Assembly (NCBI GenBank): GCA_902517495.1
Contig: CABYCO010000003.1
Span: 23,886-87,885 of the forward strand
DNA from: an uncultured Pelagibacteraceae bacterium
Lineage (GTDB): Bacteria > Pseudomonadota > Alphaproteobacteria > Pelagibacterales > Pelagibacteraceae
Direction: 5' to 3'
DNA length: 64,000 bases
Shown here: one piece after another, positions 1 to 64,000 of the stretch
Numbering within the stretch: the stretch's first letter is position 1
How the letters are laid out: every line of letters starts with the position of its first letter
Made by a program: the position numbers and the translations under genes
Notes under the pieces: model-generated
The model's database searches: none
What the model was told of the DNA's origin: nothing
Seen by the model: the letters and a program-made list of their open reading frames with translations, nothing else

Positions 1-30
1 GTTAATATCTTTTACTTTATAATCTGTCAT
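1..30 (-). CDS. possible 5' end of a CDS running off the window edge (MTDYKVKDIN...)
   Basis: Reverse complement of 1-30 is an open frame starting ATG downstream of the histidine kinase gene; no clear Shine-Dalgarno and too short to identify. Confidence 0.25.
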   Translation of the reverse strand, partial: MTDYKVKDIN

Positions 31-72
31 AAGGTAAGGCTTGTAGCAACTTTATTTATATTAATCAACTTT

Positions 73-1575
73 TCATTGGGTCGCCGGGAAAATAATTGTA
101 ACTTTTGCACCCTTCTCTCTATTATTTTCAGCTTTAATTTGTCCATTATGTAATTCAACTAAGTTTTTCACTATATTTAGGCCTAGACCAGAGTGCTCTC
201 CGAAATTTTCAGGTCTATTGCTGTAAAATCTATTGAATATTTTAGCAGTATCCTTCTCACTAAAGCCAGTTCCTTCATCGATTACTACAATTCTTGGCTT
301 ACCTTCTTTGTCTTTACTGACCTCTACTATAATTTCTTGATTGTCACCGCTAAAAGAAATTGAATTTTCAAGCAAATTTGCAATAATTTGTTCTATCCTA
401 TTGTTGATGCCAAGTATGAAATAATTTTCAGATCCATTAGATTTTAACCTTATTTGAATTTTTCTCTTTGAATTGTAAACATTATTAAAGTCATCAACTA
501 CAGATTTGGCAATTTCCTTTATATCAATTTTTTGCATTGTCTCTGTAGAAATTACTGCTTCATCTTTGAGCATTTGAGAATAATCAGTGATTAGTCTTTC
601 TATTCTCTCGACATCGTGAGATACAATATTAATTAACTTTTCTCTTTTAGTTTTATCTTCTGTTTCTGAAATTATCTCAGATGCACTTTTTAATGAGGCA
701 AGAGGATTTCTAATTTCATGAAGTAAGTCTGTTGAGTAATTTTCAGCAGTTGTAATTCTTTTGTTCAATTCACTGGTCATTTCATCAAGTGACTTGGATA
801 ATATTCCTAATTCATCATTCCTTGTCTTAACCCTTTCTATATCTGTTTTTTCGTTACTTTTATCTTTTATGTTTTTTGTATAAGTAACTAAATTTTTAAT
901 AGGTTTTAAAAAATATCTATTTAAAACATATGAAAAAATAATTATAACCATAAGTACTACTAGAGCTGTTCTAATAATAAAGTTCTCTCTCTCTTCAATT
1001 TGTGCAATTATATTATCAGCATTTTCAGATATAAGAATATAACCCTTATTATTTAAATAATTAATACTCCCAATACTAAAAACAAAAAACTGCTCTTGGA
1101 TTTGTTTTAAATTGGTTAAAGATTTTTCAGATCCTGATACATAATATTTATTAAGATCTTCGTAGAAAATTGTTTCATTTTTATTTTCTTGATTATTAAA
1201 ATTATTCTCGCTTGATTGTTCATTTAACTCTTCAATTAGTAATAACGATGATGGAATAGATCTTGTATCTCCAATCCAATTTAATTTATCATCAAAAAAT
1301 ATTACTCTATCTAACTTTTCAAAATATGGAAATCGCGATTTTTTAGAGAATAAAAATTCACTTATTCCATATTCATTTAGTTTTATGTTTGATTTTTCTA
1401 AATTTAATATTGTTTGAGTAATTATATTTGTATGATTTTTTTGTTTTTCACTGATTAAATTTTTTTGAATAGCGCCTAAGTAAAAAAACGTTATAATTAC
1501 TATAAATATAAAGACTACTAGATTAATAAATAAAAATTTCTGTAATATAGAGAGATTTTTTAGTATTTTTCCCAT
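73..1575 (-). CDS. chvG: membrane sensor histidine kinase, ChvG-like
   Basis: N-terminal TM, periplasmic region, second TM/HAMP, H-box LLHEIRNPLASLKSA, N box NLLENSISFS, G boxes DEGTGFS and GLGLNIV; next to a ChvI-like regulator. Confidence 0.8.
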   Translation of the reverse strand: MGKILKNLSILQKFLFINLVVFIFIVIITFFYLGAIQKNLISEKQKNHTNIITQTILNLEKSNIKLNEYGISEFLFSKKSRFPYFEKLDRVIFFDDKLNWIGDTRSIPSSLLLIEELNEQSSENNFNNQENKNETIFYEDLNKYYVSGSEKSLTNLKQIQEQFFVFSIGSINYLNNKGYILISENADNIIAQIEERENFIIRTALVVLMVIIIFSYVLNRYFLKPIKNLVTYTKNIKDKSNEKTDIERVKTRNDELGILSKSLDEMTSELNKRITTAENYSTDLLHEIRNPLASLKSASEIISETEDKTKREKLINIVSHDVERIERLITDYSQMLKDEAVISTETMQKIDIKEIAKSVVDDFNNVYNSKRKIQIRLKSNGSENYFILGINNRIEQIIANLLENSISFSGDNQEIIVEVSKDKEGKPRIVVIDEGTGFSEKDTAKIFNRFYSNRPENFGEHSGLGLNIVKNLVELHNGQIKAENNREKGAKVTIIFPATQ

Positions 1576-1580
1576 AATTA

Positions 1581-2285
1581 TTATTTAACATTCCATCTAT
1601 ATCCACTTCCATATCTTGTTTCAATTGCTGAAAAATCACTGTCTACTTTTTTAAATTTTTTTCTTATTCTTTTAACATGACTATCAATAGTCCTATCTTC
1701 TATATCTGAGTCTTCTCGATAAGCTACATCCATAAGCAACGCTCTCTCTTTAATCATTCCTGGCCTTTTTGCTAGCTCCTCAACAATTTTAAATTCTGTT
1801 GTAGTCAGTTTATCAGGTAATTGTTTACCATCCCACTCACATTCGAGTTGGGAAGGATCTAATTTTAACTTGCCATGTGAAATTACATTTTTATTTTCTT
1901 CAATATTAATGTCCTTATCTTTTTTTCTTAATTGTACTTTAATTCTTTCAACTAAAACTTTGGTTGAAAATCCTCCAGTTTTACCAACAAAGTCATCTGC
2001 ACCTAGCTTTAAACCGCTAACCTCGTCGGTTACTTCATCTTTAGAAGTTAAAAAAATAACTGGCATAGAAGTTTTTTTTCTAAGTTTTCTTAGGAGTTCT
2101 TCGCCATCCATTCTTGGCATTTTAATATCAATCACAGCAAGATCAGGTGGTGTTCTTGATAATCCAACAAGAGCATTTTCACCATCAATATAAGTTTGCA
2201 CTTTAAAACCTTCCTTTTCTAAAGCCATCTGGACAGATGTTAATAAATTTCGATCATCATCTACTAACGCAATTGTTTGTGACAT
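1581..2285 (-). CDS. chvI: OmpR-family response regulator, ChvI-like
   Basis: Receiver MSQTIALVDDDRNLLTS...DIKMPRMDG and C-terminal winged helix DRTIDSHVKRIRKKF; adjacent to the kinase. Confidence 0.85.
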   Translation of the reverse strand: MSQTIALVDDDRNLLTSVQMALEKEGFKVQTYIDGENALVGLSRTPPDLAVIDIKMPRMDGEELLRKLRKKTSMPVIFLTSKDEVTDEVSGLKLGADDFVGKTGGFSTKVLVERIKVQLRKKDKDINIEENKNVISHGKLKLDPSQLECEWDGKQLPDKLTTTEFKIVEELAKRPGMIKERALLMDVAYREDSDIEDRTIDSHVKRIRKKFKKVDSDFSAIETRYGSGYRWNVK

Positions 2286-2335
2286 ATATTAGAATAAAAA
2301 TACTAAATTGTTCATATTAGGGCAATTGTTTGTTT

Positions 2336-5110
2336 TCAATGAAGTTCACCCCAATTTTCTCCAATATTTACATCGACTAAAAGAGGTATTGAAAATGAGT
2401 GAAGTTCACTATCTTTTACACTCAACATCAAATCTTTTATTAATTTAGTACTTTTTTTTGTTTCTTTTGAGCTTTCCTCAAAAATTAATTCATCGTGTAT
2501 CTGTAACAACATTTTTAGACTATTATTTTTATTATTAGAGATTTCTTTATTTATTCTGATCATTGCTAATCTCATTATCTCTGATGCTGACCCTTGAATT
2601 GGAGCATTTATCGCTGCCCTCTCCTGAAAATTTCTTACATTAAAGTTCTTATCATTAATTCCAGTGAGATGTGTTTTTCTTCCAAATATATTACTTACAT
2701 AACCACTTTTTCTACAAAAATTTACAGTTGTTTTCATATAATCTTTAATTTCTGGAAATTTTTTAAAATAAGAATTTAAAAATTCTTCTGCTTCATTATT
2801 TGAAACATTAATTTGTTTGGCTAAACCATATTGTGAAATACCATAAATTATTCCGAAGTTGATTGCTTTTGCTTTTCTTCTTGTTTCTGAGTCAATTTTG
2901 TTAATTTCTTTTCCAAAAATCTGACTGGCTGTTAAAGTGTGAATATCCTCATTATTTAAAAATGCCTTTTTTAGCTGTTTTACATCTGCTAGATCAGCTA
3001 AAATTCTCATCTCAACTTGGTTGTAGTCTGCTGAAATCAATTTGTTATTTTTTTCAGAAACAAAGGCTTTTCTTATGTCCTTTCCATCATCTGATTTTAT
3101 TGGAATATTTTGTAAATTTGGATCACTAGATGCAAGTCTACCTGTTGTAGTAGCTGCTAACAAAAAAGATGTATGAACTCTTTTAGTATTTTGATTTATG
3201 TGTTCTGGCAATGCATCTGAATAGGTATTTTTAAGTTTACTAATCTGTCTCCATTCTAAGATGAGTTTTGGAAATTCATAACCTTTAAAAGCTAAATCTT
3301 CTAAAACTGAAGCACTGGTAGCAAAACTTCCCTTTTTTGTTTTTTTTAAAGCTGCTATTTTTAAATCGTTATACATTATTTCACCAAGTTGCTTAGTTGA
3401 TCCAATATTAAATATTTTTTTTGAAATCTTAAAAATAGATTTTTCTAATTTTTCGATTTTAATTGAAAATTTTGAAGACAGTTTGTTTAGTGAAGATTTA
3501 TCAAGTTTAATCCCTTTTATCTCCATCTCTGCTAGTATTTTTATTAGTGGTTTTTCAAATAACTCATAAATATTCAATAATTTTTCTGCTTTTAAGGATT
3601 TTAAAAAAATTTTGTACAATCTAAATGTAATATCTGCATCTTCAGCTGCGTAATCTTTAGCTTCAGAAATATCCACTTCAGAAAAATTAAGTTGTTTCTT
3701 CCCTGTACCAACTAAATCTTTGAATTTTATAGTTTTATGACCTAGATGGATATCTGAAAGAGTATCCATATTATGCCTATTTTTACCAGCATCTAATGTG
3801 TAAGACATGAGCATAGTATCTTCCATGGATTTTAAAGTTATTCCTCGGTGATAAAAGACAATGAAATCAAACTTAATATTTTGTCCTACTTTTTTAATAC
3901 TCTCATCCTCTAAATAATTTTTTAAAATGCTTAAGACTTTTTTTTCGTTAAGATTGTTTCCTCTAATGTGATTTAATGGAATGTAACATGCATTTCCAAT
4001 TCTATTAGAAATTGAAATACCTACTAACTTTGCTGTGTGAGGGTCTAACGAGGTTGTTTCGGTATCTATTGCAAATTCACCTATTTCCTCTGATTGTGTC
4101 ATCCAATCTTCAATTTCTTTCTCATATTTAATTAACTGATAATTTTTTTTCTGAATTTCTGAAGTTTTTTCTGAATTTTTATCAATATCTTTAATTCCAG
4201 AATTATTTGAGCCCCCATACTTTGAAATGGCAGAACTTAATAGTCTATTAAACTCCATTTCTCTTAAAAAAGTATAAAGCTTGTCTTGATCAACACTTTT
4301 CAATATGAATTCTTCAATTTTATTTTTTACAGGTACATCTTTTTTTAATGTAACTAGTTTTTTACTAATAATTGCATCATCCTTGTTATTTATTAAAGTT
4401 TCTCTTCTTTTATTTTGTTTTATTTTTGATGCATTTTTTAATAAATTTTCTAAAGTTCCGTATTCATTTATCAATTCAGCAGCAGTTTTCACCCCTATGC
4501 CGGGTACACCAGGTACATTATCTGTGCTATCACCAGCTAAAGATTGGACATCTATTACTTTTTCAGGAGTAACTCCAAATTTATTATGTACATCGTCTTT
4601 ATTTATAAATTTGTTCTTCATTGGGTCATAAATTCTCACCCCTTTTTTATAAAGCTGCATTAAATCTTTGTCAGAAGAAACAATTGTTACTTTTGCCCCC
4701 AAGTCTAAAATTTTCTCCACATAAGTTGCAATTAAATCATCAGCCTCATAATTAATTAATTCAATTGAAGGTAAATTAAAAGCTTTTACAGATTGTCTAA
4801 TGTATTCAAATTGAGGAATTAGATCATCAGGTGCATCAGATCTATTTCCTTTATACTCTGAATATATTTCATTTCTAAAATTTTTCCGTGCTGAATCAAA
4901 TATTACAGCAAAGTGAGTCGGTTTTTCTAAATTATCATCTGATTTAGAGTCTTCTAATAATTTAAAAAGCATATTACAAAAACCACTGACAGCACCTACT
5001 GGTAAGCCATCGCTTTTTCTAGTCAAAGGAGGAAGTGCATAATACGCTCTAAAAATGTATCCAGAACCATCTATTAAGTAAAAATGGTCACTTTTTTTAA
5101 TTTTATCCAT
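2336..5110 (-). CDS. polA: DNA polymerase I
   Basis: 924 aa; 5' nuclease domain (GDSTDNVPGVPGIGVKTA), 3'-5' exonuclease (FAIDTETTSLD), polymerase motifs (SADYNQVEMRILA, RRKAKAINFGIIYGIS, QIHDELIFE). Confidence 0.97.
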   Translation of the reverse strand: MDKIKKSDHFYLIDGSGYIFRAYYALPPLTRKSDGLPVGAVSGFCNMLFKLLEDSKSDDNLEKPTHFAVIFDSARKNFRNEIYSEYKGNRSDAPDDLIPQFEYIRQSVKAFNLPSIELINYEADDLIATYVEKILDLGAKVTIVSSDKDLMQLYKKGVRIYDPMKNKFINKDDVHNKFGVTPEKVIDVQSLAGDSTDNVPGVPGIGVKTAAELINEYGTLENLLKNASKIKQNKRRETLINNKDDAIISKKLVTLKKDVPVKNKIEEFILKSVDQDKLYTFLREMEFNRLLSSAISKYGGSNNSGIKDIDKNSEKTSEIQKKNYQLIKYEKEIEDWMTQSEEIGEFAIDTETTSLDPHTAKLVGISISNRIGNACYIPLNHIRGNNLNEKKVLSILKNYLEDESIKKVGQNIKFDFIVFYHRGITLKSMEDTMLMSYTLDAGKNRHNMDTLSDIHLGHKTIKFKDLVGTGKKQLNFSEVDISEAKDYAAEDADITFRLYKIFLKSLKAEKLLNIYELFEKPLIKILAEMEIKGIKLDKSSLNKLSSKFSIKIEKLEKSIFKISKKIFNIGSTKQLGEIMYNDLKIAALKKTKKGSFATSASVLEDLAFKGYEFPKLILEWRQISKLKNTYSDALPEHINQNTKRVHTSFLLAATTTGRLASSDPNLQNIPIKSDDGKDIRKAFVSEKNNKLISADYNQVEMRILADLADVKQLKKAFLNNEDIHTLTASQIFGKEINKIDSETRRKAKAINFGIIYGISQYGLAKQINVSNNEAEEFLNSYFKKFPEIKDYMKTTVNFCRKSGYVSNIFGRKTHLTGINDKNFNVRNFQERAAINAPIQGSASEIMRLAMIRINKEISNNKNNSLKMLLQIHDELIFEESSKETKKSTKLIKDLMLSVKDSELHSFSIPLLVDVNIGENWGELH

Positions 5111-5160
5111 AATGTAATGATATCTTAATTTTTACAAATGTAATAAATGTATGCCCTCTA

Positions 5161-6090
5161 ATGAATAAAAAAAACGTCTTAACTGTTAAAAACTTGAATA
5201 AAGTTTATTCAAAAAACGGTTCTAAACAAACGCATGCGCTTAATAATTTAAACTTAGAAGTGAAAGAAGGTGAAATTTTTGGTCTATTAGGACCAAATGG
5301 GGCTGGAAAGAGTACATTTATAAACATATTAGGTGGATCAGTTGTAAAAACTGGTGGTGAGGTAAATGTTTGGGGGTTTAACTTAGATAAAAATCCTAGA
5401 CAGGTTAGAGCCTCTATTGGAATTGTTCCACAAGAGGTAAACTTTGATCCATTTTTTAGTCCTAGAAAACTCTTAGAGCTCCAAGCAGGACTATACGGAA
5501 TTAGAGAAAAAGATAGAATTACAGATACTATATTGAAGTTGGTATCGTTAGAGGAACAAGCTGACAGTTATGCTAGAGCTTTATCAGGTGGTATGAAGAG
5601 AAGATTGCTTGTAGCAAAAGCGATGGTACATCAACCTCCAATTATAATTTTAGATGAGCCTACTGCAGGAGTAGATGTGGAGCTTAGAAATACATTGTGG
5701 GAAAATGTTAAATCTTTGAACAAACAAGGGGTAACAACAATACTAACAACTCATTACCTTGAGGAAGCAGAAAAAATGTGTGATAGGATTGGTATTTTAA
5801 ATGGAGGGAAATTAGTTGCTTTGGATACCACTAAAAATCTCTTGGAAAGAATTCAAACAAAAATTGTGTATGTCACTACAGATAAAAAAACTAATATTAA
5901 CGACAACACTTTCGAGACTTTAAAAATTATATCAAATGATGCAAAGAGGTTAGTTTTATCATATGAGAAGAGTAAGCTAAGCATTGATTCAATAATTTCA
6001 GAAATTAAAAAACAAGATATTAAGATACATGATATTTCAACTGATGACGGAGATCTTGAAGATGTATTTTTAAGACTTACAAAAAATTAG
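5161..6090 (+). CDS. ABC transporter ATP-binding protein
   Basis: Walker A GPNGAGKST, signature ALSGGMKRR, Walker B IIILDEPTAG; no permease gene adjacent. Confidence 0.92.
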   Translation: MNKKNVLTVKNLNKVYSKNGSKQTHALNNLNLEVKEGEIFGLLGPNGAGKSTFINILGGSVVKTGGEVNVWGFNLDKNPRQVRASIGIVPQEVNFDPFFSPRKLLELQAGLYGIREKDRITDTILKLVSLEEQADSYARALSGGMKRRLLVAKAMVHQPPIIILDEPTAGVDVELRNTLWENVKSLNKQGVTTILTTHYLEEAEKMCDRIGILNGGKLVALDTTKNLLERIQTKIVYVTTDKKTNINDNTFETLKIISNDAKRLVLSYEKSKLSIDSIISEIKKQDIKIHDISTDDGDLEDVFLRLTKN

Positions 6091-6091
6091 G

Positions 6092-6655
6092 TTATCTAGG
6101 AGATCTTTTAGATAATATTCTCTGAAGAGTTCTTCTATGCATTTTTAGTCTTCTTGCAGTTTCAGAGACATTTCTGTTACATAACTCAAAAACTCTGTGT
6201 ATATGCTCCCATTTTACTCTATCGGCAGACATTGGGTTTTCGGGAGGAGCAGGCTTTTGATTTGGGTCAGCTAAAAGTGCTTTTTCAACATCATCTGCAT
6301 CTGCAGGCTTCGCAATGTAGTCAATTGCTCCCTCTTTAATTGCAGCAACTGCTGTTGGAATATTACCATATCCAGTTAACATTATAATTCTACTTTTAAG
6401 GTTTCCCTTTTGAATTTCTTTTACTACTTCTAGTCCATTCCCATCATTTAATCTTAAATCAACAACGGCAAACGCTGGACTTTGCGATTTTACAGTCTCA
6501 ATGCCAATTTTTACACTCTCTGCTTGTGTAACTGTAAAACCTTTTTTTTCCATGGCCCTAGCCAATCTCTGTCTAAATGGATTGTCATCATCTACTATCA
6601 AAAGCGATTTATCCTCGAAATCACTTAGTTTTTGAAGTGTTGGTTGATTAATCAT
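6092..6655 (-). CDS. regA: RegA/PrrA/ActR-type response regulator
   Basis: Receiver (LLIVDDDNPFRQRLARAME) plus Fis-type HTH C-terminus NVSETARRLKMHRRTLQRILSKRSPR typical of RegA/ActR. Confidence 0.88.
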   Translation of the reverse strand: MINQPTLQKLSDFEDKSLLIVDDDNPFRQRLARAMEKKGFTVTQAESVKIGIETVKSQSPAFAVVDLRLNDGNGLEVVKEIQKGNLKSRIIMLTGYGNIPTAVAAIKEGAIDYIAKPADADDVEKALLADPNQKPAPPENPMSADRVKWEHIHRVFELCNRNVSETARRLKMHRRTLQRILSKRSPR

Positions 6656-6723
6656 AACTCATATATGGAAGTAAATTTTAATATTTCAATAGCATTATTT
6701 ACTTTACATTATTAATTATTTCC

Positions 6724-6742
6724 CATAAATGCTGCATTTATG
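6724..6742 (+). repeat. perfect inverted repeat CATAAATGC-T-GCATTTATG in the regA/decarboxylase intergenic region
   Basis: 9-bp arms read directly, 1-nt centre; potential operator or RNA stem-loop. Confidence 0.8.
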
Positions 6743-6745
6743 AAA

Positions 6746-6774
6746 CTTGCATATGTGTTATGCAGGTTTTTTTT
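6746..6774 (+). terminator. intrinsic-terminator-like hairpin in the leader of the polyamine cluster
   Basis: CTTGCATA-TGTGT-TATGCAGG (8 bp, one G-U) followed directly by T8, 25 nt upstream of the decarboxylase ATG. Confidence 0.65.
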
Positions 6775-6799
6775 GTAAATTTTTTTTAGAGGTGCAGAT

Positions 6800-7978
6800 A
6801 TGCAAAAATTTAAGTCAGTTGAACAATTAGTTAACCAACTGAGACCGACAGGACCTGTTTATTGTATTAGAAAAGAGTCAATTAAATTGGCATCTAAATA
6901 CTTCCAAAAGAATTTTCCAGGACAAATACTATACGCATTAAAAACTAACCCTCATCCAGTAGTTCTTAAAACTATTGTTGAAAGTGGTATAAATCGTTTT
7001 GACGTAGCATCTATCAAAGAAATAGAGGCTATAAGAAAAATAAGTCCAGATGCCAACTGTTCTTATATGCATACTGTAAAAAGTAGAGAGAGTATAAAAG
7101 AGGCATATTTCAAATATAATGTTAAAGCGTTTTCTTTGGATACTAAAGACGAATTAATAAAAATCTTAGATAGTACAAATTATGCTAAAGATTTAGAATT
7201 ATTTGTTAGAGTTTCTGTTTCTAATGAACATGCAGAAATTGATTTATCAAAAAAATTTGGAGCCATCAATAATGAAGCAGCTGGTTTACTTAGGTTAACA
7301 AAACAATATTCTAAAAAAATTGGACTTGGTTTTCATGTTGGCTCACAATGTATGCACCCTATATCTTATTCAAAAGGAATAATTGAAATCAATAATATAA
7401 TTAAGAAAACAAAAATTATTCCAGATGTAATTAATGTTGGAGGTGGTTTTCCTACTATTTACCCTGATCTTATTCCTCAATCTTTAGATAGTTACTTTAA
7501 CGAAATTAAAAAAGGTTTAAGTAATTTAAAGTTAGATATTCTTCCAGAAATAATTTGTGAACCTGGAAGAGCGATTGTTGCAGAAAGTGGTTCAACAATA
7601 GTAAGAGTTGATTTAAGAAAAAAACAAAAACTTTATATAAATGATGGAACTTATGGAACATTATTCGATGCAGGTGTTCCTAACATAGTTTACCCATCAA
7701 AAATGATAACTGATGGAAGAGTAATTTCTAAAAAATTAACATCTTTCGATTTCTACGGCCCAACTTGCGATAGTATGGATTATATGAAAGGTCCTTTTAT
7801 TTTACCAAATAATATTAGAGAAAATGATTATATAGAATTAGGACAGCTTGGAGCGTATGGATTAACTTTTAGAACTAATTTTAATGGATTTTACTCTAAT
7901 GAAATTTACGAAGTTGAGGATAATCCAATCATGACGATGTATGACAAAGAAGCAAATAAAGAGTTTCTTGTTGCTTAA
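6800..7978 (+). CDS. fold-III PLP-dependent decarboxylase, ornithine decarboxylase-like
   Basis: ILYALKTNPHP (PLP lysine motif), HVGSQC, CEPGRAIVAESG, GPTCDSMD as in the ODC/DapDC family; 392 aa. Confidence 0.85.
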   Translation: MQKFKSVEQLVNQLRPTGPVYCIRKESIKLASKYFQKNFPGQILYALKTNPHPVVLKTIVESGINRFDVASIKEIEAIRKISPDANCSYMHTVKSRESIKEAYFKYNVKAFSLDTKDELIKILDSTNYAKDLELFVRVSVSNEHAEIDLSKKFGAINNEAAGLLRLTKQYSKKIGLGFHVGSQCMHPISYSKGIIEINNIIKKTKIIPDVINVGGGFPTIYPDLIPQSLDSYFNEIKKGLSNLKLDILPEIICEPGRAIVAESGSTIVRVDLRKKQKLYINDGTYGTLFDAGVPNIVYPSKMITDGRVISKKLTSFDFYGPTCDSMDYMKGPFILPNNIRENDYIELGQLGAYGLTFRTNFNGFYSNEIYEVEDNPIMTMYDKEANKEFLVA

Positions 7979-9018
7979 TGTCAGATAATAAAAACCAATC
8001 AAATAATAGAAAAAGTGACTTACTTAGTAAAGAAGTAGAGCATATTGATATAACTTCTTTTGATGCTAGAAAAATCGTTTCTTCAATGGAAAAAATGTCT
8101 TTCGTTTCAAGAGAGACTGCAAATGCAGCAAATATTTATAATGAAATGATAAAAGATAAAGATTGTACAATTTTTTTAACACTCGCAGGATCAACATCTG
8201 CCGCAGGATGTATGCATATTTATAGAGATTTAGTTAAATATAATATGGTAGATGCAATAGTCGCTACTGGAGCTTCTATTATTGATATGGATTTCTTTGA
8301 GGCACTTGGTTTTAAACATTATCAGGGATCCCAATATCAAGATGATACAGAGTTAAGGAATAATTATGTTGATAGAATATATGATACTTATATTGATGAA
8401 GAAGAGCTTCAGATGTGCGATAAAACCATTGGTGAAATTGCAGATGAATTAGAGCCTAAAAGCTATACTTCAAGAGAATTTATAAAAGAGATTGGTAAAT
8501 ATCTTAAAACTAACGCCAAGAAGAAAGATTCATTAATAGAGGTTGCTTATGACAACAATGTTCCAATTTTCTGTCCAGCGTTTACTGATTCAAGCGCAGG
8601 ATTTGGTCTTGTAATGCACCAAGAAAGAAGCCCAAAAAATCATATCACAATCGACTCAATCCGAGAGTTTAGAGAATTAACTGAAATTAAAATTCAATCT
8701 AAAGGATCAGGTCTTTTTATGATTGGAGGAGGCGTACCTAAAAATTTTATTCAAGATACAGTCATATGTGCTGAACTTTTAGGTAAAGATGTAGATATGC
8801 ATAAATATGCCATTCAAATAACAGTTGCTGATTCTAGGGATGGAGCATGCAGTAGCTCAACATTAAAAGAGGCAAGCTCATGGGGCAAAGTAGACATAAC
8901 CAAAGAGCAAATGGTTTTTGCAGAAGCTACAAGTGTGCTACCCTTAATAGCAAGTGATGCCTATCATAAAGGTGAATGGAAAAATAGAGAAAGAAAAAAT
9001 TTTTCCAAGATATTTTGA
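7978..9018 (+). CDS. deoxyhypusine synthase-like protein (possible homospermidine-type synthase)
   Basis: VPIFCPAFTDSSAGF, GSGLFMIGGGVPKNF and the SWGK motif containing the catalytic lysine of DHS; sits in a polyamine cluster. Confidence 0.85.
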   Translation: MSDNKNQSNNRKSDLLSKEVEHIDITSFDARKIVSSMEKMSFVSRETANAANIYNEMIKDKDCTIFLTLAGSTSAAGCMHIYRDLVKYNMVDAIVATGASIIDMDFFEALGFKHYQGSQYQDDTELRNNYVDRIYDTYIDEEELQMCDKTIGEIADELEPKSYTSREFIKEIGKYLKTNAKKKDSLIEVAYDNNVPIFCPAFTDSSAGFGLVMHQERSPKNHITIDSIREFRELTEIKIQSKGSGLFMIGGGVPKNFIQDTVICAELLGKDVDMHKYAIQITVADSRDGACSSSTLKEASSWGKVDITKEQMVFAEATSVLPLIASDAYHKGEWKNRERKNFSKIF

Positions 9019-9021
9019 TTA

Positions 9022-9903
9022 ATGACCAAAAAAATCAAAATTGGTTTAATTCAAAGTAAATCTTTAGGGACAATTCAATCTAATATTGATTTAGCTATAA
9101 AAAATATTAAAAAAGCTGCAAACAAAAAGGCAAAGATAATATGTCTACCAGAACTATTTTTAACTAATTACTTTTGCCAAACAGAAAGTCATTCAAATTT
9201 TAAATTAGCAGAAAAAATTCCAGGAAAAATCTCAGGTATATTTTGTGATTTAGCAAAGGAGCTTGGTGTTGTGTTGAATCTTACTATGTTCGAAAAAAAA
9301 ACATCTGGATTTTATCATAATACTAGTATCATTATTAATGAAAATGGTAATATTCTATCTAAATATCGTAAGATGCACATACCTGATGACCCAGGGTATT
9401 ATGAAAAATTTTATTTCAGTCCTGGAGACTTAGGTTTCAAAAGTGTGAAAACTAAATTTGGCAAGATAGGTCCTCTTATATGTTGGGATCAATGGTTCCC
9501 CGAAGCAGCTAGATTAACGGCTTTAAAAGGGGCTCAAATTATTTTTTATCCTACTGCTATTGGATGGCATCCAAAAGAAAAAAGAAAGCTTGGAAAATCT
9601 CAATTAGATTCTTGGGTCACAATGCAAAAATCTCATGCTATTGCTAATGGAACTTATGTGGCTGCTATAAATAGAGTTGGGATAGAAAAAAAAGGTAAGA
9701 AAAAAATCGAATTTTGGGGTAATTCAATGGTGATAGATCCTAGTGGGAAAGTAATTGCAAAAGCAGGAAATAAAAAAGAGGATATTTTAGTTTGTGAAAT
9801 AGATTATAAAAAAATAGATACTGCTAGACAGCACTGGCCTTTTTTAAGAGACAGAAGAACTGAATTTTACAAAGATATTCTCAAAAATCCTGAAGATGAA
9901 TAA
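9022..9903 (+). CDS. aguB: carbon-nitrogen hydrolase, N-carbamoylputrescine amidase-like
   Basis: Nitrilase Glu-Lys-Cys motifs (CLPELFLTNYF, YRKMHIPDDPGYYEKFYF, GPLICWDQWFPEAAR); adjacent to aguA. Confidence 0.9.
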   Translation: MTKKIKIGLIQSKSLGTIQSNIDLAIKNIKKAANKKAKIICLPELFLTNYFCQTESHSNFKLAEKIPGKISGIFCDLAKELGVVLNLTMFEKKTSGFYHNTSIIINENGNILSKYRKMHIPDDPGYYEKFYFSPGDLGFKSVKTKFGKIGPLICWDQWFPEAARLTALKGAQIIFYPTAIGWHPKEKRKLGKSQLDSWVTMQKSHAIANGTYVAAINRVGIEKKGKKKIEFWGNSMVIDPSGKVIAKAGNKKEDILVCEIDYKKIDTARQHWPFLRDRRTEFYKDILKNPEDE

Positions 9904-10960
9904 AAAAATAAATGAATTTAGAATGCCAGCAGAATGGGAGCCTCAAAAATCAGTTTGGATGGCTTGGCCTCATAATAAAAATGATTGGCCTGGATTATTT
10001 GAAAAGATTCCAAATGTAGTTGGAAGAATAATCAAATATTTAACAAAACATCAAAGAATAGATTTATTAGTCAATAATACTAAAAGTGTTGATACCATAA
10101 GAATATATTTAAAAAAAATAGGTTGTAATATATCTAATATTAAATTTCATAAACTAAAGACAGACAGGCTTTGGTTAAGAGACTCTGGGCCAATATTTTT
10201 GGTCAACAACAAAAATAGAAAAAAGACCATGCTTGATTTTAAATTTAATGCCTGGTCAAAATATAAAAACTTCAAAAATGATAACAAAATCAATAGCCAT
10301 ATTAGTAAATATTTAAATATTAAAAGTATTTTGCCTAAAAAAGTAAATTCAAAAAAATTTGTAAGAGTAGTGATGGAAGGGGGTGCATTTGACAATAATG
10401 GATCAGGCTCCATATTGCTTACAAAGGAGTGCTTATTAAGTAGTAAACAAGAGAGAAATAAAGGTTTTAAAAAAATTGATTATGAAAATCTATTTTCAAA
10501 ATATTTAAATGCAAAAAATTTCATTTGGCTTAATAAAGGAATTGTAGGAGATGACACACACGGTCATATCGATGATATTGCAAGGTTTGTTTCAAAAAGT
10601 ACAATTATGATAGCTGTAGAAAAGAATAGATCAGATAAAAATTATAATTTTCTTAAAGAAAATATAAAAATATTAAGTAATAGTTATGACGAAAACGGAA
10701 AAAAATTAAAAATTATAAAGATACCTATGCCAAGCCCAGTTGTCATAAACAAAACTCGTGTCCCAGCAAGTTATTTAAATTTTTTCATAAGTAATAAAAC
10801 AGTCTTGGTTCCAGTATTTAATGTGAAAGAAGACAAAAAGGTTTTAAAAATTTTTAGAAAGTTTTTCACAAATAGAAAAGTTATCGCTATTGATTGTAGT
10901 GATTTAATTTGGGGTTTTGGAGCTATTCATTGCATGACTCAACAAGAGCCAAAAATTTGA
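9896..10960 (+). CDS. aguA: agmatine deiminase / PPAD family
   Basis: RMPAEWEPQKSVWMAWPHNKNDWPG, RLWLRDSGPIF, GDDTHGHIDDIARF, C-terminal GFGAIHCMTQQEP. Confidence 0.93.
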   Translation: MNKKINEFRMPAEWEPQKSVWMAWPHNKNDWPGLFEKIPNVVGRIIKYLTKHQRIDLLVNNTKSVDTIRIYLKKIGCNISNIKFHKLKTDRLWLRDSGPIFLVNNKNRKKTMLDFKFNAWSKYKNFKNDNKINSHISKYLNIKSILPKKVNSKKFVRVVMEGGAFDNNGSGSILLTKECLLSSKQERNKGFKKIDYENLFSKYLNAKNFIWLNKGIVGDDTHGHIDDIARFVSKSTIMIAVEKNRSDKNYNFLKENIKILSNSYDENGKKLKIIKIPMPSPVVINKTRVPASYLNFFISNKTVLVPVFNVKEDKKVLKIFRKFFTNRKVIAIDCSDLIWGFGAIHCMTQQEPKI

Positions 10961-10961
10961 A

Positions 10962-11510
10962 TTAAGCAGCTTTTAAAGTACCTAATAATAATCTAAAAGG
11001 TATCAACATTACTAAAGCTACAAAAATCTTTACTGCTAAATCTCCTAAAGACAGTGTCACCCAAGGTATTCCTGTTCCATAAAATGAAATCGAAAAGAAT
11101 AAAAATGTATCAACAGTAGAACCAATTAATGAAGAAGCAAGTGGCGCAATAAACCATTTTTTTTGTCTTAATTGATCAAATATTTGTACATCCAGTAATT
11201 GAGCAATAATAAATGCTGTTCCTGAACCAATTGCTATTCTTACTGAGATTAAATCAGCAAAATTTGTTGAGAAAATTAGTGTAAACAAAATACCTATTGT
11301 AAATCCTATATATACAATTTTTCTAGCAACTAATTTACCAAAAGATCTATTTGCTAGGTCAGTTATTAAAAAAGCTATTGGATAACTGAATGCTCCATAT
11401 GTAAGAATTTCTTGAAGACCGTAATATTTAATTGGAAATTGGACTAAATAATTAGACGCTAAAACAACCAATCCCATTAAAAATGAGAGTGTTAAAAATA
11501 CTTTATTCAT
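10962..11510 (-). CDS. queuosine precursor transporter (YhhQ/VUT family)
   Basis: Six-TM protein with the family pattern YGAFSYPIAFLITDLANRSFGKLVARKIVY. Confidence 0.8.
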   Translation of the reverse strand: MNKVFLTLSFLMGLVVLASNYLVQFPIKYYGLQEILTYGAFSYPIAFLITDLANRSFGKLVARKIVYIGFTIGILFTLIFSTNFADLISVRIAIGSGTAFIIAQLLDVQIFDQLRQKKWFIAPLASSLIGSTVDTFLFFSISFYGTGIPWVTLSLGDLAVKIFVALVMLIPFRLLLGTLKAA

Positions 11511-11791
11511 TATGCAGATTTACTGACTAAGGATTTTTTTAATTTTTTTAGTCTTAATGATAAATCTCTAGACTTGGCTGAAATGAGAAATTGATCAAAA
11601 CTACCTTTTTTATCTACTGATCTAACCCCAGCATTTGAGACGGTTAATCTTAAACTTCTCTTAAGTATTTCACTTTTAAATTTAACTTTTTTTAAATTTG
11701 GAAGAAATCTTCTTTTAGTCTTATTGTTAGCATGACTAACGTTATGACCCTTTAGTGGGATTTTTCCAGTAAGTTCACATTTTTTAGACAT
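11510..11791 (-). CDS. rpmB: 50S ribosomal protein L28
   Basis: [38 protein letters not shown]. Confidence 0.97.
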
Positions 11792-11803
11792 AAATTATGA
11801 GCC

Positions 11804-11832
11804 TGTATAGGATCTGAATCTTATCGCGTCAA
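11804..11832 (-). promoter_or_regulatory. candidate sigma70-type promoter for rpmB
   Basis: Minus strand TTGACG-N17-TATACA in a 43-bp gap; the expected start lies only a few nt before the ATG. Confidence 0.6.
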
Positions 11833-11834
11833 GA

Positions 11835-12875
11835 TTAATTTTTAGTTCCAATAGCCTCTGAAACATTTTTAAACCCCTTATTTTTTAATAAATCAATTAA
11901 TTCTGTACTTATTTTTGAAGCTATACGAGGACCTCTGTAAACCATTCCAGTATATAATTGAACGAGTGTTGCACCAGAAATGATTTTTTCAAAAGCATCT
12001 CGTCCACTACTAACACCACCCACACCTATTATTTTTGTTTTATCTTTTAGAATTTTATAAAATTTAGAAATTGCCTCGTTTGAAACTTTTTCAATTGGTT
12101 TGCCTGACAGTCCACCCTTTTCTAATTTATTTATATTTTTTAAATTTTCTCTATTCTTATCTGTGGTATTGGAAACAATAATAATTCCTATTTCTTGCTC
12201 CATAATGATCTTGGATACTTCATTAATTTGATGGTCATTAAGATCAGGTGAAACTTTTATTGCTAATGGAATGTTTGAATTCAATTCTTTTTTTTCATTT
12301 TTTAGTTTGTCAATCAATGAATTTAATTCATCCTTGTTATGAAAGTCTCTTAAATTTTCTGTATTTGGTGAGGAAATGTTTATAGTTATATAATCAGCTA
12401 AATTATAAAATTTACGAAAACAAATTAAATAATCATCGATTCTATTAGTAGAATCTTTATTTGGTCCAATATTTATTCCTAAAAAACCCTTTTTATTATT
12501 TTCCTTAATTGTCTGACTAATTTGTTCTGAACCAGAATTATTAAAACCTAATCTATTTATAAGAGCTTCATCTTCTTCAAGTCTAAAAACTCTTGGTTTA
12601 GGGTTACCAAATTGAGGCTTTGGAGTAATTGTCCCTACTTCAACAAAACCAAATCCAAGATTAAACAGCTGATTGTATACTTCAGCATTTTTATCAAACC
12701 CAGCAGCAACGCCAATTGGTGAAGATAATTTTTTTTCACAAAAAGTTGTTTCTAAAATATGACTATCTTTAGGTTTTGAGTAAGGAATATTATTTAGCTT
12801 TAGTGCTTTTATTGCTAATGAATGAGCTACCTCAGGGCTAAATTTAAAAATCAATGGTCTTAATATATTAAACAT
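11835..12875 (-). CDS. pyrD: dihydroorotate dehydrogenase (quinone)
   Basis: SPIGVAAGFDKNAEVYNQLFNLGFGFVEVGTITPKPQFGNPKPRVFRL, NISSPNTENLRD, GVGGVSSGRDA. Confidence 0.97.
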   Translation of the reverse strand: MFNILRPLIFKFSPEVAHSLAIKALKLNNIPYSKPKDSHILETTFCEKKLSSPIGVAAGFDKNAEVYNQLFNLGFGFVEVGTITPKPQFGNPKPRVFRLEEDEALINRLGFNNSGSEQISQTIKENNKKGFLGINIGPNKDSTNRIDDYLICFRKFYNLADYITINISSPNTENLRDFHNKDELNSLIDKLKNEKKELNSNIPLAIKVSPDLNDHQINEVSKIIMEQEIGIIIVSNTTDKNRENLKNINKLEKGGLSGKPIEKVSNEAISKFYKILKDKTKIIGVGGVSSGRDAFEKIISGATLVQLYTGMVYRGPRIASKISTELIDLLKNKGFKNVSEAIGTKN

Positions 12876-14436
12876 TTTTTAATTTACTTTTTATTAATTC
12901 TTTAGTTTCTTGAACCCCAAAAAAGCTTATAAAAAAACCAAATCTTGGTCCATTTTCTACCCCAAAAACTACCTCATATATTAACTTGAACCAATCACGC
13001 AAATTTTCTTTATAGCCATTCTCTTTACCGACTGTATAAATTGTAGTCTGAATATCCTCTGGTTTCATTGCGTCATCGCAGCTATCTAAAGAGTTTACTA
13101 AAGCATCTAAAGCAATTTTTTCGCTTTCATTTGGTTTTTTATAAATTTTTTTAGATTTTATAGCGTCATTAAAATATTTAATTGCATAAGATATTAACTT
13201 GTTAAAAATCGGATGCACATCCTCATTTATGTCTTTCTTATATTTCTTAACAAACTTCCAAAGTAATTCTTTATTATCAGCATTGCTGGTCTCAACTAAA
13301 TTTAATAACATTGAGAAGGACATAATTGAATTTTCCTCTGGTATCTCTGAATTATGAACATGCCAAACAGGGTTCATTAGTTTTTGAAGTTCGTTTTGAG
13401 TTTTACCTTTTTCAATAAAATCAAGATATTCATCGACAGCCTTTGGTACTACTTCTCTATAAAGTTTTTTTGCTCTTTTTGGATTTTGATACATATACAA
13501 GGAGAGACTTTCGGGTGATGCATACTCTAACCATTGATCGATTGTAATACCATTTCCTTTTGACTTAGATATTTTTTCACCTTTTTCATCTAAAAATAAC
13601 TCATATGCAAAGCCAGATGGATTTGACTTACCTAATAATTTTATGATTTTTGTAGATAAAATTGCACTCTCAATCAAATCTTTCCCATACATTTCAAAGT
13701 CTACATCAAGGGCATACCATCTCATAGCCCAATCTACTTTCCATTGTAATTTACAATTTCCATCTAAAATACTTTGTTCTAATTTTTTACCATTATTATC
13801 AAAAATTATTTTTGAGTTTTTAGTATCTAGTTCTGAGACTGGTATCTCTAATACAACCCCTGTATCTGGACATATTGGTAAAAATGGAGAATATGTTTTT
13901 TTTCTTTCTTTACCAAGTGTAGGAATAATTATGTTCATTATTCCCTCATAATTTTCTAAAATTAATTTTAATGTATCATTGAAAAAACCAGACTTATATA
14001 AAACTGACGAACTTTTAAAACTGTATTCAAACTTAAATTTATCTAAGAAATTTTTTAACATTTCATTATTATGTTCGCCAAAGCTGTTAAATTTCCCAAA
14101 AGGATCTGGCACTTGAGTTAAGGGTTTATGAAGATTTTCTTCAAGTTTTTTAGGATTGGGAATATTTTCAGGAACTTTTCTTAGTCCATCCATATCGTCA
14201 GAAAAAGTAATTATTTCTTTAGGAAGATTTGATAAATGATTTAAAGCATTAACGATCATTGAGGTTCTTGCCACTTCACCAAAGGTACCAATGTGTGGTA
14301 AGCCACTAGGACCATATCCTGTTTGAAGAATAATTTTCCCCTTGTTTTCAATATTTTTTTTTCTCTCTTTTAGAAGCTTTTTAGCTTCAACAAAAGGCCA
14401 AGAGTTTGTTTTGTCTATATTGGTTTTATCTATCAC
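12868..14436 (-). CDS. lysS: lysyl-tRNA synthetase, class I
   Basis: Class I signatures GPSGLPHIGTFGE and KISKSKGNG; architecture of LysRS class I. Confidence 0.92.
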   Translation of the reverse strand: MIDKTNIDKTNSWPFVEAKKLLKERKKNIENKGKIILQTGYGPSGLPHIGTFGEVARTSMIVNALNHLSNLPKEIITFSDDMDGLRKVPENIPNPKKLEENLHKPLTQVPDPFGKFNSFGEHNNEMLKNFLDKFKFEYSFKSSSVLYKSGFFNDTLKLILENYEGIMNIIIPTLGKERKKTYSPFLPICPDTGVVLEIPVSELDTKNSKIIFDNNGKKLEQSILDGNCKLQWKVDWAMRWYALDVDFEMYGKDLIESAILSTKIIKLLGKSNPSGFAYELFLDEKGEKISKSKGNGITIDQWLEYASPESLSLYMYQNPKRAKKLYREVVPKAVDEYLDFIEKGKTQNELQKLMNPVWHVHNSEIPEENSIMSFSMLLNLVETSNADNKELLWKFVKKYKKDINEDVHPIFNKLISYAIKYFNDAIKSKKIYKKPNESEKIALDALVNSLDSCDDAMKPEDIQTTIYTVGKENGYKENLRDWFKLIYEVVFGVENGPRFGFFISFFGVQETKELIKSKLKNV

Positions 14437-14522
14437 TTTTAATTAAACAGCTTATAAAATAACGTTTTTAATAATTCTTATAGAGTTGAAATTTATTTAC
14501 CATAAAATAGTGTCCAATCAAA

Positions 14523-15971
14523 ATGTCCAATTATAAAACAGTTTTTTTTACCCTAGGAATTTTACAAATTATTTTAGGTTTATCGATGATTGCGCCAATT
14601 TTAACGCAGTTTTTTTATGATGAACTTGATTCTAGTTTTATAAGTTCTGGAATTGTAACTGTTATATTTGGAATTCTCTTTTTACTATCAAATTTAGATC
14701 ATGATAAAAAAATTAGCTTGCCTCAGGCTTTTCTTTTAACAGCTTTATCGTGGTTGAGTATTGCTATTTTTGGCTCACTTCCTTTCATATTTTCTGAGAT
14801 AGAATTGAGTATGACTGATGCTTTTTTTGAGAGTATGTCAGGTATTACTACAACTGGATCAACTATTATTACCAATTTAAATGAAACTCCAAAAAGTATC
14901 TTACTTTGGAGAGGAATGCTTCAATGGTTGGGTGGAATTGGCATCATTGTGATGGCAATTACTTTAATGCCACTTATGAATATTGGTGGAATGCAATTGT
15001 TTATTATATCCACGAGTGATACCCCAGAAAAAATTTTACCTAGATCAAAAGAGATAGCGTTAAGATTAATCTTAGTATACTCCGCATTAACTTTTATATG
15101 TGCATTATTTTATAAAATATTTGGTATGAACTTTTTTGACAGTGTTGTTCACTCAATGACTACAATTGCAACAGGGGGATTCTCAAATTATAATGAGTCT
15201 ATTGGTTATTTTGATAGTTTACTTATTGAACTTACATCAATTATATTTATAATTTTAGGAAGTATTCCATTTATTGCCTATATCAAATACTTAAATGGAG
15301 ACAAAAAAATATTTTTTAACGATACACAAATTAAAACTTTTATAAAGATTGTCCTTTTTTCAATTCTTTTAATGTATCTATATCTACTTACAAAAAATCA
15401 AAGTTTTTTTGATACCAGTATTAGGTCAGTTTCATTTAATGTCATATCAATTTTAACTGGAACTGGTTATGTAACTCAAAACTTTAGTGATTGGGGTCAA
15501 TTTCCATTAATTTATTTTCTTATTCTGATGTTTATCGGTGGATGTGCAGGCTCAACAGCTTGTGGGATTAAAATATTTAGAGTCCAAATTTTATTCCAGT
15601 TTATCACGGTACAACTAAAGAAAATAATTTATCCAAGAGGTATATTTAAAATAAAATATGAAAATAATAATATTGATGAAAAGTTTTTAGCATCAATCAT
15701 TTCCTTTATATTTTTATATATTGTAATTTTTTTTATCATAACTGCTCTTTTATCAATAAGTGGTTTAGATTTGACAACTTCAATATCGGCCGCCGCAACA
15801 TCAATATCAAATGTGGGACCTGGTTTAGGTGATATTATTGGTCCAAATGGTAACTTTTCTAATTTATCTGATTTTTCAAAATGGATTTTAAGCTTAGCAA
15901 TGATTTTAGGTAGATTAGAGTTGTTTGCTGTATTAGTATTGTTTATTCCATCATTTTGGAGAAAATATTAA
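14523..15971 (+). CDS. trkH: Trk-type potassium uptake protein TrkH
   Basis: Selectivity-filter-like repeats (SGITTTGSTI, TTIATGGFSN, LTGTGY, NVGPGLG), WLGGIGIIVMAI, CAGSTACGIKIFR. Confidence 0.93.
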   Translation: MSNYKTVFFTLGILQIILGLSMIAPILTQFFYDELDSSFISSGIVTVIFGILFLLSNLDHDKKISLPQAFLLTALSWLSIAIFGSLPFIFSEIELSMTDAFFESMSGITTTGSTIITNLNETPKSILLWRGMLQWLGGIGIIVMAITLMPLMNIGGMQLFIISTSDTPEKILPRSKEIALRLILVYSALTFICALFYKIFGMNFFDSVVHSMTTIATGGFSNYNESIGYFDSLLIELTSIIFIILGSIPFIAYIKYLNGDKKIFFNDTQIKTFIKIVLFSILLMYLYLLTKNQSFFDTSIRSVSFNVISILTGTGYVTQNFSDWGQFPLIYFLILMFIGGCAGSTACGIKIFRVQILFQFITVQLKKIIYPRGIFKIKYENNNIDEKFLASIISFIFLYIVIFFIITALLSISGLDLTTSISAAATSISNVGPGLGDIIGPNGNFSNLSDFSKWILSLAMILGRLELFAVLVLFIPSFWRKY

Positions 15972-17344
15972 TGTCTGAAACAAAACAAAGCTGGGTTGAC
16001 TCATTATTAGTTTATAAAGATATAAGAATGTTAAGGATATTGCTTTTAGGAGCAATAAGCGGTTTTCCATGGGTATTAATTGCAAGTAGCTTAAGTCTTT
16101 GGCTTAAGGAAGAGGGATTAAGTAGATCAACAATTGGTTGGGCAGGATTAATATTTGGAGTTTATGCCTTTAATTATTTGTGGGCTCCAATAATTGACAG
16201 AGTACAAATTCCAATTTTGACAAAAAAATTAGGACATAGGCGTGGATGGATTGTATTAATGCAAATAATAATTTTACTAAGCTTGATAGTTTGGAGTTTT
16301 ATAAATCCTACTCAAAACCTGGCACTTTTAATTAGTGTTGGATTAGTAATTGCTATTGCTTCGGCTACTCAAGATATTACTGTTGATGCACTAAGAATAG
16401 AACAGATTAATTCAAATGAAGGAAAATCTATGGCTGCTGGAGCTGCTATGGCAGTTGTCGGATGGTGGACAGGATATAAATTAGGAGGTGTTGTAGCATT
16501 ATTTACTGCAGAATTTTTTGAAAACATGGGCGTAGCAGATTATTGGCAGGCTACTTTTCTAGTTTTAGGAATTTTAATTATTTTGATGAACATAGGTTTG
16601 ATGTTTGTTCATGAAACATTTGATTTTAATAGAGTAAATAATCAAAAAGCAACAGATCAAATAATTAGAGATAAGCTTGGATCCAATAATATTATAACAA
16701 ATTTTGTTGCTTATATTACAGGAACGATTGGTGGACCAATAATTAGCTTTTTCAAAAAAAATGGTTTAGCAATTGCACTGGGAATTCTAGGTTTTGTATT
16801 TTTATTCAAGATTGGTGAAGCATTTTTAGGTAGGATGTCGATTGTTTTTTACAAAGAAATTGGTTTTTCTAAAGGTCAAATAGCTATTTATTCTAAAGGA
16901 TTAGGATGGATTACTACTGTAGTTTTCACTTTATTGGGTGGAATAATGGCAATGCGGGCTGGAACTATTAAAACAATGTTTTTTGCTGGTGGTTTAATGG
17001 CTCTAACAAATCTTATTTTTGCAGTTTTGGCTTGGACAGGTAAATCTGAACTTTTATTTGCAATAGCTGTAATTGCAGATGACATAACTGCAGCATTCGC
17101 TACTGTTGCATTTGTTGCCTTTATATCATTGTTAGTCGATAGAACTTATACAGCTACTCAATATGCATTGTTGGCATCAATTGGAACAGCTGGAAGAACA
17201 ACGCTTGCCTCATCGTCAGGAGCTTTGGTAGATTGGCTGAATGGAGATTGGGGTACATTTTTTGTCATAACAACTGTTATGGTGATACCATCACTAATTT
17301 GTCTTTGGTTTATAAGGAATAAAGTAAAAATCGGTGCAAAATAG
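15971..17344 (+). CDS. MFS permease, AmpG-like
   Basis: SGFPWVLIASSLSLWLKEEGLSRSTIGW, LWAPIIDR, ASATQDITVDALRIE; start ATG at 15971 overlaps the trkH stop (TAATG). Confidence 0.82.
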   Translation: MSETKQSWVDSLLVYKDIRMLRILLLGAISGFPWVLIASSLSLWLKEEGLSRSTIGWAGLIFGVYAFNYLWAPIIDRVQIPILTKKLGHRRGWIVLMQIIILLSLIVWSFINPTQNLALLISVGLVIAIASATQDITVDALRIEQINSNEGKSMAAGAAMAVVGWWTGYKLGGVVALFTAEFFENMGVADYWQATFLVLGILIILMNIGLMFVHETFDFNRVNNQKATDQIIRDKLGSNNIITNFVAYITGTIGGPIISFFKKNGLAIALGILGFVFLFKIGEAFLGRMSIVFYKEIGFSKGQIAIYSKGLGWITTVVFTLLGGIMAMRAGTIKTMFFAGGLMALTNLIFAVLAWTGKSELLFAIAVIADDITAAFATVAFVAFISLLVDRTYTATQYALLASIGTAGRTTLASSSGALVDWLNGDWGTFFVITTVMVIPSLICLWFIRNKVKIGAK

Positions 17345-18080
17345 CTATTTTTGCATTAAATCATACTTAAACGTATATGAGTTAGCATCCAAAAACTCTA
17401 ACATAAGCACTCAATTATTATACGGTGAAAAATTTAAAGTAATAAAAAAGAATAAAAATTTTTTAAAGATCAAAACTGATTTTGATAATTATATTGGTTT
17501 TATAAAAGTTGGTAGATTTAACAAAAGATTAAATAAGACGCATAAAGTTGGCGTGTTAAAATCTAAAATTTATTCAGGACCTAAAAATAGATTTGGTACA
17601 AAAAAATACCTTCCTTTTTCATCAGAAATTGAAATTCTGAATAAAATTAATAATTTTGTAATGTTTGAAAAAAGTAAATGGATTAGATTTAATGACCTAG
17701 AATTTATAAATAAACGAAATATGAATTTTACAAAAATATTAAAAATTTTTTTAAATTGTAAATATAAATGGGGTGGAAAAAGTTTTGATGGTATTGACTG
17801 TTCAGCTTTATTACAAATATTTTATAAATTTAATAATAAATTTTTTCCTAGAGATACGATTGATCAGTTTAAGATTAAAAGGGGAATTATACGAAAAAAA
17901 ATTTTCAAAAAGGGGGATATTATTTTTTGGAAAGGACATGTAGCAATTTGTTTGAATTCAAAGAATTTAATTCATGCATATGGACCAAGAAAAAAAGTAT
18001 TAATAATGCCAATTAGGAAAACTATTAAATTAATTGAGAAAACTGCAAATTTAAAAGTAGCAAAGGTTATATCTATTTAA
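17334..18080 (+). CDS. NlpC/P60 family cell-wall peptidase with SH3-like N-terminus
   Basis: Catalytic FDGIDCSALLQ, GDIIFWKGHVAI, LIHAYG. Confidence 0.85.
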   Translation: MQNSYFCIKSYLNVYELASKNSNISTQLLYGEKFKVIKKNKNFLKIKTDFDNYIGFIKVGRFNKRLNKTHKVGVLKSKIYSGPKNRFGTKKYLPFSSEIEILNKINNFVMFEKSKWIRFNDLEFINKRNMNFTKILKIFLNCKYKWGGKSFDGIDCSALLQIFYKFNNKFFPRDTIDQFKIKRGIIRKKIFKKGDIIFWKGHVAICLNSKNLIHAYGPRKKVLIMPIRKTIKLIEKTANLKVAKVISI

Positions 18081-18976
18081 TTTTGGTCTCTTCCAAAATC
18101 TGGTTTTGCTACGTCTTGTTTTAAACTTAATATCTGCTGTCTTGCTTTTTTTGAATTAATTAATTTTTTTCTTAAAGTCTTATCGTCTAAGTTTTTTATA
18201 TTTTTCTTAAAGGAATTTAAATTATTAATAAATAAGTTTATTGCACTAACTATATTTTTTTTGTTGTTAAAAAAAATATCTCTCCACATTATTTCATTAG
18301 ATGCAGCTATCCTTGAAAAATCTCTCAATCCTCCCGCACTAAACTTTATTACATCTTTTTTTTGTTTTTTTTGGAAATCTTGTGCAGTTTTAATCAAGTT
18401 ATAGGCAATTAAATGGGGCAAATGACTTGTAATTGAAAAAATTTTATCATGAATTTTTGCATCCATAATGACTACTTTTGAACCTAATTTTTTCCAAAAT
18501 TTCAATAATTTGTTTTGTTTTATTTTATTTTTATCACTCACTAAAACACACCATTTATTTACAAAAAGATTTTTGGTTCCATACTCAGGTCCACTTACTT
18601 CTGAACCTGATATTGGATGACTTGTAATCCAATCAAGAGATTTTGATAATTTTTTATTTTTTAATTTTAATATATTTTCTTTAGTTGATCCCACATCAGT
18701 AATTAAGCAATTTTTATTCAAATACTTGTTTAAATTAGGAATAATTTTCTCATATTCACTCATTGGCGTTGACAATACTACAAGATCAAAATCAATTAAT
18801 TTATTATCCAGTTTTTCAAGAATTCTTATTTTATTATTAATTTTTTTTATTTTTTGGATATTTATTTTTGATTTTTCATAAACAAAGTAATGTTTAGAGA
18901 TTTTTTTTGATATCGAACCTCTCAATATTGAGGACCCTATAAGTCCACAACCAATAATTAAAATTTTTTTAAACAT
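18077..18976 (-). CDS. tyrA: prephenate dehydrogenase family (TyrA)
   Basis: Rossmann GCGLIGSSILRG, TDVGSTKENI, HPISGSEVSGPEYG, SHLPHLIAYNL. Confidence 0.92.
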   Translation of the reverse strand: MFKKILIIGCGLIGSSILRGSISKKISKHYFVYEKSKINIQKIKKINNKIRILEKLDNKLIDFDLVVLSTPMSEYEKIIPNLNKYLNKNCLITDVGSTKENILKLKNKKLSKSLDWITSHPISGSEVSGPEYGTKNLFVNKWCVLVSDKNKIKQNKLLKFWKKLGSKVVIMDAKIHDKIFSITSHLPHLIAYNLIKTAQDFQKKQKKDVIKFSAGGLRDFSRIAASNEIMWRDIFFNNKKNIVSAINLFINNLNSFKKNIKNLDDKTLRKKLINSKKARQQILSLKQDVAKPDFGRDQN

Positions 18977-20054
18977 TTTTAAAGATATTTTTTAGTTTAT
19001 TAAGGAATAAGATATTTTCGTTATCATTTCCTATAGTAAGTCTCAAACAATTTTTAATTCCGTAGGAATTCATCTCTCTTAAAATAATTCCAGAAGATTC
19101 AAGTTTTTTTTCTACAAAGTTAGCTGAAAGTTCACAATTTTTAAAATCTAAAAGAAAGAAATTTGGTCCAATTTCATTTGTCTTTATATTGTATGAATTC
19201 AATGTCTTTTGTATTTTTTTTGCCCAATCTAAATTATGTTTTACAGATTTTTTTATAAAACTTTGATCTTTTAAAGATTCAATAGCACATACCTGGGCTA
19301 TCTTATTTACATTAAATGGTGGTTTAATTTTGTATAAAGCGTCTACTATTTTTTTACTCCCATATCCCCATCCAACTCTTAAAGAGGCAAGTCCATAAAT
19401 TTTAGAAAAAGTTCTCAATATAAATACATTATTTTTATTTTTGAAAAGCTCTAAACCTGATTTATAATCTTTATTTAGCATGTATTCATAATATGCATCA
19501 TCAACAACAAGTAAAATTTTTTTACTTAGACGTTTTCTTAATTCTAATAATTGTTTACTTGGAATATATGTACCTGTAGGATTATTGGGATTAGCAAGGA
19601 ATACAATTTTAGTTTTTTTTGATATTTTTTTAAAAATTTCAGTATTTGATACCTTAAAATTCTTTTCCTTAGAAAATACAACCTTCGCTCCTACTATTTG
19701 TGCATAAATTCTGTACATTAAAAAACTAAATTCTGGCACAACTACCTCATCTCCTTTATTTAAAAATAATTGGCATAACATTTGAATAATTTCATCAGAT
19801 CCTGATCCACAAATCACTTGGTTTTGATTACAGTTATATTTTTTTGAAATTATAGAAGTTAAATCTCTAAATTTTCCATCAGGATATTTAGAGATATTAT
19901 CATTAAATTTTTTTATTACCTTTTTAGCATTATTACTCATACCTAAGGCAGATTCATTTGCCGATAATTTAATTATTTTTTTTTTTTTACTTAAAAAAGA
20001 TCTTCCTGGTTTATAAGCTTGTAGGGTTATTTTTCTAAATGTTGGGGTATTCAT
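18969..20054 (-). CDS. hisC: histidinol-phosphate aminotransferase
   Basis: KLSANESALGMS, ANPNNPTGTYI, DDAYYEY, RTFSKIYGLASLRVGWG. Confidence 0.93.
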   Translation of the reverse strand: MNTPTFRKITLQAYKPGRSFLSKKKKIIKLSANESALGMSNNAKKVIKKFNDNISKYPDGKFRDLTSIISKKYNCNQNQVICGSGSDEIIQMLCQLFLNKGDEVVVPEFSFLMYRIYAQIVGAKVVFSKEKNFKVSNTEIFKKISKKTKIVFLANPNNPTGTYIPSKQLLELRKRLSKKILLVVDDAYYEYMLNKDYKSGLELFKNKNNVFILRTFSKIYGLASLRVGWGYGSKKIVDALYKIKPPFNVNKIAQVCAIESLKDQSFIKKSVKHNLDWAKKIQKTLNSYNIKTNEIGPNFFLLDFKNCELSANFVEKKLESSGIILREMNSYGIKNCLRLTIGNDNENILFLNKLKNIFKNV

Positions 20055-20117
20055 GATGCTAATTTTATTAATAAATAGTCAGATAATTAGATAATACAAT
20101 CAATAATTCAAAAAAAA

Positions 20118-20144
20118 TTGACATCCAAAAAGCTATCTTATAAA
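20118..20144 (+). promoter_or_regulatory. candidate promoter of metX riboswitch transcript
   Basis: TTGACA (20118-20123), N15, TATAAA (20139-20144), ending a few nt before the SAM-II aptamer. Confidence 0.55.
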
Positions 20145-20150
20145 ACGTTT

Positions 20151-20201
20151 TTGCGCTGATTTAACTGAATTGCGAGCGCTATAAAAAACCTGCTAAATAA
20201 G
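20151..20201 (+). promoter_or_regulatory. SAM-II riboswitch aptamer upstream of metX
   Basis: TTGCGCTGATTTAACTGAATTGCGAGCGCTATAAAAAACCTGCTAAATAAG: P1 arms GCGCT/AGCGC, conserved GCUGAUUUAAC...UUGC.AGCGC and 3' GCUAAA of SAM-II; located before metX. Confidence 0.93.
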
Positions 20202-20236
20202 TTTTTTTTCTCACAATTCATTTCAGCAAAAATATT

Positions 20237-21352
20237 ATGGGTAATTTTGGTAAAATGAAAAGTATAACAATTAAACAACCTCTTAAACTTGATTGTGGAA
20301 AAGAAATATCAAATTTTCCATTAGCTTATGAGACTTATGGAAATCTTAATGAGAAAAAAGATAATGCCATATTGGTTTTTCATGCTTTGACTGGAGATCA
20401 GTTTGCGTCAGGCATAAACCCTGTGACAAATAAAGAGGGTTGGTGGAATTATGCAGTTGGCCCAGGTAAATCGTTTGATACTGATAAATTTTTCGTAATT
20501 TGTGCAAATGTAATTGGTGGATGTATGGGATCATACGGACCAGGAACTATTGATCCTTCGACTAACAAACCTATAGGAACTAATTTTCCAGTTATTACAA
20601 TAAACGATATGGTTAATGCCCAATATAATCTTTTAGATCACTTCAAGATAGAAAAATTATTTGCAGTAGCTGGTGGTTCTATGGGTGGAATGCAAGTATT
20701 ACAATTTGTCTCAAATTTTCCAAATAAAGCTAAAGTTGCTTTACCAATTGCTTGTACTGCTAGTCACTCAGCCCAAAATATTGCTTTCAATGAACTTGGA
20801 AGACAAGCAATCATGTCAGATATAAATTGGAAAGATGGTTTATATGATGGACAAACAAATAATCCAGACAAAGGTTTAGCTGTAGCTAGAATGGCTGCAC
20901 ATATTACGTATTTATCAAAGAAAGGGTTGCAAGAAAAATTTGGAAGAAATCTTCAAGAAAGATCTGATTTAAAATTTGGATTTGATGCTGACTTTCAAAT
21001 TGAGAGTTATTTAAGATATCAAGGCTCTGTATTTGTGGATAGATTTGATGCAAATAGTTACTTATATATTACCAGAGCGATGGACTACTTCGATTTGACT
21101 AAACAATATGGTGGAAATCTTTCTAAAGCCTTTAAAGAAAGTAAGACAAAATTTTTTATTATTTCATTTACTTCGGATTGGTTGTATCCAACCTCCGAAA
21201 ATAAGGACATTGTAATAGCACTAAATGCAATTGGAGCTGATGTTGGTTTTATGGAAATTAAAACTGACAAAGGTCATGACTCATTTTTATTAGATGTCCC
21301 AGATTTTTTAAGCACTATTAAAAACTACTTAAACACTACTTATTTAAAATAA
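20237..21352 (+). CDS. metX: homoserine O-acetyltransferase (start could be 20255)
   Basis: FHALTGDQ, GGSMGGMQVLQF, SDWLYP, GHDSFL; SAM-II leader. Confidence 0.95.
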   Translation: MGNFGKMKSITIKQPLKLDCGKEISNFPLAYETYGNLNEKKDNAILVFHALTGDQFASGINPVTNKEGWWNYAVGPGKSFDTDKFFVICANVIGGCMGSYGPGTIDPSTNKPIGTNFPVITINDMVNAQYNLLDHFKIEKLFAVAGGSMGGMQVLQFVSNFPNKAKVALPIACTASHSAQNIAFNELGRQAIMSDINWKDGLYDGQTNNPDKGLAVARMAAHITYLSKKGLQEKFGRNLQERSDLKFGFDADFQIESYLRYQGSVFVDRFDANSYLYITRAMDYFDLTKQYGGNLSKAFKESKTKFFIISFTSDWLYPTSENKDIVIALNAIGADVGFMEIKTDKGHDSFLLDVPDFLSTIKNYLNTTYLK

Positions 21353-21949
21353 ATGAAAGAAGAATTTAAAGTTATTTCAGAATTAGTTGAAGAAAAATCA
21401 AGAGTCCTTGATGTTGGATGTGGTGATGGAATTCTGATGGAATATTTATCAAAGAATAAGGTAGTAGATGTTAGAGGACTTGAAATTTCTAAAGAAAAAG
21501 TCAAAAAATGTTTATCTAATGGACTAGCTGTAGTTGAAGGTAATGCAGAGTATGACTTAAAACAATTTCCGGATTTATCTTTTGATTATGTGATTCTAAG
21601 TCAAACACTACAAGCTTTCATGAGTCCTGAGAATGTAATAAAAGATTTATTAAGAGTGGGGAAAAAAGTTATTGTAACTATTCCAAATTTTGGACACTGG
21701 AAAGTTAGAGTAGATTTACTTTTTAAAGGAGAAATGCCAATTACAAAGAATTTACCCTATGAATGGTACAATACTCCAAATTTACATATGTGCACAATTC
21801 AAGACTTTTATAATTTTTGTAATAAAAAAGGGATAAGTATTTTTAAAATAATTTCTTTGAATGGAAAAAAAACTTCAGAAATTACATCTTCGAATTTAAA
21901 ATTTAAAAACTTAATATCTGAATTGGGAATTTTTTTATTGGGAAAATAA
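21353..21949 (+). CDS. metW: methionine biosynthesis protein MetW
   Basis: RVLDVGCGDGILMEYL, VILSQTLQAF, PNFGHWKVR; directly follows metX. Confidence 0.95.
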   Translation: MKEEFKVISELVEEKSRVLDVGCGDGILMEYLSKNKVVDVRGLEISKEKVKKCLSNGLAVVEGNAEYDLKQFPDLSFDYVILSQTLQAFMSPENVIKDLLRVGKKVIVTIPNFGHWKVRVDLLFKGEMPITKNLPYEWYNTPNLHMCTIQDFYNFCNKKGISIFKIISLNGKKTSEITSSNLKFKNLISELGIFLLGK

Positions 21950-21950
21950 A

Positions 21951-22670
21951 ATGAAAATAGAAATTATAAAATGCTTGGAGGATAATTTTTCATATTTATT
22001 AATTGATGAAATTACTAAGTCCGCTATTGTGATAGATCCAAGTGAAGCAGAGCCTATTATCAATAAAATTAAAAGTCTCGGATTAAAATTAAAATTTATA
22101 ATGAATACTCACCATCATTATGATCATGTTGGAGGCAATAAAGAGCTTAAAAAATTATATAATGCCAAAGTTATCGGTTTTGATCAGGACAAACACAGAA
22201 TACCTGAAATAGATATATTGGTAAAAAATAATGAAATTTGGAAAGATGGTATGTTTCAAGCAAAAGTTTTTCATATTCCAGGACATACTTTAGGTCATGT
22301 ATGTTTTTATTTTTTCAAAGAAAATGCATTATTTTCTGGAGATACATTGTTTTCATTAGGTTGTGGAAGAGTATTTGAGGGTACTCATGAAGAAATGTTT
22401 AATTCATTACAGTTAATAAAGAGTTTACCTTTGGATACGGAAATTTATTGTGGACATGAATATACATTAAAAAATTCAGATTTTTGTTTAAAGTATGATT
22501 CAGATAACAAGAAACTAATTTCAAAAATTGAGACAGTAAAAAATAAGTTAGCAAAAGGAATACCAACTATACCATCTACTCTTGAAGAAGAACTACAAAC
22601 CAATATTTTTTTAAGATCAAAAAACGTTAAAAACTTTTCAAAATTGAGAGATTTAAAGGATAATTTCTAG
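21951..22670 (+). CDS. gloB: hydroxyacylglutathione hydrolase (glyoxalase II)
   Basis: Metallo-beta-lactamase motif NTHHHYDHVGGN, GHTLGHVCFY, GDTLFSLGCGRVFEGT. Confidence 0.95.
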   Translation: MKIEIIKCLEDNFSYLLIDEITKSAIVIDPSEAEPIINKIKSLGLKLKFIMNTHHHYDHVGGNKELKKLYNAKVIGFDQDKHRIPEIDILVKNNEIWKDGMFQAKVFHIPGHTLGHVCFYFFKENALFSGDTLFSLGCGRVFEGTHEEMFNSLQLIKSLPLDTEIYCGHEYTLKNSDFCLKYDSDNKKLISKIETVKNKLAKGIPTIPSTLEEELQTNIFLRSKNVKNFSKLRDLKDNF

Positions 22671-22680
22671 CTTATTCAGC

Positions 22681-22708
22681 TTGACTAAAATAAGCCCCCG
22701 ACTATATT
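22681..22708 (+). promoter_or_regulatory. candidate promoter of rplU
   Basis: TTGACT-N16-TATATT in the gloB-rplU gap. Confidence 0.6.
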
Positions 22709-22735
22709 GCTGATAATTAAAAACTAGGATTATTA

Positions 22736-23146
22736 ATGTCATACGCAGTTATACAAACAGGTGGAAAACAGTACAAAGTCTCTGCTGGTGAAATTATTAA
22801 AGTTGAAAAATTAACTGATTCAAATCCAGAAACTAAAGTGGAATTTAATGAAATTTTAGCTTATGGAGATGATAAGGGCATTGAATTAGGCGCGCCAACT
22901 GTAGATGGTGCAAAAGTTGAAGCTGAATTATTAAAAAATGGCAAAGAAAGAACTGTTTTAATTTTTAAAAAAAGAAGAAGAAAAAATTCAAGACGTAAAA
23001 ACGGACACAGACAACAGTATTCACTAATAAGAATTAACAAAATTTTTTCAAAAGATGGTAAAGTTTTATCAGAGGCTGAAAAGATGGAAAAAAAGGAAGT
23101 TGTAGTTAAAGAAGCTAAAGAAGAAAAAATTGAGGCTTCAAAATAA
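22736..23146 (+). CDS. rplU: 50S ribosomal protein L21
   Basis: MSYAVIQTGGKQYKVSAGEIIKVEKL, RRKNSRRKNGHRQQYSLIRI. Confidence 0.97.
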   Translation: MSYAVIQTGGKQYKVSAGEIIKVEKLTDSNPETKVEFNEILAYGDDKGIELGAPTVDGAKVEAELLKNGKERTVLIFKKRRRKNSRRKNGHRQQYSLIRINKIFSKDGKVLSEAEKMEKKEVVVKEAKEEKIEASK

Positions 23147-23157
23147 ATAGGTAATTT

Positions 23158-23412
23158 ATGGCAACAAAAAAAGCAGGTGGATCATCGAGAAACGGAAGAG
23201 ATAGTGCTGGCCGAAGACTAGGTGTAAAAAAATATGGTGGTGAATTAGTAATACCTGGAAATATTATTGTAAGACAAAGAGGCACTAAAATTTTTCCTGG
23301 AGAAAATGTTGGAATGGGTAAAGACCATTCAATTTTTTCTGTTGTTAGAGGAAAAGTTGTTTTTAAAAAAAGCAAATCAGACAGAACTTACGTATCAGTA
23401 AAGCCTAATTAG
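23158..23412 (+). CDS. rpmA: 50S ribosomal protein L27
   Basis: [29 protein letters not shown]. Confidence 0.98.
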
Positions 23413-23427
23413 TAGACAGCTAATTAA

Positions 23428-25518
<2,091 letters not shown>

Positions 25519-25522
<4 letters not shown>

Positions 25523-26766
25523 GTAAAAACTTAGAAAAAATTGGTACAAATGCGAAAATTGCTTTTCAAAACAAAATAAGTAATAAAAAAAAAAATAAAG
25601 TATTAAATTATTACATTCAACTTATTAAAAAAAACCAAAATAAAATTTTAGTCGAAAATACAAAAGATATAAAAATAGCCAAATCTAAAAAACTTAAAGA
25701 AAATTTAATTAAAAGACTTGCTCTTAATAATGACAAAATAAGCTCAATTATTAAATCAATTGAAACTATTGCAAAATTTAAGGATCCAGTAGATGTTGAT
25801 ATAGAAACCTGGAAAAGACCAAACGGTTTAAAAATAAAGAAAGTATCAATTCCGATTGGTATTATTGGCGTAATTTATGAAAGTAGACCAAATGTAACTT
25901 CGGATGTATCTACACTTTGTTTTAAATCTGGGAACTGCGTAATATTAAGAGGAGGATCAGAGGCTTACTTTAGTAATAAAATTTTAGCTAATCTTTTTAG
26001 AAAATCATTAGAAAAATACAAAATAAATAAGAATTTTGTTCAGTTTATAGAGAATAAAAATAGAAAACTGGTCGACTACATGCTGTCAAAAATGTCAAAA
26101 TATATAGATGTTATTATTCCAAGAGGTGGAAAGAGTCTTGTAAAAAAAGTTCAAGATTTATCCTCTGTTCCTGTAATTGGACACCTTGAAGGTATGTGTC
26201 ATACATATATTGATAAAGATGCAAATCTTTCAATGGCAAAAAAAATATTAATCAATGCTAAATTACGTAATACTAGTATTTGTGGAGCTACCGAGACACT
26301 TTTAATACATAAAAATAAATCAAAAAATGTAAATGAGATATTAAATGAACTCACTGAAAGAGGTTGTTCTATTTATGCTGATAGAAAAATTTCTAAATTG
26401 TTTAACGGAAATTCAAAATTAGCAAATAATAAAACATGGTCGAAGGAACATTTATCTGCAAAAATTTCTGTAAAATTAGTGAACAATATTAATGATGCAG
26501 TAAACCATATCAATAAATATGGAACAATGCATACTGATGCAATAATTACGAATAATAAAATTTCTGCAAAATATTTTATAAAAAATATTAAAAGTTCAAT
26601 CGCTATTCACAATTCTTCAACTCAGTATGCTGATGGAGGAGAATTTGGTTTTGGAGGGGAGGTTGGAATTTCAACTAACAAACTTCCACCAAGAGGTCCT
26701 GTTGGACTAAACCAGCTAGTTAGTTACAAATATGAGATATATGGATCTGGACAAACAAGAAAATAA
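25519..26766 (+). CDS. proA: glutamate-5-semialdehyde dehydrogenase
   Basis: PIGIIGVIYESRPNVTSDVSTLCFKSGNCVILRGGSEA, SICGATETLL, FGFGGEVGISTNKLPPRGPVGL. Confidence 0.97.
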
Positions 26767-27277
26767 AAAAAAAATTGGTATTCTTGGAGGCACCTTTGAT
26801 CCAGCGCATAAAGGACATTTAAGTATCTCTAAAGAGGCAAAAAAAAGATACGATATTGATAAGATTATTTGGGCGGTTACCAAAAAAAATCCATTTAAAG
26901 AGAAAAGTAGTTTAAGTTTAGATAAAAGAATAAATTTTGCAAAAAAAATTTCTAAAACAAATTCATTTATAAAAGTAAAATATTTTGAGGATAAAATTAA
27001 ATCAAATAGAACAATTGACCTGATAAAGCATATTAAAAAAAATAATAAAAAGACTGATATTTATTTCATAATGGGAGCAGATAGTTTGATTAATTTTCAT
27101 AAATGGAAAAACTCTGATTTAATTTCATCTATTTGTAACATTCTAGTATTTGATAGAGACAGATATAAGGCCAAATCATTAAGTTCTAGAAGCTTTAAAA
27201 AGTATAGTAAGAAAAGCTTAAAATTTATAAAATTTAATAAGGTCAATATTTCATCTTCTAAATTAAGAAAAATTTGA
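26732..27277 (+). CDS. nadD: nicotinate-nucleotide adenylyltransferase
   Basis: IGILGGTFDPAHKGHL, MGADSL, SSSKLRK; start 26732 or 26741. Confidence 0.93.
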   Translation: MRYMDLDKQENKKKIGILGGTFDPAHKGHLSISKEAKKRYDIDKIIWAVTKKNPFKEKSSLSLDKRINFAKKISKTNSFIKVKYFEDKIKSNRTIDLIKHIKKNNKKTDIYFIMGADSLINFHKWKNSDLISSICNILVFDRDRYKAKSLSSRSFKKYSKKSLKFIKFNKVNISSSKLRKI

Positions 27278-27294
27278 TACTCTTTTAATAATTA

Positions 27295-27645
27295 ATGGAT
27301 AAAATCTCTACTCTTCACAAAGATGTGGTCAATCTCTTAGATGCAAATAAAGCCCTAGATATTGTTTCAATAGATTTAGATGGAAAATCATCAATAGCAG
27401 ATCAAATGATAATCGCTAGCGGGACGTCTTCAAGACATATCCAAGCTTTATCAGAGCAAGTATATGAATACTTAAAAAAAAATGGTGTAAACAATTGTAA
27501 AATTGAAGGAAGAGAAAGTAGTGATTGGAAACTTGTAGATGGAATTGATCTTATTATTCATATTTTCAATCCTGAAAAAAGAAAATTTTATGAATTAGAA
27601 AAAATATGGTCTGAATTAATTCCTAAAGAAAAAGTAATTATATGA
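27295..27645 (+). CDS. rsfS: ribosomal silencing factor RsfS
   Basis: ASGTSSRHIQALSEQV, GRESSDWKLVDGIDLIIHIF. Confidence 0.93.
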   Translation: MDKISTLHKDVVNLLDANKALDIVSIDLDGKSSIADQMIIASGTSSRHIQALSEQVYEYLKKNGVNNCKIEGRESSDWKLVDGIDLIIHIFNPEKRKFYELEKIWSELIPKEKVII

Positions 27646-28787
27646 TGAAAAAACTTAAAACATATTTTTTATCATTATTTATTTATTTTTTTGTAACTAG
27701 TATTGTTGCCGTATCAGAAGAGAATGATATTTATAAAAAAATAGATATTTTTTCAGAAGTCTTAGATAAAATTAATAAAGAGTTTGTTGATGAGGTAAAC
27801 CAAAGTGATGCAATGGATGCTGCAATCAATGGTGTTCTTCAATCCTTAGATCCTTATTCTGCTTATATGTCACCAGACTCTTATCAAAGTATGCAAACAG
27901 AAACGAGTGGAGAATTTGGAGGACTAGGAATTGAAGTGAGCATGGAAGCTGGGGTAATAAAGGTAATAACACCAATGGATGATTCACCTGCGGCTGAAGC
28001 AGGAGTTAAAGCTGGTGATTATATAGTAAGAATAAATGATATTCAGGTTCAAGGTAAATCTTTAAGTGAAGCAGTTGATATAATGAGGGGTCCTGTTGGA
28101 TCAGATATTGAAATAACAGTTAGAAGAAGGGGTGAACGAAAGGCATTAGTTTTTAATATTACTAGAGAAAAAATTAAAGTTTCATCAGTAAAATCTGAGA
28201 TATTAGGTAATCAAACAGGTTATTTAAGACTTACTTCTTTTAATGAAAACAGTAGTGGTCAAATTAGAGACAAAATCAAAGAGTTTAAAAAAAATGAAAA
28301 TGTTAAAAATTATATTTTAGATTTAAGAAATAATCCTGGTGGACTACTTTCTCAGGCAATAAAAATTACAGATTTTTTTATAGATAGTGGAGAAATTGTT
28401 TCAACAAAAAGTAAAAGAAAATATGAAAGTAGAAAATTCTTTGCAAGAAAAGGTGATATATTAGATGGAGACACAATTGTTGTACTAATAAATTATGGTT
28501 CAGCATCTGCATCTGAAATTGTAGCAGGGGCGCTAAAGGATCACAAAAGGGCAATAATAATTGGAGAAAATAGCTATGGTAAAGGCTCTGTACAATCAAT
28601 CATTCCTCTCAAAAATAAAGGTGCAATAAGATTGACTGTATCTAAATATTATCTTCCATCAGGAAAATCTATATCAGAAATAGGTGTCTCACCTGACATT
28701 GAGATAGCTGAAGGATCTGATGACTTTAGGTTTAATACTGATACAGACAATCAACTTCAATTCGCTCTAGAACTTTTAAACGGCTAA
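27642..28787 (+). CDS. ctpA: S41 C-terminal processing peptidase
   Basis: PDZ domain, NYGSASASEIVAGAL (Ser), GKGSVQSI (Lys). Confidence 0.93.
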   Translation: MMKKLKTYFLSLFIYFFVTSIVAVSEENDIYKKIDIFSEVLDKINKEFVDEVNQSDAMDAAINGVLQSLDPYSAYMSPDSYQSMQTETSGEFGGLGIEVSMEAGVIKVITPMDDSPAAEAGVKAGDYIVRINDIQVQGKSLSEAVDIMRGPVGSDIEITVRRRGERKALVFNITREKIKVSSVKSEILGNQTGYLRLTSFNENSSGQIRDKIKEFKKNENVKNYILDLRNNPGGLLSQAIKITDFFIDSGEIVSTKSKRKYESRKFFARKGDILDGDTIVVLINYGSASASEIVAGALKDHKRAIIIGENSYGKGSVQSIIPLKNKGAIRLTVSKYYLPSGKSISEIGVSPDIEIAEGSDDFRFNTDTDNQLQFALELLNG

Positions 28788-28788
28788 A

Positions 28789-29268
28789 ATGCGAGAGAAA
28801 TATAAAAATTTACCACTTAGAAGTGGTGTTGGGATAGTTGTTTTAAATAAAGAAAATAAAATTTTTGTTGCAAAAAGAATAGATAATAAAAAAAACTTTT
28901 GGCAAATGCCACAAGGTGGGGTTGATAAGGGTGAGAACTTTTATGAAGCTGCAATTAGAGAATTAAAAGAAGAAACTAGTATTAAATCAGTAAGTTTAAT
29001 TAAAAAAATTGATGGCTTACTTACCTACCACTTACCAAATGAATTATTGGGAATTATTTGGAAAGGTAAATTTAAAGGTCAAAAACAACAATGGTATATA
29101 ATGAGATTTAATGGTGATGAAAAAGAAATTAATATTAATACAAAACATCCAGAATTTCTTGAATGGAGATGGGTAGATCTGGATCAAATTACTGAACTTG
29201 TGGTAGAATTTAAACTACATGTATACGAAAAAATTCAAGAAGAAGTAAAAAAAATTTTAGTTAATTGA
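28789..29268 (+). CDS. rppH: RNA pyrophosphohydrolase (Nudix)
   Basis: LRSGVGIVVLNKENKIFVAKR, WQMPQGGVDKGENFYEAAIRELKEETS. Confidence 0.93.
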   Translation: MREKYKNLPLRSGVGIVVLNKENKIFVAKRIDNKKNFWQMPQGGVDKGENFYEAAIRELKEETSIKSVSLIKKIDGLLTYHLPNELLGIIWKGKFKGQKQQWYIMRFNGDEKEININTKHPEFLEWRWVDLDQITELVVEFKLHVYEKIQEEVKKILVN

Positions 29269-29648
29269 TTTTAATACTTCAAGTTTTTGATCAAGCAAAT
29301 ATTTCTCCTGATCATTTATATCAGACTTATTAAGTTCTTCCTCAGCAGATTTCTGAATTTCTGAAATTTTTTCTTTATCAATGTCTTTTAAATTTAAAAT
29401 AAGACTTGTAAGTATAGAAAGATTATTATCTTTAAATTCAATTATTCCATCATTTACATAAAAACTTTCCTCGCCAGACTTTGAAAATATTTTAATTATT
29501 CCTGGTTTTAAAAAAGAAATAATAGAAATATGGTCTTTTAAAATCCCTATCTCACCTTCAAATGCAGGGACAACTACCTCGGTGACATCATTTTTTGATA
29601 AAAATGATTTTTCAGGGTTTACTATTTCTACAGAATATTCTTCGCTCA

Positions 29649-29649
<1 letters not shown>
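29257..29649 (-). CDS. atpC: ATP synthase epsilon subunit
   Basis: Epsilon-type N-terminal beta domain; position at the end of the atp operon. Confidence 0.92.
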
Positions 29650-31945
<2,296 letters not shown>

Positions 31946-31951
31946 TATTTT

Positions 31952-33487
31952 TTATGCGTTAAAATCTTTCTTAAGTTGTAAAATAATTTCATTCAATTCT
32001 TTCTCTTTATCATCTTCAAGTTTTCCTGAAGCAGTGATTGACTCAATTATATCCGGCTTTTCAGCTTTGCATTTTTCAATAATTTTATTCTCGAAACTTG
32101 CAATATCCTTTTGTTCAATATCATCAAGATGTCCTCTAACTCCACAAAATACAGAAATGACTTGTTCTGCAACTGTCATAGGAGAATATTGATTTTGCTT
32201 TAAAAGCTCAGTTAACTTTGATCCTCTATTAAGTAATTTCTGAGTAGATGCATCGAGGTCTGAACCAAATTGTGCGAACGCAGCCATTTCACGATATTGC
32301 GCGAGTTCTAATTTCATTGACCCTGAAACTTTTTTCATTGCTTTGGTTTGAGCAGATGATCCAACTCTTGATACAGATAATCCAACATTTATAGCAGGTC
32401 TTATACCCTGGTTAAAAAGTTCTGTTTCAAGAAATATTTGACCATCAGTAATTGAAATAACATTAGTAGGTATGAATGCAGAAACATCTCCACCTTGAGT
32501 TTCGATAATTGGAAGAGCTGTTAATGATCCTCCACCATGCTCATCACTCAATTTTGCTGCTCTTTCTAATAATCTACTATGTAAGTAAAATACATCTCCA
32601 GGGTATGCTTCTCTTCCAGGAGGTCTTCTTAATAGAAGTGACATTTGTCTATATGCAACAGCTTGTTTTGATAAATCATCATATATAATCAAGGCATGCA
32701 TCCCATTATCTCTAAAATACTCACCCATAGTGCATCCAGTATAAGGTGCTAAAAATTGCAAAGGTGCTGCATCTGATGCGGTTGCTGCAACTATTGTTGT
32801 GTATTCCATCGCACCAGCTTCTTCTAGTGTTTTTTCTATCTGCCTAACTGTAGATCTCTTTTGGCCTACAGCTACATAAATACAATATAGTTTTTTCTTC
32901 TCATCACCTGACTCGTTAATTTTTTTCTGGTTTATAATAGCATCAATTGCAACTGCTGTTTTACCTGTTTGTCTATCACCAATAATTAATTCTCTTTGTC
33001 CTCTTCCAATTGGAACTAAACTATCAATTGATTTAAGACCAGTCTGCATCGGTTCACTTACAGATTTACGTGGAATTATACCAGGAGCTTTAACTTCAAC
33101 CCTACTTCTTTTTAAACTTTTATCTAACGCACCTTTTCCGTCAATTGGGTTTCCTAAACCATCAACTACTCTACCAAGCAATTCTTTCCCAACTGGTGTA
33201 TCAACAATCGCGCCAGTTCTTTTTACAGTATCACCTTCTTTAACTGCTCTATCATCACCAAAAATCACTACACCTACATTTTCACTCTCAAGGTTTAATG
33301 CCATTCCTTTAGAGCCATCAGAAAATTCTACCATTTCTCCAGCTTGAACATTATCTAATCCATAAATTCTTGCTATACCATCTCCTACTGATAAAACTTG
33401 ACCAACCTCTGTAACCTCAGCTTTATCTCCAAACTTTTTAATTTGTTCTTTTAATATTTTTGTTACTTCTGAAGGATTTATTTCCAT
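31952..33487 (-). CDS. atpA: ATP synthase alpha subunit
   Basis: [15 protein letters not shown], canonical alpha sequence. Confidence 0.99.
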
Positions 33488-34045
33488 TTAAGCCTCTATC
33501 ATTGTATTTTCGATTTGTTGTAATTTATTTTTAATAGAGGTATCTACCATAATACTGCCAACTTGTATTACTAAACCTCCAATTAAACTTTTGTCATATT
33601 TATAGTCTAATTTTATTTTTGCGTTAAAATTTTGAGACAATTCGTCTTTGATTTTAATTACTTGTTCTCCTGATAATTCTTTAGAGGAAATTAGTTCAGC
33701 TTTTACTTCTCCTCTTTTTTTTGAGCAAGTATCAGCAAAATCTTGAAGAATTGTTTTTATATAAAAAAATCTTCTTTTAGATATTAGAAAACCTATAAAT
33801 TTTGATATTAAAGAGTTTAATTTATAATTTTCTGCAATTTTGTTAATTACATCCTGAAGTTCATTTACTGAGTTAGTAGGATCTTTTATTAATGATCTGA
33901 AATCTTTACTTTCATCTATTAATTTTAACAAAGATATTGATTGTTCTTCAACCTCATCAATTGAATTATTTTCATTAGCCAGTTCATATAGTGCTAAAGA
34001 ATATCTACTTGCTGTAGTTGCTGAAAAACTGTTATTTTTGCTCAA
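33488..34045 (-). CDS. atpH: ATP synthase delta subunit
   Basis: OSCP/delta pattern (RYSLALYELA, IKLDYKYDKSLIGGLVIQVGSIMVDTSIKNKLQQIE). Confidence 0.95.
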   Translation of the reverse strand: MSKNNSFSATTASRYSLALYELANENNSIDEVEEQSISLLKLIDESKDFRSLIKDPTNSVNELQDVINKIAENYKLNSLISKFIGFLISKRRFFYIKTILQDFADTCSKKRGEVKAELISSKELSGEQVIKIKDELSQNFNAKIKLDYKYDKSLIGGLVIQVGSIMVDTSIKNKLQQIENTMIEA

Positions 34046-34079
34046 TTTTAACTCTTTATTTTAGAAGATTTTTTTGGAT

Positions 34080-34108
34080 TAAGTAGCATATGAGTTTGGT
34101 GTCTTCAA
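34080..34108 (-). promoter_or_regulatory. candidate promoter of the atpHAGDC operon
   Basis: Minus strand TTGAAG-N17-TACTTA in the 98-bp priA-atpH gap. Confidence 0.4.
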
Positions 34109-34143
34109 GTAACAGATTGACTAAATAGTGCAAAATTTGTCCA

Positions 34144-36099
34144 TTAATTGAAGGTTATTGGGTCAACATCAACTGTTAGTTTTATTTCTTTAGGTAATTT
34201 GTATGTAATTAAGATTTCACTCAATCTTTTTTGAATATTTGAACCCTTTTTAGATCTTATCAAAAGTCTCTGCCTATACTTTCGTCTAACTCGATATATA
34301 GGTGCATTAACAGGTCCCAAAATTTTGTCGTTTAAGGATTCTGATAACATTTTTTTTATATCCATTGACTCTTTTTCTAAACTTCTTTCATTTGAAGAGG
34401 TGAGTATTAATGAAATAAATCTTTCAAAAGGTGGTAGATTATTTTTCTCTCTTAATTTCAATTCATTTTCTAAAAAAATAAAAGGATCAGGATTTGTTAT
34501 TTGATTTATAATACTTTGGTTTGAGTTGTATGTTTGAAAATATACTGTAGCTGGTTTACCAGTTCTGCCAGCCCGTCCAGATAATTGGTGATAGAGTTGT
34601 AAGTTTTTTTCAGCAGTTCTTAAGTCATGTCCATTTGAATTAAGATCAATATCTAAAATAACAATGCAGTTTAATTTTGGAAAATGAAAACCTTTAGAAA
34701 TTAATTGTGTTCCAATAAGTATATCAATGTTTCCTTTAACTATATCTTCTAATTTTTTTTTAGAAGATTTTTTATTCATGGTATCGCTTGAAAAAATTGA
34801 TATTTTATTATTTGGGAATTTGAGTTTAACCTCTTCAGAAATTCTCTCTACCCCAGGGCCACTAAAAACAAAATCACATACTTCACCTTTCTTACAATTC
34901 CTGCTTAACTGAGCTTGAAAACCACAATAATGACAAAGTAATTTATTTTTATGTTTATGATATACTAAATTTATTGAACAATTTGGACAGGTATAAACAT
35001 TTAAACATTTCTTGCAAAGAGCATATGGAGCAAAACCCCTTCTATTAATAAAAAATAATACTTGGTCATTTTTTTTTAAGTGATTATTTACCTTCTCCAA
35101 AGTTTCATTGGCAATCCATGATTGTTTATCTAACTTATTTTTATTTAAGTCTATTATTTCATATGAAGGTAAATTTGCATCTTTATATCTTTTAGTTAAA
35201 CGTGATACAGAATATTTTTTTTTCTTAATATTTGCATATGTTTCTATTGAGGGTACAGCAGTAACAAGATTGATAGGGATATTTTCAAAATTAGCTCTGG
35301 CAATTGCCATGTCTCTTGCATTGTAAATTACTCCTTCATCTTGTTTGAATGATTGATCGTGCTCTTCGTCTACAATTATAATTCCAAGATTTTTAAATGG
35401 TAAAAATAATGAGGAACGAGCACCAATAATTACATTAATTTTTCCTGATGATACTCCACTCCAAATTATTTTCTTTTTTTTAGGTGTTATTCCAGAGTGC
35501 CATACTGCAGCACTGAAACCAAAAAATTCTTCAAATTTATTTTCAAATTCTGCAGTTAAACCAATTTCAGGTAGTAGAATCATTGCTTGATGCCCTTTTT
35601 CTAACAATTGTTTTATATGCTTAAAATAAACAATTGTTTTTCCTGAACCTGTAGTCCCTTGTAAAAGATGGACTCTAAATTTATTATTTTTTTTTGACAT
35701 TTCCTCAAATATTTCTCTTTGATCTGAAGACAGGGTAAACTTATTTACAAACTTTTGTTTATTATAGGGTAGATAATTTTCATCTTCATAATTAGTGATT
35801 GCTTCTCCACTAAGTAAATGAAGTTTTAAACACATTCCTTTTGGTACTAAGTTGTATTCCGAAAACCAATTCAAAAAAGTAATAATTTCATTTTTAAGTG
35901 GTTCAATTTCTATTTTTTTAAGAATTTTTTTTATCTGGAAATTTTTTTTATTTTTTTTTTCAAATTCATTCCATACAACACCTGTTATTTTTGATTTTCC
36001 AAAGGGAACATAAACATAATCTCCAACTTTAAGATCTAAGTCACTTTCATATGTAAAAGGGAAATTAAATATATTAGGTATTAGGACAGGATATTTCAT
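34144..36099 (-). CDS. priA: primosomal protein N' (replication restart helicase PriA)
   Basis: LLQGTTGSGKT, DEEHDQSFKQ, zinc-binding CKKCLNVYTCPNCSINLVYHKHKNKLLCHYCGFQ, QLSGRAGRTGKP. Confidence 0.97.
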   Translation of the reverse strand: MKYPVLIPNIFNFPFTYESDLDLKVGDYVYVPFGKSKITGVVWNEFEKKNKKNFQIKKILKKIEIEPLKNEIITFLNWFSEYNLVPKGMCLKLHLLSGEAITNYEDENYLPYNKQKFVNKFTLSSDQREIFEEMSKKNNKFRVHLLQGTTGSGKTIVYFKHIKQLLEKGHQAMILLPEIGLTAEFENKFEEFFGFSAAVWHSGITPKKKKIIWSGVSSGKINVIIGARSSLFLPFKNLGIIIVDEEHDQSFKQDEGVIYNARDMAIARANFENIPINLVTAVPSIETYANIKKKKYSVSRLTKRYKDANLPSYEIIDLNKNKLDKQSWIANETLEKVNNHLKKNDQVLFFINRRGFAPYALCKKCLNVYTCPNCSINLVYHKHKNKLLCHYCGFQAQLSRNCKKGEVCDFVFSGPGVERISEEVKLKFPNNKISIFSSDTMNKKSSKKKLEDIVKGNIDILIGTQLISKGFHFPKLNCIVILDIDLNSNGHDLRTAEKNLQLYHQLSGRAGRTGKPATVYFQTYNSNQSIINQITNPDPFIFLENELKLREKNNLPPFERFISLILTSSNERSLEKESMDIKKMLSESLNDKILGPVNAPIYRVRRKYRQRLLIRSKKGSNIQKRLSEILITYKLPKEIKLTVDVDPITFN

Positions 36100-36117
36100 A
36101 AATAAATTATGAAATAT
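36091..36117. repeat. perfect 11-bp inverted repeat ATATTTCATAA-ATAAA-TTATGAAATAT
   Basis: Read directly; lies between the lpd stop and priA start and includes the priA ATG. Confidence 0.85.
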
Positions 36118-36118
36118 A

Positions 36119-37513
36119 TTAAGAGTGAATTTGTCTTTTATCTACAGATAAAGCAGCTTCTTTTATCGCTTCTGAAAAAGTAGGATGAGCATGACATGTT
36201 CTTGCAATATCTTCGGAACTAGCGCCAAATTCCATTGCTACGGACATTTCTGCAATCATTTCTCCAGCATGAGGTCCGATTATATGTACTCCCAACACTC
36301 TGTCTGTTGTACTTTCAGCTAATATTTTAACGAATCCCTCTGGCTCATTTATTGCTTTAGCTCTTGAGTTTGCCATAAATGGAAATTTACCTACTTTGTA
36401 GTTTACTTTTTTTTCTTTTAATTCTTCCTCATTTTTACCAACATATGCTACCTCGGGTGAAGTATAAATTACTCCAGGTATAATATCATAATTTACATGA
36501 CCAGACTGTCCAGCAATTAACTCTGCTACTGCTATCCCTTCCTCCTCAGCTTTATGAGCTAACATTGGACCATTTATGACATCTCCTATTGCATAAACAT
36601 TTTTAACATTAGTCTCAAAATTTTTATTAACTGTAATTTTTCCTTTTTTATCGAGATTTACTCCAATTTTTTTTAAATTTAATTTATCAGTGTAAGGTTT
36701 TCTTCCAACAGAAATTAAAACTACATCAGCTTCAATTTTATTTTTTGCGTCTTTATTAGAGGTTTCTATTATTACTCCTTGGTCATTTTTAGAAATTTTT
36801 TCAACTTTAGTATTTAATTCAAATTTAATGTTCTGTTTTTTTAATATTTTCATAAATTCATTTGAAATTTCTTTATCAAGTCCTGGAGTTATGTGGTCTA
36901 AATATTCTATAACATGAACCTCAGTTCCTAGTCTTGACCATACAGAACCCATCTCTAAGCCAATATATCCACCCCCAACAACAACCATTTTTTTTGGAAG
37001 TTTTGAAATATTAAGAGCTCCAGTTGATGAAAGAATTTTTTTTTCGTCAAAATCTATTCCTGGAAGGGATAGGGGTTCTGATCCAGTACTTATAATGGTT
37101 TTATCAGTTTTAATTTTTATCTCTGATTTATCATTTTTGACTAAAATTTCGTTTTTTTCATTAAAAGATCCAACCCCTTTAATGTAAGTGACTTTATTTT
37201 TTTTAAATAAGAACTCCACTCCTTTTGTAAGTGTTGCAACCGAGCTGTCTTTATTACTCATCATTTTTTCAAGATTTAGCTTAATTTCTCCAGTTTCAAT
37301 ACCAATATTTGAGAAGTTTTTAGCTCTATGAAAACTTTCTGACATATTTAAAAGACTTTTAGAAGGAATACACCCTATATTAAGGCAAGTGCCTCCCAAA
37401 GATCCTCTAGACTCTATACATGCAGTTTTTAAGCCTAATTGTGATAATCTAATTGCACATACATATCCTGCAGGTCCTCCTCCAATTACAGTAACATCAA
37501 ATTTTTCAGCCAT
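36119..37513 (-). CDS. lpdA: dihydrolipoyl dehydrogenase
   Basis: GGTCLNIGCIPSKSLL, GGGYIGLEMGSVWSRLG, AHPTFSEAIKEAAL. Confidence 0.97.
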   Translation of the reverse strand: MAEKFDVTVIGGGPAGYVCAIRLSQLGLKTACIESRGSLGGTCLNIGCIPSKSLLNMSESFHRAKNFSNIGIETGEIKLNLEKMMSNKDSSVATLTKGVEFLFKKNKVTYIKGVGSFNEKNEILVKNDKSEIKIKTDKTIISTGSEPLSLPGIDFDEKKILSSTGALNISKLPKKMVVVGGGYIGLEMGSVWSRLGTEVHVIEYLDHITPGLDKEISNEFMKILKKQNIKFELNTKVEKISKNDQGVIIETSNKDAKNKIEADVVLISVGRKPYTDKLNLKKIGVNLDKKGKITVNKNFETNVKNVYAIGDVINGPMLAHKAEEEGIAVAELIAGQSGHVNYDIIPGVIYTSPEVAYVGKNEEELKEKKVNYKVGKFPFMANSRAKAINEPEGFVKILAESTTDRVLGVHIIGPHAGEMIAEMSVAMEFGASSEDIARTCHAHPTFSEAIKEAALSVDKRQIHS

Positions 37514-38835
37514 TAGATATTTAAAAATAATCTTCTAGGGTCTTCTAAATTTTCTTTAACAGTTTTTAAGAACGACACGGATTCCTTTCCATCAATAATT
37601 CTATGATCATATGACAAGGCCAAGTACATTATTGGTTTTATTTTTATCTCACCATTATCATTTACAGGTCTTTCAACAATATTATGCATACCTAATACAC
37701 CTGATTGAGGAGGGTTTAATATTGGTGTTGAAAGCATGGAACCATATACACCTCCATTGCTAATTGTAAACGTGCCTCCTTGTAAGTCCTCAATTGTTAA
37801 ACTACCTGTGTTTGCTTTTTCAGATAATTTTTTTATTTCTTTTTCTATTTCAGCAAATGACATCTCATCTGCATTTCTAAGCACTGGAACTACTAAACCT
37901 TTTTCAGTTCCAACAGCAAAACTAATATTATAATAATTCTTATAAATTATGTCTTGATCTTCAATCTCAGCGTTAATTGCTGGAAATAATTTTAGTCCAA
38001 CGACACAAGCTTTAACAAAAAATGACATTAGACCTAGCTTTATTCCGTATCTGCTTTTGAAATCTTCTTGGTTATCTTTTCTCATTGCCATAATCCCGGA
38101 CATATCTACCTCGTTAAAAGTAGTTAACATTGCTGCATTGTCTTGAGCTTGTTTTAATCTTTTTGCAATCGTTTGTCTTAAACGAGTCATTTTAATTCTT
38201 TCTTCCTCACCGTATTGAATTCTTCTCTGGTTAGGTTGTGGGTTGGTTCCCATCATGGTAATTAGATCACCTTTTAAAATTCTTCCTGCTTTACCTGTTC
38301 CCTTCACATTATCTAAGTTGATATTTTTTTCTGCAACCATTTTTCTAACTGCAGGTGAAAGAATAATTGGTTGTTGTGAGGTTTCCTCTGTTTCTACTTC
38401 CTCAGTTAAAAGTAAAGGCTCTTCTTCTAAAAGCTCCATTGAATTATCTTCAGTTAATACTAATGGTTCTTCTAACCTAGTTTGAGGTTTTTTTTCTATA
38501 TCTAAATTAATTATATTGCTTTTCTGATCTTTAAATTCTTTCTCTTCATTATCCTCAAGTTGTTTTTTGCTTTCCGGTACATTTTTAATATCAACATTCC
38601 CTTCAGAAATTGAGCCTAATACAGCTCCAACTTCAACTGTATCTCCATCTTTAAAACTAATTTCTGATAATGTCCCACTAATAGGGGACGGAACTTCTAA
38701 ATTTACTTTATCAGTTTCCAGTTCAACTATTGCTTCATCCGCCTCAACTGTTTCACCTTCTTTTTTCAACCATTTAGAAACTGTTGCTTCTGTGATACTT
38801 TCACCTAAAGTAGGTACTAAAATTTTTTCACTCAT
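37513..38835 (-). CDS. sucB: 2-oxoglutarate dehydrogenase E2
   Basis: Lipoyl domain [16 protein letters not shown]3-binding, catalytic [18 protein letters not shown]. Confidence 0.97.
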
Positions 38836-41714
38836 TGATTAAATACTTCATTTATAATTTCTTGTTGCTCAAGTTGATGCCTTTTAGCATATCCAGTGGC
38901 TGGTGATGCATCAGGACTTCTTCCAATATAAGAAACTTCTTTATTTTTAGCTTTAATGGTATCCAATGTCCATTGTATATAATCTCTCACTGAAAACCAT
39001 GCACCCATATTTTTTGGCTCTTCCTGACACCAATAAAAATTAGCATTTTTAGTATATGGTTTAAGTTCTTTTACCAAGCTCTTTGCTGGAAAAGGATAAA
39101 GTTGCTCTATTCTAAACATTACCACATCATCTCTTTTTAACTTTTCTCTAGCATTTAAAAGATCAAAGTATACTTTTCCTGAACAAATTATAACTTTTTT
39201 TATTTCACTAGATTTTTTTAATTTAATAAAATTTTTAGATTGATCACTTAATGCATGATCCCACATTATTCTATGAAACGATGTTTGCTTACTAAAATCA
39301 TCAATGGTTGACACACAAAATTTGTTTCTTAACAAAGATTTAGGCGTCATGATTACAAGTGGTTTTCTAAAATCACGGTGTATTTGTCTACGTAAAGCAT
39401 GAAAATAATTTGCTGGAGTTGTACAATTCATAACTTGGAGATTATCATTTGCGCACAATTGTAAAAATCTTTCAAGTCTGGCAGAAGAATGTTCTGGTCC
39501 CTGACCTTCATAGCCATGAGGTAATAACATTACCAAACCTGAAGCTCTTTGCCATTTTCTTTCACCAGAAGAGATAAATTGATCGATTATAACTTGCGCA
39601 CCATTGGCAAAATCACCAAATTGAGCTTCCCAAAGAGTAAGAGTATTTGGTTCTACTAAACTATACCCATATTCAAATCCTAAAACCGCAAGTTCTGACA
39701 AAAAACTATCAACAATTTCAAATTTTTTTTGATGTTTTGAAATGTTATTTAATGGAATATATCTAGAGTTATTGGTTTGGTCTCTTAAAACTGAATGTCT
39801 CTGACTGAATGTTCCTCTTCCAGAATCTTGTCCTACAAATCGAACTGGAAAACCCTCATCTAATAATGAACCAAAAGCCAATGATTCAGCAGTAGACCAG
39901 TCAATATTTAAACCATCGTCGACAGATTTTTTTCTAGTTTGCAAGATTTTGCTAATAGTTTTGTGAATACTTATTTTGGGTGGAACAACATTTATTTTAT
40001 CTGAAATATTTTTAAGTATTTTTTCATCTGCTCCAGTAATTCCTCTTTTATCTTTTCCTTTTTTAGGTTTATAGCTAGACCATGCTCCCTCGAACCATTC
40101 AATTTTAGGATTATAATCTTTAGCTGTCTTAAATTGATTATCTAAAAGATCTTTAAATTTTTTTATTTTATCATTTAAACCTTCTTTAGATATTAAGTTT
40201 TCATTAACAAGCTTATATCCATATATATTTGCTGTTGATTGATGTGATCTAATTTTTTTATACATCAATGGTTGAGTGAATGATGGCTCATCTCCCTCAT
40301 TATGTCCAAATCGTCTGTAACAAACTAAGTCGATGACTACATCTCTATTAAACTTTAATCTAAATTCAGTTGCAATTCTTGACCCATAAACAACAGCTTC
40401 TGGATCATCTCCATTAACATGGATGATAGGCGCATCAACCATTTTAGCAATATCTGATGGGTGAGGTGAAGATCTTGCAAACCTTGGACTTGTGGTAAAT
40501 CCTATTTGATTATTAACTATTATATGAATAGTTCCACCTGTATTGTGACCAGGTAAACCCGACATTGCAAAACATTCAGCAACAACACCTTGTCCTGCAA
40601 AAGCAGCATCACCATGAATTAAAATCGGAATTACTTTATTTCTCTCAGTATCTTTATGAAAAAATTGTTTTGCTCTAGTCTGACCCAATACTACTGGATT
40701 AACTGCTTCCAAATGCGAAGGATTATCTGTTAAACTTACATGAACAGAATTTCCATCAAATTCTCTATCAGATGAAGCTCCCAAATGATATTTTACATCG
40801 CCAGCACTATCTTCATCGGTATTATTTAATTCACCAGCAAATTCATTAAATATTCTTTTATAAGATTTTTGTAAAACGTTAGCTAAAACATTTAGTCTTC
40901 CTCTGTGAGACATTCCAATTTTAACCTCTTTAATCTTAGATTGACCCCCAATTTTTATAATTTGTTCTAAACCTGGAATTAAACTTTCACCGCCATCTAA
41001 ACCAAATCTTTTAGAACCAACATATTTAGTATGTAAAAATTTCTCAAATCCCTCGGCTTGGATTAATTTGTTTAAAATTGCACTTTTGCCATTTTCAGTA
41101 AATTTTAATGCATTGTCGTCTTTTTCTACTCTATCCCTAAACCATTTTCTTTCAGTTGGGTTGGATATGTGCATATATTCATAACCAATTGATCTACAAT
41201 AAATTTTTCTAAGAATAGTTAAAATTTCTCTTATGTTAGAATACTCCTTATTTAAAACACCATCTAAGTAAATTTTCTTATCGTAATCTTCTTTATTAAA
41301 ACCGTAATTTTCTGGGTGTAATTCATCTAAATATTCACTTTCTCTAATTTCAAGTGGATCTAGTTTAGAAAGTAAATGGCCCCTTTGTCTATAAGCTCTA
41401 ATGAGTGAAACAGCTCTTATTGAATTACTATTACCATCTATTACATCAGCTTGATTAACTTGTAGAGCAGATTCTTCTTTTTTAAATTCTATATTTTCTT
41501 TTATTTTTACTTTTTTTGGACTCCATGAGGGACCCTTTATTTCTCTAACAACAGAGTCTAAATCTTCACTTATATCGAGAAAATACTCTTTCCAACCTTC
41601 TGGCAAACTAGGATCTTTATTTATAAACTTTACATACATTTGCTCAATAAATGCATTATTTGATTTATTTAAAAATGAAGTTTTTTTGTACTCAAGATTT
41701 TTGGAAGCTGACAT
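38832..41714 (-). CDS. sucA: 2-oxoglutarate dehydrogenase E1
   Basis: 960 aa; [62 protein letters not shown]. Confidence 0.98.
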
Positions 41715-41749
41715 ATTAAATATTTAAATATTATACAAACAAAATGTTA

Positions 41750-42625
41750 TCAATTAGACAATTTATTTAGTAGCGTTTTTCCAATATCAGATGGAGAATT
41801 TGCAACAGTAATACCGCAATCTTGCATTTTTTTTATCTTTTCTTCTGCATTTCCTTTGCCACCTGAAATAATAGCTCCGGCATGTCCCATTCTTCTCCCT
41901 GGTGGAGCAGTTACTCCAGCTATAAATCCAACAATTGGTTTTTTTATTTTATGATTTTTGACAAACTCTGCAGCCTCTTCCTCGGCAGTTCCACCTATTT
42001 CACCAATCATTAGTATAGACTCTGTTTGATCGTCATTTAAAAATAAATCAAGGCAATCAATGAAATTAGTTCCATTAATTGGATCCCCACCAATTCCTAT
42101 ACATGTTGATTGACCAAGATTGTTCTCAGTTGTTTGAGCAACTGCCTCATAGGTTAGTGTTCCTGATCTAGATACAATTCCAACTGAACCTTTTTTATGA
42201 ATATTACCTGGCATTATTCCAATTTTACATTCATCAGGTGTAATTATTCCTGGACAGTTTGGACCAATTAATCTGGATTTAGAATTTTGTAATTTTTTTT
42301 TTACTTTTAACATATCTAGAATTGGTATTCCTTCGCTAATACAAACAATTAATTGAATAGATGCATCGATGGCTTCAATGATGGCTGATGAAGCAAACTT
42401 TGCAGGCACATATATCATTGTTGCATCAGCACCAGTGGCATCTTTTGCTTCTTTAACTGTGTTAAACACTGGTCTTTCTAAGTGAATTTGTCCACCTTTT
42501 TTTGGTGTTACGCCCCCGACTAAGTTTGTTCCATATTTAATAGATTGTTCAGAGTGAAAAGTACCATGGGATCCTGTAAAACCTTGGCAAATTACTTTTG
42601 TATTTTTATCAATTAATACTGACAT
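41750..42625 (-). CDS. sucD: succinyl-CoA ligase alpha subunit
   Basis: [49 protein letters not shown]. Confidence 0.98.
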
Positions 42626-43785
42626 TATTTTATTGCCTCTACAACTTTTTTTGCGGCATCTGATAAGTCGTTTGCAGATATAATTTTTAAACCAGAATTC
42701 TCTAATATCTTTTTTCCTTCTTCAAAGTTTGTTCCTGCTAATCTTACTACTAACGGAACTTCAATTTTAATTTCTTTTGCTGCATCTACAACACCTTGAG
42801 CAAGTACATCACATCTCATAATTCCACCAAAAATATTTATCAATATACCTTTAACATTTTTATCGGATAAAATAATTTTGAATGCAGCAGAAACTTTTTC
42901 TTTTGATGCTCCACCTCCTACATCTAAAAAATTTGCAGGCTCTTCACCATAAAGCTTTATGATATCCATTGTAGCCATTGCTAATCCTGCACCGTTTACC
43001 ATACATCCTATACTTCCATCTAATTTTATATATGCCAAGTCATGTTTGCTTGCTTCAATTTCAGTGGCTTCTTCCTCATTATAGTCTCTTAATTCTTGAA
43101 TCTCAGGATGTTTAAATAAAGCATTTTCATCAAATGTCATTTTTGCATCAAGACAAACTACTTTATTTTCTTTCGTTAAAATAAGTGGGTTAATTTCTAC
43201 TAAATTTGCATCATTTTCTAAGAATAATTTATAAATTGCTTTAATTAAGCTTATAGCTTCTGAACCAGAATTATCATCTAATTCAAAAACCTTGATAATT
43301 TTCTTACAATCAACCTCAGAAATTTCTTGGTTAAAATCAACTTTAGTTGTTAAAATTTTTTCAGGTGTATTTTGGGCAACTTCTTCAATGTTCATTCCTC
43401 CTTGATCACTTGAAATAAACGCAATTTTTGAACTTGCTCTATCAACTAGACAAGAAAGATAAAATTCTTTACTAATATTAGATACTTCTTCGACATATAG
43501 TCTTTTTACTTCTCTACCTTCGGGTCCTGTTTGATGAGTAATTAGGTTTTTGCCAAGCAAAATATTTGCTTCTTCTTCTAAATTTTCTAAATTATCAACA
43601 ATTTTTACTCCGCCAGCCTTACCTCTTCCACCAGCATGAATTTGAGCTTTAAGAACATACTTATCAGTTTTCAATTCTTTGGTTTTTTGCAAAAGATCGG
43701 ATACATTAAATGCAAATACTCCCTCGGGTACATTCGCTCCATACTTTTTTAGAATTTGTTTTGCTTGGTGCTCGTGAATATTCAT
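42625..43785 (-). CDS. sucC: succinyl-CoA ligase beta subunit
   Basis: [39 protein letters not shown]. Confidence 0.98.
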
Positions 43786-44754
<969 letters not shown>

Positions 44755-46248
44755 TTATTCCATAGTTGGCATAATAAATTCAGGATTTGACCTTATGCCT
44801 GAAGGCCATCTAGAGGTAATAGTTTTCAATTTTGTATAAAATTTAATTCCTTCCATGCCATGCATCCCACTATCTCCAAACAATGATCTTTTCCATCCAC
44901 CAAAACTATGAAATGCCATAGGAACTGGTATTGGAACATTTATTCCAACCATTCCAACTTGGATTTTACTTGCAAAAGTTCTTCCTGCATCACCATCTCT
45001 AGTATAAATACTTACTCCGTTTCCGTACTCATGCTCGTTTATCATTTTGGTTGCTTCTTCAAAAGTTTTTACTCTAACCACTGATAGAACAGGACCAAAA
45101 ATCTCTTCTTTATAAATTCTCATATCAGTAGTTACATGATCAAACAAACACCCACCTATATAAAAACCATTTTCATACCCTTGAAGTTTTAAATCTCTGC
45201 CATCAAGAACTAACTTAGCTCCTTCTTTAACTCCTAAATCAACATATCCTTTTACTTTTTCTAAATGTTGTTTTGTAACAAGAGGACCCATCTCTGAGGA
45301 TTTATCCATACCAGGACCAATTTTTAATGCTTCAGCTTTTTTTACTAACCTAGATACTAATTCATCACCAATATCACCAACTGCTACAGCAACAGATTGA
45401 GCCATACATCTTTCACCTGCAGAACCATATGCAGCACCCATTAGACCATTTACGGCTCCTTCTATATCGCAATCAGGCATCACTACTAAATGATTTTTAG
45501 CTCCCCCTAATGCTTGAACTCTTTTTTCATTTTTAGCAGCATTCTCATATATATATTTAGCTATAGGTGTTGATCCAACAAAACTTACAGCTTTAATATC
45601 ATTGTTTGTAAGTATAGCGTCTACAACTTCTTTATCTCCATTAACGACGTTAAAAACTCCATCAGGAAGACCAGCTTCGTGAAGTAATTCTGCTAATCTC
45701 ATTGGGCAAGAGGGATCTTTTTCAGATGGTTTCAGAATAAAAGTATTTCCAGATGCAACAGCTAATGGAAACATCCACATTGGAACCATTGCAGGAAAAT
45801 TAAAAGGTGTTATTCCAGCAGCTACACCTAAAGGCTGTCGCATGGAATAACTATCAACATTTGTCCCAACATTCTCAGAAAATTCACCTTTAAGCACATG
45901 AGGAATTCCACATGCAAACTCAACAACTTCTAATCCTCTTATTAATGATCCTTTTGCATCCTCATAAACTTTTCCATGTTCAGAGACAATCAACTTTGTT
46001 AATTCATCAAAATTGTTTTCTATAAGTTCTTTAAATTTAAACATTATTCTTGCTCTTTGAAGTGCAGGCTTAAGTGACCATGTCTCAAAGGCTTTCTTAG
46101 CAATTTCAACTGTTTTATCTAAATCTGATTTACTAGCTAAAATAACTTCCGATTCTTGCTCTCCAGTAGCAGGGTTAAAAACTTGACCCTTTCTTTCTGA
46201 AGTACCATCTATTACTTTTCCACCAACGAAATGTTTGATTATATTCAT
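44755..46248 (-). CDS. mmsA: CoA-acylating methylmalonate-semialdehyde dehydrogenase
   Basis: ALDH family with ALGGAKNHLVVMPD, GSAGERCMAQSVAV, FGGWKRSLFGDSGMHGMEGIKFYT. Confidence 0.93.
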   Translation of the reverse strand: MNIIKHFVGGKVIDGTSERKGQVFNPATGEQESEVILASKSDLDKTVEIAKKAFETWSLKPALQRARIMFKFKELIENNFDELTKLIVSEHGKVYEDAKGSLIRGLEVVEFACGIPHVLKGEFSENVGTNVDSYSMRQPLGVAAGITPFNFPAMVPMWMFPLAVASGNTFILKPSEKDPSCPMRLAELLHEAGLPDGVFNVVNGDKEVVDAILTNNDIKAVSFVGSTPIAKYIYENAAKNEKRVQALGGAKNHLVVMPDCDIEGAVNGLMGAAYGSAGERCMAQSVAVAVGDIGDELVSRLVKKAEALKIGPGMDKSSEMGPLVTKQHLEKVKGYVDLGVKEGAKLVLDGRDLKLQGYENGFYIGGCLFDHVTTDMRIYKEEIFGPVLSVVRVKTFEEATKMINEHEYGNGVSIYTRDGDAGRTFASKIQVGMVGINVPIPVPMAFHSFGGWKRSLFGDSGMHGMEGIKFYTKLKTITSRWPSGIRSNPEFIMPTME

Positions 46249-46272
46249 GAGTGAAATTATTTAATTAAGTAA

Positions 46273-47043
46273 TTAGGCCGTTGCAAGCATTTTCTTTATC
46301 TCTGCAATAGCTTTTGCAGGATTCAAGCCCTTCGGGCAAGCATTTGTACAATTCAAGATAGTATGACATCTATAAAGCTTGAGTTCGTCAGCTACTTTTT
46401 TAAGTCTTTCTTTTCTATCTTCATCTCTACTATCAATTATCCACCTATAAGCCTGAAGTAATACTGCTGGACCTAAATATTTTTCACCGTTCCACCAATA
46501 ACTTGGACATGACGTTGAACAACATGCACACATAATACATTCATATAATCCATCTAATTTTGCTCTGTCATTTTTAGATTGTATATTTTCTTTATCATTT
46601 ACTTTTGAGGTTTTTAACCAAGGTTCAACAGACTCATATTGTTTATATAATGTGCTTAAATCACCGATTAAATCTTTTAAGACTTTTAGATGTGGTAAAG
46701 GATAAATATCAATATCTCCATCCAGTTCAGAATGGGACTTCGTGCATGCTAAACCATTTTTTCCATTCATATTCATCGCACAAGATCCACAAACTCCATG
46801 GGCACAGGATCTTCTGTAAGCTATAGAAGGATCTATTTCATTTTTTATTTTGTTTAAAACATCAAGGACTTTAGATGAACAATTATCCATATCAACTTCA
46901 TAGGTATCAAGTCTTGGATTTTCATTTTTAGATGGATCCCATCTATAAATATTTATTTTTCTAATATTTTTTGAACCTGTTTTATCTTTATAATATTGAC
47001 CTTTTTCTACCTTTGAGTTTGCAGGTAAATTTAATTGAACCAT
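46273..47043 (-). CDS. sdhB: succinate dehydrogenase iron-sulfur subunit
   Basis: [51 protein letters not shown]. Confidence 0.98.
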
Positions 47044-48818
47044 TAATATACTCTTTCCTGTGGAGGAAAATATTGTACATCATTTGTAAGTGTTGATCTA
47101 TGAACAGGTCTGTAATTAATTTTAGTTTTTGAACCATTACACCAAGACAGAGTGTGTTGCATATAATTCTCATCATCTCTCTTTGGAAAATCTTCTCTTG
47201 CATGAGCTCCTCTGCTTTCTTTTCTATGATAAGCAGAGTCCATTGTAGTTATTGCTTGTCTTATTAAATTGTCAAATTCTAGTGTTTCAACTAAATCTGT
47301 ATTAAAGATTAATGACTTATCTTTTACAGAAAGAGAGTCCATTCCATCATAAGGTTTTCTAATTTCATCAACGCCTTCCTTTAAAGTTTTCTCTGATCTA
47401 AATACAGCACACTTTGATTGCATTGTCTTTTGCATCGAAAGTCTAAGTTCAGATGTTGGGTTTGAACCTTGTGAGTTTCTTAATTTGTCAAATCTATCTA
47501 AACATCTATCCGTTTCATTTTTATCAATTTCATCATGCTTCATTCCAGGCTTTACTAATTCTGCAGCTCTTTTCGCAGCAGCTCTTCCAAAAACCACTAG
47601 ATCTATTAATGAATTCGAACCTAATCTATTTGCACCATGGACAGAAACACATGCTGCCTCTCCAATAGCCATTAACCCAGGCACAGTTTTTTCAGATCCA
47701 TTTAATGTTAAAACCTCTGCTTTGTAATTTGTTGGTATTCCACCCATATTATAATGCACTGTAGGAACTACTGGTATAGGTTCCTTAGTAACATCTACGT
47801 TTGCGAATAATTTAGAAGCCTCTGATATTCCTGGAAGTCTCTCATCTATAACTTTTGGATCCAAATGATCAATGTGAAGATGAACATGATCTTGTTCTTT
47901 TCCAATACCTCTACCTTCGTTTATTTCTACAGCAATTGATCTACTTACAACATCTCTAGATGCTAAATCTTTTGCTTTAGGAGCATAACGCTCCATAAAT
48001 CTTTCTCCTTTTGAATTTACTAGATAGCCACCTTCTCCTCTTACACCCTCAGAAATTAATGTTCCATGACCATATATTCCCGTTGGATGAAACTGTACAA
48101 ATTCCATATCTTGTAAAGGTAATCCAGCTCTTAAAGCCATAGCATTCCCATCTCCAGTACAGGTATGAGCTGAAGTAGCTGAGTAATACACTTTTCCATA
48201 CCCTCCTGTTGCAATAATTGTTGTGTGGGATCTAAATCTGTGAATTGTTCCATCATTGAGGTTCCAAGCAATTATACCTTTGCATGCTCCATCTTTCATT
48301 ATTAAATCTAGTGCAAAGTATTCTATAAAAAATTCTGTATTATGTTTTAAAGCTTGTCCATACAATGTGTGAAGTATTGCATGTCCAGTTCTATCTGCTG
48401 CTGCACATGTTCTTTGAACTGTTTCATTTCCGTAGTTTTTTGTCATACCCCCAAAAGGTCTTTGATAAATTTTTCCTTCCTCAGTTCGACTAAATGGAAC
48501 ACCATACTTTTCTAATTCAAGAACAGCAGCTGGTGCTTCTTTACATAAATATTCGATGGAATCTTGGTCACCTAACCAATCAGCACCTTTGACTGTGTCA
48601 TACATGTGCCATCTCCAGTCATCTTCTCCCATATTTCCAAGTGCTGCAGAAATACCACCTTGGGCTGCAGATGTGTGACTTCTTGTTGGAAATACTTTTG
48701 ATACACATGCGGTTTTTAGACCGGCCTCACTTAAGCCAACAGCTGCTCTTAGTCCAGATCCACCTGCACCTAAAACAACTACATCATATTCATGATCAAT
48801 AATTTTGTACGAACTCAT
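47043..48818 (-). CDS. sdhA: succinate dehydrogenase flavoprotein subunit
   Basis: [41 protein letters not shown]. Confidence 0.98.
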
Positions 48819-48820
48819 AA

Positions 48821-49144
48821 CTATATATTAAATACTAAGATAATTATTATTAATGGAAATACTATAGCAAAGATATTTAATGATTTATTTGCGGCATTTT
48901 TGATTTTTTCGTCCTCAATATAATCTTCAAAAACCTCACTAATGCTTAAAGCTGAGAAAAAATATGCAAAAATCAAAAAAAGACTAAATAAGAACTTAGA
49001 TGGTTGAGATGTTATGAATAAAAGTAATTCATTATAACCTTTGTCATAAACAGAAGCCAAATTTATAGAAAACCACAGCATTAATGGTAGTAAAATTGCA
49101 GAACTTACTTTTAGAAAAAGCCATTTCTTTGTTACAGATCCCAT
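48821..49144 (-). CDS. sdhD: succinate dehydrogenase membrane anchor subunit
   Basis: Three TM segments, position between sdhC and sdh[21 protein letters not shown]. Confidence 0.85.
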
Positions 49145-49527
49145 TAAATTAAGTGCCTTCCTATGAGAAAAATTATAACAGTAAGAGGAAATGATCCAAC
49201 CAGAACTATTAATCCAGTTACTTTTGTAGTTTTCTGCTCAAATCCGTAACCTAAATCCATGATCAAATGCCTTATTTCGCTGAGCATTTGAAATGTAAAA
49301 GACCAAATAACTCCTAAACAAACAAATTTACCAACTAAAGATGACAAGAAAAAATTAGTAAATATATAATTTTCCTCTCCTAATAATAAAGATGCTATCC
49401 AAATACCTATCAAAGTTACTGTAATAAAGTTTATTATACCAGTTACTCTGTGTGATATTGAAACTAACGAAGAGATGTGCCAGTTATAAATTTGTATATG
49501 TGGCGATATTGGATTTTTATTTTCCAT
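49144..49527 (-). CDS. sdhC: succinate dehydrogenase cytochrome b556 subunit
   Basis: SPHIQIYNWHISSLVSISHRVTGI, EIRHLIMDLGYG. Confidence 0.95.
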   Translation of the reverse strand: MENKNPISPHIQIYNWHISSLVSISHRVTGIINFITVTLIGIWIASLLLGEENYIFTNFFLSSLVGKFVCLGVIWSFTFQMLSEIRHLIMDLGYGFEQKTTKVTGLIVLVGSFPLTVIIFLIGRHLI

Positions 49528-50527
49528 AAAAATCTTTTTCTACTAAAGCCTCAGCAATTTCAACTGCATTAAGTGCAGCACCTTTTAATAAATTATCAGA
49601 CACAACCCACAAATTAATTGAATTTGGTTGAGAAGAATCCTCACGAATTCTTGATATGAATGTTTCAAATTTGTCTTCAGCTTCAACAGGAGTAATGTAT
49701 CCTCCATCTTTTTGCTCATCAACTACCTTACATCCTGGTGATGAAGATAAGACATTTCTTATTTCTTCTAAGTCATATTTTTTGTTGAATTCAACATTCA
49801 CGCTTATGGAGTGAGAAACAAGAACAGGAATTCTTACACAAGTGGATGTAATATTAATTTTACTATCTAAAATTTTTTTTACCTCATCATGATTTTTTTG
49901 CTCTTCTTTTGTACTTCCATTTTCAAGAAAACTATCAATATGTGGTATAGCATTAAAAGCAATTTGCTTAGTAAAATTTTTTGACTCAACATCTTTATTT
50001 TCCAACACTTCTTTAGTTTGAGATATAAGTTCATCCATACCAGCTTTGCCTGCACCAGAAACTGATTGATAAGTTGATGCAACTATTCTTTTTACATTAT
50101 ACAAATCATGTAATGGTTTGAGAGCTACAACTATTGGTATTACTGAACAATTGGCATTTGCTATAATATTCTTATTTTTAAATTTAAGTAATTCTTTGGA
50201 ATTTACCTCTGGAACAATTAAAGGAATTTCTGGATCTTTTCTAAAGAATTTTGAATTATCAATTACAATTGTTTTTTCTGCTGCGATCGGTGCCCATTTT
50301 TCAGCAATTGAAGAACCTGCTGCAAAAAAAGCAATTTTTACTTTTGAGAAATCAAATTGTTCTAAATTACTAACAATATGCTCTTTTCCTAAAAAATTAA
50401 TTTTTTTTCCTTCACTATTTGAAGACGCAACTAAATAAGCCTCTGTTATTGGAAAGTTTTTTTTTTCCAAAACTTCTATTAATTTTCGACCTACGTTTCC
50501 TGTCGCTCCTACTATTGCTATATTCAT
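49517..50527 (-). CDS. asd: aspartate-semialdehyde dehydrogenase
   Basis: IVGATGNVGRKLIEVLEKKNFP, ANANCSVIPIVVALKPLHD, STYQSVSGAGKAGMDEL. Confidence 0.97.
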   Translation of the reverse strand: MNIAIVGATGNVGRKLIEVLEKKNFPITEAYLVASSNSEGKKINFLGKEHIVSNLEQFDFSKVKIAFFAAGSSIAEKWAPIAAEKTIVIDNSKFFRKDPEIPLIVPEVNSKELLKFKNKNIIANANCSVIPIVVALKPLHDLYNVKRIVASTYQSVSGAGKAGMDELISQTKEVLENKDVESKNFTKQIAFNAIPHIDSFLENGSTKEEQKNHDEVKKILDSKINITSTCVRIPVLVSHSISVNVEFNKKYDLEEIRNVLSSSPGCKVVDEQKDGGYITPVEAEDKFETFISRIREDSSQPNSINLWVVSDNLLKGAALNAVEIAEALVEKDFYGK

Positions 50528-50546
50528 GATATTTTAAAGTTTTATA

Positions 50547-51422
50547 CTAAATGAAAGGTAAATCACAAACTTTTCCATCAAAATCAGAGCCATTTATATT
50601 GATTTTAAAGGATTTCGAAGTCTCAAAGTGTGGTTTGTTAATCATTGCAATCCCAATGACTTGTTTGAAGGTCGGATTATAACAACCAGATCTTAATTCT
50701 CCGATTACATTATTATCTTCATCTACTAGATCCATTGAGCCATTAACACTTATTTCCTTGGCATCAATTTTTACTCCCATAAGTTTTTTTTTAATTCCTT
50801 CAGCTTTAATTTTTTTAAGTTTTTCTTTACCTAGGAAATCAACATCACTATCTATATTTACATACTTATCAAAACCACACTCATATGGATTATCTCCATT
50901 ATCCATATCATTTCCATGAGAAAGTAATCCACTTTCAATACGTTCGATTAAGTTAGGGCCTCCAGGCTGAACATTAAATTCTTTACCAATTTCAAATAGA
51001 TGATCGTATAATTTTAAACCGGAGTCATTGTGTTCAACATAAATTTCATAACCACCTTGTTTAGACCAACCAGATCTCGCAATTAAATGCTTATCACCGC
51101 CGAATTCAAAATAATCAAAACCAAAAAATTTAAGATTTGCAATTTTTTCCCCAAAAACTTTTTCCATTAATTTAAATGACTTTGGACCTTGCACTGCCAT
51201 AATATCAATATCAGGTTCAATAATGTTAACATCAAAATTTTTTCCAATTGCTAATCCTTTTGCAAATAATATTACATCTGTATCAGCTATCGAAATCCAC
51301 CATTTATTTTCGTTGAATTTCAAAACAACTGGATCATTAATTAAGCCAGCATTATCATCTATTATTGGACAATAATAACATCTTCCCTCTTTTGATTTTG
51401 ATAAATCTCTACAAGTCAACAA
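50547..51422 (-). pseudogene. dmdA: 5'-truncated GcvT-fold gene, DMSP demethylase (DmdA)-like
   Basis: [78 protein letters not shown] are DmdA-like; the N-terminal region expected before LTCRDL is absent and the ORF begins with a bare TTG at the junction. Confidence 0.75.
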
Positions 51423-53677
51423 CTGGAATTGTTGGTGCTACCGTTATCGCAATGGGACTAATTTCTTTACCAACAATGTTAAATAATAATTATGATCGTA
51501 AGCTAGCGAGTGGTATTGTTTGTTCGTCTGGAACTCTAGGACAGATAATTCCTCCATCAATTGTGTTAATAATTATTGCTGACCAACTGGCAAGTGCATC
51601 TGATGTTGCAAATAATATTAGACAAAATGACTACAAAGCAATTACTGGTGAATTTAATATGCCTGGTGAGTTTAGAGTTGGATCATCTAGTGCGGGAGAT
51701 ATGTTCCTGGGCGCTTTGCTACCAGGATTAGTTCTAGTAGCGCTGTACATGACATATGTATTTTTTTATGCAAGAATAAAAAAAGGAGTTGCACCTCCTG
51801 TTCCATCTAAAGGAAATTTTGATTTTAAATTTTGGTTGAGAGTTGTAGTTATAATTATCCCACCTCTTGCACTTATATTTGCAGTATTAGGATCAATCTT
51901 AATGGGTATTGCAACTGTAAACCAAGCTGGTTCTATTGGAGCAATTGGCGCAACTTTAATGGCTGGATATAGATTGTTTGAAGGCAAGAAAAGTGCATTT
52001 TATCCTTTAATACTAATTATAGGATCAATAATACCAATTACTTTTTTAGCTTCAAATTATGAACTTAACGTAAAAAATTTAGAAGAAAGAAATATAGGTG
52101 CAATTTATACTACCGCCTTTTTTGTAATTATACTTGTTTATGGAATAGCATGGAGTTTCTGGAGAAGTTATAAGACAGACAATGTATTAAAAGAAGTCGT
52201 GACAGAAACTTGCATCACAACATCAATGGTTTTCATTATTCTATTAGGAGCTGCAATGCTTACATCTGGATTTAGAGCATTTGGAGGAGAAGAGTTGGTT
52301 AGAGATTTTCTTCAAGATCTGCCTGGAGGTTTTTGGACACAGTTCATTGTTGTTATGGTGGTAATTTTCCTTCTAGGATTCTTTTTAGACTTTATAGAAA
52401 TAGCTGTTGTTGTAGTTCCAATTATTGCACCAATACTACTTGCTGAAACAGGAGCAAATGTAACTGCTGTATGGCTTGGAGTAATGATAGGTGTAAACTT
52501 ACAGACGTCATTCTTAACACCTCCATTTGGGTTTGCTTTGTTTTATCTAAAAGGAGTTGCTCCTAAAATTATTCAGACATTAGATATATGGAAAGGTGTT
52601 GTGCCCTTCATAGCTCTACAGCTAATCGGCCTTGCTATTGTTGGTTTTTATCCAAGTCTTGTTAATTATCTCCCTAACAGAGTTTATTTAACATCAAATG
52701 TTGCTCCACCGCCAATGAACCCTAAACTTCAATATTGTTTGCAAGAATACAAATTTGCAAACTTTGAAACTAATGGAGATCAAATTAAAACTAGTATCAA
52801 TGAATTTGATGACATCATTTTAGCAAATTTACCAGCAGATAAATTAAGTTACTTCCAACGTCATGTTGATAATTCTAAATATTCTTTTGAATTAGTAGAC
52901 GATGTTAAGAGTGCTCAATCAATCTATGATGACTATGCGGTTGATTATAGAGATTTACATTTTAAAACAAGAAAAAAACAAAAGAAAATAATAAAATTAA
53001 ATAAAAAGATAGATAAGTTTAAAGCTGAAATAAGAAATCTTGATGATGAAGATGTATCAGATAAAAATAAAATTTTGCAAAAAATTGAAAATGTTAAGTT
53101 AGAGATCGAAGAAATCCAAAATTCAATACCTCAAGAGTGGAAAGCTAAAAATGATGAATTTAATAAAATTAATAAAGCAAAAAATTTAGCTGTAAAAAAA
53201 TACAAAAAGACGGTGGATAATGCATATGAGGATTTATTACTAATTAAGGAATTTATAAGTGATGGAGAAAAATTAGAAGAATTAGGTCAAGATATGAAAC
53301 TTCTTAAATCAAAAATAGATAATAGAGGTTATATTGATGCAATAGAATTTATTGATAATATTTTTGAGAAAGTTGGAGAAATTTCAGGATCCGATGAATT
53401 TGCTGATAAGCTTGATTATTTAATTACTCTTATGGATGAAGATGAAGTTGATTTTGAAAAACTTCAAAGTTCAGCAAATGATACTTATGTTTTATTCCAG
53501 CAAGAGATAGATTGGAGAAAAAATTTCAAGAAAAGTTATATAGATAAAATCAATGCTCATGATAAAGTTATTAGTGAAACTATTGGACTACGTCTTCAAT
53601 CAAAACTTACAAAAGAGCAAGCGATTTATGTCTCAAGATGTAATTCAATACATAGAGATATTTCTCTAAACTTTTAA
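51420..53677 (+). pseudogene. 5'-truncated TRAP transporter large permease (DctM-like) with long C-terminal extension
   Basis: [52 protein letters not shown] is internal DctM sequence; the first ~18 codons of the called ORF (51365 on) are antisense to the dmdA-like gene. Confidence 0.8.
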
Positions 53678-54694
53678 TTAATTCGTAATCTGATCAATTA
53701 TTTTCGATCTTTTATATAATCCTAAGCCTTCAGCTTTATGTTTTAACTTATTATATTCAGACTTTAAGTTTTCAGTATTTGCATTAATTTTATTTCCAAT
53801 CTCAATTATTGATCCAATGATTGGATCAATTTCTAGAGGACGTTTTGCATGTAAATCTTGAGTAGTAGATGGTTTATGGCCTTTTATTGAGATTGCTGCT
53901 TTAATTCTATGATCTATCGAAACATTAAATTTAACTCCAATTTTTTCTCCCACTGACTGACATTCCTCCATCAATTTTCTCACTGTTTTCAATAGTTCTG
54001 GGTCATCTCCAATCTCATCCAAAGATTTATCGTGTAGTGCGCTTACAATATTAAATGAACAATTACCCCAGAGTTTTATCCATATTTCATCTCTTAGGTT
54101 GCTTTTTTGTGGTGCTTTTAAACCTCCTGCAATTAATAAGTCTGCAATAATTTTAAGTCTTTCTGATTTTGATCCATCAGGTTCGCCTAATGTAAATCTT
54201 TCACCACCATTGTGTTTAATAACACCAGGTTCAGTAATTTCAGCTGCTGGATAAACCACACATCCAAGGGCTCTTGAAGGTTTTAAAGAATTCCAAATTT
54301 TACCATCAGGATCAACGCTATCTATATGTTTCTCATCTAAGTTTGTCCCTGTGTTAGCTTTATGAAAATACCACCACGGTAAGCCATTTACAGCAGATAT
54401 TATAGTTGTATTTTTTCCAATTAAGCTTTGAAGAGATTCTACTATGTTAGTAATCGCGTGAGCTTTCACTGAAATAAAAATATAATCTTGAATCCCAAGT
54501 TCTTTAGGATCATCTGTTACTTTTAATTTAAAGTTTTCTGATTTATCATTTTTAATTAATGTTAAGCCGTTTTCTTCTATAGCTTTTTTGTGTGGACCTC
54601 TGGCTACGAGCGATAAATCAATATTATTTTTACTCAAACATGCAGCTAAATATCCACCAATTGATCCTGCACCAAATATACAAACTTTTTTCAT
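53678..54694 (-). CDS. ketopantoate reductase family protein (PanE/ApbA-like)
   Basis: CIFGAGSIGGYLAACLSKNN, SAVNGLPWWYFHK, KLWGNCSFNIVSALH, GHKPSTTQDLHAKRPLEID. Confidence 0.85.
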   Translation of the reverse strand: MKKVCIFGAGSIGGYLAACLSKNNIDLSLVARGPHKKAIEENGLTLIKNDKSENFKLKVTDDPKELGIQDYIFISVKAHAITNIVESLQSLIGKNTTIISAVNGLPWWYFHKANTGTNLDEKHIDSVDPDGKIWNSLKPSRALGCVVYPAAEITEPGVIKHNGGERFTLGEPDGSKSERLKIIADLLIAGGLKAPQKSNLRDEIWIKLWGNCSFNIVSALHDKSLDEIGDDPELLKTVRKLMEECQSVGEKIGVKFNVSIDHRIKAAISIKGHKPSTTQDLHAKRPLEIDPIIGSIIEIGNKINANTENLKSEYNKLKHKAEGLGLYKRSKIIDQITN

Positions 54695-56202
54695 TAATTG
54701 TTTAAACCAAATTTTTTTGCTAAAACATTTCTTTGTAATTTTCCTGTTGCTCCTTTTGGAATTTCTTCAACAAAAAAAATTTTTTTTGGTATTTTAAACT
54801 TAGCAAGTTTTTCTTGAGCATATTGTAAAACGTCATTTTCTGAACATGTCTCACCACTTTTTATTATAATTGCGCTAGCAATATTTTCTCCAAGCATTTT
54901 ATCATCATAACCAAAACAAACTGCTTGATCTATAAATGGATGGTCCATTAATACGTTATCAACTTCTAATGGAGATATTTTTTCTCCACCTTTATTAATT
55001 ATTTCTTTTAATCTTCCTGAAATCTTTAAGTAACCCTCTTTATCAAAATAACCTTGATCGCCGGTTCTAAACCAACCATTGGTAAAACTTTTTTTGTTTG
55101 CTTCTTCATTATTATCGTATCCAAGAGTTACATTTTCACCTTTTATACACACTTCTCCTTCATCACCTTGTTTTAGCACTTCCCCATTTTCATTCATTAT
55201 ACATACCTCTGGGCCTGCTGGAAGGCCTACAAATCCTGCTTTTTGTTGCTTAGGTGGCAATGGATTGGAAGTCATTTGGTGAGTAGCTTCAGTCATACCG
55301 TATGCTTCAATTACTGGACAACTGAAAACATCATTTAAATCATTAAATACTGCTGGTGGTAAAGATGCAGATGATGATCTAATTAACCTTAGTTTTAGTC
55401 CCTTAGCAATTTCTAAATTTCTATGTGCTCTTAACAAAATAGTTTGATGCATTGTGGGTACTCCCGAGTACCAGGTTATTTTTTCTGACTTAGCTAAATC
55501 TAAAAATTTGATAGCATTAAAACCATTTGATGCACACACAGATGCACCAGCTTTCATTGATGAAGCTAAAATAGCTATCAGACCATGTATATGAAAAAGT
55601 GGCATAATATTAAGACAATGGTCATTTTCTGAAAGATTTAAACTTTTAGAAATATTTTCTGCTGAAGAAAAAATATTTTTATTTGTTAAAGGAACAATCT
55701 TTGGTCTTGATGTAGTACCAGAGGTGTGTAGCACTAATGCCTCGTCGCTTTCATTGGGTAAAGAATATTCACTCTCTTTTTTATAAATATCAAATATTCC
55801 TGAAGGTCCATCATTTTCTGGATTAATTTCACATAGTTCTATTTTTAATTTTTTTGCTACTTCGACAACTGGATTTTCAGAGTTTTTTTCAACCAAAACA
55901 ATTTTTGGATTTAAATCTTTTAAATAAAATTCATACTCTTCAGATTTATATGAGGGATTTAAAGGTGCTGCAGACATATAACTTGAAATAGCCAAAAAAC
56001 TTGAAGCCATGTAAGGCCCATTTGGTAAAACTATCGCTGCTCTATCTTTGTTTGATAATCCATTTCCAGCTAGCTGTTTAGAAATTTTATCGATAAATAA
56101 TTTTAAATCTTCGTAACTTAGTTTAGACTGGCTTTCAGAAGTTAGAGCAACATTTTTGTTACTTGCATTTTCAAAAATGTTTCTTACAATTCTTTTTGAC
56201 AT
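54694..56202 (-). CDS. acyl-CoA synthetase / AMP-binding enzyme
   Basis: LHTSGTTSRPKIVPLTNKN, EAYGMTEATHQM, GWFRTGDQGYFDKEGYLKISGRLKEIINKGGEKISPLEVD, PKGATGKLQR. Confidence 0.92.
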   Translation of the reverse strand: MSKRIVRNIFENASNKNVALTSESQSKLSYEDLKLFIDKISKQLAGNGLSNKDRAAIVLPNGPYMASSFLAISSYMSAAPLNPSYKSEEYEFYLKDLNPKIVLVEKNSENPVVEVAKKLKIELCEINPENDGPSGIFDIYKKESEYSLPNESDEALVLHTSGTTSRPKIVPLTNKNIFSSAENISKSLNLSENDHCLNIMPLFHIHGLIAILASSMKAGASVCASNGFNAIKFLDLAKSEKITWYSGVPTMHQTILLRAHRNLEIAKGLKLRLIRSSSASLPPAVFNDLNDVFSCPVIEAYGMTEATHQMTSNPLPPKQQKAGFVGLPAGPEVCIMNENGEVLKQGDEGEVCIKGENVTLGYDNNEEANKKSFTNGWFRTGDQGYFDKEGYLKISGRLKEIINKGGEKISPLEVDNVLMDHPFIDQAVCFGYDDKMLGENIASAIIIKSGETCSENDVLQYAQEKLAKFKIPKKIFFVEEIPKGATGKLQRNVLAKKFGLNN

Positions 56203-56205
56203 TAT

Positions 56206-57789
56206 TTAATACCCTTTTGCGTAACCGTCTTTTCTTGGATCAGACCCTCCTAAAAGGTCACCTTCTGTTCGATTTATTTTTATAGCTTGACCACCACCAT
56301 GAGTGCCATCAATATACTCAACATTATGACCGATTTCTTTCAATTCGTTAAAAATTTGATTATCAACTGATTTTTCAAGCTTATAAATATTGTTAAAATG
56401 AAAGGCTCTTGGAAAACTTAAAGCTTCTTGAGGCCCCATGCCATAATCAATCATATTATTTAAAACATGCACCTGTCCTACTGGCTGATATTGCCCTCCC
56501 ATAACCCCATAGCTTAAAGTTGCATTGTTATCTTTATCAATGACCATACCTGGAATAATAGTATGTAATGGTCTTTTTAAGCCTTCTATACAGTTTGGGT
56601 GTCCATGCTCTACTCTGAAATTTGTACCTCTGTTATGTAAAAGTATTCCACTTTTGTTTGTAGTGATACCTGATCCAAATACATAACAAACAGAATTAAT
56701 TATGGATACACTATTTAAGTCTTTATCTACAACTGTTAGATAAATTGTTTCTGGGTGAGCTGGAATATTTAAGTCACCAACATCACAGCAAGAATTGAGG
56801 TTAATTTTATTTAAAATATCTTCAATATTCTTATTACTTAAAATTTCATCTAAATCAAAATTTACAAAATTTGGATCGCCCAAACTTGTTTCTTTAACCT
56901 TATAAGCTTGTTTTGTAACCTCGGCTTCAAGATGAAATCTTTCTGTACTATTGAATTTATAGTTTTGAATATTTAGTTTCTCTAATAATTTCATCATTAT
57001 CAAAACAGTTACCCCAGGTCCATTTGGAGGACATTGATGAATAAATTCATCTCTATAACTAGATTTTATTGTTTCTGATCTTATTGTGTTCTGTTTAGAA
57101 AAATCCTCAAAAGTATGTACACCCCCTAATTCATTTAAACTTTCAATTATATCCTTTGCAGTTTCACCCTCATAAAATTCTTTACTTCCTTTTTTACTAA
57201 TTGCCTCTAATGTTTCTCCTAATGGAATATTTTTCATTAATTCATTTTCTTGATAAGTACGACCTTCTTTTAAAAAGATTTTTTTAGAATTTTCATTACC
57301 ATTAATTTTATTTAAACTATTATGCCACGCATTTGACACTACTTTAGAAATCTTGTGGCCATTTTTTGCAATATCAATCGCACCTAAAAATAATTGTTCA
57401 AAATCTAATTTACCAAATTCTTTATGAATAGTTTCCCAAGCATGAACTGCACCAGGAATCGTGACAGAATGAGGACTCGTTAATCCAATTTTATCTATAT
57501 TTTTTTCTTTAAAGAAATCATAACTTAACTTCTCTGGTGCTAAACCAGATCCATTAAAAGACACTGCATCTTTATTATTCATTTTAACTATTGCAAAGCA
57601 GTCTCCTCCAATACTAGTCGCGTTAGGTTCAACCACAGATAAAACAATTGAAGCCGCAATCGAAGCATCTACTGCATTTCCTCCCATTTTAAGTATTTTT
57701 AAGGCCTCTTCAGTTGCTAATGGATGAGATGTTGCAGCCATAGCATTTGCTGACCGTGCATCTTTATCTTTAGTTGATTGATTATTCAT
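56206..57789 (-). CDS. ggt: gamma-glutamyltranspeptidase family protein
   Basis: MAATSHPLATEEALKILKMGGNAVDASIAASIVLSVVEPNATSIGGDCFAIV; DGTHGGGQAI C-terminal region. Confidence 0.88.
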   Translation of the reverse strand: MNNQSTKDKDARSANAMAATSHPLATEEALKILKMGGNAVDASIAASIVLSVVEPNATSIGGDCFAIVKMNNKDAVSFNGSGLAPEKLSYDFFKEKNIDKIGLTSPHSVTIPGAVHAWETIHKEFGKLDFEQLFLGAIDIAKNGHKISKVVSNAWHNSLNKINGNENSKKIFLKEGRTYQENELMKNIPLGETLEAISKKGSKEFYEGETAKDIIESLNELGGVHTFEDFSKQNTIRSETIKSSYRDEFIHQCPPNGPGVTVLIMMKLLEKLNIQNYKFNSTERFHLEAEVTKQAYKVKETSLGDPNFVNFDLDEILSNKNIEDILNKINLNSCCDVGDLNIPAHPETIYLTVVDKDLNSVSIINSVCYVFGSGITTNKSGILLHNRGTNFRVEHGHPNCIEGLKRPLHTIIPGMVIDKDNNATLSYGVMGGQYQPVGQVHVLNNMIDYGMGPQEALSFPRAFHFNNIYKLEKSVDNQIFNELKEIGHNVEYIDGTHGGGQAIKINRTEGDLLGGSDPRKDGYAKGY

Positions 57790-57815
57790 AGTAATGATTA
57801 ATTAGAAAGATATAA

Positions 57816-59027
57816 ATGATAAACAAAGCAAATAAAAGTATTATAATTTTTTGTGTATTTGCATTTGGTTTTTTTATTTCTAATTTATTAAGATCAATTA
57901 CTGCAACTCTTACTCCAGTACTCACAAGTGAATTCGATTTAACAGCAGGTAACCTTGGACTGCTAGCAGGTGGATATTTTTTGGGTTTTTCTTTGATGCA
58001 AATACCAGCTGGCTTACTTCTTGATAAGCATGGGCCCAAAAAAGTAGTAGCATATCTCTTATTAATAGCACTAGTTAGTACCATTTCTTTCGCATTTGCA
58101 AAAAGTTTTACAGGTTTATTAATTTCTAGATTTTTTATAGGTGTTGGTGTTGCAGCATGCTTAATGGGGCCTTTGACTGGGTACCGTGTTTGGTTTGAAG
58201 ATAAATATCAACAAAGAGCTAATTCATGGATGCTGATGGTAGCAAGTTTTGGTTTTGTTATTTCAACACTACCAGTGCAAATTTTACTTCCAGTAATTGG
58301 ATGGCGATTTATTTTTTTATTAATTTCTATTCTAATTTTGTTAAGTATAATTTTAATATTAGTTTTTGCTCCATCTTGGAATACTAATATTCAAAATCAA
58401 AGCATACAAAAAAAAGGTAATCTTTCGGATGTTTGGAAGAATAAATTTTTTATAAGTTTAGTCCCTTTAGCTTTTTTAAATTATGGTGGCGTCCAAGCAA
58501 TTCAGACTTTATGGGCTGGCCCATGGATGTTAAATGTTGCGGGATACTCTCCGCTTGAAAGTGCAACAGGTTTATTTTGGATTAACATTACAATGTTATT
58601 TGCGTTTATGTTTTGGGGATATATTTTACCAAAATTATCATCTTTAGGTATCGATAGTATAAAGATAGTAAAAATTGGTCTTCCTATAAGTTACATAATT
58701 TTATTTTGTATAATAATTATGGGACAAAAAGCTGGAGCTACAATGTTTACATTTTATATTTTATCGTCGATAGTTTTATCTTTGACTCAGCCTGCCCTAG
58801 CTTTAAGTTTCCCACAGAATCTTGCTGGAAAATCATTAACCTCTTTGAACGTATTTATACATTCAGGTACATTTTTTGTTCAATGGAGTATAGGCTTATT
58901 AATTGATCTTTCTAGTAAAATGGGTGCAGACACTATTACAAGCTATAAAATTTCTTTCTCAATATTTTTATTTTTGTGCATTTTAAGTTATCTTTTTTTT
59001 ATATTTTTTAATAAAAATGAGAATTAA
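57816..59027 (+). CDS. MFS transporter
   Basis: 12-TM hydrophobic protein with LLDKHGPKKVVAY MFS loop motif and RSITATLTPVLTSEFDL N-terminus. Confidence 0.88.
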   Translation: MINKANKSIIIFCVFAFGFFISNLLRSITATLTPVLTSEFDLTAGNLGLLAGGYFLGFSLMQIPAGLLLDKHGPKKVVAYLLLIALVSTISFAFAKSFTGLLISRFFIGVGVAACLMGPLTGYRVWFEDKYQQRANSWMLMVASFGFVISTLPVQILLPVIGWRFIFLLISILILLSIILILVFAPSWNTNIQNQSIQKKGNLSDVWKNKFFISLVPLAFLNYGGVQAIQTLWAGPWMLNVAGYSPLESATGLFWINITMLFAFMFWGYILPKLSSLGIDSIKIVKIGLPISYIILFCIIIMGQKAGATMFTFYILSSIVLSLTQPALALSFPQNLAGKSLTSLNVFIHSGTFFVQWSIGLLIDLSSKMGADTITSYKISFSIFLFLCILSYLFFIFFNKNEN

Positions 59028-59829
59028 TTTTAAAATGACATTATCAAAATTACTTTTTTTTATTCCTTTAATTTATATTATTATTTGCTTGTTTATTTAC
59101 TTTTACCAAAGAAACCTTCTTTACCATCCAGGTGAAAATAACTATTTAGATGAGGGTCCATTAACTCATAAAATTCAAAAAATATCAGTAAATTCAAAAA
59201 ACGATCTAGTTGGATGGTATTTTTTTAAAAATAAAAATTTTAAAACAATCTTATTTTTTCATGGGAATGCGGGCAAACTTGATAATAGAATTTATAAACT
59301 AAATGAATTTGAAAAAATGGATGTAAATTATCTAATTTTTGCTTACAGGGGTTTTAGTGGAAACAAAGGAAAACCATCTGAATCTGGTTTAAATGAGGAT
59401 GCTCTTGCCGCTAAAAAATGGCTTAATTCAAAAGAAATAGAAGATAAAAATATTATTTTATACGGAGAGTCTCTTGGAACTGCTATAGCCATTAATCTTG
59501 CAAAAGATAATTCATTTTCTGGAGTTATCCTCGAGTCTCCCTTTACTTCAATGGAAACCTTAGCTAAAAAATATTACCCATATCTTCCTGTAAGTATTTT
59601 ATTAAAAGACAAATTCAACTCAATTGACAAATTAAATATGAATAATTCACCGTTATTAGTCATGCATGGAGAAAAAGATAGGATTGTACCTTTCTCTATG
59701 GGAAAAGAAATATATTCAGAATATAAAAATCAAAAATATAGTTATTTTGTAGAGAATGATGATCACATGATGGATTTTAATGAAAATTTAGTAAGATCGC
59801 TTAGATTGTTTATTAGCAATTTAAATTAA
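59017..59829 (+). CDS. alpha/beta hydrolase (BEM46/ABHD-like)
   Basis: FFHGNAGKLDNR, FAYRGFSGNKGKPSE, LYGESLGTAIAI, MHGEKDRIVPF, NDDHMMDF. Confidence 0.88.
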   Translation: MRINFKMTLSKLLFFIPLIYIIICLFIYFYQRNLLYHPGENNYLDEGPLTHKIQKISVNSKNDLVGWYFFKNKNFKTILFFHGNAGKLDNRIYKLNEFEKMDVNYLIFAYRGFSGNKGKPSESGLNEDALAAKKWLNSKEIEDKNIILYGESLGTAIAINLAKDNSFSGVILESPFTSMETLAKKYYPYLPVSILLKDKFNSIDKLNMNNSPLLVMHGEKDRIVPFSMGKEIYSEYKNQKYSYFVENDDHMMDFNENLVRSLRLFISNLN

Positions 59830-59879
59830 GACACAATTTAAACAAACTATAATCAATTTTTTTATTCAAAATTCAATTT

Positions 59880-60440
59880 GTGACGAAAAAAATTGTTTTA
59901 TTTTTGCTTATAATCTATCCACAACTTGCCGTTGGTGATATTAATCATACAAATAATAATAAATATTTTCATATAGGTAAAATGAAATCTTATGATAATG
60001 AATTTACTTTATATTTTAAGACAAGAAGTAAAGCGATTATTGCAAGGGGAGAAAATTCAAATTATTTGAATGATTACCCCCAAGATTTATATTTATTCGA
60101 TCATTTATCGAATACAGATTATCCTTTAATAACATATGAATGGTTTCCAAAAAAAATAAAAAAATTATTTAAAAATTATTCTTATCCATTATTTCCAGAA
60201 GATTTTGCATATTATCTTTTAAATGATAATAATACTCTTATTTTAGTCAGTGGTAAAAAGAGTTTCAATCAAAATTTACAGTATAATATAAAAAATAATG
60301 AATTAAATAATTTTGAAAATTCAGGTAAATTGAATTTTATAATTTCATCTTATGCAAAAATATGTGGCTATAAATCTCATGATAATAATTTTGAATGTAA
60401 ACTTCAAAAACCTTTGGTTTCTAAAAATTTAATCAATTAA
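59880..60440 (+). CDS. hypothetical protein with N-terminal signal peptide (GTG start)
   Basis: GTG start, MTKKIVLFLLIIYPQLAVGDI signal-like; remainder unrecognised. Confidence 0.6.
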   Translation: MTKKIVLFLLIIYPQLAVGDINHTNNNKYFHIGKMKSYDNEFTLYFKTRSKAIIARGENSNYLNDYPQDLYLFDHLSNTDYPLITYEWFPKKIKKLFKNYSYPLFPEDFAYYLLNDNNTLILVSGKKSFNQNLQYNIKNNELNNFENSGKLNFIISSYAKICGYKSHDNNFECKLQKPLVSKNLIN

Positions 60441-61350
60441 ATTGAGTAAAAGCATCTGCAAATTGCTCTGCATTAAATATTTGTAAATCATCTATTTTTT
60501 CACCAAGACCTAATCCAATAATTGGTACTTTATATTTTTTTGAGATAGCAATTAATACTCCACCTTTAGCTGTTCCATCAAGTTTGGTCATAATTAGACC
60601 TGTGATTTTAATAATTTTATCAAATTCTTCTAATTGATTTATTATATTTTGCCCTGATGTTGCATCCAAAACTAAGATTACATCTTGTGGTGCACTTTCA
60701 TCTGTCTTTTTAATGACATTTGCAATTTTTTTAAATTCATCCATCAAATTTTTCTTATTTTGTAATCTGCCAGCTGTATCAATAAGTACCTGACAAATAT
60801 TGTTGTTTTTTGCGTGTTCTATCGCCTTATACGCAACTGAAGCTGGGTCAGATCCTGGATTTGATTTAATAATTGTTGCGCCAACTTTATCAGACCAAGA
60901 TTCTAGCTGATCAATAGCTGCTGCCCTAAAGGTATCGCAAGCAGAAAATATTACTTCTGAGCCGTTATCTTTAAATATTTTACCAATTTTTCCTATAGTC
61001 GTAGTTTTACCTACTCCGTTTACACCAGATACTAATGTTACATTTAAATTTTCTTTTTTTTCAAAAAAATCTTTTCTTTCTAAAGGTATCATCAATTCCA
61101 GGATATACTCCTTTAGAACTAAATTTATTTCTTCAACTGCATCTTTTTTTGGATCTATTTTTTTTTGAGAGATAATACTTTTTATTTCAGATGAGGCATC
61201 AATACCAACATCAGAACTAATCAAAAATTCTTCAATCTTATTTAATGTTTCATCATCAATTTCCTTTTTTACAATTATTTCTCTAAGTCCTGAGGAAATA
61301 CTGTCAGCACTTTTTTTAAAACCTAATTTGAACTTTTCAAAAATACCCAT
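60433..61350 (-). CDS. ftsY: signal recognition particle receptor FtsY
   Basis: LVSGVNGVGKTTTIGKIG, DTFRAAAIDQLESW, LIDTAGRLQNKKNLM, TKLDGTAKGG. Confidence 0.97.
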   Translation of the reverse strand: MGIFEKFKLGFKKSADSISSGLREIIVKKEIDDETLNKIEEFLISSDVGIDASSEIKSIISQKKIDPKKDAVEEINLVLKEYILELMIPLERKDFFEKKENLNVTLVSGVNGVGKTTTIGKIGKIFKDNGSEVIFSACDTFRAAAIDQLESWSDKVGATIIKSNPGSDPASVAYKAIEHAKNNNICQVLIDTAGRLQNKKNLMDEFKKIANVIKKTDESAPQDVILVLDATSGQNIINQLEEFDKIIKITGLIMTKLDGTAKGGVLIAISKKYKVPIIGLGLGEKIDDLQIFNAEQFADAFTQFN

Positions 61351-62174
61351 TAGATATTTATGTCTATTTCTTTGATACTAGACACTGGACCTTTCATATG
61401 AATTTGTTGATTTTCGTCAATAGAAATTACTAATTTACCTAAACTAAATTCAATTTCAGTTCTAGAATTTTCTAAATTTTCTAAATTTGCTGCTACTGCT
61501 GTTGCACAAGCAGCGGTCCCACATGCTTTTGTTAAGCCTGCACCTCTTTCCCAAACTCTAACTTTATAATAATTTTTATTTATTTTTTGTGCGAGTGTTA
61601 AATTGCATTTTTCTGGAAATAATTCATGATTTTCAATCTCAGGTCCAATTTTCTCTATATTAAAATTTTCTATTTCATTAACAAAGAAAATAGTATGAGG
61701 ATTACCTACATTTACAGCAATACCACCAGATATTTCTTGGTTGTTTTTATCCCTTATACTTATACCTAAATTTTTAGTATCTAGATTTTCAGATAAAGGA
61801 ATTTCTTTCCAATTAGTTTTTGGTACACCAATTATTGTTTCAACTTGACCATCATCAAGTAGGTTTGAATTTAATTGTTTTGATGCTACTCGAAGGTTTA
61901 TACTTTTTTTGTTTTTTTCTTTTGATAGTAAGTACGCAACACATCTTGTGCCATTTCCACATGCATCTGACCCAGAGCCATCAGAATTATAAAATACTAG
62001 TTCAGCATCAGTATCATTACTTTTGTTAATATAGATTAGTTGGTCACAACCAACAAAATCTCTATCACAAATCTTAACAATTTGGTTTTTGCTTAATTCT
62101 ATATTTTTTTGTCTTTGGTCAATAATTACAAAATCATTGCCAAGACCATCCATTTTAAAAGCTTTAAATTCCAT
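61350..62174 (-). CDS. dapF: diaminopimelate epimerase
   Basis: MDGLGNDFVIID, NSDGSGSDACGNGTRCVAYLL, ERGAGLTKACGTAACA. Confidence 0.97.
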   Translation of the reverse strand: MEFKAFKMDGLGNDFVIIDQRQKNIELSKNQIVKICDRDFVGCDQLIYINKSNDTDAELVFYNSDGSGSDACGNGTRCVAYLLSKEKNKKSINLRVASKQLNSNLLDDGQVETIIGVPKTNWKEIPLSENLDTKNLGISIRDKNNQEISGGIAVNVGNPHTIFFVNEIENFNIEKIGPEIENHELFPEKCNLTLAQKINKNYYKVRVWERGAGLTKACGTAACATAVAANLENLENSRTEIEFSLGKLVISIDENQQIHMKGPVSSIKEIDINI

Positions 62175-62198
62175 ATACTTCAGTATTTAACTTATTTA

Positions 62199-62224
62199 TT
62201 GACATTTTGAACCTCTATTATAGT
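62199..62224 (+). promoter_or_regulatory. candidate promoter of the ffh leader transcript
   Basis: TTGACA (62199-62204) and TATAGT (62219-62224), spacing 14 nt (short). Confidence 0.35.
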
Positions 62225-62230
62225 TTATCG

Positions 62231-62334
62231 CCGTTTCCGCAAAATACAGCAATTTGCGGTGTCTTTGGCAACAAAGAGATCGACACCAGTCAGCGAGAGT
62301 TCGCCCACTGGTGCGATACTTGCTGGATGTGATT
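62231..62334 (+). promoter_or_regulatory. structured 5' leader RNA of ffh (candidate cis-regulatory RNA)
   Basis: GC-rich island in AT-rich DNA with helices CCGCAAA/TTTGCGG, CTTTG-GCAA-CAAAG (GNRA loop), GGTGTC/GACACC, CACCAGT/ACTGGTG, CAGCGAG/CTTGCTG, ending at the ffh ATG. Confidence 0.8.
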
Positions 62335-63693
62335 ATGTTTGAAAATTTAACAAATAAATTTGAAGAAATATTTTCTTCTTTAAAAAAGGCGCCTTCGCTT
62401 GATGAAAAGCAAGTAGATGAGGGTTTGAGAGAGATTAGGCTTGCTCTATTAGAGGCTGATGTATCTTTAGAAGTTGTAAAAGAATTTATTAATAGAGTGA
62501 AACCTAAAGCTCTTGGCCAAGAGATCGTCAGATCTACTTCACCTGGAGAGATGGTGGTTAAAGTTGTTAACGATGAGTTAATTTCTTTTTTAGGCGATAA
62601 AAATTCTGAAATAGAATTAAATGTAGTACCTCCAGTCCCTATGATGCTTGTGGGGCTTCAAGGTTCAGGAAAAACAACTACAACTGCAAAACTTGCTAGA
62701 TTTTTAGAGATTAATAAAAAGAAAAAAGTAATGATGGCTAGTCTTGATGTCTATAGACCAGCTGCACAAGAGCAATTAAGGCTTTTGGGTGAGCAAAATA
62801 ATATAATAACGCTTCCAGTCATCAAAGATCAACTTCCTGCAGATATTTGTAGAAGAGCGATTAGTGCTGCTAACCTTAATGGAGCAGATGTAATTCTCTT
62901 TGATACAGCTGGAAGAACTCAAATTGATTTACAGATGATGAGTGAGATTAAACAAATTGAAAGTATTATAAATCCGTCAGAAACAATTCTTGTCGCAGAT
63001 TCTTTGACTGGCCAAGTAGCAGCTAATGTTGCTAAAGAATTTAAAAGTACTGTTAATCTGACAGGTATTATTCTTACAAGATCAGATGGTGATGGAAGAG
63101 GTGGAGCAGCATTAAGTATGAAATATGTTGCAGATGTTCCAATTAAATTTTTAGGAGTTGGTGAAAAGATAGAAAATTTTGAAGTTTTTCACCCAGACAG
63201 AATTGCCAATAGAATTTTAGGTATGGGAGATATTGTTTCCCTTGTTGAAAAGGCTGCAGAAGATCTAGATGAAGAAAAAATAAAAAAAACAGAGGAAAAA
63301 TTAAAAAAAGGTCAGTTCTCGTTAGAGGATTATCTTACTCAGCTAAGACAAATGAAAAAAATGGGTGGTATTGAAGGTATAATGTCTTTTTTGCCTGGAG
63401 TTTCAAAAGTTAAATCTCAAATGGAACAAGCAGGAGTGGATGAAAAAATAATTAGTCAAAACGAAGCAGTAATATTATCAATGACTAAAAAAGAGCGTGA
63501 AAACCCTAAGATTATAGATGGTTCTAGAAAAAAAAGAATTGCTAATGGCTCAGGAACAGACGTAGCCACTATCAATAAATTGCTTAAGCAATTTAAGATG
63601 ATGTCAGAAATGATGAAAAAAATGTCTAAAGGAAATACAAAAGGGATGATGGATAAAGGCATACCACCAGAACTTTTTAATCAATTAAAATAA
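62335..63693 (+). CDS. ffh: signal recognition particle protein Ffh (true start 62335; ORF track over-extends to 62254)
   Basis: MFENLTNKFEEIFSSL, GLQGSGKTTTTAKLA, DTAGRTQIDLQMM, Met-rich C-terminus MMSEMMKKMSKG. Confidence 0.97.
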   Translation: MFENLTNKFEEIFSSLKKAPSLDEKQVDEGLREIRLALLEADVSLEVVKEFINRVKPKALGQEIVRSTSPGEMVVKVVNDELISFLGDKNSEIELNVVPPVPMMLVGLQGSGKTTTTAKLARFLEINKKKKVMMASLDVYRPAAQEQLRLLGEQNNIITLPVIKDQLPADICRRAISAANLNGADVILFDTAGRTQIDLQMMSEIKQIESIINPSETILVADSLTGQVAANVAKEFKSTVNLTGIILTRSDGDGRGGAALSMKYVADVPIKFLGVGEKIENFEVFHPDRIANRILGMGDIVSLVEKAAEDLDEEKIKKTEEKLKKGQFSLEDYLTQLRQMKKMGGIEGIMSFLPGVSKVKSQMEQAGVDEKIISQNEAVILSMTKKERENPKIIDGSRKKRIANGSGTDVATINKLLKQFKMMSEMMKKMSKGNTKGMMDKGIPPELFNQLK

Positions 63694-63705
63694 ATAGGAG
63701 AACAA

Positions 63706-64000
63706 ATGTTAAAAATGCGTTTATCAATGGGAGGAACTAAGAAGAGACCAGTCTATAAGATAGTGGTTGCTGATAGTAGATTTCCAAGAGATGGAAGGTT
63801 TATAGAAAAATTAGGTTTTTTTAATCCTCTAATTCCGAGAGAAAAAAAAGAAAGAATGGGATTAGATGTTGAGAGAGTTAAGTATTGGCTGAGTCAAGGA
63901 GCACAACCAACAACTAGGGTTGCAAGATTATTAGGAGAAAATGAGATTATGCCTATGCCAGCAAAAGGTAATAATCCTCAAAAAGCAATTCCAAAAAAAG
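63706..64000 (+). CDS. rpsP: 30S ribosomal protein S16, partial at window edge
   Basis: [42 protein letters not shown]; preceded by AGGAG; not in the ORF track. Confidence 0.95.

Follow-up and report, generated by a model that had tools for sequence, protein, structure and literature searches.

Terminator hairpins in the leaders of biosynthetic operons are a well-known kind of element. Amongst leaders ahead of polyamine genes, the alphaproteobacterial speF element is large, with several stems and approximately 80 conserved nucleotides plus further sequence, reaching up to 400 nt, and it showed no binding to any of the polyamine metabolites assayed (Corbino et al., 2005; PMC1273637). The Salmonella speF leader with orf34 measures approximately 516 nt and involves a translated upstream ORF (uORF), Rho and arginine codons (PMC6386406). 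The HMP-PP (thiS) riboswitch requires a pseudoknot formed by nucleotides that are strictly conserved (PMC6478431). Within 'Candidatus Pelagibacter ubique', a screen that picked long, GC-rich intergenic regions yielded the rhtB elements, about half of which have a U tract of 6–9 residues downstream (Meyer et al., 2009; PMC2704228).

The leader described herein lies within a 64 000 nt stretch of DNA (the window) from an uncultured Pelagibacteraceae bacterium, whose genome comprises approximately 1.05 Mb in 46 contigs. It is a new example of this known kind of element, with an unusually short leader. Like speF (RF00518), it precedes a COG0019-type polyamine decarboxylase gene in the alphaproteobacteria and begins near the putative start; unlike speF, it spans only some 60 nt and consists of a single hairpin and a U tract. 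With Salmonella speF/orf34 (PMC6386406) it would share premature termination in a polyamine decarboxylase leader, which we infer for SAR11; it differs in having no conserved uORF and in a termination signal that would be intrinsic. As in the HMP-PP riboswitch (PMC6478431), the terminator-shaped hairpin makes up more or less the entire element and no distinct aptamer precedes it, but the loop of the SAR11 hairpin is not conserved. The rhtB element (PMC2704228) is likewise a small SAR11 leader hairpin, whereas none of the elements listed in that survey precedes the decarboxylase operon.

The leader matches no Rfam family, in keeping with the initial annotation, which had recognised no known riboswitch in it, and RF00518 was unmatched in the window, in SAR11 relatives and in 20 other alphaproteobacterial loci. 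The known ffh leader element (RF01793) does occur in the window, at 62269–62321 (58.4 bits). Decarboxylase leaders from other alphaproteobacteria contained nothing similar. Amongst the publications searched, none described the leader, and the 2009 survey of structured RNAs in P. ubique omits it.

Locus and comparative sample

The genes flanking the leader are as follows.

6092–6655, minus strand: divergent gene for an ActR/PrrA/RegA-type response regulator (NF033791, 310.6 bits, cut-off 250)
6800–7978, plus strand: PLP-dependent decarboxylase of the fold-III lysine/ornithine decarboxylase type
7978–10960, plus strand: remaining polyamine cluster, encoding deoxyhypusine-synthase-like, N-carbamoylputrescine-amidase-like and agmatine-deiminase-like proteins

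The nearest solved structures to the decarboxylase are lysine/ornithine decarboxylases. The second gene of the cluster (7978–9018) scores 578.5 bits with the NCBIfam model NF002699 for 1,9-bis(guanidino)-5-aza-nonane synthase, which has a cut-off of 500, and the product of the cluster may therefore be a guanidino polyamine derived from agmatine rather than homospermidine; a range of polyamine compounds is used by SAR11 (PMC8437039). As first noted, no plus-strand gene nearby upstream needs a terminator, the neighbour at 6092–6655 being on the minus strand. This RegA-type gene has a conserved promoter-like arrangement of its own within 6655–6689 of the minus strand, with TTGAAA (6689–6684), 17 bp and ATATAT (6666–6661). 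The last of these is only 5 nt ahead of the ATG, and the mRNA may thus be leaderless, or almost so.

Searches for the decarboxylase covered 399 genomes at genus level, 197 at family level (18 of these a second time, for coordinates) and 115 at class level. Upstream DNA was compared at 195 decarboxylase loci from 13 genera; genera are coded g1–g14, with g1 being that of the window.

The promoter and the palindrome

Four features lie ahead of, or at, the predicted 5′ end of the transcript.

6703–6708, plus strand: −35 box TTTACA (context CTTTACATT) of the decarboxylase promoter, conserved in family leaders
6724–6742, no strand: perfect palindrome over the −10 box, discriminator and start, without support as an RNA hairpin
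6725–6730, plus strand: −10 box ATAAAT after a 16-bp spacer, followed by the discriminator GCTG; WTAAWT and GC occur at a fixed distance from the −35 box
6736–6740, plus strand: predicted transcription start, from the −35/−10 spacing

When 101 non-redundant leaders from 13 genera were anchored on TTTAC, C−1, TTTAC and AT proved near-invariant at the −35 position, and a conserved CTTTACAT was followed by WTAAWT and GC at a fixed distance. This layout (CTTTACA, 16 bp, WTAAWT, GC) is kept across the SAR11 family, with TTGACA at the same −35 position in some g3 leaders. From the motif pair and its 16-bp spacer we infer a sigma-70-type promoter with a start at approximately 6736–6740. The conserved spacing bears out the earlier proposal that TTTACA at 6703–6708 places the palindrome over the −10 box and start.

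The palindrome itself, CATAAATGC-T-GCATTTATG, is present and perfect at 6724–6742. It had been taken for the first of two tandem stem–loops in the leader; with the start as predicted, only its right half would be transcribed, and the covariation check proposed for it, applied to the aligned leaders, found 70.2 % of its pairs kept against 68.7 % after shuffling, 101 of the 500 shuffles scoring at least as well. Perfect palindromes with arms of at least 9 and a spacer of at most 3 number seven in the window versus 5.3 ± 2.5 in dinucleotide shuffles, and that at 6724–6742 is at chance level for a 64-kb AT-rich window. The longest palindrome of the window is a perfect one at 53808–53830 with 11-bp arms (ATTGATCCAATGATTGGATCAAT). 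As an RNA hairpin the candidate was rejected on account of its promoter overlap, its pairs at shuffle level and its chance frequency.

The palindrome might alternatively serve as an operator for a DNA-binding regulator, such as the divergent RegA-type protein. A perfect 9+1+9 palindrome does span the −10 box and start in the window's own sub-clade, and the divergent neighbour is indeed a RegA/PrrA-type response regulator. Yet it is largely intact only in that sub-clade, and even there its right arm decays (changes to GCACTTATG, GCAATTATG and GCACGTATG). Elsewhere the site is non-palindromic, with conservation confined to the left half, that is the −10 box and discriminator. Given this decay, together with the chance frequency of palindromes of this size, the dedicated operator suggested initially is highly improbable. 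The alignments point to the palindrome being, in one sub-lineage, simply the stretch of promoter that holds the −10 box and discriminator, and not an RNA stem–loop.

A conserved terminator-shaped hairpin

Immediately downstream of the predicted start are the two features that carry the main finding.

6742–6770, plus strand: terminator-shaped hairpin of 12 pairs (6742–6753/6759–6770) with a 5-nt loop, from pairing and compensatory changes
6767–6774, plus strand: U8 tract directly at the stem, with 7–10 U residues in leaders across the genus

An 8-bp hairpin followed by T8, 25 nt before the decarboxylase ATG at 6800, had been described at the outset. Hairpin and T8 are present at that distance, whilst the stem is longer, at 12 pairs, the outermost of which use the first U residues of the tract. 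The result is a stable hairpin with a U tract immediately 3′, the arrangement of an intrinsic terminator, and it is placed as an attenuator would be, between the conserved −35/−10 pair, with its predicted start, and the ATG 25 nt downstream. The minimum free energy of the hairpin is −13.5 versus a mean of −4.5 in shuffles of the same stretch (z −4.7). The entire 131-nt leader folds at a z of only −1.46, and a crude terminator scan of 4 kb returned two sites versus 1.5 expected.

Evidence for maintenance of the structure comes from relatives. In an alignment of 27 leaders with a CTTGCAT-type stem, 94.4 % of cells were paired, a value reached by none of 500 shuffles, with slid controls at 33–59 %; three pairs of this stem have changed on both sides. 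Other members of the genus carry a second stem type of unrelated sequence, AAAGTTTTT/AAAAACTTT, at the same place. RNAalifold gave no consensus pair for an alignment of the AAAGTTTTT type, because aligning by sequence leaves the variable arms out of register, and per-sequence folds were used in its place for these leaders and for those of g2/g4. The predicted stem ends inside a tract of 7–10 U residues, mostly 8, in 104 of the 106 distinct genus leaders. In a set of 17 leaders that were less than 62 % alike, z averaged −2.6 and P was below 0.05 for 13. Stems of the AAAGTTTTT type are in many cases weak, at −4 to −7 kcal/mol with one or two G–C pairs. The covariation check proposed for the hairpin thus found it conserved with compensatory changes, and the comparison indicates that the hairpin at 6742–6770 with its U8 is real and evolutionarily conserved.

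A competing structure had also been envisaged, in which upstream CUGCAU pairs with AUGCAG of the stem as an antiterminator, making an attenuator possible, with a polyamine or ornithine signal offered as speculation. Taken further, the leader would be a riboswitch or antiterminator-type attenuator responding to a polyamine-pathway metabolite. The complementarity is there in the window; across the leaders, however, the pairs are kept at shuffle level (68.8 % versus 67.7 %, 101 of 500 shuffles as high), and most of CUGCAU lies upstream of the predicted start. The antiterminator, the competing structure that a conditional attenuator would use, was accordingly rejected. Nor was a conserved loop or uORF found in the leaders, with fewer than approximately 10 nt ahead of the hairpin. 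The loop is variable, and the conserved nucleotides of an aptamer are missing from both places. The frame MKLAYVLCRFFL (6740–6778, with its ATG at 6740) was discarded as a leader peptide, being absent from most leaders, and no conserved short frame overlaps the terminator-shaped hairpin. Since antiterminator, loop and uORF all lack conservation and so little sequence precedes the stem, a conventional riboswitch is unlikely; control of the stem by CUGCAU in particular, which also has no Rfam match in its favour, seems very improbable.

The leader between the U8 tract and the start codon

Two further features separate the U8 tract from the decarboxylase gene.

6775–6787, plus strand: GUAAA-U8 in the window's own clade, RUUAAA-U8 in most of the genus; conserved
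6788–6792, plus strand: Shine–Dalgarno sequence AGAGG

Amongst the 106 distinct genus leaders, the second U8, after RUUAAA, is conserved as well as the first. Leader positions 6776–6784 (UAAAUUUUU; UUAAAUUUUU in most of the genus) are complementary to codons 2–5 at 6804–6812 (AAAAAUUUAA), a pairing that would enclose the Shine–Dalgarno sequence and AUG. This start-codon hairpin is predicted in approximately 86 % of distinct genus leaders, the window itself preferring a shorter one, and codons 2–4 of the decarboxylase show zero silent variation in 126 sequences. Codons 2–5 are, though, almost all A/T-ending across the genes of the window, and because this silent-site bias is general in the genome, the conservation could stem from codon usage close to starts; the start-codon hairpin is a lead, and the evidence for it is weak.

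Distribution across SAR11 and within the genome

Beyond the window's genus, the single g11 and single g14 leaders display the same terminator-shaped layout. An alternative leader is found in g2/g4 (loci L139, L150–L154, L158, L161, L162, L165–L168, L176 and L178), where a related U8-AUUAAA-U6 sits inside a different hairpin (arms AAGG/CCUU, AAGC/GCUU or AGAG/CUCU), with no terminator hairpin ahead of it. This hairpin is followed by a near-invariant UGUGU...GGG.ACACA stem with the Shine–Dalgarno sequence in its loop, the UGUGU/ACACA stem being all that RNAalifold recovered. Leaders from g3, g5, g7 and g12 folded no better than shuffles. On this distribution, the terminator shape seems to belong to the g1 group. 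The U-tract element is probably older, and its presence in g2/g4 without a terminator hairpin suggests that it may predate any role in termination. In many other genera (L121–L178), ATGAGATG or ATGAAATG stands at the decarboxylase start, which places an ATG in another frame 5 nt ahead of the likely start codon.

A covariance model built from the leader scored strongly once in each genome. In those genomes with listed positions for match and decarboxylase alike, the strong match fell next to the decarboxylase gene; the sister family f115 gave no good one. A wider regulon with this motif was considered and rejected on these grounds, other matches being weak. An exact copy of the double-U-tract pattern is found at one other site in the genome, within a different gene and on the opposite strand. 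The window contains only 13 inter-ORF regions longer than 30 bp; the leader is the sole hairpin-plus-T-tract amongst them, and no other intergenic hairpin followed by T5 was found in the 64 kb at −5 kcal/mol or better. Intrinsic terminators therefore seem rare in this genome.

Proposed role of the leader

With somewhat better than even confidence, we read the hairpin and U8 as a promoter-proximal intrinsic terminator, acting as an attenuator or a fixed brake at approximately +5 to +38. The operon would be transcribed from the −35 (6703–6708) and −10 (6725–6730) boxes, starting at approximately 6736–6740, and the first element to be transcribed would be the hairpin (approximately +5 to +33) with its U8. 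A part of the polymerases would stop at around +36, whilst the rest would continue via RUUAAA-U8, the Shine–Dalgarno sequence and AUG into the polyamine genes, such that the hairpin sets or modulates operon expression, probably as a brake. A terminator so near a start site is unusual. Since the loop is not conserved and fewer than approximately 10 nt precede the hairpin, any regulation should work directly on hairpin or polymerase, through a protein, polymerase speed or pausing, or polyamine effects on folding, and not via an upstream aptamer. One specific form of this, a minimal attenuator without a sensor in a streamlined genome, no more than approximately 10 nt from the start, in which hairpin folding, or polymerase pausing at the paired U tracts, answers polyamine levels directly, possibly with a second, translational gate from UUAAAUUUUU/codons 2–5 pairing, appears very unlikely.

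Besides this unusual closeness to the start, three observations sit uneasily with attenuation: weak AAAGTTTTT-type stems may terminate poorly, the equal conservation of the second U8 and RUUAAA is unexplained by termination, and the related U8-AUUAAA-U6 of g2/g4 has no terminator hairpin ahead of it. The main rival, which we consider possible rather than probable, is that the hairpin is a non-terminating 5′-terminal element of the mRNA. It would shield the transcript against decay or hold the AU-rich ribosome-binding region open, and S1 or another RNA-binding protein would dock on the U tracts. A predicted 5′ end within approximately 10 nt of the stem would suit such an element, as would conservation of RUUAAA-U8 beside the Shine–Dalgarno sequence and the different 5′ hairpin, without a terminator, in the sister genera g2/g4. 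A stabilising hairpin, however, need not end exactly in a U tract, yet all but two of the genus leaders do so. The stem sequence has been replaced, yet stem and U tract continue to meet; selection for intrinsic termination would be expected to leave this pattern, whereas a generic 5′ hairpin has no need of it, which points to the terminator reading.

Significance

SAR11 bacteria rank amongst the ocean's most abundant cells and possess few transcription regulators. The conserved leader hairpin is therefore a concrete candidate for control of a pathway without a dedicated protein. If it works in this way, the leader, as the sole intergenic terminator-like structure in the 64-kb window, may represent a rare use of intrinsic termination in the SAR11 lineage.
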